From positions 1 to 37,725 of the forward strand of contig CAIVEI010000148.1 in the NCBI GenBank assembly GCA_903904835.1: DNA of 37,725 nt, read 5' to 3'. The stretch's first letter is position 1. Each line of letters starts with the position of its first letter. Source of the stretch: an uncultured Schlesneria sp. (GTDB taxonomy: Bacteria; Planctomycetota; Planctomycetia; Planctomycetales; Planctomycetaceae). The position numbers and the translations under genes were made by a program. Shown in pieces: positions 1 through 37,725 of the stretch. Under the pieces are notes generated by a model that was not told the origin of the DNA, did no database searches, and was given only the letters and a program-made list of their open reading frames with translations.

Positions 1-277
1 AAAGCAAAGTCCTTTTGCTACAGGCATGAATCATTCGCGATCAGTACGAAAGAGTCCATCCCCAAAAATACGCGCAGATTCTGCCGGAGAAACCGACGGT
101 CCATACTTAGCTGGTACGAACAGGGTTGAAACCCCAGGCTGTATTCCTACACCGCTTCGCGGTTAAGAGATCGCCAGGATTTTCACGTCGTCCGAGAGTC
201 CACGCTTTACGTATCGGCAGCGACTCCGTCGTCGGCATCTACCCTTCGTGTGAATATTGGGTGAGCCAGTGACTTCG
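1..277. other. Left edge, no assignable gene
   Basis: I recognise nothing here. Two plus-strand frames stay open from the window edge, one to about position 128 and the other to a TAA at 164-166, and either could be the C-terminal tail of a gene that starts outside the window. Neither translated tail (42 and 54 codons) resembles a family I know. The stretch also contains the 3' flank of the minus-strand transporter, and I see no strong terminator hairpin. Confidence 0.3.
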
Positions 278-1594
278 CTATTCGGCTTCAACCTGGACGA
301 ATCGGAAGAACGACCACGTCAGCCCAGCAGTAATCAGGACGCAGACGTCGATGTAGAAAATGGGGTCCCATTGCGCGCGGCCTGAATGACCGTGTGTTCC
401 CAGCCAGTCGGCGATGGCTCCCACTAGGAATTGCGAACTCATCGCACCGAAGACACCGGCGGAGTTCATCAGACCGAACAGCGCACCGACGTGTTTGCCG
501 CTGATTCCGATCGCGCAGGACCACCACAAAGATTGAGTTGCCTGGGTCATGAAACAGGAAAGGCCAGCGAGCAAGGCGGCGAGCCATGGGTTTTGTGACA
601 ACAGTGAGCAACTCAAAAACGCGGCTGCGGCAAAGAACGCGCTGCCACCCAACAGACGTCTTCTCATCAACCCTTTCCCTGTGACCACGCGGTCCAGAAT
701 TTGACCGCCGAAAAAGGTGCCGACGGCCGCACAGGCCAGAACCAGCGACGCCATCATTCCTGCTTCGGTCTGTTCAACGCCGCGTCCTTTGATGAGGTAC
801 GTCGGGAACCAGGAAAAGTAGATGTAACTGTTGAACGACGCGAAGATCTGAACCAAACTGAGCAACCAGATACTTGGGTTGCGACTGACTAATGCCCAAG
901 GGATATGGCCATGGACGTTTTCGGAAGAGGCTCGACGTCCAATGTGTTCGGCCTCTGCCATGTTGACGGCGGGATGTGTGGCCGGATCGTCCCGGAACCA
1001 CCACCAGAATCCGGTTGCCCAGACGGCACCCAGACCACCAAATGCGGCAAATGTGGATCGCCAGCCGATATTTCGAATGAGCAGTGCGGCCAGAAATGGT
1101 GCCACGGCCCCTCCGATTTGCGAGGCCGCCAGAAATACTCCCTGTGCTCGTCCCCGTTCTGCATCGGGAAACCATCGTGATAAAACTCGTGCGGCGTTGG
1201 GAAAGGCCCCCGCTTCACCGGCTCCGAAAAGAAAGCGAACGGTAACCATCGACGACATCCCGGTGCAGGCCCCAGTCAGAGCGGTGAACGCCGACCACCA
1301 GAGCGAGATTCGTGTCAGCACCTTTCGTCCGCCGATCAGGTCACCCCATCGACCCGTTGGAATTTCGAATAGACCATAGGCCAGTGTAAAGGCCATCAAG
1401 ACGAAGCTGGCTTCGGTATTGGAAAGCTTCAAGTCCTGTTTGATGGAGGGGAGCGCCTGGGAGATACAGATGCGATCGAGGTAAAGGATCCCTGACAGGA
1501 GACAAAGGACGCCGAGCACAACGAATCGAGTTCCCGAACGGGACGAGAGTTCTGACGTTGCCGAGTCTGACTGATCAGAGGTTTCCACGGACAT
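278..1594 (-). CDS. MFS transporter, anion:cation symporter (ACS) type
   Basis: This is an inner-membrane secondary transporter of the major facilitator superfamily with about twelve hydrophobic segments. The first segment contains the YLDR motif. The loop GRWGDLIGGRK is the classic MFS loop 2-3 signature. The stretch FGAGEAGAFPNAARVLSRWF is typical of the ACS family, which imports sugar acids such as glucarate, galactonate and hexuronates with protons. An in-frame ATG lies 15 bases further upstream (1609), but the ATG at 1594 has AAGGA about 8 bases before it, so I prefer the 438-residue form. It is divergent from the dimethylformamidase-like gene and shares a 150-base control region with it, so it may import that enzyme's substrate or product; this is inference. 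The substrate cannot be read from sequence. Confidence 0.9.
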   Translation of the reverse strand: MSVETSDQSDSATSELSSRSGTRFVVLGVLCLLSGILYLDRICISQALPSIKQDLKLSNTEASFVLMAFTLAYGLFEIPTGRWGDLIGGRKVLTRISLWWSAFTALTGACTGMSSMVTVRFLFGAGEAGAFPNAARVLSRWFPDAERGRAQGVFLAASQIGGAVAPFLAALLIRNIGWRSTFAAFGGLGAVWATGFWWWFRDDPATHPAVNMAEAEHIGRRASSENVHGHIPWALVSRNPSIWLLSLVQIFASFNSYIYFSWFPTYLIKGRGVEQTEAGMMASLVLACAAVGTFFGGQILDRVVTGKGLMRRRLLGGSAFFAAAAFLSCSLLSQNPWLAALLAGLSCFMTQATQSLWWSCAIGISGKHVGALFGLMNSAGVFGAMSSQFLVGAIADWLGTHGHSGRAQWDPIFYIDVCVLITAGLTWSFFRFVQVEAE

Positions 1595-1744
1595 GACCTT
1601 TTCCTTCATGGAGGGGCCGGAAGTTGTCGGGGCCTTTCTTCAGAGCGGCAGGTCGTCGCTGGCTAAGCGGCGACGATGATTGTTACGCTGTTAACCGAGC
1701 GCTTCAAGTTACGTGGTGAGAATTAATAAGCTGCGAGCCCCGCC

Positions 1745-3331
1745 ATGTTGATTGGTTATGTCAGTGACGAACGCTATGTGGCCCTGGTTGACGTTGCCTT
1801 GGAGTTTGTCAATGTCCAGGGCGAATCGTGGGAAGCAAGGTCTCGTGCAACAGGAGCAGTTTATCTAGATGCTCCAGCCGGAAACTATACCGTCACACTG
1901 CAGAGGCCCGGTTACGGTGCGAAACGAAGCCACGTCACGTTGCCGACCACGTCTCCTCATCAATTCCGACTGTTGAGCGATGGACTAAGCGGTTATGTCT
2001 GGCCGAAGTGGGTTCGCGGCGGTGAGGCCGGCGAATTTCGAGTTCACTCCGTTGAACAGTATCACCTGGAATTATGGCGATACGGATGGAAGCCAGAGTT
2101 CGTTCGAAGCCTCGGCTGGCACGATGAGCACGGTCCTCGTGCGACGATGCAAGTCACTCCGGACGGCGACTACACCCAAACTGGAGTCGAGTGGAATCGG
2201 GTTGGATATACGAGTCCGACTCACAAACAATTTCTTGCGGCGCCAGATCAGTCTGGTTTGTATTACTTTAGGGCTCAAACCCCTTCCGGGTTGCAGTTTT
2301 CGTTTCCATGGATCGTGGCACCAATACGTCCGAAAGCACCACTGGCGGTGCTTGGCAGCAACATCACCTGGAATGCCTACAACAGCTTTGGCGGACGAAG
2401 CAATTACATTCACGCAGACGAGTTGCCGCCGACGCCGACGGTGAATTCGCGGAATGATCTCAAGCGTTATCGCGACGCGGAATTTATGACTTGGAACTGC
2501 GAATCATATGTACCACTTTCGTTCGATCGACCTGAGCCGTTTAATCACATTGATTTTGACGCACAGATTACAGATCCGATTCAAGGCAGGCAGGCGTGTC
2601 ATCTGGCACCGGCGGAGTGGCGCTTGCTGGGATGGCTTGAGCACCAAAGTCTGCCGTATGACTTTTATGCGGAAACTCAACTGGACGATGGGACGCTAGA
2701 TCTCTCGTCTTATCGCGCGCTGATTTCGGCTGTTCATCCTGAGTATTGGACACGGCGAATGTTTGACCGTGTCAAGCAGTGGGTTTTTGAAGAAGGGGGA
2801 AGGCTTCTTTATCTTGGTGGCAACGGCATGAACTGCGAGGTTGAAATTCATGGGTCGTCGATGACGGTACACAACGAACAGATTACGGGGCTGGACGTGG
2901 CGGGTGTTGGAGCAGAAAGCCGAATGGCACTGCGTCATGAATCGGAGGCAAGCCTGGTCGGGGTTGTCTTTACGCCTCCGGGAGCCATGACGGGTGCGCC
3001 GTATCGTGTGGTGGATTCCAGCCATTGGGCTTTTCATCGGACGGGACTTCAAAATGGCAATCTGTTCGGACTGAAGTCACTTCATATGCGTTGTCCTGGG
3101 GGAGCATCGGGGCACGAAACAGACAAGATTTCGCCCAGTACACCAGCGAACACTCAGTTGCTGGCTCAGGGGCTGAATCCCGACGAAGGGGGGGCACACA
3201 TGGTTCATTTTGAAACCCCGAAAGGGGGAGGCGTGTTTTCCGTTGGCTCGATTTCGTGGGTCAGCAGCTTGCCCGTTGATGAACAGGTCTCACAGATTAC
3301 CGAAAACGCAATTCGCCGTTTTTTGGAATGA
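1745..3331 (+). CDS. N,N-dimethylformamidase beta-subunit-like protein with N-terminal carboxypeptidase-regulatory-like domain
   Basis: Residues 1 to about 75 look like a small beta-sandwich of the carboxypeptidase-regulatory/Cna-B type, ending in a YTVTLQRPGYG strand pair. The rest, from about residue 85, matches the large-subunit C-terminal domain of N,N-dimethylformamidase. It has conserved aromatic blocks (NITWNAYNSFGG, HPEYW, GGRLLYLGGNGMNCE). Dimethylformamidase is an iron amidohydrolase whose metal is held partly by tyrosines; I could not map the ligands with certainty. The protein (528 residues) is shorter than the roughly 760-residue enzyme subunit, and no small-subunit gene is adjacent. 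It has no signal peptide, so it is probably cytoplasmic. The ATG at 1745 has only a weak Shine-Dalgarno. The true substrate is unknown; family members outside methylotrophs are mostly uncharacterised. Confidence 0.75.
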   Translation: MLIGYVSDERYVALVDVALEFVNVQGESWEARSRATGAVYLDAPAGNYTVTLQRPGYGAKRSHVTLPTTSPHQFRLLSDGLSGYVWPKWVRGGEAGEFRVHSVEQYHLELWRYGWKPEFVRSLGWHDEHGPRATMQVTPDGDYTQTGVEWNRVGYTSPTHKQFLAAPDQSGLYYFRAQTPSGLQFSFPWIVAPIRPKAPLAVLGSNITWNAYNSFGGRSNYIHADELPPTPTVNSRNDLKRYRDAEFMTWNCESYVPLSFDRPEPFNHIDFDAQITDPIQGRQACHLAPAEWRLLGWLEHQSLPYDFYAETQLDDGTLDLSSYRALISAVHPEYWTRRMFDRVKQWVFEEGGRLLYLGGNGMNCEVEIHGSSMTVHNEQITGLDVAGVGAESRMALRHESEASLVGVVFTPPGAMTGAPYRVVDSSHWAFHRTGLQNGNLFGLKSLHMRCPGGASGHETDKISPSTPANTQLLAQGLNPDEGGAHMVHFETPKGGGVFSVGSISWVSSLPVDEQVSQITENAIRRFLE

Positions 3332-3628
3332 AGACCGTGACTTTCAGGGGCATTTCGGTGAAAACGCAGAATCTGCCGGTTATACCGAGAGTCGTCTAGG
3401 GTACGATTGACCGGGCAAAATCAATTGCACGAATCTTCTTAATCATTCACGACGATTTAACACCAAGTTAATCGTGAAAAAGTCCTGCTCAAACGCCAGA
3501 CAGCGGAATTCGCAGGGCGATCGACGAATAGCGTCGCACGCTTATTCAATCGTGATTGCTTCGCTGCTTAAGGGATTGCGGTGAAGTGATTTTGAACTGA
3601 ATCGTTTCGCGGGCTGGAGAAATCCCTT
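3332..3628. other. Intergenic region with bulged hairpin
   Basis: This 297-base gap separates the dimethylformamidase-like gene from the kinase-like gene. It contains an interrupted inverted repeat at 3446-3478: TTCACGA, a 4-base bulge, TTAAC, a 5-base loop, then GTTAA and TCGTGAA. No T-run follows on either strand, so it is not a convincing intrinsic terminator and could be an operator or an mRNA structure. The promoter of the downstream gene must also lie here, but I cannot point to clear -35/-10 boxes. Confidence 0.35.
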
Positions 3629-4354
3629 ATGAGCCGGTTGTCCACATCGCAAAGCATTCTGCGACCGCAACTTGCAATTCCATCTTCGCCCGTTAGCAAA
3701 CAACACTTGTCGGAATGGATGTTATCGATTCCGGGTGTTTCCCGGGTTGTCGATCGCATTGGCGTGACTGAATTTCGTCGGCGAATCTTCCACATGTCAC
3801 CATCGCTTATGCCGATGGCGCTTCCTTATATTCCGCACCAGGATGTCTGGGGCGCACCGTTACTTTGCATTCTGTTTCTCTCGACCATTACGATTCTGGT
3901 ACTTGCGGTAGTGCTGGGACCTTTTTTGGTCCGCAGCGGTGAAATTAATTGGATGGGAGCGGTGTTGGGTTATATGGGGCCGGTTGTTGGTTCACTTCTG
4001 CTGTTTCCCGGACGTGCGGAATGGGGGCTGATGACTTTGCAGATTCTTGCGCTGGGTGACGGGTCAGCGACATTGGGCGGGTTGATGATTGGTGGGCGGC
4101 GACTTCCATGGAATCGAAAAAAGACATTCTCGGGATTGTGCTGTTTTGCGATCGTTGGCTCATTCGCTGCGTCTTACAGCTTTTGGGGTGAATCGCGACC
4201 TGGGGTGCCGTTTGCAAAAGCGTTTCTGATTTGCAGTGTTGCGGCGGTATGTGCGGCGATTGTCGAGTCGCTGCCGATCCGGTCGAACGACAATCTGCGA
4301 GTCGGAACAACAGCGCTGGTCGTTGGGGTCGTCATGAGTTTGCTGGTGATTTAG
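3629..4354 (+). CDS. Polyprenol/dolichol/phytol kinase-like membrane protein (SEC59/DGK1/VTE5 family)
   Basis: This is a multi-pass membrane protein of 241 residues with about six hydrophobic segments. Three features point to the CTP-dependent polyprenol/diacylglycerol kinase family, which is related to phosphatidate cytidylyltransferase. They are an N-terminal EFRRRIFHMSPSL segment (residues 48-60, like the family's E-RRK-H entry), ALGDGSATLGG (141-151) followed by KKTFSG (164-169), and a C-terminal ESLPIRSNDN (213-222). Known members phosphorylate a lipid alcohol (dolichol, phytol, farnesol or diacylglycerol) at the membrane. The start is supported by GGAGA 8 bases upstream of ATG. It is followed 58 bases later by an ABC transporter pair on the same strand, so a lipid-related operon is plausible. 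The exact substrate is unknown. Confidence 0.7.
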   Translation: MSRLSTSQSILRPQLAIPSSPVSKQHLSEWMLSIPGVSRVVDRIGVTEFRRRIFHMSPSLMPMALPYIPHQDVWGAPLLCILFLSTITILVLAVVLGPFLVRSGEINWMGAVLGYMGPVVGSLLLFPGRAEWGLMTLQILALGDGSATLGGLMIGGRRLPWNRKKTFSGLCCFAIVGSFAASYSFWGESRPGVPFAKAFLICSVAAVCAAIVESLPIRSNDNLRVGTTALVVGVVMSLLVI

Positions 4355-4412
4355 GTGACGACTGTTTGGAACGGATGACAGAAAGAAACGTGGTCAAGGA
4401 AGTTTTTGTAGT

Positions 4413-5555
4413 ATGTCCGCAGGGTTCACATCGACGACTTTGCTAAGCAGGATCGGTCGGCTTTCTAGCCAGCCCGTAGCTACGGCTATTGGGACTGTGG
4501 TTCCGAAAGAATTGCCGCCACAGCCAGCCCAGGAACATGCGAACAGTCTGGCGGAAGTCGTTCACCTTCGAAAGAGTTACGGCACTCACCTGGCGGTAAA
4601 AGACGTCAGTTTCAAGCTGCAACGGGGTGAAGTACTAGGGCTATTGGGGCCAAACGGCGCAGGAAAAAGTACGACGATGATGATGCTGGCAGGGTTATTG
4701 ACCCCGACCAGCGGCGATGTTTTGCTGGACGGTCGTAAATTTGATGGCCGCAATCATGAGCTTCGCCGAATGCTGGGGGTTGTGCCTCAAGAGTACGCGA
4801 TTTATCAAGAACTGAATGCAATCGACAATCTGCTGTTCTTCGGCAAACTTTATGGTTTACGAGGTAAGGTCCTGAAGGATCGCTGTAACGAGGTACTCGA
4901 GCAGATTGGCCTGGTGGAAAGTGCCAAGCGCCCATCGGGTGACTATTCCGGCGGGATGAAGCGTCGACTCAACTTTGGCGTTGCCCTGATGCACAAGCCT
5001 TCGATTTTGATCCTCGATGAACCGACGGTCGGTGTCGATCCCCAGTCGCGGTCGCATTTGCTGGATTGTGTTCGGCGTCAGGCCTCAGAAGGTGTCGGCA
5101 TCGTTTACGCAAGCCATTACATGGAAGAGATTCAGTCGATCTGCCACCGGGTCGCAATCGTTGATCATGGAGAGGTGCTGGTCGATGACACGATCCCTAA
5201 TCTCATTGGGGGAACGGGCTCTGACTTATACCTCTACGTCAATCGAACGACAGGAATTTCGGAAGAACTCGGAAACCTGGCGATTGTTGGAATCGGTAGT
5301 GACGGTGAGCCGGCAGTGATTGTTCCCGGCGAAGTCCCTGCTTCGGGTAAACATGCGAACGTCAGTTCATTGCGTTATGGATTGGGATCGCTCATGCCTG
5401 AAACGCCTCGAATTTCCCCCGAATTGTCATGGCGGTTACAGACAGTCCTGTTCAAATTGGGAAACATAGGCATCGAAGTCCAGCGAATCGAGACTCAGCA
5501 ATCGAATCTTGAACGGCTATTCCTTCAGCTTACGGGAAAGCGGTTGCGAGATTAG
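4413..5555 (+). CDS. ABC transporter ATP-binding protein (ABC-2 exporter type)
   Basis: This is the cytoplasmic ATPase of an exporter. Walker A is GPNGAGKST (79-87), the Q-loop glutamine is in VPQE (about 126), the signature is SGGMKR (179-184), Walker B is ILILDEP (198-204) and the switch histidine is in ASHYMEE (235). The first 45 residues are an extra, low-complexity N-terminal extension before the ATPase domain. The last 130 residues form the accessory tail common in drug, lipid and antibiotic exporters (DrrA/CcmA-like). AAGGAAG lies about 10 bases upstream of the ATG. The permease begins 87 bases downstream, so the two almost certainly form one transporter. The cargo cannot be predicted. 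Confidence 0.9.
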   Translation: MSAGFTSTTLLSRIGRLSSQPVATAIGTVVPKELPPQPAQEHANSLAEVVHLRKSYGTHLAVKDVSFKLQRGEVLGLLGPNGAGKSTTMMMLAGLLTPTSGDVLLDGRKFDGRNHELRRMLGVVPQEYAIYQELNAIDNLLFFGKLYGLRGKVLKDRCNEVLEQIGLVESAKRPSGDYSGGMKRRLNFGVALMHKPSILILDEPTVGVDPQSRSHLLDCVRRQASEGVGIVYASHYMEEIQSICHRVAIVDHGEVLVDDTIPNLIGGTGSDLYLYVNRTTGISEELGNLAIVGIGSDGEPAVIVPGEVPASGKHANVSSLRYGLGSLMPETPRISPELSWRLQTVLFKLGNIGIEVQRIETQQSNLERLFLQLTGKRLRD

Positions 5556-5560
5556 TTGCG

Positions 5561-5575
5561 ACGGAAATTCCGTCG
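5561..5575. repeat. Short palindrome between ATPase and permease genes
   Basis: GACGGAA and TTCCGTC are separated by one base and begin 6 bases after the ATPase stop codon. It could fold as a 5-bp stem with an AAATT loop, perhaps protecting the 3' end of the upstream cistron, or it could be a protein-binding dyad. There is no T-run, so it is unlikely to terminate transcription fully. Confidence 0.35.
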
Positions 5576-5642
5576 GACGTGTGTCTGGCCGCGAATGACC
5601 GTTCTGGCGCCAATCGACTACGAAACGGAGTAAGACTTAATT

Positions 5643-6863
5643 ATGTCAGCCTGGCACATTACTATTAAAGATCTCTTACTTTTGTCTCGTGATAAACGAG
5701 CACTGGTGTTGCTTCTGGTATTGCCGTTGATGTTCATTTCGATCGTCGGCATGTCGACGGGGCAGTTGCTGACTCGAGACGAAAACAGCGAACGCTTCAA
5801 AATCGTCGTCGTGGATCAGAACAATAGCGAAACCTCGCGGGACCTTGTCACGGAGCTTGCAAAAAAACCAGAACTTCTGATCAGGTCGGTTTCATCCAGA
5901 GAATCTGCTGATGATCTGGTGCGAAGCGGAGACGCCTCGCTGATTCTTGTCGTTGGCCCGAAGTTTGAAGAACTCGTTGAACAGATCCGAGTCAGCGACA
6001 TCTTCAATTCGAAAGACGGGCCAGCGGCGGCGGGTCTGGCTGCACTGGATCTTGAGGTTGTGACAAAGCCAAATTCGGCAGGGATTGGGCGACTGCTCGA
6101 AGGGGTCGTGCGTTCGCAAGTGATTGGATTTATTGCACCGATCGCTGCAAGAAAGAATCCAGTCACGCGAGCCTGGGTTCGATCGCAAGAAACGGATGGG
6201 GAATCGGCTTCAGTCACTTCCGTTGCGTCGATAGATGACAAGCCTAAATCCAGGCAGAACGCAGTCTATTTGTGGGTTGTTCCCGGCTTCACAGTGATGT
6301 TCGCGTTTTTCGTCATCAGTATCATGGCAAGATCTTTTATCATTGAGCGTGATCAGGGGACATTACGACGATTGTTGATGGCCCCCATCGGAACAGTGCC
6401 TGTGTTGATAGGAAAGACGATCCCGTTTTATCTGACGTCAGTACTGCAATGTTCGTTGTTGTTCTTATGCGGTCGATTGATGTTCGGAATGCCTTGGGGG
6501 ACTCAACCGGCGTACCTGATACCGGTGATTCTGTGTACTTCGGCGGCTGCTACGTCTCTCGGACTGCTTCTGGCTACGGTGGTGCACACCGATCAGCAGG
6601 TTTCATCGTATGGGACGACTTTAATTCTGATGTTCAGTAGCATCAGCGGCTGTTTCTTTCCTCGTGAATTCTTTCCGAAGCTGATGCGTCAGATCAGTCT
6701 TTTGACGCCTCACGCGTGGTCGCTGAAAGCGTTCGATGCTGTGCTGACTCAGCCAATTGTCGACTCTCAACTGATCTTGTCCTGTTGCGGGATGCTTCTC
6801 GTGTTTACGGTCGTTTTCTTCACGACCGGATGGTGGAGATTTCGAGCCACCGCGCACGGTTAA
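5643..6863 (+). CDS. ABC-2 type transporter permease
   Basis: This is the membrane partner of the preceding ATPase. It has one transmembrane helix at residues 20-41, then a large extracytoplasmic domain up to about residue 205. Five more hydrophobic segments follow from about 207, 254, 290, 325 and 378. The short cytoplasmic stretch ERDQGTLRRLLMAPIG (235-250) is the ABC-2 permease signature that contacts the ATPase. This layout, a helix then an outer domain then a five-helix bundle, is that of YhhJ/YbhS-like exporters. The ATG at 5643 has GGAG about 11 bases upstream. The extracellular domain fits an exporter, but the substrate is unknown; the kinase-like gene upstream hints at a lipid. Confidence 0.88.
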   Translation: MSAWHITIKDLLLLSRDKRALVLLLVLPLMFISIVGMSTGQLLTRDENSERFKIVVVDQNNSETSRDLVTELAKKPELLIRSVSSRESADDLVRSGDASLILVVGPKFEELVEQIRVSDIFNSKDGPAAAGLAALDLEVVTKPNSAGIGRLLEGVVRSQVIGFIAPIAARKNPVTRAWVRSQETDGESASVTSVASIDDKPKSRQNAVYLWVVPGFTVMFAFFVISIMARSFIIERDQGTLRRLLMAPIGTVPVLIGKTIPFYLTSVLQCSLLFLCGRLMFGMPWGTQPAYLIPVILCTSAAATSLGLLLATVVHTDQQVSSYGTTLILMFSSISGCFFPREFFPKLMRQISLLTPHAWSLKAFDAVLTQPIVDSQLILSCCGMLLVFTVVFFTTGWWRFRATAHG

Positions 6864-6987
6864 ATTCCAACCCGAAAATTGTTGCTACTTTTTCTTCCGT
6901 TCCGGGTTAATTAATGAAAGTTGCTACGGAAAAATGGTATAAAAGGCTTCGCGCCAGTTCGGGGCTCAAAAATAAAACGAGTAGATC

Positions 6988-8679
6988 ATGTCGCTTCCGA
7001 TCAAAGGTTCGCGTGCAACAGGTGTCGCGTCCGCAACCGACGATCAGCGATCGTCATCATTGCGAGGACTTCTGACCTCGGAAGCTGTCGATTTCTCGCC
7101 CAAGCGGTCGTTTTTCTGGAAGAAATTGATTTCCCCCATTTCGACCAGCCTGGTCGTACATGCGGCGGTCTTGTTCATCCTCAGTTGGATCTATTTCGAT
7201 CTTCCAAACAACAAAGTGTTCGAGACGATTCTCACACTCGTTGCCGGTGACAACGGTTCATCTGGGGACGCGGTTGAGATCAATTTCGGCGATTTAAAGG
7301 AACCGACGATTGAAGAGGGAGGGCCGGCGTTGGCGGAGATCGGAGTGATCGGTGAGATCGAACCGGAAATAATGGCCATGGGTGACGATGTTGAGTCTCC
7401 TTCCCCGATGAATGTGAATAATGTGAATGCCGAGTCAATTCCCGGCGGAGATCGAAATCCGGTCGGAAAAAAAGTTGAAGCGACTTCGAAAAAATCTGGG
7501 AATAAACGAGCCACATCAACGAAAACACAGCCCCAGCCGGGAACGTCTGCCGCCGCCGAAGCGGAAGGAACCGTTCACGCAGAGCATTTTGTTGGACGTA
7601 CATCCAAGGGGAAAGCCGCCCTTTTGAAACGCATGGGGGGGACTGATGCGAGCGAAGCGGCAGTTGCCAAAGGGTTGGTGTGGCTCAAGAACCATCAGCT
7701 TCCTGACGGATCGTGGAACTTTAATCACGTGAGCAGCCCTCGCTGTGACTGTACGATGCCCGGTCGCATGGAAAACAATCCCTACGCGGCGACAGCGATG
7801 GCAGTCATGGCGTTCCTGGGAGCTGGTAAAACTCACGAAACCGGCGAGTACCAGTTGGAAGTTCGCTATGGCCTCGATTTCTTGCTTGCTCAGGGAATAC
7901 GAGTGGGAAAGGGTATCCGTTATTACGGCGAATTATCAGGGCCGGCCACTTATTACACACACGGCCTTGTGACGATCGCGATTAGCGAAGCCTACGCGAT
8001 GACTGGAGATGCTCGTTTGCGACCGGCCGTGACGGGAGCGGTTGAATTCCTTGCCGACACGCAGGATTACGGTGGAGGATGGCGTTATTTTCCCGGTCAA
8101 CCTGGCGATACTTCTGTTGTAGCCTGGCAATTGATGGGCTTGAAAAGTGCTCAATTTTCGCGAATCACCGTACCGCAGAAAGTTTTTAGTGGCATTGATC
8201 GATTCCTGGTCAGTGTTTCGTCAATGCGAGGTTCGCAGTATGCGTATCTACCTGATCGCAGTAATTCTCCAACACCGTCAATGACCGCTGCGGGCTTGTT
8301 ATGCAAAATGTATCTCGGTGCAAAGGAAAACCACGGAGGAATGCGTGCGGGCATTCGATTTCTGGATCAACACGGTCCAGAACCCGATGGCATGTACTAT
8401 AACTACTATGCGACACAGGTCTTACATCATTGGGGAGGCCCCGAATGGGATCGATGGAATAATGTCATGCGTGAGCATTTGATTCGAACACAGATTCGAG
8501 ACGGTCATGCAACGGGGAGTTGGGACGTTGCCGACCGTCACGGATATGTCGGTGGCCGTGTCTACATGACGACATTAGCCTTGTTGACGCTCGAAGTTTA
8601 TTACCGACACCTGCCACTTTATCAGCGGGACCGGATCGATTTTCCGCTCATCAACAAGGAAGCCCAAGTCAACAAATAA
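6988..8679 (+). CDS. Membrane-anchored terpene-cyclase-fold (prenyltransferase/squalene oxidase repeat) protein
   Basis: The protein has three parts. An N-terminal cytoplasmic stretch leads into one helix (about 52-70) in which ISTSLVVHAAVLFILS resembles the membrane anchor of TonB-like proteins. A low-complexity linker runs from about 75 to 215. A C-terminal alpha/alpha-barrel domain (about 225-550) has repeats of the squalene-cyclase/prenyltransferase type, including LPDGSWNF. I see no DxDD acid motif, so it is unlikely to cyclise squalene. Proteins of this form are numerous in planctomycetes and are uncharacterised. It follows the ABC permease by 124 bases on the same strand and ends 9 bases from the convergent Hsp20 gene. 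The Shine-Dalgarno before ATG 6988 is weak. Confidence 0.75.
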   Translation: MSLPIKGSRATGVASATDDQRSSSLRGLLTSEAVDFSPKRSFFWKKLISPISTSLVVHAAVLFILSWIYFDLPNNKVFETILTLVAGDNGSSGDAVEINFGDLKEPTIEEGGPALAEIGVIGEIEPEIMAMGDDVESPSPMNVNNVNAESIPGGDRNPVGKKVEATSKKSGNKRATSTKTQPQPGTSAAAEAEGTVHAEHFVGRTSKGKAALLKRMGGTDASEAAVAKGLVWLKNHQLPDGSWNFNHVSSPRCDCTMPGRMENNPYAATAMAVMAFLGAGKTHETGEYQLEVRYGLDFLLAQGIRVGKGIRYYGELSGPATYYTHGLVTIAISEAYAMTGDARLRPAVTGAVEFLADTQDYGGGWRYFPGQPGDTSVVAWQLMGLKSAQFSRITVPQKVFSGIDRFLVSVSSMRGSQYAYLPDRSNSPTPSMTAAGLLCKMYLGAKENHGGMRAGIRFLDQHGPEPDGMYYNYYATQVLHHWGGPEWDRWNNVMREHLIRTQIRDGHATGSWDVADRHGYVGGRVYMTTLALLTLEVYYRHLPLYQRDRIDFPLINKEAQVNK

Positions 8680-8688
8680 TTCGCAATT

Positions 8689-9087
8689 TTAATCGATTTG
8701 AATTTGTATGCGACGTGGTTCTGGTTTTGAAAGACGGGGCAGAACAACTTCGAGCACACCTTGATTCAGCTTGGCAGAAATTCGCTCGTGGTCAACTTCG
8801 TCGCTGAGGATGAACGACCTCAGAAAATGTCCCACCTGGTACTCTTGGTGAATCAAACGAGCTTCACTTGGAACAGACAACGAAACTTTGCCGAAAAGCG
8901 ATAGTTTATTGTCTTGAATCTGGAGCTCTAAGGAATCTGTGGCGACGCCAGGTAAGTCAGCCTGAAGCACCAAGCCCTCAGCCGTTTCGAAAATGTCGAT
9001 TGGCGGATTAAAAACAACCTCATCAATTGGATATTCTTTTGGAGGTGGAGGTGCCGTCTCTGATGTTCGTACAATTTCATGAGACAT
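8689..9087 (-). CDS. Small heat-shock protein, Hsp20/alpha-crystallin family
   Basis: This is an ATP-independent holdase chaperone of 132 residues. The alpha-crystallin domain begins near ETAEGLVLQADLPG and contains DLPGVATDSLELQIQDN and the late LNQGVLEVVLP strand, which is the family hallmark. The C-terminal IQI in RRIQIQID is the I-x-I motif that docks into neighbouring subunits. GAGGAG lies 8 bases before the ATG at 9087; a longer frame would need a TTG inside that Shine-Dalgarno, so it is rejected. It lies 53 bases downstream of a second Hsp20 gene and is probably co-transcribed with it. Confidence 0.93.
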   Translation of the reverse strand: MSHEIVRTSETAPPPPKEYPIDEVVFNPPIDIFETAEGLVLQADLPGVATDSLELQIQDNKLSLFGKVSLSVPSEARLIHQEYQVGHFLRSFILSDEVDHERISAKLNQGVLEVVLPRLSKPEPRRIQIQID

Positions 9088-9140
9088 TTGTTTGCGACTC
9101 CTCAAGGCGGATTCGACACCGCGATAAAAACGCTTTTGGA

Positions 9141-9587
9141 TTACCCAGGATTTCCATTGGTCACCGGAATCTGCCTGGGCGCGACGGCGCGGGCTTTCGG
9201 AAGTCGAATGCAGAGCACACCATTGGTAAACTCGGCAGCGAGTTTTTCATCCTGAATATGGTCAGGAAGGGTAAGCGATCTTTGCCAAACGCCGCGTGGA
9301 CGTTCCTGCCGCCGAAAACGATCGTCGGATATTCCTTCAGGGCCCAGCCGTTTCCCCTTAATCGTTAACACGCCTCCCGATATCAGAACTTCCAGGTCTT
9401 CCGGACGGGTCCCAGGAAGTTCTGCTGTCAGCAGGAATTCATTGTCTAATTCATAGACATTAATTGGAGGATACTGGCGGCCGAATCTGATCCCGTGAAA
9501 CAACGAGACTTTAGCAAGTAATTGATCAACCTCACGCTCGAGGTCGCGAAACGGGTCCCAAGTATGTCCCCAACGAAAGACTGGCAT
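9141..9587 (-). CDS. Small heat-shock protein, Hsp20/alpha-crystallin family
   Basis: This is the first gene of the Hsp20 pair (148 residues). The N-terminus MPVFRWGHTWDPFRDLEREVDQLL is the usual Hsp20 amphipathic lead. The crystallin domain shows ELPGTRPEDLEVLISGGVLT and FTNGVLCIRLPKA. The C-terminal I-x-V in RQIPV is the oligomerisation motif. The ATG at 9587 has AAGGGG about 6 bases upstream; the longer frame uses a TTG and is not preferred. The two paralogues are only moderately similar, so they may form mixed oligomers or handle different clients, which is inference. I found no CIRCE element upstream, so HrcA control is not indicated. Confidence 0.93.
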   Translation of the reverse strand: MPVFRWGHTWDPFRDLEREVDQLLAKVSLFHGIRFGRQYPPINVYELDNEFLLTAELPGTRPEDLEVLISGGVLTIKGKRLGPEGISDDRFRRQERPRGVWQRSLTLPDHIQDEKLAAEFTNGVLCIRLPKARAVAPRQIPVTNGNPG

Positions 9588-9897
9588 GTCATTCCCCTTG
9601 CTCGTCAAAGACCGAGAAGAAACGATGAAGTGCCACGCAAACAGTGTACCATCCTTAAAAACGCTCGCGGGAGGGTGCTATTCATCGACTGATAATCGAC
9701 GCAGATCCTTTTAAGGCTGTTTCTTGGAGAATATTTCGCCATTTTGGCGGAAACAGTCTCGCCGCTCTCTCACAGTAATATACTGTCAAACTGGCAGGGT
9801 TGCGGCCGAGCGAAGTGCTTCTGTCAACAGTCGTAGAGCAACATCTCGACGATGAGCTGTCGCTACTAAGGTAGCGCACTGAAAGTGCCGAGCAATG
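9588..9897. promoter_or_regulatory. Upstream region of the hsp20 pair with two dyads
   Basis: This 310-base gap must hold the hsp20 promoter (minus strand) and the 3' end of the PQQ-propeller transcript. It has two inverted repeats. One is at 9734-9753 (TTTCGCCA, 3-base spacer, TGGCGGAAA with one bulged base). The other is at 9772-9786 (ACAGTA, ATA, TACTGT), a perfect dyad with a 3-base centre. Neither is followed by a T-run. They could be operators for heat or stress control, or transcript-end structures. I could not place -35/-10 boxes with confidence. Confidence 0.35.
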
Positions 9898-11148
9898 CTA
9901 TTGTTCGGGTTGTGCGTCGGTTTCCGCTGGAGCTTCGCTGCTATCTTCTGGTTCAATTTCCGGTAGCAGTGGAAGGCGGTCAGGGTATCGGTGGTAGACC
10001 GGATACGGGTGACCGATTTGGCGGAGACAAATGACGAGTCCGCTTTCCGTTGCAAGAAAGATTCGGTCGGTACGATCGTTTACGGTCCGGACGTTATAGC
10101 GGCGAAGCGGCAGCGATCCGATTGTTTCTCCGCTGCTTCTTGAGACCAACGTGAGATTTCCGTCGGCGTCTGAAGTCGCCACGGCACCGCCGGTCACAGC
10201 GACGAAATTGGTCAATTCTGGTTTCCACCAACGGCGAGCACCCGAGTTCGGGTCGAGGCAATACATTCCACCACGGTCAGGAAGCACATAAAGGTCATTA
10301 TCGATGGCGACAGGTCCCTTACGAATAGGCAATCCCGACGTAAATTCCCACTTGTAAGTTCGGCTCAGTGGATCAATCGCACAAAAAGTGAAATCCTCGG
10401 AAGCGACGAATAACAAATTGTCCAATCGAGCCAACGGGGCAACTATCGCCTGGCCGGTTTCTACCTGATACCAGAGCTTTCGGTCTGCGGCTTTGACAGA
10501 GTACACGGAACCGTCCCGACTGGCAAAATTGACGTAGGGTCCGATAATGATCGGTGGCGATGTGATTTCTTTTCCAACTTTGTACATCCAGACTTGAGCC
10601 TCCATCGACCACTGCGGAAGCCTTCGTTGTTCGTAAAGCTTGCGAATCTTTTCAAGGCTGTATGCGTAGATACTTCCGTCGAGAGTACCGAAGTAGACTT
10701 GAGTATCATCGACAGCAGGACCTGTTGACGGTTGCCCGTGCAGAATCAAATTCCAAAGTGTTCGGCCCGTTCTTTTATCAAGACCGTACATCGTTGATCC
10801 TACGACGATCATCGCCTCTTTTTCATTTGAGACGGCCGGGAAGCTTGGTTGATCGAATTTGCCGAGCTGAACTGCCCATAACTGCTGTCCGGATTCTGCA
10901 TCAAAAGCAGTTGTAACTCCTGATGAAGCCTGCACGTAGACCATGTCTTCATCGATTGAAACGTGTTTGATCTTGTCGCGATGTGGATTGATGACAGCCT
11001 GAGCCCACCAGCCGCGCTCCAGGCCGATTCTGCTCAATTGCTGATGCGTCGGAAGCGGGGGATCCCCTTTCAGTTGTGCAAAGGCTGGTGCGTCGAGATA
11101 GACCCAAATCAACGCGACAACCGTCAGCACTCGCAGGCAATTCTTCAT
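9898..11148 (-). CDS. Secreted PQQ-like beta-propeller repeat protein
   Basis: A signal peptide is evident (MKNCLRVLTVVALIWVYLDA followed by PAFA-QLKG, cleavage after about residue 24), so the protein is exported. The remainder is built from PQQ-type propeller blades with the recurring pattern A-x-D-x-x-(S/T)-G-x-x-x-W, for example TAFDAESGQQLWAV, YGLDKRTGRTLWNL and YCLDPNSGARRWW. Family members bind PQQ as dehydrogenases or act as BamB-like scaffolds. Here I see no PQQ dehydrogenase catalytic signature, so a scaffold or binding role is more likely. The C-terminus is a low-complexity acidic tail. It is divergent from the HEAT-repeat gene. Confidence 0.82.
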   Translation of the reverse strand: MKNCLRVLTVVALIWVYLDAPAFAQLKGDPPLPTHQQLSRIGLERGWWAQAVINPHRDKIKHVSIDEDMVYVQASSGVTTAFDAESGQQLWAVQLGKFDQPSFPAVSNEKEAMIVVGSTMYGLDKRTGRTLWNLILHGQPSTGPAVDDTQVYFGTLDGSIYAYSLEKIRKLYEQRRLPQWSMEAQVWMYKVGKEITSPPIIIGPYVNFASRDGSVYSVKAADRKLWYQVETGQAIVAPLARLDNLLFVASEDFTFCAIDPLSRTYKWEFTSGLPIRKGPVAIDNDLYVLPDRGGMYCLDPNSGARRWWKPELTNFVAVTGGAVATSDADGNLTLVSRSSGETIGSLPLRRYNVRTVNDRTDRIFLATESGLVICLRQIGHPYPVYHRYPDRLPLLPEIEPEDSSEAPAETDAQPEQ

Positions 11149-11545
11149 TTCGTCGCTCTCTTCGCACTGGATTAACTTTGTCTGCTACGATTCTGCAGCC
11201 GTTTTATAGATCGCATGTGACACGATAAGCATCTTTGCGTCGGCAGACTCGCATGTGATAAGTGAGTTCGGATTCCCGCTTCGGAGTGTCGCTCACCATC
11301 GCGTTTTCCTTCCTATCTTACCGAGTCGTTGGAACCGCTCGCCAGTCTCTGTTTTTGGGGATTTCTGGCAAATTTCATTATGCTGTTGCAGACACGAATT
11401 AGGGCAGGATAGAATCATTCGGTCCGGTTCTGTCTTTTTTTCGAAACGCATTGATAAATGCCTGGATTCGATCCGACTTTCTGTTTGTGTTCGCGATTCC
11501 GGGTCATTTTCCGTGATACGATTCTACGCCGCCTGGAGGTGGGTC
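11149..11545. promoter_or_regulatory. Divergent promoter region, PQQ-propeller / HEAT-repeat genes
   Basis: This 397-base region separates two divergent genes for exported proteins and must contain both promoters. A plus-strand frame stays open through it from 11255, but its translation is unlike a protein start. The good Shine-Dalgarno at 11535-11539 marks the real start of the downstream gene. Beyond weak AT-rich stretches I see no strong operator, RNA gene or repeat. Confidence 0.4.
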
Positions 11546-12889
11546 GTGAGCAATTTCTTACGAATGTTACGGATTTTTTTGTTTCGTAGTAATCAAAATC
11601 CGACGCGTCATCGATGTCTTATTTTGTTTTTCGGGTGCGTCGTCACATTTCCTCAATTGGCAATGGCCGATCTCGTCAAGCTGATCAATGGTGGCGAACT
11701 GCGCGGAAAAATCATCCCGTCGAGCAATGCGAAGGACAAAATTCGGGTTGAAACTCTGACTGGTGCGACAGTTGTTGTCGAGCGATCTCAAGTACAATTT
11801 GTGACACCCCGTTCGCTCGCGATGGAAGATTACGAGACCCGATCGCGAAGTCTGGAAGATACGGCTGGTGCTCATTGGGAGCTTGCAGAATGGTGTCGGC
11901 AGCGAGGCTTGACCAAACAGCGTGAAACGCACTTAAGACGAGTGACCGAGCTTGCGCCCGACAATGAAAAAGCCCAATCAATTCTGGGACGCGTCTGGCA
12001 TCAGGGAAATTGGATTGATCGCGACGAATTAATGGCTTCGCAGGGTTACGTGAAATACAAAAATAAGTATATCACTCCTCAAGAGCTGGAAGTCATTGAG
12101 AGCACGACGGATGAGCTTGAGCGCGAACGGAGTTGGTTTCAGAAAATCCGACTTTGGCATGGCTGGTTAGATGGACAGCACGAAAATCGCAGAGCTCAGG
12201 CGATAACAGAGCTCAATTCCGTCGATGACCCGTACGCAGCACCCGCGATTATCAAGTTCCTTGCATCTGATTCTCGACTCGCGATCCGCGAACTGGCGGT
12301 AGCAATATTGGTGAAAATTTCAGGAGCCAAGTCGATCAACGGTCTCGTGAAATTGGCATTATTTGATGAAGCGCTTCAAATACGAAAGGCCGCTTTGGAT
12401 GGGATTGGTAGTGCGCATTATGAACGAGCTCAGAAGGCATTTGTGACAGCGTTGAAAAATGAATCTAACACGGTTGTTTGCCGCGCCTCGACGGCGTTGG
12501 GGCAAATCGGTGACAAAGAAGTAATCAAGCCCCTGATCGAAGCACTGGTGACCGTGCATCAATATCAAGTAGCGATGGATTTGCCTAACAATCAAACCTA
12601 CAGCTTCAGTTCAGATGGAAGCTTCTCGTCAAATACGCCTGCCGTACCGCCAGGAGTCATGGACGCTGTACGCTCGGGGCAGCTATTGCCCCCGGTTTTT
12701 GCCGTACCCAGTGATACCCCGGCACAACTTAAAAAGAACGTGACAATTCGGGTCGAACACTATAACGCCGAAACATTGGCGGCATTAGGGAAACTGACTC
12801 AGCAGAATTTTGGGTACGACAAGAGGACCTGGCATCTTTGGTGGGCTGCGGAGAAAAACGCAAGCGGTGCGCCAAAGGGTAAAGGATGA
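11546..12889 (+). CDS. Secreted HEAT-repeat protein
   Basis: I start this gene at GTG 11546 because GGAGG stands 6 bases upstream. This gives 447 residues beginning with a signal peptide that ends near QLAMA-DLVKL (residue 41). Residues 42-90 resemble a small beta-barrel (DLVKLINGGELRGKI, VVVERSQVQFVTPRS), as found at the head of many planctomycete exported proteins. A TPR-like stretch follows (WELAEWCRQRGLTKQRETHLRRVTELAPDN). From about residue 210 there are HEAT repeats with alternating amphipathic helices. HEAT repeats bind other proteins; the partner is unknown. The ATG at 11564 is an alternative start. Confidence 0.78.
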   Translation: MSNFLRMLRIFLFRSNQNPTRHRCLILFFGCVVTFPQLAMADLVKLINGGELRGKIIPSSNAKDKIRVETLTGATVVVERSQVQFVTPRSLAMEDYETRSRSLEDTAGAHWELAEWCRQRGLTKQRETHLRRVTELAPDNEKAQSILGRVWHQGNWIDRDELMASQGYVKYKNKYITPQELEVIESTTDELERERSWFQKIRLWHGWLDGQHENRRAQAITELNSVDDPYAAPAIIKFLASDSRLAIRELAVAILVKISGAKSINGLVKLALFDEALQIRKAALDGIGSAHYERAQKAFVTALKNESNTVVCRASTALGQIGDKEVIKPLIEALVTVHQYQVAMDLPNNQTYSFSSDGSFSSNTPAVPPGVMDAVRSGQLLPPVFAVPSDTPAQLKKNVTIRVEHYNAETLAALGKLTQQNFGYDKRTWHLWWAAEKNASGAPKGKG

Positions 12890-12898
12890 TTGACGCAA

Positions 12899-12937
12899 GA
12901 ATCGGTTTCAGATTCATGCAATTGTCTGTGCCGATTC
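12899..12937 (+). terminator. Possible terminator hairpin after the HEAT-repeat gene
   Basis: GAATCGG (12899-12905) pairs with CCGATTC (12931-12937), and an inner CAGA/TCTG stem extends the fold. It begins 10 bases after the stop codon. The following bases are only loosely T-rich, so it may be a weak terminator or an RNA-stabilising structure. Confidence 0.4.
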
Positions 12938-13136
12938 CACGCCATTATTTCCGCTTCCAGCTTTTTTGAATCGCTTGCGTAATCGTTGCAGCCGGAAGGG
13001 TTGATCGCAGTAGAAGGTTTCCGTCCATCTCTTCGAATTTCGTTCAGTGGCATTCTCTGCCGAGGACGATAACTACCGTCGAATGAACGACAACAATTGT
13101 CCGTAGTGATTTTCTGTTGAGATGGAAACTGCAATC

Positions 13137-13550
13137 ATGGCTGCCCGCGTTGCTTTACTGATACTCGTGACCGGCCTTTTTGCTGCGCTTTGGTCTGGAG
13201 ATCATCCTGACCAGTTGACGCAAGTTCGCCGGCCGTCCAAGCAAGAAATTCGCTTGGACTACGACCGCGAGCCGAGCTCAAACCAATCGTTGTCATTATC
13301 CAGTAGCGAATTTGCCGCGCCACTTCCAGAAGGAATCACTGAGGGACGATATCTGGTGGCTGATCGATTCGGCGGCACTCGCATTCGAGTTGTTTCGAAC
13401 GGCGAAGTTGGTTCGGTGGTAGCGGTTCCCGGACAAAAAATGGTCGACCATTACTCGGTCGAGTCACGTCAAGGTCGCTGGCATTTTGTTCGAATCGAAG
13501 CAACTTCCGCGGATCAGGCGGCGATTCCTGAATCACGGCGAAGTCGTTGA
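13137..13550 (+). CDS. Small exported or membrane-anchored protein of unknown function
   Basis: I do not recognise this 137-residue protein. An N-terminal hydrophobic segment (AARVALLILVTGLFAALWSG) suggests a signal peptide or anchor. The remainder is soluble and contains a predicted beta-rich patch (GRYLVADRFGGTRIRVVSNG, GSVVAVPGQK) and a basic C-terminus. An in-frame ATG at 13122 would add five residues; neither start has a strong Shine-Dalgarno. The last 18 bases overlap the tail of the convergent SDR gene. The regular hydrophobic N-terminus and codon use like the neighbours suggest it is real. Confidence 0.55.
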   Translation: MAARVALLILVTGLFAALWSGDHPDQLTQVRRPSKQEIRLDYDREPSSNQSLSLSSSEFAAPLPEGITEGRYLVADRFGGTRIRVVSNGEVGSVVAVPGQKMVDHYSVESRQGRWHFVRIEATSADQAAIPESRRSR

Positions 13551-14408
13551 ATTGATCGAGGCCGGTAGCCCTTCTTCAATTGTTGAAAACGTCGGGGTCC
13601 ATTGGAGCGTTTCTCGAAGTTTCTTGTTCGAGCAGCGTTTATTCAGACCGCCAGAGCCACGGGCACTTGCTTCTGCCGGATTGAAAATTGGAACTGGGCC
13701 ACCAGCAAGTCTGGCAAGCGTGTTGTAGTATTCTTCTCGCAACACGGGGCGGTCATCGACGACGAGGTAAGTTTCAAACGGCGGCCCAATTTTTTCGCAC
13801 GCGAGAACCGCAGATACGGCATCGTCTATATGGATCAGATTCAGCCACGAATCCCCGCGGCCTGCGACTGACAATCCTGCTTTAATCGATTCGATGCGGG
13901 ACAACATCCGTTCGGGACCGTAGATTCCAGCAAGTCGTAAGACATTTGCGTTTGGTACGTCAGTGCTTGGGAAATAGTTCCAAACGAGTCTTTCGGCTTC
14001 GAGGCAATTCTGACCACTCGGCTGAGTCGGTTTGCATTCCGAACTTTCGTCGACCCATTCTCCGTCCGATTGCCCAAAAACACTGGTGCTTGAAACGTAG
14101 ATAAATCGCCGGCAGCGGCCTTTTATGCTCGAAAGAACGTTTCTCAACCCACCGCAGGTGACCTCTTCGTGGCTTCGTCCAGAATTACGGTCAAATCCTA
14201 CGGCATAGAGAATCAAATCAACCTCGGGCAGATTTGCAAGAGAATCCAGATCACAGATGTCGGCGACGATCGGTTGAATTCCCGATTGCCGAAACGATTC
14301 GGCATTTTTTTGAGTCCGAGTGACTGCAATCACATCGTGCCCAGTGTCGACCCATGCTGCCGCAACACGTCGCCCAAGGTAACCACAACCAAAAATCAAA
14401 AACCGCAT
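13533..14408 (-). CDS. Atypical SDR / NAD(P)-dependent epimerase-like protein (YeeZ-like)
   Basis: This is a Rossmann-fold protein of 291 residues. The dinucleotide motif is GCGYLGRR (residues 7-14), and the strands DLILYAVGFD and RRFIYVSSTSVFG match the extended-SDR core. The usual catalytic YxxxK is absent: the corresponding stretch reads SGQNCLEAER. This occurs in the atypical YeeZ/ScoI-type SDRs, so it may bind nucleotide without classic dehydrogenase chemistry. The ATG at 14408 has GGAAAG about 8 bases upstream; a longer frame lacks similarity. It is divergent from sdhC and tail-overlaps the small hypothetical gene. Confidence 0.78.
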   Translation of the reverse strand: MRFLIFGCGYLGRRVAAAWVDTGHDVIAVTRTQKNAESFRQSGIQPIVADICDLDSLANLPEVDLILYAVGFDRNSGRSHEEVTCGGLRNVLSSIKGRCRRFIYVSSTSVFGQSDGEWVDESSECKPTQPSGQNCLEAERLVWNYFPSTDVPNANVLRLAGIYGPERMLSRIESIKAGLSVAGRGDSWLNLIHIDDAVSAVLACEKIGPPFETYLVVDDRPVLREEYYNTLARLAGGPVPIFNPAEASARGSGGLNKRCSNKKLRETLQWTPTFSTIEEGLPASINSTTSP

Positions 14409-14730
14409 TGACCGACTTTCCGTCGCAGTTTCGCGACTTTCAGGGAATGATATGGCGATTAAGGCACAAATCGCTGGCATTTCATGATCTTGATGGTTCC
14501 AGCACAACCGATTTTGAGAATTCCGCAGATGTTTGCCAATCAATTTGGGGCTGAATTGCAGTTGTTGGCCATCATTCTATAATCCGAACGATGAACAACG
14601 AAGTGTAGAAAACTTGGGCGTATCATCGGTGGGGGAATGTTGAACGGATTTTCCGGATAGTTCCGGGTTCCGTTTCCCATCGATTTTGGCCTGTTCAACA
14701 AACTCGGTAGCTGCCGCAGGGAGTGACAAC

Positions 14731-15459
14731 GTGACGGACTCGACTGCCCAGTGCAAAACTGGGCTGCTTGGTTGCCTGGGACTTAGCTGGTTTTTTCGGC
14801 TACTGTCATCCTCCATTGGACAGAAGTTTGTAATGGGGCTCACGGGGCTGCTGCTGTGCGGCTTCCTCGTGGCACATCTGGCTGGTAACTTGTTGCTATT
14901 CGCAGGTGCGGAGCCATTTAATCATTATGCACACGCGCTCCATTCTCAGTGGGAACTATTAGCTCTCGCGGAATTTGGTTTGGTTGTCCTGTTCCTGGCG
15001 CATGTCTATCTGGCTGTTACAACGACGATCGGAAATTATCGAGCTCGCCGCGATTTTTACGTTCTCAAACAGTCGAAGGTCCCCGGTCGAATTATTGGTG
15101 CCAATTCGTGGATGTTTGCTTCTGGTTCCGTGGTGCTCGGATTCGTGATTCTTCATCTGATCGATTTGCGATTGGGACTTCGAAGCTCGCTCCACTATTT
15201 GCCCGAAGAGAATTTCGAAGCACCTTTCAGGAACACGCTGGCTGCGTTGAGTGATCCAATCAGCCGTGTCGTTTATTTTCTTGGCGCTATCATTCTTGGA
15301 GTTCATCTGTCTCACGGGTTCGCGAGTGCGTTTCAATCACTTGGGTTAAATCATCCAAAATATACGCCGTTGATTAAAATCATCGGGAAGATATTTGGCG
15401 TAATCATCGCAGTCGGCTTCGCCAGTATCGTTGTTTTCGTTCCAGGGATGTGGCGATAA
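14731..15459 (+). CDS. sdhC: Succinate dehydrogenase cytochrome b558 subunit
   Basis: This is the membrane anchor of succinate:quinone reductase, with about five transmembrane helices in one polypeptide. The core begins with SSSIGQKFVMGLTGLLLCGF, the signature of the b558 family found in Bacillus, Bacteroidetes, Chlamydiae and planctomycetes. Histidines in VAHLAGN, FNHYAHALHS and other helices are candidates for the two haem ligands. I start at GTG 14731 because AGGGAG lies 7 bases upstream, giving 242 residues. An upstream TTG (14686) gives a longer form without support. It is the first gene of sdhCAB, upstream of sdhA by 192 bases. Confidence 0.88.
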   Translation: MTDSTAQCKTGLLGCLGLSWFFRLLSSSIGQKFVMGLTGLLLCGFLVAHLAGNLLLFAGAEPFNHYAHALHSQWELLALAEFGLVVLFLAHVYLAVTTTIGNYRARRDFYVLKQSKVPGRIIGANSWMFASGSVVLGFVILHLIDLRLGLRSSLHYLPEENFEAPFRNTLAALSDPISRVVYFLGAIILGVHLSHGFASAFQSLGLNHPKYTPLIKIIGKIFGVIIAVGFASIVVFVPGMWR

Positions 15460-15651
15460 CCTTCGGGCAAAGTCACTCTGGTCTCAGGTGAAATTGAAAA
15501 TCAAAACAAGTTGTGCGAAGAGGGATCGATTAGCTCATTCCTTCGGGTTCATCGACGGGCGTTTTGATAAAGCAAAGTGAGTATTCCGGAGCAATACGGT
15601 GCCCGATTTGATTTCTTCGAGTCAATACATTTGGATCTGCAAGGGGAAAAA

Positions 15652-17583
15652 ATGGTAACCGTCGCTGATACCCCGTTGGACGGACGCTGTCCAGACGGCA
15701 ACATCGCCAGCCGCTGGGATCAGCGGAAACGTGATTTAAAACTCGTTGCTCCCAATAACAAACGAAAATACACTGTTATCGTTGTTGGGACAGGACTCGC
15801 TGGCGGTTCTGCTGCCGCTTCGCTTGCTGAGTTGGGTTACAATGTCCTTTCGTTTTGTATTCAGGATTCGCCTCGAAGAGCCCACAGTATCGCCGCTCAA
15901 GGGGGCATTAATGCTGCGAAGAATTATCAGAATGATGGTGATTCTGTCTGGCGTCTATTTTACGACACGGTGAAGGGGGGCGAATGGCGAGCTCGCGAAT
16001 CCAACGTTTACCGGTTAGCCACGCTCAGTACCTCGATTATTGATCAATGTGTTGCTCAAGGAGTCCCGTTCGCACGTGAGTATGGTGGAACGTTGACCAA
16101 TCGATCATTCGGTGGTGCCCAGGTCTCGCGTACATTCTACTGCGGTGGCCAGACAGGTCAGCAGCTTTTGCTCGGCGCTTATCAGGCGATGATGCGTCAA
16201 GTCAGCGGAGGTGGGATCAAGCTGTTTACGCGACGAGAAATGCTCGACCTGGTCGTCGTCGACGGGATTGCTCGCGGAATAGTGACTCGGGATCTCGTCA
16301 CCGGCAAATACGAAACTTTTGTTAGCGATGCCGTGGTTCTTTGTACGGGCGGGTATGGAAACGCTTATTACCTCTCGACCATGGCGAAAACCTGCAATGT
16401 GACTGCAGCCTGGAGATGTCACAAGCGCGGTGCCTACTTCGCAAACCCTTGTTTCACGCAGATTCATCCGACGTGTATTCCTGTCAGTGGCGACCACCAA
16501 TCCAAGCTGACGTTGATGAGCGAAAGTCTCAGAAACGACGGACGCGTCTGGGTACCAAAAACCAAAGGTGATACTCGTTCGCCGGATCAGATTCCCGAAG
16601 ACGAACGCGATTACTATCTTGAACGCCGTTACCCGTCGTACGGCAATCTCGCCCCACGTGACGTTTCTTCACGAGCAGCCAAAGAGCGTTGTGACGCGGG
16701 GTTTGGAGTAGGGCCGTCCGGCATGTCGGTCTACCTTGATTTCTCAAAAGCAATCAAAGAAGACGGCGAATCGGTCATCCGTGAAAAGTACGGCAACCTG
16801 TTCCACATGTACGAACGGATCACCGACGAAAATCCTTATAAGGTGCCAATGCGAATCTACCCAGCCGTGCATTACACGATGGGCGGATTATGGGTCGATT
16901 ACAATCTGCAAAGTAACCTTCCCGGATTGTATGTGCTCGGAGAAGCGAATTTCTCGGATCACGGAGCGAATCGACTCGGCGCGAGTGCGCTCATGCAAGG
17001 CTTAGCCGATGGTTATTTTGTGATTCCTTATACTGTTGGCGATCACATTGCGACGCGAAAGGTCAAGCCCATATCAGCGGATCGACCAGAATTCCATGAG
17101 GCACTCGAAGCGGCGAAATCACGAACGGCTGCAATTCTGAATGTCAAAGGGACTCATAGCACGGAGCACTTTCATCGGGCACTCGGAAAGATCATGTGGG
17201 ACCATGTCGGAATGGCACGAAACGAGAAGGGCCTTTTGCACGCGATTGAGCAAATCAAGACTCTTCGCGAGCAGTTCTGGCACGATGTCAAAGTCATTGG
17301 CAGTGGCGAAACCCTGAATCAGAACCTGGAACACGCCGGTCGTGTTGCTGATTTCCTGGAATTTGCAGAGCTTCTGGCTCGTGATGCCCTTTATCGTGAT
17401 GAATCGTGTGGAGGTCATTTCCGTGAAGAACATCAAACTGAAGAAGGCGAATGTGAACGTAACGACGCCGACTTCAGTTATGTGTCAGCATGGGAATATC
17501 AGGGTATTGGCACAGAATCGATCCTTCATAAAGAACCGCTGACGTTTGTCGACGCCCCATTTGGTGTCCGCAGCTACAAGTAG
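15652..17583 (+). CDS. sdhA: Succinate dehydrogenase flavoprotein subunit
   Basis: This catalytic subunit oxidises succinate to fumarate and passes electrons through FAD to SdhB. The dinucleotide-binding motif is [15 protein letters not shown] (residues 44-58). The histidine in [11 protein letters not shown] (residue 78) aligns with the residue that carries covalent [11 protein letters not shown] is the substrate-site block and [13 protein letters not shown] the capping/FAD block near the C-terminal third. At 643 residues it is the longer, Bacteroidetes/Epsilonproteobacteria-like (type B) form. The ATG at 15652 has AGGGG 5 bases upstream; an upstream GTG (15577) is less likely. It is the middle gene of the operon. 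Confidence 0.93.
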
Positions 17584-17630
17584 CCTTTTGTCTTGCGTCC
17601 TCAATTCGAGCCGCGGAGAATATCCAGATC

Positions 17631-18404
17631 ATGAACCACGTTGCTTCAAAAAACTTGAATCTCACCCTGAAGATTTGGCGACAGGCTGGACCGAAACAAC
17701 CTGGCGGCCTAAAGACTTATCAAGTTCGCGGTATCTCGACGGATATGTCATTTCTTGAAATGCTTGACGTGTTGAACGAGCAATTGATCGCGTCGGGCGA
17801 AGAGCCAGTTGCTTTCGATCACGATTGCCGTGAGGGCATTTGTGGGACTTGCGGTGTTGTCATCAATGGTCAGGCGCACGGTCCTGATTCCGGAACGACG
17901 ACATGCCAATTGCATATGCGCCGTTTTCACGACGGTGACACGATCGTCATTGAGCCATGGCTTGCCAAGGCGTTTCCGATCGTACGTGACCTGATCGTTG
18001 ATCGCTCGGCATTTGATCGTATCATCCAGGCAGGTGGGTTTGTTTCGGTGAATACTGGAAATGCCCCGGAAGCAAATACAACACTCGTTCCGCATCACGT
18101 CCAGCAGGATGCAATGAATGCTGCCGCATGTATTGGATGCGGAGCATGTGTCGCATCTTGTAAAAATGCGTCTGCGATGCTTTTTGTTTCCGCGAAAGTC
18201 TCACACCTTGCAAGTCTCCCTCAGGGGCAGGCCGAAAGAAGCAAGCGCGTGCTGAATATGGTTGCGACCATGGATGCCGAGCACTTTGGAAATTGTACAA
18301 ATACCGGTGAATGCGAAGCAGCATGTCCCGCCAAGATCAAGCTGTCAAATATTGCGCAGCTTAATCGAGAGTATATGAAGGCCGCGCTGCTCTCAAAAGA
18401 ATGA
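17631..18404 (+). CDS. sdhB: Succinate dehydrogenase iron-sulfur subunit
   Basis: This subunit carries electrons from SdhA flavin to the quinone site through three clusters. The [2Fe-2S] ligands are C66, C71, C74 and C92 ([10 protein letters not shown], then TTTCQLH). C167, C170 and C173 (CIGCGAC) together with C232 form the [4Fe-4S] site. C177, C222 and C228 form the [3Fe-4S] site. At 257 residues it has the normal length. GGAG lies about 10 bases before the ATG. It completes sdhCAB and ends 2 bases from the convergent secreted-protein gene. Confidence 0.95.
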
Positions 18405-18406
18405 TG

Positions 18407-19378
18407 CTATCTTCGAACCGGATCGAGCCGTGACGAATATTCACGCTGCAGTTCTCGGAGTGACTCTTTGACTATTTGCAGGTCACCGACGATCACGAAA
18501 TTGCGGAACGAGTATTCTCCCGGTTTCAGTCCGTTTCCATCGCCGTCAATTCGGAAAACGGAGTTCCATTTAACGACCTTTTCGTTTTGAAAACGGAAGC
18601 GACCATATCCTGCGGTTTCGTAACCGCGTGAAGGTTGGTCAGGTGAGTAAATTCCCATCGCGTGCGTCCCGTCTTTGGTCGCAAGTATGACCGGGAAAGC
18701 TTGTTCGCCAGGGCCGTCGTCGAGTGGTTCGATAGAGTCCTTTGCGAAGTCGTATTTCCAGAAAACTTCGAATTCGGCTGGCATGTATCCTGTGACGGCT
18801 TCAAAGACGCCATGTCGATGTCGTTCACCGATCGGTACTGAAAATGTCACGTCATACGGAATGACATGGGGCAAATTTCGGAGTCCAATTCGAACGCGTT
18901 TGGTCAAAAGATGATTTGAAAGTTCGACAATATTCTTGGTCAGGTTTCCTTCTGACTTTTCATTCGGACTGAGCCAAAATGCCATCTGGCTGGTGGTCTG
19001 AAGTTGGTTTCCTATCGCGATCAGATGCAGCAGGCGGCTTGTAGATTTCGGTCCTGCACCATCTTTTCGAGAACCTGCCTCCGTCGGATTGAATGTTTCA
19101 GCCGTAAGGGGAAGTCCGGCATCAAAATTTGAGGCCGATTGAAGCTGGCGACCGTGATCAGAGCTATCAATAAATTCGCGACCGTTCCATGTGAGCGAAT
19201 GAATCGCACCAGCGAGTCGTTCTGTCGTTTTGATGATGATTTCGGATTTGCCAGCCGTACCGCGAATTATGGCATCGCCAGTGGGAAGGGGTTCGGCAGA
19301 CCAGGCGGTCACCCAATTCAGGCTGATGATAATTGCGGTCGTACTAAACGAAATCGATCGGAGCGAAGCAAGTGACAT
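18407..19378 (-). CDS. Secreted protein of unknown function, beta-sandwich-like
   Basis: I do not recognise the family with certainty. Residues 1 to about 28 form a signal peptide (MSLASLRSISFSTTAIIISL, ending near AWSA-EPLP), so it is exported. The 323-residue product has many predicted beta-strands and recurring aromatic/Gly patterns (HSLTWNGREFIDSSDHGRQL, AGYGRFRFQNEKVVKW), which recalls carbohydrate-active beta-sandwich or mutarotase-like folds, but no catalytic set is visible. It follows the GH57 gene on the same strand with only 44 bases between, so it may act on sugars in the envelope; this is inference. A GTG at 19420 is an alternative start that would bury the signal peptide. Confidence 0.55.
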   Translation of the reverse strand: MSLASLRSISFSTTAIIISLNWVTAWSAEPLPTGDAIIRGTAGKSEIIIKTTERLAGAIHSLTWNGREFIDSSDHGRQLQSASNFDAGLPLTAETFNPTEAGSRKDGAGPKSTSRLLHLIAIGNQLQTTSQMAFWLSPNEKSEGNLTKNIVELSNHLLTKRVRIGLRNLPHVIPYDVTFSVPIGERHRHGVFEAVTGYMPAEFEVFWKYDFAKDSIEPLDDGPGEQAFPVILATKDGTHAMGIYSPDQPSRGYETAGYGRFRFQNEKVVKWNSVFRIDGDGNGLKPGEYSFRNFVIVGDLQIVKESLRELQREYSSRLDPVRR

Positions 19379-19422
19379 ATTTTGACCAAGATCGAAAATC
19401 TTGAGCGACGAAACGCACACGA

Positions 19423-21630
19423 TTACTTCGACTCCAATGATGGTACAAATCTTGTTGCAGTACGTTCAGCGAGATCGCGTGCCTGGGCGGCAGAGGTGTC
19501 CAGCGAGAGAACTAACGTCACTTTCCAAGATCCGTCGGCGGGTGCCATGAATTCCCAGTGAGGCGTCACGGAACAGCTTTGATGGACCAATTCAAAGCCA
19601 CTTTCAGATTGACTGACAGTTTGAATAGGCTGGGTCCAGAAGCTGGCTGGTTGCGAAACGTCAATCGAGACATCCAATCCAAGCCATTCATCGACAAGAC
19701 CGATTCGAGATGTCGGCGTTGTCGAATTCAGCGTTTCTAACTTGCCCAGGTTCAGTCCGTGGTCATTATAATAGTAGCGATCGTGTGCACTTGCAGCCAT
19801 CGCAGCAAAATTGAATTCGATGCCAAAGTGGATCGGCAATCCCGCTGGCAAATGTTCCAGCGAGTAACTGATTTCAAGGGAACCGGACTGATGAGATGAA
19901 AGAGAAATTGTCTTGGCGACTTTCACTTGAAACGGTCCGAGTTTGCCGTCTCGCCACATTGTGGCTTCAACTCGTTCATCCGAGCGACGAATTTTTGAGA
20001 GATACACTCCTTCGACGAAATCGCCAATCTCTCCATGCCCGTGGATAAAGCTTTCGTGGGTTAACCCCGGCTGCAGAAAATGGTCCACAAGACTTTTTCG
20101 AGACCAGGTATCATATTGAAGCTTCTGGTCCAGGCCCGGTTGTTTGAATCGGACTCCACCGTTTGGATCGACACCTCCACCGCTTTCGCTGACGGGCTGT
20201 CCTGCATGCTGACGGACACGTTCATGATATGGCTCAGGTCGTCGATTTAGTGTGGCCAACAGGTTCGTACGAATTTGTCGAACATCCAGTTCATAAAGAT
20301 GTCCTCCCTTTCCCGGTGACAAGAAGGCGATAAGTCGATCGCCCGCAAGGCGAATTTCCTTTCTCGCATCGAGATTGAAATCTTCTGCCTGAATGTCGAC
20401 CCAGTGGCCTCGTCGGCCAGAGGCACGTTCCAGCAGTGTGTCTGCGGAAATTAAGCTGCTGTAAATCGCGTTTCTGAGGTGAGGCAGATACAAGCCGCCA
20501 AACGCGCCGTGCCAATAAGGACAATTGCATTGACCTCTGTAGAGTTCCCGACGAGCTTCAGCAAGAAGTTGAGCGGCTGTTCCCTGGTTTGGGGCTGCCG
20601 CAACTTCCTCAAGTCTTCGACTAACCTGCACCATCCTGGCGTACATTTCATTTGCTTCGGGGTACTTCACGAGGAAATTCCGCCAGAAGCCGGCTCGGAC
20701 GAACTGACTCATTGAATGCCAGTCGTGTCGCTGTTCGTTCGCCGCGACAAGATTGCGATAGTGAGTCTGCTTTTCGGTCGGTAGTGCCCATTCGGTCATT
20801 TCCCGATAACTCGCATCGGGAATGTAAATTCGACCAATCGGCGAAACGCGGTCAATCGTTTCAGACATCGTCGTAACGTGGAGCCATTGTTGATTGTCTC
20901 GAAGTGCAGAGAAAAAACGACGCAGCCAACCGTCGCGGTAAACGTGATCCTTCGAGCCTGGCCAGACTCCAAATTTCTCGCCGTCATCTCCAAAAATTAA
21001 AACGGCGTTCGGATATCGGTCAGCAATCTGGCGGCAGTGATTGATGAGGTCTTGTGGATCAGCGTATGGGATCAAATATCTCAATCGCTCGCCACCAGCG
21101 AATACCTTCAGCAGTCGGCCGCTTTCCTCGGTAAGATAGTACCCTTGCAACTCATCTTCATTGAGGCCAGCGTTTCGAAAATGAGTATCATCCAGCAGGG
21201 TATATTCCATTCCTGCTTCGACAATATCACCTGCAAATGATTGTTCCCAGACCCGTTCGGGGACCCACATTCCGCGTACGCGAGTTTCAAATAGGTCTTC
21301 GAGGTGCCGTTTATAAAGTTGAATCTGACCGATTCGATCATGGCGCGGAATCGACGCGAGGATTGGTTCGTAGTAGGGCCCGCCGAGCAGTTCGATCTGA
21401 CCTCGCTGGACATATTCGCGGATGCGGACGATGTATTCCGGGTGATGCTTGGCAAGCCAGTCGAGCAGGCTTCCGGAAATGTGCAATACGATTGGTAAGT
21501 CGGGAAAGTCCTGAAGGACATTCAGAAACGGAACGTAGCTGTCCTGAAAAGCCGCTTCAAAAACGCCATCAAAATTGCCGACGGGCTGATGATTGTGCAG
21601 CGTCAGAATTAACCGTACATGTCCATTCAT
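19423..21630 (-). CDS. Glycoside hydrolase family 57 alpha-amylase / 4-alpha-glucanotransferase
   Basis: This is a retaining alpha-glucan enzyme of 735 residues. GH57 conserved regions are visible: HNHQP (12-16), QIELLGGPYYEP (78-89), WVPERVW (122-128) with E125 the expected nucleophile, and FGDDGEKFG (213-221) with D215 or D216 the expected acid. The layout matches the Thermococcus 4-alpha-glucanotransferase type, with a catalytic (beta/alpha)7 barrel followed by helical and beta-sandwich DUF1925/DUF1926-like domains. There is no signal peptide, so it acts in the cytoplasm on glycogen or maltodextrins. AGGTGA stands about 7 bases before ATG 21630. The upstream frame lacks similarity. Confidence 0.9.
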   Translation of the reverse strand: MNGHVRLILTLHNHQPVGNFDGVFEAAFQDSYVPFLNVLQDFPDLPIVLHISGSLLDWLAKHHPEYIVRIREYVQRGQIELLGGPYYEPILASIPRHDRIGQIQLYKRHLEDLFETRVRGMWVPERVWEQSFAGDIVEAGMEYTLLDDTHFRNAGLNEDELQGYYLTEESGRLLKVFAGGERLRYLIPYADPQDLINHCRQIADRYPNAVLIFGDDGEKFGVWPGSKDHVYRDGWLRRFFSALRDNQQWLHVTTMSETIDRVSPIGRIYIPDASYREMTEWALPTEKQTHYRNLVAANEQRHDWHSMSQFVRAGFWRNFLVKYPEANEMYARMVQVSRRLEEVAAAPNQGTAAQLLAEARRELYRGQCNCPYWHGAFGGLYLPHLRNAIYSSLISADTLLERASGRRGHWVDIQAEDFNLDARKEIRLAGDRLIAFLSPGKGGHLYELDVRQIRTNLLATLNRRPEPYHERVRQHAGQPVSESGGGVDPNGGVRFKQPGLDQKLQYDTWSRKSLVDHFLQPGLTHESFIHGHGEIGDFVEGVYLSKIRRSDERVEATMWRDGKLGPFQVKVAKTISLSSHQSGSLEISYSLEHLPAGLPIHFGIEFNFAAMAASAHDRYYYNDHGLNLGKLETLNSTTPTSRIGLVDEWLGLDVSIDVSQPASFWTQPIQTVSQSESGFELVHQSCSVTPHWEFMAPADGSWKVTLVLSLDTSAAQARDLAERTATRFVPSLESK

Positions 21631-21983
21631 ACGTTTCACCTGTCTTTTCAGTTGCGCGATTCGTTCCACGTGCACACATTTTCATCGGCGGATTCGACTT
21701 GGCAAGACTGCGGGAGGCGTTGCCAAGTCGTTAAATAACCGAAAGTAAGCCGTACGAGAATCTCATCTCGCACGTTCCCATCGTCAAAATCGTCTTTTTT
21801 TCGGTAACCTGCACGGAAATTTGCGGGGTCGTTTAGGAACAGGCTGTTTTTGAACTCAGGTAAAAAAATCGCGATTCCTATCGCGCCGTCGCCTATGACA
21901 AGATCACAAAGCGAAGCCACGGCATTGGAGTAGAATCCAATACCGTGGTACCGCGATCGGGAAAATTGCGAAACCTCCCCCGA
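21631..21983. other. Intergenic region between the TPR and GH57 genes
   Basis: This 353-base region follows the TPR gene and precedes GH57, both on the minus strand. Near the TPR end it holds a strong hairpin (listed separately) and another dyad, GATCGGG...CCCGATC (21955-21985), that overlaps the TPR stop codon. The rest is probably the GH57 promoter. I see no ORF of interest. Confidence 0.4.
21917..21948 (-). terminator. Stem-loop terminator candidate after the TPR gene
   Basis: CCACGGCATTGGA pairs with TCCAATACCGTGG to form a 13-bp stem with one C/A mismatch and a 6-base loop. It lies about 36 bases past the TPR stop codon on the minus strand. The tract after it is only modestly T-rich, so termination strength is uncertain. 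Confidence 0.55.
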
Positions 21984-22331
21984 TCAATGATGTCCGCATC
22001 CACCGCTACCACACCCACCACCGGCATGCATCGTCCGGCTTCGTGCGAGCGCGTCTTCAGCTTCGGGAATCCGTCCACAGCGCTGGTAAATGACAGAAAG
22101 TTGTGACTGGGAAAACGAATCGGTCGGATTCAGTTCGACAACCTTTTTAGCATGCGCAATCGCTTCGTCATACTTACCCAGCTTCTGAAGCATGATGGCG
22201 AGAGCAGAATGAGTCAGGGTATGGGTCGGTGCCAATGCTTCGATTTCCAATAGTTTTTCCACGGCACCCGGCAGGTTGCCTTTGTCTTTCAGGGCAATGG
22301 CTTCGTCGTACATTTGGTCTGGATTCGACAT
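21984..22331 (-). CDS. Tetratricopeptide-repeat protein with Cys/His-rich tail
   Basis: This is a 115-residue soluble protein made of about three TPR units: YDEAIALKDKGNLPGAVEKL, ALAIMLQKLGKYDEAIAHAK and QLSVIYQRCGRIPEAEDAL. It is followed by a short tail HAGGGCGSGGCGHH. TPRs bind peptides or partner proteins. The tail has two cysteines and three histidines, enough to bind a metal ion, which is unusual for a plain TPR protein; metal binding is inference. The ATG at 22331 has GGAAAA 9 bases upstream. It is divergent from the glycosyltransferase gene with a 98-base gap. Confidence 0.75.
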   Translation of the reverse strand: MSNPDQMYDEAIALKDKGNLPGAVEKLLEIEALAPTHTLTHSALAIMLQKLGKYDEAIAHAKKVVELNPTDSFSQSQLSVIYQRCGRIPEAEDALARSRTMHAGGGCGSGGCGHH

Positions 22332-22429
22332 GGTTGAGTTTTCCGTATGAGGTGTGGTCGGTTAATTTCTACGACAATCATAGAGGCTTGGGGAAGGCGA
22401 TCCAACCGTCGGCGCGATATGATTTTTTC

Positions 22430-24256
22430 ATGGACAAGACCATTCTACCATCGCAATCAAAATCGATCGCGCGAACCGAGCTGATCTGGCTTTGGGGCGC
22501 GATAATATTTGGTTCGATCGTCCGCCTGAGCTTCCCCGGTCGAATGGCCATCGAACATTTTGACGAGGGTGTCTATGCCTCGAATTTCTGGTTTGGCCCC
22601 GAAGATGGTTTTTCGTATCCCGCCCGGTACTTGTATGCCCCTCCGCTACTGCCTGCGGCCATTGAATGGACAATGATTATCGCGTCATTGTGCGGGATCA
22701 AGCCAACAGGTTTTATCCCAATCATTCCGTGCCTGATCGCTGGCATTGCAATGATACCATCCATCTGGTGGACCTGCCGTCGGTGGTTCGGACCGGTCGC
22801 GGGACTGACCTCGGCCTGGCTGGTGGCAACTAGCGACTTCCACGCCAGCTATAGCCGTGCCGCTTTGACGGATGTGCCCGTCTGTCTTTTCATGCTGTGG
22901 GCCGTCTATTTTATCGAACGAGCGTTGGCAGAATGCGCGCCAAAAGACGTTCACCCGAATGAACGGAAACCGCCAAAGCCGAATTCGCCAGTGGCGAATT
23001 TGCCCTGGCGACACATCGTTTTAGCTGGAGTTTTCACCGCTTTGGCTTGGTGGACGAAATACAATGGATGGCTTCCATTGGCGATCGGCCTTGCTGGCGG
23101 GACACTTTCGCAGCTCCTGACTCCAAGAAGCGAACGACGTATTTTCCGGGTGCTAGGTTGTTGGATATTGGTCGCAGCGATCGCCATTGTCGCCTGGTCA
23201 CCAGTATTGTCGGGGCTTCAGAAACATGGTGGATATGCCGCTGTTGCGTCCAACCACCGAAAATATGTCGTCGGTTTCGGATTGGGTTCCGAACGGTTTA
23301 ATTCGGTTTGGGTGAGTTCTGCGTGGAGGCAACTCAACAACATTGGCCTTTATGAAAACCCGCTTGATGTCGTTTACGGACCATTTCACAATCGCTTATA
23401 TCCGGGAGAAGTGAATCGGTTCATGTTTTTCGACTGCGTTCGAAGTGGACAGTGGCGTTATGCAATCGCCGAACTTCAACGTTGGGTGTTTACGTTGGTC
23501 ACGCCGCGAATCGTTCCTTTGGGCGGCCTCTTGGTGGGCATGACGATTTGTTCGATCCTCATCCTCCGGAACGATCAATCGACATTAATACTCCCTTTGT
23601 GTTTGATTGCCGCGTGGTTGGCGGGACTGACTTTTGCGACTCCATTTTATTACCCGTATCCTCGTCTTGCATTACCATGGCTTTGCTCGATTTGGATTTG
23701 CTTCGGTCTCGCGTTAGAAACATGGCTCAGCCGTTCAAATTGTGCTAGCGAAAAATTCGATTTTGGTTTGAGGTCGTCAGCGTTCGCCGTCGTCGTATTG
23801 TCACTCGCCTTGAGTTCAGGCGTTCGCCTCACGAGTGGTTGTGCACATGCGTGGAACCATCGAACCCACGTACAATCCACCTCACGACATTTCGCGGACA
23901 TCGTCCGACAAGAATCCGTGGCCACAGGATTTTCGGAAGACGAGGCTGTCGTCTATGTGATAGGTGACCCGGCTTTGTTTTTTGGCTTGAAGGCCGCCGG
24001 TTTATTGGCCGTGGGTCCGGTTCAGGGGCTGGGATTCATGCAAAGCCCCGTTGTCCGGCCAACATTCGTTGCGTTCCCCTCACGTGAGTCGGCAATGTCC
24101 GTGGACGATCGAGAATTGCTTAGTTCCTGGCGATTTGAATCAGCAGGTGATAGGCAGGAGTTGCCAAGCCACTTGGTGTTTTTTGATGAAATGTCAGATA
24201 GGGAATACTTTCCACATCCTATACCAACAACGAAACTATTTCGTTTCTTGAAGTGA
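22430..24256 (+). CDS. Membrane glycosyltransferase, GT39/ArnT-like (dolichyl-phosphate-mannose transferase type)
   Basis: This is a polytopic inner-membrane protein of 608 residues with about ten hydrophobic helices. The first external loop carries FDEGVYASNFW, with the acidic DE pair typical of GT-C enzymes (ArnT, PMT), and SRAALTDVPVCLFML resembles the RxxxxD-P loop. Such enzymes move a sugar from a polyprenyl-phosphate donor to a lipid or protein on the outer face. The C-terminal 140 residues are soluble. The ATG at 22430 lacks a clear Shine-Dalgarno but fits the family start. It is followed by parB, with no evidence they act together. The acceptor is unknown. Confidence 0.78.
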   Translation: MDKTILPSQSKSIARTELIWLWGAIIFGSIVRLSFPGRMAIEHFDEGVYASNFWFGPEDGFSYPARYLYAPPLLPAAIEWTMIIASLCGIKPTGFIPIIPCLIAGIAMIPSIWWTCRRWFGPVAGLTSAWLVATSDFHASYSRAALTDVPVCLFMLWAVYFIERALAECAPKDVHPNERKPPKPNSPVANLPWRHIVLAGVFTALAWWTKYNGWLPLAIGLAGGTLSQLLTPRSERRIFRVLGCWILVAAIAIVAWSPVLSGLQKHGGYAAVASNHRKYVVGFGLGSERFNSVWVSSAWRQLNNIGLYENPLDVVYGPFHNRLYPGEVNRFMFFDCVRSGQWRYAIAELQRWVFTLVTPRIVPLGGLLVGMTICSILILRNDQSTLILPLCLIAAWLAGLTFATPFYYPYPRLALPWLCSIWICFGLALETWLSRSNCASEKFDFGLRSSAFAVVVLSLALSSGVRLTSGCAHAWNHRTHVQSTSRHFADIVRQESVATGFSEDEAVVYVIGDPALFFGLKAAGLLAVGPVQGLGFMQSPVVRPTFVAFPSRESAMSVDDRELLSSWRFESAGDRQELPSHLVFFDEMSDREYFPHPIPTTKLFRFLK

Positions 24257-24430
24257 CTCCACTTCCCGCGATTCGAACGTCGTTGCTCTTAAGAAATCTA
24301 GCATTCCTTGCTTCTGATTCTCATTGCATTTGTTGCCCGTCAATTGATTCGTAAGTTCCTCTTGTCCGTTTTTCGCGGTCGCGATTACAATCACGTTCTA
24401 CCCAGCGTCTCACCTTTGTCAGTTACTTTA

Positions 24431-24452
24431 CGCCGCCAAGGATTGCGCGGCG
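24431..24452 (+). other. GC-rich hairpin in the parB leader
   Basis: CGCCGC and GCGGCG are separated by 10 bases and end about 28 bases before the parB start. It could fold in the parB leader and affect translation. I have no further evidence for a regulatory role. Confidence 0.25.
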
Positions 24453-24479
24453 GATTTGCGTATCGCCAAGGAAAGAATC

Positions 24480-25424
24480 ATGGACGAGCAACTTGGTCAC
24501 GAACAGTCCGCTCCAGAACCGTCACGACGACGGCTTGGACGTGGCTTGAACGCTTTGATGGGAACTGCGTCCATCGGTGGAACCGATGAGGCGAATACTT
24601 CCAGTCAAACAGAAATCTCCGTCGAACTGATCGAACGAAATCCATTTCAGCCGAGGCAGGATTTTGATCAGACCGCCATCAATGAATTAGTGGATAGTAT
24701 TCGTATCCACGGTGTTTTGCAGCCGCTTCTTGTTCGAGCGACTGGTGACGGCTACCAGTTGATCGCAGGTGAACGACGATTGATTTCGGCCAAGAAAGCC
24801 GGCCTGAGCCAAGTCCCGTGTCGAGTTCTCAGCCTCACGGATCAACAAGTCAGCGAAGTCGCGCTCGAAGAAAACCTGAAGCGTCAGGATCTGAATGTCC
24901 TCGAAAAAGCGATCGCGTTTCAGGACTACCTGAAACGATTCGGCTGCTCGATCGAAGACCTGGCCCGTCGACTGTCGTTCGAACGGTCTACGGTCAGCAA
25001 CATGCTCCGACTTTTGGAACTTCCGGAAGCCGTAAAAAATGACCTTCGCGCTGACAGGATCAGTGCAGGACATGCTCGTGCCTTGTTGGCTCTGAAGAGC
25101 GAAGAGGCTCGCATTGAGCTTTCTCAGAAAATTCAAAAAGAAACTTTGTCTGTTCGAAAGACGGAAGAAGCAGTTCGGGAACTGATCGCCCCGAAAGACG
25201 CGGACGTCGTCCCATTCCCCACTTCTGAAGAAAAAACGGCGACTGCTGCTGTCAGCCATACATCGCATATCGCCGGACTTCAGAATCAACTGCGTGATTG
25301 GCTGGGTGCAAACGTTGAAATCAAGCTTTCAGGTAAAGCCAAGGACAAAGGAAAGATTGTTATTGATTTCGGGTCAAATGACGATTTCGAGCGAATCGTC
25401 GGCAAATTACAGCGAGCCGCATAA
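24480..25424 (+). CDS. parB: Chromosome-partitioning protein ParB (CTPase, parS-binding)
   Basis: ParB loads on parS sites, slides as a CTP-clamp and spreads to form the segregation complex, which ParA moves. The N-terminus carries LGRGLNALMG (19-28), the ParA-interacting motif. The CTPase/nuclease-fold domain spans about 45-120, with NPFQPRQ and GERR (97-100). ENLKRQDL (131-138) follows, and a helix-turn-helix reads SIEDLARRLSFERSTVSNML (about 157-176). The C-terminal leucine-rich end dimerises. The ATG at 24480 has AAGGAA about 7 bases upstream (314 residues). No parA is adjacent. A perfect parS begins 15 bases after its stop, which confirms the assignment. Confidence 0.96.
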   Translation: MDEQLGHEQSAPEPSRRRLGRGLNALMGTASIGGTDEANTSSQTEISVELIERNPFQPRQDFDQTAINELVDSIRIHGVLQPLLVRATGDGYQLIAGERRLISAKKAGLSQVPCRVLSLTDQQVSEVALEENLKRQDLNVLEKAIAFQDYLKRFGCSIEDLARRLSFERSTVSNMLRLLELPEAVKNDLRADRISAGHARALLALKSEEARIELSQKIQKETLSVRKTEEAVRELIAPKDADVVPFPTSEEKTATAAVSHTSHIAGLQNQLRDWLGANVEIKLSGKAKDKGKIVIDFGSNDDFERIVGKLQRAA

Positions 25425-25438
25425 TTCTGCCAAGTTTT

Positions 25439-25454
25439 TGTTTCACGTGAAACA
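25439..25454. promoter_or_regulatory. parS: parS site 1 (canonical)
   Basis: TGTTTCACGTGAAACA is identical to the 16-bp chromosomal parS consensus known from Bacillus and many other phyla. It lies 15 bases after parB and 47 bases before tRNA-Pro, in noncoding DNA. As a palindrome it has no strand. Confidence 0.95.
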
Positions 25455-25500
25455 GCGACATTGACGGTTTGGTCTTCGCCCCCTAAACTCTCCGTTCGCG

Positions 25501-25575
25501 CGGGATGTAGCTCAGCTTGGCTAGAGCGCCTGGTTTGGGACCAGGAAGTCGCAGGTTCGAATCCTGTCATCCCGA
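25501..25575 (+). tRNA. tRNA-Pro (anticodon TGG)
   Basis: A full cloverleaf can be drawn. The acceptor CGGGATG (25501-25507) pairs with CATCCCG (25568-25574), with discriminator A at 25575. The D-arm is GCTC...GAGC. The anticodon stem CCTGG/CCAGG holds loop TTTGGGA with anticodon TGG. The T-arm is GCAGG TTCGAAT CCTGT. The CCA end is not encoded. It reads proline codons, mainly CCA and CCG. Spurious reading frames over it are noted under rejections. Confidence 0.97.
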
Positions 25576-25584
25576 CAATTCTCA

Positions 25585-25624
25585 AAATAAGCAGGCGGCT
25601 CGGGTACGAGCCGCCTGCTTATTT
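25585..25624. terminator. Bidirectional intrinsic terminator
   Basis: An 18-bp perfect stem (25585-25602 with 25607-25624) closes a GGTA loop. The core is GCAGGCGGCTCG with its complement, flanked by AAATAA/TTATTT, so each strand ends in a short T-rich tract. It starts 10 bases after the tRNA and ends the convergent oxidoreductase-methyltransferase gene, whose TAA (25619-25621) sits inside the right arm. Confidence 0.9.
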
Positions 25625-27376
25625 CGCTTCAGCGGTGTCGATTTCGTCGGGCTGCTGGTATTCACCTTTAGGGGGCATCAGCCGTTTCACGAGAAACAAC
25701 CTCGGTCCGGATCGTCTTCCAGGTTGGCTTTCAAATGTGCCCATTTCAAATTCCCTCTCTGGTAGTTCTTTAAGAACTTCCTCAACGACGCGTGCCTCGG
25801 AGACGCCACCGTCATGTCCGGTGTATGCGAGGATGGTTACGACGCCTCCAGGTCGCAGCAAGCTGACCGCCTGACGTATCCCATTTCGAGTCGAGTCACA
25901 CGTCGTCACGACCTGCTTGTCCGCCCCAGGCAAATAGCCGAGGTTGAACATCACCGCCGCGATCCGACCGTGAAGCTGCTTCGGGATCTCTGTCGCGAGC
26001 ACTGCGTGGTCTCGATTGATCAATACGACGTTTCTGATGTCGGCGTCTTTCAGCCGCTTGGCAGTGTTTTCGAGCGCCTTGGGTTGGACGTCGAAGGCGA
26101 AGATTGTTCCGTGTACTCCAACAAGTTCGGCAAGGAATTGAGTATCATGTCCGTTGCCCGCCGTGGCGTCGATTGCGACTTCGCCGACGCGAAGAACATC
26201 TCGAATAGCGTCGTGTGCCTGCATGGTGAAAGGGCGAACTTTGCTACGTTTCACGTGGCTGCTCAATGAAACGGATTCTTCACGAAACGCACCAATCGGA
26301 ATCGGTTGCGACTTCCATTTCGTTTTCTTGTTGAGGTCAACCGTCGAGTCAACTTGGCGACCTTCCATTAACATTCGCGCCATTTGATCGGCGAAGTAAG
26401 GCGCATGAAGAACGCCCTTCGAACCAAGACCATTGAAGCAGGCGATGCGCGGCTCAGCCGGTAGCCGCCCGAGAATTGGATATTGATTTCTATGTATGGG
26501 ACGAACACCCGCTTCGTGAGCGACAACTTCAAATGGTAATCGAAGAAATGAACTCAGCTTTTTTACGATTTCGTTTCGCCCATTTTCCGTGCAGGCACAG
26601 TCCAAAGTTTTCCAGTCGTAAGTCGATCCAGCTTTGAAGAGTTCTCCAGAGTACGGTACAAGCCAGACACCGTTGTGAACGACACGGCTCTCTTTCAGGC
26701 TGGGAATTCTGAGCGTCAAAATCTCACCCTTCGCGGGTTTAAATTGCACGTCCCGGAACCACGGGTTATTGATCGCTTCAAAACCTTGGCAGCAGACGAG
26801 TGTTTTTGACCTGACGCCGAGATTAGGTATGACAACCCCATCGTGGTCGATTCGCAAGTCACGTGAAACGTCGACGTCACTGGTGAGAAAGGCACCTTCA
26901 TCCGCGAAGATTCTCCGAGATGCATCCAAGTAGCCTGGCACGTCAAGCTGCCCCCCTTCGGACATCTCAAAACCGCCCGACGGATTGTCGAACCATTTCT
27001 CATTGACGAGTCGAACGGATTGGCTGACGATTCCAAAATATTCACCGGCATCCCAGCGGCGTTGAAACGTTGCGGCATCGACATCGTTGGCGAACAGTCT
27101 GACCATCGATCGTCGTGCAAAGAGTTGGGTTTTCGTTTCTTGTTGAACGCGACGATAGAATTCGATTGCGGTTGGCCAAAACTCATCGAACCTCCAGGAC
27201 TTGATCAGTTTTTGCCCTGTGATCGGCGTGACGAGTCCCGCTGCGATCCTTGACGAAGTTACAGCTTCCTGACGGTCGACAACAAGAAATCGCGAGCCAG
27301 CCCATCGAAGACACCATGCAAGCGACGTCCCCGCGATCCCCTGACCTAGAATGATGAAATCGAATTCAGATCTCAT
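25619..27376 (-). CDS. FAD-dependent oxidoreductase (MnmC(o)-like) fused to MnmM/YtqB-type methyltransferase
   Basis: This is a 585-residue two-domain enzyme. Residues 5 to about 345 form a DAO-type FAD oxidoreductase with IILGQGIAGTSLA (8-20), AAGLVTPITGQK (45-56) and a C-terminal GLGSKGVLHAPYFAD block. Residues about 380-567 form a Rossmann methyltransferase with DATAGNGHDTQFLA (403-416) and MFNLGYLPG (476-484), the signature of the YtqB/MnmM family that methylates 5-aminomethyl(-2-thio)uridine at tRNA position 34. In classical MnmC a related FAD oxidase domain converts the carboxymethylaminomethyl group to aminomethyl, and a different methyltransferase completes mnm5U. I infer that this fusion does both steps. 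ATG 27376 begins the FAD motif; a start at 27412 would read through a parS site. It lies within the parS cluster. Confidence 0.85.
   Translation of the reverse strand: MRSEFDFIILGQGIAGTSLAWCLRWAGSRFLVVDRQEAVTSSRIAAGLVTPITGQKLIKSWRFDEFWPTAIEFYRRVQQETKTQLFARRSMVRLFANDVDAATFQRRWDAGEYFGIVSQSVRLVNEKWFDNPSGGFEMSEGGQLDVPGYLDASRRIFADEGAFLTSDVDVSRDLRIDHDGVVIPNLGVRSKTLVCCQGFEAINNPWFRDVQFKPAKGEILTLRIPSLKESRVVHNGVWLVPYSGELFKAGSTYDWKTLDCACTENGRNEIVKKLSSFLRLPFEVVAHEAGVRPIHRNQYPILGRLPAEPRIACFNGLGSKGVLHAPYFADQMARMLMEGRQVDSTVDLNKKTKWKSQPIPIGAFREESVSLSSHVKRSKVRPFTMQAHDAIRDVLRVGEVAIDATAGNGHDTQFLAELVGVHGTIFAFDVQPKALENTAKRLKDADIRNVVLINRDHAVLATEIPKQLHGRIAAVMFNLGYLPGADKQVVTTCDSTRNGIRQAVSLLRPGGVVTILAYTGHDGGVSEARVVEEVLKELPEREFEMGTFESQPGRRSGPRLFLVKRLMPPKGEYQQPDEIDTAEAK
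25683..25698. promoter_or_regulatory. parS: parS-like site 2, inside the methyltransferase coding end
   Basis: CGTTTCACGAGAAACA matches the consensus at 14 of 16 positions and keeps both half-site cores except one base. It lies in the last codons of the methyltransferase domain, so coding constraint could also explain it, but its closeness to the other sites favours a real weaker site. Confidence 0.55.
26247..26262. promoter_or_regulatory. Partial parS-like site (left half)
   Basis: CGTTTCACGTG matches the left half and centre of parS, but the right half (GCTGC) does not. It lies between the two domains of the fusion gene (reads SSHVKRS in protein). ParB could bind it weakly; chance is also possible. 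Confidence 0.3.
26855..26870. promoter_or_regulatory. Partial parS-like site (right half)
   Basis: TCACGTGAAAC matches 11 consecutive consensus bases, but the left end (CAAG) is degenerate. It is coding in the FAD domain (VSRDL). It is a candidate half-site only. Confidence 0.35.
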
Positions 27377-27391
27377 GCAGTTATTTGGCTC

Positions 27392-27407
27392 CGTTTCACG
27401 TGAAACA
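27392..27407. promoter_or_regulatory. parS: parS site 3, next to the fusion gene start
   Basis: CGTTTCACGTGAAACA matches parS at 15 of 16 positions, and the inner 14-bp palindrome is perfect. It sits 16 bases upstream of ATG 27376 and its edge overlaps the likely Shine-Dalgarno (GGAG). ParB bound here could influence expression of the gene. Confidence 0.9.
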
Positions 27408-27462
27408 TCCAATCCAACCTGTCACACTTTCGCATGTCGCCAATCACCGCGATTCGACCCGG

Positions 27463-27478
27463 CGTTCCACGTGAAACG
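27463..27478. promoter_or_regulatory. parS: parS-like site 4
   Basis: CGTTCCACGTGAAACG matches 13 of 16 positions with the CACGTGAAAC core intact. It lies in the 169-base intergenic region between the fusion gene and the ThuA gene, 55 bases beyond site 3, so coding constraint does not explain it. Confidence 0.7.
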
Positions 27479-27545
27479 CAATGGTTCTCTGAGAATTGCT
27501 TCGCGCCACAGGTTTGCCAGTTCAGCGAGGAAGTCAGTGTTTGGA

Positions 27546-28415
27546 CTACTTTGTTTCCTTCACTCGATTTCCTTCAGGTAGTTCAAGATCCTTTTCTGCG
27601 AGATCAAGCCTGAGTCCTTCCGTTGGAATCGTCTCTTTCAGCGTCCACAAAATCCCCTGCAAGACCAATCGCCGGTATTCGATCCTGTTCCAGTTTTCGT
27701 GGAAATGGAGCCCAGTAAACCCGAACGATCGACCGGCATCATCACGTTGCCAAGCCCAGGCGACGGCTTGATCTGTGTCAGCGATTCGTGTGTTGAGAAT
27801 TACTGTATGTCCGCGACGCAACACAGGAAACTTCAAAGCATAGTAAAGTTCATCGTGGACGTTGAATGCCTGAATGCCAGAAAGGATTGGATGAGGTGTC
27901 AACGGCGGGACTAATTGAAAGTCGTCAACCTTGTATTTTCGATCCGGACCGCCGTGGCAGCCTCCAAACAGCGAAACAAAATCTGCAATAGGCTCTGCTT
28001 CTCGAGTCCCCATGCCCCAATGGAGGACGCTCAATCCACCGCTCCGTTTCGCGAGGCGCTCAAATGCTGCGAGTCGCTGTTTCTCTTCGCTGACCCATTT
28101 GGCACCTTCCGTAAGAAATAGGACCGCCGCGTCAGCTCCATCAAGAAGCTCGGGTCCGTCCTTCCAGGGATTGTCCGCATGTTCGATGACGACCTGATAA
28201 TTTCCTAAATCATTCAGGAATCGAGCAATCAATCGGATTCCAGCCATGTACTCGTGAGTTGTTTTGGGGTGCGAATCCGGGCGTTGACCCAGCAACAAAA
28301 CGCGTTTTGGAATCGAAATCCGAGTTGCTGGATCATCCGCGAATAATCGCGATGACAACGACGCGCAGGCATAAGTGATTGAAACGTAAAAAGCAAACTG
28401 GAATAGAAACCTCAT
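27546..28415 (-). CDS. ThuA-domain protein, secreted
   Basis: This protein has 289 residues. An N-terminal signal sequence (MRFLFQFAFYVSITYACASL ending near LFA-DDPA) suggests export. The rest is the ThuA fold (class I glutamine-amidotransferase-like). It shows RVLLLGQRPDSHPKTTHEY, an AAVLFLTEGAKWVS strand-turn, GGLSVLHWGMG and a late SFGFTGLHFHENW motif. ThuA proteins are often linked to trehalose or other sugar use, but their reaction is unproven; many planctomycete members occur with sugar-related enzymes. No such partner lies beside it here. GGTGA stands upstream of the ATG. It is divergent from the anti-sigma-like gene. Confidence 0.82.
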   Translation of the reverse strand: MRFLFQFAFYVSITYACASLSSRLFADDPATRISIPKRVLLLGQRPDSHPKTTHEYMAGIRLIARFLNDLGNYQVVIEHADNPWKDGPELLDGADAAVLFLTEGAKWVSEEKQRLAAFERLAKRSGGLSVLHWGMGTREAEPIADFVSLFGGCHGGPDRKYKVDDFQLVPPLTPHPILSGIQAFNVHDELYYALKFPVLRRGHTVILNTRIADTDQAVAWAWQRDDAGRSFGFTGLHFHENWNRIEYRRLVLQGILWTLKETIPTEGLRLDLAEKDLELPEGNRVKETK

Positions 28416-28608
28416 ACATCACCGTAAATTCCAACACGAAATATTAATCTCGAATCATCAGCGTCAAGAAACGACGTGTGTTCGCCCCGGAGGCGATTTC
28501 ATTAAGAATACGAAACTGGAAGAAAATCTTGTACGAATCCCGAGTTGATACTCCACTATTTTGGTAAAGAGATACTCGGATATTTGTTTGTAGAAAGGCG
28601 GGATTGCC

Positions 28609-30801
28609 ATGCGACTGACATTGAGAACCCTGATGGCCTATCTTGACGATGTCCTGGAACCTGCAGATACGAAGATCATCGGGTTGAAGATTCAAGAGAG
28701 CCCGATGGCTCAATTGCTCGTCAGCCGTATTCGGGATGTAATGCGTCGGCGGCGACTTAAAGCCCCTGAAGTTTTTGGCCCCGAAATGGGCATCGATCCA
28801 AACATCGTCGCACAGTATCTCGATACTACGTTGCCCGCCGAACGGTACGCTGATGTCGAAAGGGTTCTGCTGGCTTCGGACGAAATGTTGGCTGAGGCTG
28901 CGGCGTGTCACCAGGTGTTGCCGGTCTGGCTCGCTAATCCGATCGAAGTTTCGGCGGCGAGTCGAGACCGTCTTTATGCGCTGGGGCCGGTTGACGTTTC
29001 TTCGCAACTTTCGATTACTGCCGACCAGAATTCGCCGGCGGCGAAACTTTCTTCCGACCGGGCCGTTGAAAGAAACGGGACGGTTTCCCTTGGGGATACA
29101 AACGCAGAGCGCGCTCGCGACGGGGCGACAACGACGGTCCCCGACTACCTCAAACGGACTCCTTGGTATCAGCGACTTTTTCCCTCGTCGCTTATCGCGT
29201 TATTGGTCGTCGCTTGCTTTGGACTCTTGGCACCTGGAATTATGACAGGGCTTCGCCAGGCAAAAAACGAGATTCAACTCCGTGGTGAACGAGATAAAGG
29301 CGGATCACCGAGTAGTTCAGATAATCAGTCAATCGCAATTGATCCGCTTCCAAAGACCACTGAAGTTGAGCCACAACCTGCGAATCCAACGCTTGTGTCT
29401 GATACCACGCAGATCAGTCCTCAAATGGTGAAACTTCCGCGCGATCTCGATCCTGCCCCGCCGAAAGACGATTTCGACGAATCGACGGTTCCACCTCCGG
29501 CACCAGCAGCAAATCGAATGGTTGCGAGCGAAAATTCAGATAACGTGTCCCAGGACAAATCCTCAAAACAATCTGCGACCCCGGATCTCTCGCCGACGGG
29601 AGATCCGGCTTCAGTTCCTCCTTCAAAAGTCGCCGACGTTCTAATCTCGTACGCTTCCAACGAAGGCGTTCTTCTCCATTTTGAAGTCGCTCAGCAACGA
29701 TGGTTTATGGTTCCGCACCGATCCGCGATGAAGCCTGGCGAACTTCTGGCGAACATCGAGCCTTTTGAAACGGTCCTCGATTTTGAACGAGGGAGCGTTA
29801 AGGCAACCCTTCTGGGTGAGACCGTCGTCTATTTACTTAAACCAACCGAAGCTGGCGTCGCCGGGATCGATGTTCGACGAGGACGATTATTGTTTCAGGG
29901 CGGTCGTTCAGAGGAAAACCATCCCAATCGAATCGGGATCGCCATCGGTGACGATCTCTGGAAACTGGATTTGCTTTCGCAAGAGACCCTCGTCGGTTTG
30001 GAGGTGACGCACCGTGAATCGTCTCAGTTTCAAAAGCTTCAAGAAAGCTCCTGGTATCAGGCATCGCTCTACGTGATTTCTGGTTCGGTGAAATGGACGA
30101 ATCAAACTGGCAAATTTCAGGAGATTGGCGATCACATGGCATTAAATATTTCTCCGGAAAAGGACCAACACATTCGTCCGAATCCGATTTCATTTTCCAA
30201 CGTGCCTGACTGGTGCGACAGCGTTAAACGAAAGGCCTTACCGCTTCGAAAGCATCAGTCGCAGGTGCTGTTTGAAAAGGCATTTGAACTTGATCAGCCG
30301 ATTGATGCTTCGATGATTACTCTCGTAAAAAACTCCAAATTTCCCAAGATCGCCGAACTGGCGGCACAATGTTTGTCGGCCACAGATAATTATAGCGCCC
30401 TGGTTGAAACGCTGGCAGAATGTCAGCACGAAGAAGCTCGGTTTGCTGCTCGTGACGGATTAAGGCGGTGGTTGCCCCTGCACCCTGATCGAGGTTCGAA
30501 ATTGGTGAAAGAACTGGAACAGTTTTATCCGCCGGCAGAAGCGGACGCGATTTATCAAATGTTGTGGGGCTTTTCTCGCGACGATGTCACTAACTCGAAG
30601 TCAAATTCCTGGTTATTTATGAATTGGATGCGCAGTCCAAAACCAGAAATCCGCGAATTGGCGGACTATTGGGTCGAACGATTGACTGGTAGAAAAACTG
30701 AGTACCGCGCGCTGGGAGGAACTGCTGCACAGCGGGAATCTCAGATTCACAGGATGGAAGACCAGATCGAACGAAACAATGGGCTGATCAAAGCTCCCTG
30801 A
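28609..30801 (+). CDS. Large single-pass anti-sigma-like protein (planctomycete type)
   Basis: This 730-residue protein has four parts. The N-terminus holds two tandem helical units of similar pattern: TLRTLMAYLDDVLEPADT...RIRDVM (about 4-45) and PNIVAQYLDTTLPAERY...CHQVL (about 64-104). These resemble zinc-less anti-sigma-factor domains. A linker and a transmembrane helix (about 194-214) follow, then a proline/serine-rich outer stretch. The last part, after about residue 345, is mixed, with a beta-rich zone and HEAT-like helices near the end. The topology, a cytoplasmic helical head and an extracytoplasmic sensor tail, fits a transmembrane anti-sigma or signalling protein. No sigma-factor gene is adjacent. 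The Shine-Dalgarno AAAGGCGGG precedes ATG 28609. Confidence 0.65.
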   Translation: MRLTLRTLMAYLDDVLEPADTKIIGLKIQESPMAQLLVSRIRDVMRRRRLKAPEVFGPEMGIDPNIVAQYLDTTLPAERYADVERVLLASDEMLAEAAACHQVLPVWLANPIEVSAASRDRLYALGPVDVSSQLSITADQNSPAAKLSSDRAVERNGTVSLGDTNAERARDGATTTVPDYLKRTPWYQRLFPSSLIALLVVACFGLLAPGIMTGLRQAKNEIQLRGERDKGGSPSSSDNQSIAIDPLPKTTEVEPQPANPTLVSDTTQISPQMVKLPRDLDPAPPKDDFDESTVPPPAPAANRMVASENSDNVSQDKSSKQSATPDLSPTGDPASVPPSKVADVLISYASNEGVLLHFEVAQQRWFMVPHRSAMKPGELLANIEPFETVLDFERGSVKATLLGETVVYLLKPTEAGVAGIDVRRGRLLFQGGRSEENHPNRIGIAIGDDLWKLDLLSQETLVGLEVTHRESSQFQKLQESSWYQASLYVISGSVKWTNQTGKFQEIGDHMALNISPEKDQHIRPNPISFSNVPDWCDSVKRKALPLRKHQSQVLFEKAFELDQPIDASMITLVKNSKFPKIAELAAQCLSATDNYSALVETLAECQHEEARFAARDGLRRWLPLHPDRGSKLVKELEQFYPPAEADAIYQMLWGFSRDDVTNSKSNSWLFMNWMRSPKPEIRELADYWVERLTGRKTEYRALGGTAAQRESQIHRMEDQIERNNGLIKAP

Positions 30802-30834
30802 ATAACGAGCCTGGACACCTCGGTCTTTGATGAT

Positions 30835-31785
30835 TTACTTTGCATACGGGCTTATGAAGCCGTCTGGCTTCACCGCCAACAATGAAGCATGGACATTGGG
30901 AAGAATTCGTTCGGCCATGTTTCCCAGAAAGAAATCTGAGATTCCATGGTGGTCGTGCGCCCCGATGACAAGAAGGTCTACGCTGTTGGCAGTGATGTAT
31001 TCGGGCATCACGGAATCAAAGGCGCCGCGTAAATACTCGATTTTTACGCCGTGTGGCAACGTGCGAAAATCGGTTTGTTGAAGTTGTTCCCGCAGTTTTT
31101 CGTCTGCGGAGTGCCTTAGCTTTTCTTCCGCAATAGCGAGCTTTTCTTTTGATACCCCTGCCAGCGTGAGATAGCGTAGGTCCGACAATTCCAATACATG
31201 CAGAACATGCAATCGAGCACCGATTGCGCGTGCGACGGTGACCGCGACACGGATCACGGATAGATTTGCTGGTTCGAGATCCGTGGCAACAGCCACGTCT
31301 CGAATCTCTCGCAATTCTGCCGGCTTGACAACCCAAACGGGGCAAGGCGAATATCGCATCAATTTATGAGCGGTGCTGCCAAAAAGAAGTGATGTGGACC
31401 GATGCGATGCTCGGGTTCCGATGATGATTAAGTCGTAGGAACCTTGTGCACTTTCCTTCGATAATTCTTCCCACGCCGTACCGAAACGAATAACACTTTC
31501 TGCAGGAATACCACTTTTATTACAGTAATTTACAAGTTTCATCAGGACTGCGCTTGCGACATCCTCCACGGTCTTTAAGATGTTTTCATGGTCGTGTTCA
31601 ATCAGTGACTGACTTTGAGCAGATAGCTCAAGCACGGAACAAAACGTTACCGTTCCACCCCATGTCGCTGCGAGTTGCAAGGCTTCGTCGACGGCTGCTT
31701 GCGTCTCATCACCAAACTCCGACGAAGCGATTCGATCTCCGTGATGAAGATCAACTCCCACGAGGATGTTTTCAATTCGAGTCAT
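30835..31785 (-). CDS. Tandem universal stress protein (UspA family)
   Basis: This cytoplasmic protein of 316 residues consists of two Usp domains. The first begins NILVGVDLHHGD and ends with the nucleotide motif GTRASHRSTSLLFGSTAHKL. The second begins DVAVATDLEPAN and ends with IGAHDHHGISDFFLGNMAERI. Both keep the G-2x-G-9x-G pattern typical of ATP-binding Usp proteins. Such proteins aid survival under stress or starvation. The Shine-Dalgarno is weak. It converges on the anti-sigma-like gene with a 33-base gap and lies upstream of the lipoprotein gene's tail. Confidence 0.92.
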   Translation of the reverse strand: MTRIENILVGVDLHHGDRIASSEFGDETQAAVDEALQLAATWGGTVTFCSVLELSAQSQSLIEHDHENILKTVEDVASAVLMKLVNYCNKSGIPAESVIRFGTAWEELSKESAQGSYDLIIIGTRASHRSTSLLFGSTAHKLMRYSPCPVWVVKPAELREIRDVAVATDLEPANLSVIRVAVTVARAIGARLHVLHVLELSDLRYLTLAGVSKEKLAIAEEKLRHSADEKLREQLQQTDFRTLPHGVKIEYLRGAFDSVMPEYITANSVDLLVIGAHDHHGISDFFLGNMAERILPNVHASLLAVKPDGFISPYAK

Positions 31786-31824
31786 ATAACAGATGTCCCA
31801 ATGAGACTGCGGATCGGAAACCGG

Positions 31825-31850
31825 TCAATTCAATCTCCGAACTGAATTGA
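31825..31850. repeat. Inverted repeat between the lipoprotein and Usp genes
   Basis: TCAATTCA and TGAATTGA (perfect 8-bp arms, 10-base loop) lie in the 90-base gap after the lipoprotein stop and before the Usp start. There is no T-run, so this is either a weak hairpin at the lipoprotein leader side or an operator-like dyad for usp. Confidence 0.35.
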
Positions 31851-31875
31851 GCCCGACCTCGCATCGATCACGGAA

Positions 31876-33069
31876 CTAATTCTGACGAAAACCTCCCGCT
31901 CGAACAACTCGACGTTGATCTTTGCCGCCAATCTCTTCCTGAAAACCCGTCTGTTGAGCCTGGGGTTCCAGACCGTTCGAAGACTTCTGTGAATAATCAG
32001 CAATCACAGAAAACGTACTGAGTGTCTCTTTGGTCTGCTGAATTCTCTGGCCGTCGGGAAGTTCCATGGCAAACTCAACTGACCTTTGAATTCGAGAATC
32101 TTTAGGAAAACCTGTTCTTCGATCGAAGCGACAAACGCCTGAACTGTGACCACCTTTTACGACCACTTTAAAATCGCCATCCGGATTTTGAATTGTAAAA
32201 GGGTTGGGAGATCCGCTGATACGTCCGGTCAGCAGTACTTCGGCAGAGTCTGTCGAACATTCTTTTAAAACGCACCTCGTGTTGGTCACCATCGGAATCG
32301 GCGTCTCGCAAGTTTGAGGATCAAGTTCCCAAACCGCCCCCGTCTCATACGCAATATCAGGTGGAGACGAGTTCGATTCGTACGGGATCAATCCGATGCT
32401 ATCGTCAATAAAACTCGCGATGTAGCCTTCGCCTTTGGCAGACTCCAGGTGCCTTTGAAGCGCCCCCTGATGTTGCGGCGGCACATTGCGCAAACAACGT
32501 TGCAGAAATTCGTTGAATTCAACGACGTCGATGACCTTATTGTTCGGGCCAATCCAGAACGAAAATCCGTTATTGACAAGTCCGGAATAGAGGATCGCTT
32601 CTTGAGGAGCTTGCTCCGGCGGTTGGTCGGACGAGTAAATGATTCGATTTCCTTGAATGTCTTGCAGATAACGGATTTGGTGATACCGAGCCGAAATCTG
32701 CTTTCGACCATCCGCCATGACATTGTCAATGGCAAGAGACATCGTGATTTCGGCTCGCGAAGCACTGACGTGAACGCCCTCTTTGTCCGTTTGCGTCAAC
32801 CGGTGTTCAACGGTCTTTGAGAAAGGAAAACGGTCGCCAATTTTTAGACCGGTGACTGCCTCCCCCTTCTTTGAGGTTGGGGCCGATTGCTTCTCGTGCG
32901 GCAGTGCTTCGATCTCATCCGAATTAACAGGCTCATCCATCTCCGAGATGTCAATGTCCTCGTCAGTCGAAGCCGATTGGAAGTAGCTGCATCCTGAATT
33001 GAAGAGACAGAACGTTGTGACGCCGAGAATTGTCACTAGCGTCGTCCATCGCACAGCGGCAAATGTCAT
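31876..33069 (-). CDS. Lipoprotein of unknown function, DUF6263-like
   Basis: The start at 33069 gives 397 residues with a lipoprotein signal: MTFAAVRWTTLVTILGVTTF then LFNSGC, where the cysteine would be lipidated. GGAAGG stands 7 bases upstream of this ATG; a longer frame to 33387 has no similarity. An acidic linker follows. The body is beta-rich with paired repeats (RFPFSKTVEHRLTQ, TMSLAIDNVMADGRKQISARY, FWIGPNNKVIDVVEF), which resembles the DUF6263 family of surface proteins seen in planctomycetes; this is a tentative match. It is divergent from signal peptidase I. Function unknown. Confidence 0.6.
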   Translation of the reverse strand: MTFAAVRWTTLVTILGVTTFCLFNSGCSYFQSASTDEDIDISEMDEPVNSDEIEALPHEKQSAPTSKKGEAVTGLKIGDRFPFSKTVEHRLTQTDKEGVHVSASRAEITMSLAIDNVMADGRKQISARYHQIRYLQDIQGNRIIYSSDQPPEQAPQEAILYSGLVNNGFSFWIGPNNKVIDVVEFNEFLQRCLRNVPPQHQGALQRHLESAKGEGYIASFIDDSIGLIPYESNSSPPDIAYETGAVWELDPQTCETPIPMVTNTRCVLKECSTDSAEVLLTGRISGSPNPFTIQNPDGDFKVVVKGGHSSGVCRFDRRTGFPKDSRIQRSVEFAMELPDGQRIQQTKETLSTFSVIADYSQKSSNGLEPQAQQTGFQEEIGGKDQRRVVRAGGFRQN

Positions 33070-33398
33070 CGGGCAACCTTCCGTGGTGATGTCGAACTGC
33101 GAAGATCGCAGAGATCGAAGCGCAGAGAAAAGCAGGCGGCATTCTTGCCGAAGTCGAAAGATACCAACGGACGATAGGCGCGCGAAGACGGATCTTCTTA
33201 TGACCCTACCACAGGTCGCTTCGTCCGTACAATTCGTAAAGTTCAGATTGCTGCTATTTCCTGGTTCTTGCCGCTTCAAGTAGAATCGAACGGCACTTCC
33301 AGGTCTTCGCTCCAGACAAAAACGGTTGACGACTGGCATTACGTTTTTCGGATCGCCAAAAAATGTGAGGTGTTTCTGAGTATTCACGGTTGGTATTG

Positions 33399-35153
33399 AT
33401 GAGTGATCTGCTTCAGCCTTTGCCGAAAAATGAGAAAATTGTTCCGGCGGTTATGGACATCGATCCGGACAAACGCGGAACGATTCGAGCGCTGGTCGAA
33501 GCTTTCGTATCTTTGTTTGTCGCAGTTCTCCTGTTCAGGACATTTGCGGCAGAAGGATATATGATCTCGACGGGATCAATGGCGCCGTGTCTATTGGGTT
33601 ATCACAAGCGGGTTGTCTGCCCCACCTGCGGCATCACATTTCCGTTTGGAACGGCCTACGATACGGATGAAGATCCTGATGCCGATGTCAGAATTACCGG
33701 TCGTAGTCGCGCGGTCTGCCCGAACTGCGGTCAGTCAGGAATTGACGTTTCAGACGTCCCTCGAAATCATGGGGATCAACTGCTTGTCAACAAACAGGCT
33801 TACCTCTATCAGTCACCAAAGCGGTGGGATATCATCGTTTTTCGAAATCCAGGACGCCCAACGGAAGCCTACGTCAAACGCCTCGTCGGATTGCCAGGTG
33901 AACGAATTCAGATCGTTGGCGGCGATGTCGTCATCAACGGCCAATTGGCCCGCAAGAATTATTCCGAGCAGTTGGCCACTCGAATTCTTGTTCACGATCA
34001 TGATCGCCGTCCCTCTGACGACGATACGTTTCGGCTTCACTGGGAAGCGGTCAATTTAGAGAATGTCCGTGCGGATCGGTCCGCTTCGGCATCGTGGATT
34101 GGCAAGTCATCCTCGTTCAGCCTGCATGGTCGCGACGTCAGGCGACCCGATAAAGAGCCGATCGTCTGGGTCGAATACCACCACTGGATTCGTTCCGGAG
34201 GGATGCATGACACGACGGTGCCGCTTTCTCATTGGCCGGAAGAAGTCAATTCAACGGTGATTCCGACCGCAGGTCTGCGCTTCGAACCGAAGAAAGGTGA
34301 GTTCAGTGTCACAGGGGCTTTACCAGCGAATGCTGCAAGAAAACTATTTGACTCGACCGACGACGACGCATTCCGTAATGCGGTTCTGGAACTCTATGAA
34401 GCGTCACACATCGTCACCGTCACTGACGAGTACGGCTACAATCCAAGTGATGAATCTGGCGCACCTAATGCTGTTCGTGATCTGATGTTTTCGATGAATG
34501 TGGAAATGAAGGGGGGGGCGGGCGAATTCATTATTGAAATGACCAATGGCGCAATGGTTTTTGACGTCGTCTTCGATGCGGTTCGACGGGAAATCTATTT
34601 ATATGCCGAGCCACTACCCGAGGGGATGTCGTTAAACTCAGATTTGATGGGAGCCGGGCCGAATTCAGAGCCGGTTGTCTCAACTCCGTTACCTAACAAG
34701 TTGATGGAGAAGGGGGGGCAGATTGAGGTTTCATTAATTGACAAGCAGATTCTCGTCGCCATGGACGGCAAAGTCATTGTCGGGCCCTGGAAGTTTGAAA
34801 TCCCTTCAGGTGCTCAGGCTCCTCGGATTCCCGTTCGTTTTGGAGGACGAGGACTCGATATCAAGGTTAACGCTCTTAAGCTGTATCGCGATGTTTATTA
34901 CACGGATACTCGCAGCCGACACGCGGTCAATCGACCCTATGAATTGAACGCGGACGAATTCTTCGTCCTCGGTGACAACAGCCCTGTTTCACATGACAGC
35001 CGTCGTTGGGATAATCCGGTGGTCAACCGATCTCATCTGGTTGGAAAGCCATTCCTCGTCCACCTCCCTTCTAAACCGGGCAATCTTCGAGTAGGAAATC
35101 GTGAATTGCAACTACGACTTCCCGATTGGGAACGCATCCGATTCTTGCGATAA
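33399..35153 (+). CDS. lepB: Signal peptidase I with zinc-ribbon and large beta-rich insert
   Basis: This inner-membrane serine protease (584 residues) cleaves signal peptides. A helix at about 33-48 anchors it. S60 in ISTGSMAP is the nucleophile and K160 in AYVKRLVGLPGERI the general base; FFVLGDNSPVSHDSRRW near the C-terminus is the third conserved box. Between S60 and K160 it carries two CxxC pairs, CPTCG (C74, C77) and CPNCG (C107, C110), which form a probable zinc ribbon. After K160, a region of about 320 residues separates the family boxes; its last part (FIIEMTNGAMVFDVVFDAVR, VSLIDKQILVAMDGKVIVGP) looks like a LamG/DUF1080-like beta-sandwich. Typical bacterial SPase I has 200-325 residues. 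ATG 33399 gives the usual N-terminus; upstream codons are TTG/GTA/TTG. Confidence 0.9.
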   Translation: MSDLLQPLPKNEKIVPAVMDIDPDKRGTIRALVEAFVSLFVAVLLFRTFAAEGYMISTGSMAPCLLGYHKRVVCPTCGITFPFGTAYDTDEDPDADVRITGRSRAVCPNCGQSGIDVSDVPRNHGDQLLVNKQAYLYQSPKRWDIIVFRNPGRPTEAYVKRLVGLPGERIQIVGGDVVINGQLARKNYSEQLATRILVHDHDRRPSDDDTFRLHWEAVNLENVRADRSASASWIGKSSSFSLHGRDVRRPDKEPIVWVEYHHWIRSGGMHDTTVPLSHWPEEVNSTVIPTAGLRFEPKKGEFSVTGALPANAARKLFDSTDDDAFRNAVLELYEASHIVTVTDEYGYNPSDESGAPNAVRDLMFSMNVEMKGGAGEFIIEMTNGAMVFDVVFDAVRREIYLYAEPLPEGMSLNSDLMGAGPNSEPVVSTPLPNKLMEKGGQIEVSLIDKQILVAMDGKVIVGPWKFEIPSGAQAPRIPVRFGGRGLDIKVNALKLYRDVYYTDTRSRHAVNRPYELNADEFFVLGDNSPVSHDSRRWDNPVVNRSHLVGKPFLVHLPSKPGNLRVGNRELQLRLPDWERIRFLR

Positions 35154-35268
35154 CTTCCACGAGAAATGATTCTCTGGCAGTTTCTTCGTCGCTCGATGGG
35201 TTGAAGTTCTGGAATGGTGAGAGATGATTCACGGGTAACTTCGTTATTTCAATTTTCGAGCGTGGATT

Positions 35269-36264
35269 ATGTTCGACCCTCAATCGTTTACGACTGCACA
35301 ATTACCCGCCCCTTCAAATGACTTCACCTGCGATCAGACTTCTGAATGCTGCGCAGAAGATTCCCCAGCATCGCATGAGCAGCCGCGGACGGATGGGGCC
35401 GGCGAACCATGTCCGACCCCGTTAGTCTGGCAAGAAATTCGTGAGAAGTTCCTCCATGAAAGCACATCATGGGAATTTGTTCGGGGACCGCATCGGCTGA
35501 CAGGGCATACGTGGGGCGAGGGCCCTCCACTTTATTTTTTAAACAATTTTGCAGCGACTGCCGAACTTTTTTCCCTCGCGGCATGGCTGTTAAAAGACCA
35601 GTTTCGGTGCGTCGTCTACGACTCTGCCGCCGACGATCGACGAAGAATCGGTCGCGTGCGGCCGTCGATTACTGATTTCGCTGACGATTTATTTGCGATT
35701 GCTGATCAGCACGGTGATCAACGATTGTCGGTCTACGGTGCGGGCTTCGGTGCGGCAGTCGGATTGCAGGCCGCGATCAGCAATCCGCGACGCATTGACC
35801 GACTTGTGTTACAACATGGTTTCGCGTCTCGACGATTGTCCCTGTTTGAACGACTTCTGATGTCAGTCTGTTTGCGTTCCAGTCAGACGTTGAATCGAAT
35901 GCCCCAGCGCCGTCGGTTTCAAGCGGTTAATCACCAACCGTGGTTCCCTCCATTCGATCACTCTCGCTTCGAATTCCTGGTCGACAGCACCGGATCGCTC
36001 TATTTACAAGATCTGGCCCGACAAGCCTGGGCTGTGAATTCTTTCAATCTCGGTTCGAGACTATCCGAAATCGATTGCCCGGTTTTGTTACTTCGAACTG
36101 AGGGTGAGGGTCGCCTGTCAGCGCAATCGCAAGAAGTGCTCGAACGTCATTTGAAAAATCATAAGACAGAATGGATGCATTCTGCTGGTCAGCACCCGTG
36201 TCTCACACATCCGCATCGGGTCGCTAAGCTGGTAAAATCATTCTGCCTGTCTGAATCGAAATAA
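35269..36264 (+). CDS. Alpha/beta-hydrolase-fold protein, nucleophile replaced
   Basis: This 331-residue protein has the alpha/beta-hydrolase core after a low-complexity N-terminal 50 residues. The nucleophile elbow reads VYGAGFGAAVGL, so G157-A-G159-F-G161 stands where active members have G-x-S-x-G; the serine is glycine (codon GGC). The late histidine is present (GQHPCLTHPHRV, H309), and the acid position is uncertain (RTEGEGRLS). A classical hydrolase activity is therefore doubtful. It may be a non-catalytic or altered enzyme. The Shine-Dalgarno is weak. It lies 115 bases downstream of signal peptidase I on the same strand. Confidence 0.75.
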   Translation: MFDPQSFTTAQLPAPSNDFTCDQTSECCAEDSPASHEQPRTDGAGEPCPTPLVWQEIREKFLHESTSWEFVRGPHRLTGHTWGEGPPLYFLNNFAATAELFSLAAWLLKDQFRCVVYDSAADDRRRIGRVRPSITDFADDLFAIADQHGDQRLSVYGAGFGAAVGLQAAISNPRRIDRLVLQHGFASRRLSLFERLLMSVCLRSSQTLNRMPQRRRFQAVNHQPWFPPFDHSRFEFLVDSTGSLYLQDLARQAWAVNSFNLGSRLSEIDCPVLLLRTEGEGRLSAQSQEVLERHLKNHKTEWMHSAGQHPCLTHPHRVAKLVKSFCLSESK

Positions 36265-36423
36265 AGCCAATAAAGCTTCCGAACCCGCGCCAAAGGAAGA
36301 CATCAGCTTTTTGTTATTCCAGATCAAGGTTCAGGAAATCGGTTAGCTTCCGGCCAGGATTGTTTCTTGCAGACGACTCGATAATCGATCAGTAACATTC
36401 CATGCGAAAACTGAGAGGGAAAA

Positions 36424-37167
36424 ATGTCTGTGGAACTTCCATTGCCGCTTGATGTACTTGCCGTTGGCGCGCATCCTGACGACGTTGAGATCGCCGTCGG
36501 CGGAACACTGGCGAGCCTCGTCAAACAGGGATATCGCGTTGGGATTTGCGATCTGACAAATGGTGAACCAACTCCAGCAAGCCCCGGCCCCGCGACGCGA
36601 CTTGCAGAAGCGGCAGAAGCGGCGCGAATTCTGGGAGTTCATATGCGTGAAACGCTGACGCTTCCCAATCGCTGTCTGTTTGACTCGTTCGCTTCCCGGA
36701 TTGCACTCGCGCGTGTGATTCGCCGATGGCGCCCGCAAATTGTGATGGGAATTGCTGGTAAGACTCCTATGGCATCCCCGGACCATTGGCAGGCGATGCA
36801 AATTACCGACGCGGCGGTCTTCTATAGTCGACTTTCAAAATGGGACGACGAGTTCGCCGATTTGAAGGTGCACACTGTGAAAAAACAACTTTGGTATCCG
36901 CTGGGACTTGCAACGCTCGATCAGCCGGAAATGACGGGACGATTTATCGTGGATATTTCCGCCACACTCGACGTAAAACTTGATTCAATCAGAGCCTACC
37001 AAACGCAGTTTCCTCCCAGTAAAGATCGCGTTTTCCGACTTGTGGAAAGCCAAAATCGATTTTATGGGACCAGTGCTGGGTTCGAAGCAGGTGAAATGTT
37101 AATCAGCGCCACAACCTTGGGAATCCGGGATCTTGTGCAAACTCTCTGCCCGAAAACGACCGAGTAG
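36424..37167 (+). CDS. PIG-L family deacetylase, BshB1-like
   Basis: This zinc-dependent N-acetyl-sugar deacetylase has 247 residues. The metal motif is AVGAHPDD (H17, D20), and the third ligand is H121 in SPDHWQAM. The N-terminus [21 protein letters not shown] and the DLTNGEPTP loop are like BshB1, which deacetylates GlcNAc-malate during bacillithiol synthesis. The usual HPDH is SPDH here, but the final histidine is kept. No other bacillithiol genes are nearby, so the exact sugar is uncertain. GAGAGGG lies 5 bases before the ATG. The next gene is a PP2C phosphatase. Confidence 0.82.
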
Positions 37168-37332
37168 AGTAGTGTCGTGAAACCAGTTTTGCACAATGCA
37201 GGGCTTCCATTCTGCTTGAACGGTCGTAAACTCAATGTGAGTAAGAATTACATCTCCCTCATCGGCGCGGTTGGTCGATGAATCTCTGGTAAAAATCGCA
37301 GATTGACCTCATCGACAGTCAGGTAACGTATC

Positions 37333-37725
37333 ATGAAGTTGCGAGTCGGTTGGCTGAGTATCGTCGGAAAACGTGAAAACAACGAGGACGCGTACTATGT
37401 AGACCCGCGTGATCGTTTTTTTCTGGTTGCAGACGGAATGGGTGGCCAATCTGCCGGTGAGCGAGCCAGTGGTTTGGCCATGGAGTTTATTCCGCAGAAA
37501 CTGCAGGATATCGACTTTGAAAAATCATCCCCCGATCAGGCGACAAAAATTATCGATGACGCGATCACTCTCGCAAATTATGAGATCATGGCTCTAGGTG
37601 AGTTAGATCCAAAACTTAAGAATATGGGGACGACAATTACGTTCCTCGTTCAAGCTGCGGGAACGATGTTCATCGGCGGTGTTGGTGACAGTCGAGTTTA
37701 TCTGTTGAGAAGTAACAAACTTCAG
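37333..37725 (+). CDS. PP2C-family serine/threonine phosphatase, 5' part (truncated by the window)
   Basis: Only the first 131 codons are present; the frame is open to the window edge. It shows PP2C landmarks: RENNEDA (residues 14-20), VADGMGG (32-38) with the metal-binding aspartate, MGTTIT and GGVGDSRVYLLR. Such Stp1/PrpC-type enzymes dephosphorylate proteins and often oppose a Hanks-type kinase, which is not in view. AGGTAA lies 7 bases before the ATG. Confidence 0.9.
   Translation, partial: MKLRVGWLSIVGKRENNEDAYYVDPRDRFFLVADGMGGQSAGERASGLAMEFIPQKLQDIDFEKSSPDQATKIIDDAITLANYEIMALGELDPKLKNMGTTITFLVQAAGTMFIGGVGDSRVYLLRSNKLQ

Follow-up and report, generated by a model that had tools for sequence, protein, structure and literature searches.

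Does a single planctomycete protein take the wobble uridine of tRNA from cmnm5U34 through nm5U34 to mnm5U34, two steps for which E. coli uses the two-domain enzyme MnmC? The question is raised by one gene in a 37,725-nucleotide stretch of DNA from an uncultured Schlesneria sp. (contig CAIVEI010000148.1), which was analysed at its full length and is called the window below. The first-pass annotation described a DAO-type FAD domain followed by a methyltransferase with the motifs DATAGNGHDT and FNLGYLPG, and proposed that the same enzyme had been built twice. We find conversion of cmnm5U34 to nm5U34 and then to mnm5U34 by this one chain to be the best-supported reading, with a probability of roughly 0.77.

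Layout of the gene and its methyltransferase half

The gene occupies positions 25619-27376 on the reverse strand as a single unbroken ORF of 585 amino acids, with an ATG at 27376. A TTG in the same frame precedes it by 36 bases; the codons added from this TTG would overlap a parS-like site, and for this reason the ATG was taken as the start. The features are listed below, FOX being a label coined in this analysis for the clade of the FAD half.

25619..27376, reverse strand: FOX-MnmM fusion gene, 585 aa plus stop, ATG start (ORF, translation, domain searches, model).
26327..27376, reverse strand: FAD-dependent oxidase domain, residues 1-350, of the FOX clade of the DAO/glycine-oxidase superfamily (Pfam DAO, trees, column comparison, model, Foldseek).
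26237..26326, reverse strand: basic linker, residues 351-380, predicted to be disordered at 356-379 (pLDDT < 50 at 356-379; computed pI 10.57).
25682..26236, reverse strand: MnmM (YtqB-type) SAM methyltransferase domain, residues 381-565 (NF053511, phmmer, Foldseek, residues).
25622..25681, reverse strand: C-terminal tail, residues 566-585, with pLDDT < 50 at 572-580 and 583-585 (model).

Pfam searches of the 585-residue protein placed DAO (PF01266) at residues 6-334 (1.5e-27) and PF06962 at residues 425-562 (8.5e-37); PF05430, the MnmC(m)/MnmC2 domain, was absent from its 10 Pfam matches. Both methyltransferase motifs were found, so that the domains first described are borne out, as is their reversal relative to E. 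coli MnmC, the FAD half being N-terminal and the MnmM half C-terminal. An AlphaFold2 model of the full fusion (mean pLDDT 88.4, pTM 0.68) contains two confident domains; with this pTM and a linker of pLDDT < 50 at 356-379, their relative placement was left unused.

The methyltransferase half is of the MnmM type, as first proposed. It scored 177.6 bits over residues 385-565 against the NCBIfam MnmM equivalog NF053511, above the cut-off of 135 bits, which was also passed by the loci L051, L099, L010, L012 and L052. A PDB sequence search (phmmer) matched it to B. subtilis MnmM (8H0S) at 1.1e-38, and in Foldseek the full model aligned to chain A of 8H0S with a target-normalised TM score of 0.93. 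Mutants of K11, D34, N101, Y104, K110, Y141 and H144 in the B. subtilis enzyme are reported to be nearly inactive (PMC9976899). When the residues are numbered by alignment through B. spizizenii (L020), six of these seven are identical in the fusion (D34=D411, N101=N478, Y104=Y481, K110=K487, Y141=Y518 and H144=H521). The seventh, K11, is replaced by His388; L013 and L024, whose MnmM proteins stand alone, also have His there.

U35 is contacted in B. subtilis MnmM by Q176 and N178, within F-I-N-Q-Q-N, and the alanine mutants retain 20-60% activity (PMC9976899). The F-x-N-Q motif was present in none of the 30 FOX-linked rows, in none of the five MnmM-only Planctomycetota and in 10 of 17 other MnmM rows, a few of the rows counted stopping short of the site. 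Since 7/17 of those other rows lack the motif and the alanine mutants remain partly active, we treat it as non-defining for MnmM. It varies outside Planctomycetota and Verrucomicrobiota too, and its loss does not track the oxidase; loss of these U35 contacts may signal an altered anticodon selection. In the tree of MnmM, built after 12 of 64 rows had been removed as near-duplicates, FOX-linked and MnmM-only Planctomycetota rows were not separated, at least four changes being required, and this intermixing lends no support to co-evolution of the two halves. The methyltransferases of the fusion and of E. coli MnmC do fall into different Pfam families (PF06962 and PF05430), but to call them non-homologous, as at first pass, was too strong, both being class I methyltransferases.

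The FAD half and its relation to MnmC(o)

A separate model of the FAD domain (md33b455d9f85, pLDDT 87.7) gave IdaA (rank 1), glycine oxidases and CmiS2 (rank 6) as its top Foldseek matches, and sarcosine-oxidase-type relatives also occurred among the matches. MnmC was absent from the best 50 listed for this model and came 47th among the matches of the full model. CmiS2 was, in addition, the best PDB sequence match of the FAD half (2.5e-15). CmiS2 converts N-carboxymethyl-3-aminononanoate to the amine, seemingly with release of glyoxylate (PMC11284099), and IdaA acts oxidatively on iminodiacetate and EDDA, with glyoxylate formed at each cleavage (PMC7312458); both were compared by fold, and CmiS2 by sequence match as well, outside the trees. 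Removal of the carboxymethyl arm of cmnm5U34 is a reaction of the same type as these N-carboxymethyl cleavages. Structural homology to glycine oxidase has been reported for MnmC(o) itself (PMC3648344).

The FAD half scored 45.2 bits against the NCBIfam MnmC(o) model TIGR03197 (MnmC_Cterm), below the cut-off of 174.2, and the five FAD-bearing relatives scanned likewise stayed below it (44.5-98.5 bits). Its best NCBIfam match was ThiO (TIGR02352) at 81.5 bits, again below the cut-off, of 250.8; L052 and L099 scored slightly higher for MnmC_Cterm than for ThiO. In a tree of 88 rows, FOX (40 rows) and MnmC(o) (22 rows, including E. coli) each formed one clade, with support of 100/100 and 100/99, respectively, so that FOX falls outside MnmC(o) as a clade of its own. 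In neither tree did the FAD domain lie among the glycine oxidases, a placement that the first-pass annotation had regarded as telling against a two-step enzyme. For these trees, 12 of 52 FOX rows were excluded as near-duplicates, as were, separately, L141, L150, L160, L164 and L167; L155 and L184-L187 (fragment matches, among 30 loci added) were unused, and L188 and L189, found by the MnmC(o) model below its cut-off, grouped with ThiO and were counted as such.

We considered whether the FAD half is an orthologue of MnmC(o) that evolved fast and was joined to MnmM after loss of MnmC(m), in which case the oxidase was not invented twice. The unrooted trees point in this direction, a branch separating FOX and MnmC(o) from ThiO and other DAO proteins with support of 94/88 in the 88-row tree and of 95/90 in a tree of 46 rows hand-picked from the 88, on which an AU test disfavoured FOX and ThiO as a single clade (p 0.0358). 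Six columns (15, 142, 253, 274, 319 and 320) are specific to FOX and MnmC(o), with 8 of the 13 other-DAO rows being gaps at column 15, against one (46) specific to FOX and ThiO, and the slight preference of L052 and L099 for MnmC_Cterm is in keeping with such an origin. However, the two clades are distinct and fully supported on long stems, long-branch attraction is possible, and the sister grouping requires the root to lie on the ThiO side. Furthermore, profile-profile comparison gave FOX nearly the same distance to MnmC(o) (1.3e-29) as to ThiO (1.8e-30), the tree accompanying this comparison being the same as the 46-row tree and no independent check, and neither the window's protein nor its five relatives reach the MnmC_Cterm cut-off. 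Orthology to MnmC(o) is therefore quite conceivable, although we stop short of calling it probable; it would keep the same reaction, and competes only with the second invention considered below.

The residues of the FAD half are consistent with an oxidase acting on a carboxylate-bearing arm. Its GxGxxG motif reads GQGIAG (residues 11-16), and Arg292 aligns to R302 of glycine oxidase (B. subtilis-type) and to R567 of E. coli MnmC, in a column that is Arg in all FOX (40/40), MnmC(o) (22/22) and ThiO (13/13) rows. R302 is the residue with which glycine oxidase binds the substrate carboxylate. Gly318-Ser319-Lys320-Gly321 forms a G-S-[K/R]-G motif common to FOX and MnmC(o), and the S-[K/R] pair at 319-320, together with an aromatic residue at 253 (Tyr253), is found in these two groups and not in ThiO. 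R567, G619 and S617-R618 of E. coli MnmC thus have R292, G321 and S319-K320 as their counterparts, with Lys replacing Arg; R567 and G619 are listed in Table 2 of PMC3648344. Conversely, R329 of ThiO (B. subtilis numbering) is Arg in 13/13 ThiO rows and Ser in 38/40 FOX rows. Computed isoelectric points failed to separate the oxidase groups.

Taken together, the FAD half is distantly related to MnmC(o) and may be its sister, a grouping towards which the trees lean and on which the profiles do not decide. Since both stems are long and the profile scores to MnmC(o) and ThiO are about equal, a common origin with MnmC(o) is put no higher than possible. The other course of events, which we hold tentatively and with some doubt, is that FOX is a separate family of oxidases acting on tRNA cmnm5U34 in Planctomycetota and Verrucomicrobiota. 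It would have arisen from glycine-oxidase-like enzymes on a path separate from those of MnmC(o) and the radical-SAM protein MnmL, and its MnmM partner, whether paired or fused, may have a changed anticodon recognition; the two-step enzyme would then be a second assembly, made of different parts. The initial claim of an enzyme built twice accordingly stands for the methyltransferase half and the fusion, which are independent of E. coli MnmC, but not securely for the oxidase, which may share its origin with MnmC(o).

Linkage across genomes and other wobble-uridine enzymes

The gene is a real, single-chain fusion common to several genomes: the same arrangement occurs at eight further loci, with 30-75% identity to the window, namely L003, L004, L005, L006, L007 and L010 (Schlesneria MAGs), L051 (the one-contig genome G291) and L099 (G515, Verrucomicrobiota). 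Among 294 Planctomycetota genomes, 20 gave a match at 1e-10, with up to four candidates scored per genome. Both halves are present in 14 of the 17 genomes of the window's own family and neither in the other three. The genes are fused in two of these 14 (the window's genome and G291), adjacent on one strand in ten and apart in two; the oxidase of G283, of the same family, is a 29% match outside the tree. Beyond this family, five Planctomycetota genomes carry MnmM alone, and the sole oxidase-only match, in G016, was dropped from the counts, its domain scoring 249 bits to ThiO. With the first possible start codon assumed, the oxidase stop and the mnmM start overlap by 4 bases in L052-L056 and L060, and by 7-13 bases in L057, L058, L061 and L062.

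In Verrucomicrobiota, with up to five candidates scored per genome, 53 of 240 genomes gave a match: 39 with both halves, none with MnmM only and 14 with the oxidase only, in some of which an MnmM may have escaped detection. Each of the 39 genomes in which MnmM was detected thus also carries the oxidase, and in 12 of them the two are adjacent or fused (fused in G515; ten checked as ORFs, and G496 and G532 by coordinates). For the 14 oxidase-only matches, assignment to FOX comes from the tree in the case of L112 and L125 and from the match in the case of the other 12. Across the oxidase tree, 7 of the 40 FOX rows are fused, with at least four changes between the fused and separate states. In the outgroup loci L013-L039 (Bacillaceae, Caryophanaceae or Fictibacillaceae), mnmM lies directly downstream of ytqA, the gene for MnmL, in 9/27 cases, and ytqA is nearby in L024 and L036 as well. 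The oxidase here holds the place that ytqA holds directly before mnmM in those loci.

At the cut-offs used, the window's own genome contains no other known enzymes for the two steps. An intact MnmC or a separate MnmM, either of which would speak against the first-pass proposal, was not found: no second MnmM and no gene for MnmC(o) scored over its cut-off, MnmC(m) (PF05430) gave no match, and no MnmL-type protein (TIGR01212) exceeded its threshold. MnmG is present (826 bits), as is a full-length MnmE-like protein (247.7 bits over positions 1-446, slightly below the cut-off of 252.6), in agreement with expectation for mnmG and mnmE; the MnmE-like proteins of three same-family relatives tested likewise lay just under the cut-off. 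TIGR01212, an imperfect marker of MnmL that also covers YhcC (the two did not separate in a tree of 24 rows), exceeded its cut-off in 0/17 same-family genomes, 3/5 MnmM-only Planctomycetota and 4/4 same-class relatives without an MnmM match. The corresponding counts in Verrucomicrobiota were 4/39 genomes with both genes, 5/14 with the oxidase only and 8/20 with neither (20 tested out of 187 without a match). In the window's family the negative association is thus clear, whereas in other groups it is weaker. Two of the five MnmM-only Planctomycetota, G071 and G107, have neither candidate first-step enzyme.

These data also bear on a quite different role, in which the FAD half is a ThiO-like oxidase of glycine, sarcosine or a similar small molecule and its linkage to MnmM is incidental or provides hydrogen peroxide or glyoxylate. 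ThiO as top NCBIfam match, the amino-acid oxidases as closest folds and the oxidase-type match lacking a detected MnmM in 14/53 Verrucomicrobiota would fit this role, as would the three Verrucomicrobiota genomes tested (G318, G452 and G515) that gave no ThiO match at 1e-15. We consider it unlikely, however, given that the linkage to MnmM recurs in two phyla with repeated changes between fused and separate genes. For ThiO itself, the assignment was rejected: the cut-off of 250.8 bits is not reached, R329 is replaced by Ser, and a separate ThiO over the cut-off (279.3 bits) elsewhere in the window's genome makes that role improbable for the FAD half.

Sarcosine-oxidase-type enzymes N-demethylate amines, and their presence among the fold matches raises the idea that the FAD half oxidatively demethylates mnm5U34 to nm5U34, the chain then being a writer-eraser pair. 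This is very improbable, as the equivalent of the carboxylate-binding Arg is invariant in FOX (40/40), which fits an N-carboxymethyl substrate, and the genome would then have no known enzyme from cmnm5 to nm5. An artefact of sequencing or assembly that merged two adjacent genes, suggested by the frequency of adjacent overlapping genes in the family (10/14 pair genomes), is scarcely credible and was rejected, the same fusion being a single ORF at the eight other loci, one of them from a one-contig genome.

Proposed reaction and comparison with known systems

On the two-step reading, MnmE-MnmG would attach the carboxymethylaminomethyl group to U34, after which the N-terminal FAD domain would oxidise the Calpha-N bond of the glycine-derived arm, with Arg292 holding the carboxylate. 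The imine would then hydrolyse to glyoxylate and nm5U34, and the C-terminal MnmM domain would use SAM to convert nm5U34 to mnm5U34. The predicted flexibility of the linker suggests hand-over or rebinding of the tRNA in place of channelling. We infer substrate, product, order of steps and hand-over alike.

Several observations were counted against this reading. The FAD half lies far below the MnmC(o) cut-off and MnmC ranks weakly among its fold matches; 14/53 Verrucomicrobiota matches show the oxidase type without a detected MnmM; TIGR01212 occurs in 4/39 Verrucomicrobiota with both genes, and G071 and G107 lack first-step candidates. K11 is His, F-x-N-Q is absent and MnmE scores slightly under its cut-off.

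Among known systems, ThiO, CmiS2 and IdaA share the DAO fold of the FAD half, but act on small-molecule substrates, and ThiO has R329 where the FAD half has Ser. The MnmL-MnmM pathway, reportedly described by Jaroch et al. 2024 (J Bacteriol) in an abstract said to mention fusion proteins, resembles the present proposal as an alternative supply of nm5U34 for MnmM. MnmL is a radical-SAM protein, whereas the first-step candidate here is a flavoprotein, and TIGR01212 exceeds its cut-off in none of the 17 same-family genomes. The name MnmL has been given since the MnmM paper (PMC12548931, citing Jaroch et al. 2024).

The likeness to B. subtilis MnmM (YtqB) includes the equivalog score, the TM score of 0.93 to 8H0S and six of seven key residues. 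However, the B. subtilis protein is a stand-alone dimer (PMC9976899), whereas here MnmM is fused to an oxidase; the neighbour in Bacillus loci is ytqA and here an oxidase, K11 is His and F-x-N-Q is absent. According to the MnmM paper, no MnmC(o)-like enzyme was known at that time for organisms with MnmM; a fusion or operon of oxidase and methyltransferase was what its authors expected, and they report none among the genes common to the three Gram-positive species compared (PMC9976899). The gene analysed here is such a fusion, its relatives have the operon-like form, and together they offer, for two phyla, a candidate enzyme family for the missing step that can be put to the test. Among the literature matches listed, no title or opening part of an abstract described a fusion of an oxidase with MnmM. 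As Jaroch et al. 2024 reportedly mention fusion proteins, the architecture itself may already be known.

E. coli MnmC provides the closest parallel: both steps, cmnm5U34 to nm5U34 to mnm5U34, are proposed to lie on one chain, and the FAD halves belong to the same superfamily, sharing the Arg and G-S-[K/R]-G. In contrast to MnmC, the fusion has its domains reversed, a methyltransferase of PF06962 instead of PF05430, and an FAD half that neither falls in the MnmC(o) clade nor reaches its cut-off. Moreover, its linker is predicted to be disordered, whereas MnmC has a substantial fixed interface (PMC3648344). The planctomycete gene probably provides in one chain the two steps for which E. coli has a protein of another build; if so, it would clearly exemplify a modification that is retained while the enzymes making it are exchanged and re-fused.

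parS-like sites, parB and a tRNA gene around the fusion gene

The parS consensus was matched at four sites in the window, all near the parB gene; the chance expectation was 0.25, and four matches were reached in none of 100 shuffles.

Features around the FAD oxidase-MnmM fusion gene (mismatches are to the parS consensus)
24456-25424, parB gene with Pfam ParB domains
25439-25454, parS-like site, 0 mismatches
25501-25576, tRNA-Pro (TGG), between parB and the fusion gene 3' end
25683-25698, parS-like site, 2 mismatches, within the fusion gene 3' end
27392-27407, parS-like site, 1 mismatch, just upstream of the fusion start codon
27463-27478, parS-like site, 3 mismatches

Oxidase and MnmM in other genomes

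Fourteen Verrucomicrobiota, L112 and L125 (genomes G318 and G453) and 12 others, have an oxidase-type match but no detected MnmM, possibly through MnmM loss, an overlooked gene or a different partner methyltransferase. In a Neisseriaceae MAG, MnmM sits on a 9.5-kb contig (L028), and the same genome has an MnmC(o) over the cut-off (L172); this MnmM may reflect contamination or transfer. At L068 (genome G259, 1-2106), a 701-aa open frame ends in an MnmM domain, with no Pfam family at 1e-5 in its first 500 residues, and may represent another MnmM fusion or merely a long open frame.

The U35-contact motif

The F-x-N-Q motif, through which B. subtilis MnmM contacts anticodon base U35, was absent from all 35 Planctomycetota and Verrucomicrobiota MnmM rows (drawn from L003-L012, L051-L068 and L097-L116 of the MnmM tree set) and present in 10 of the 17 other rows. 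Judged from these sequences, anticodon recognition may be altered in the Planctomycetota and Verrucomicrobiota proteins lacking it.
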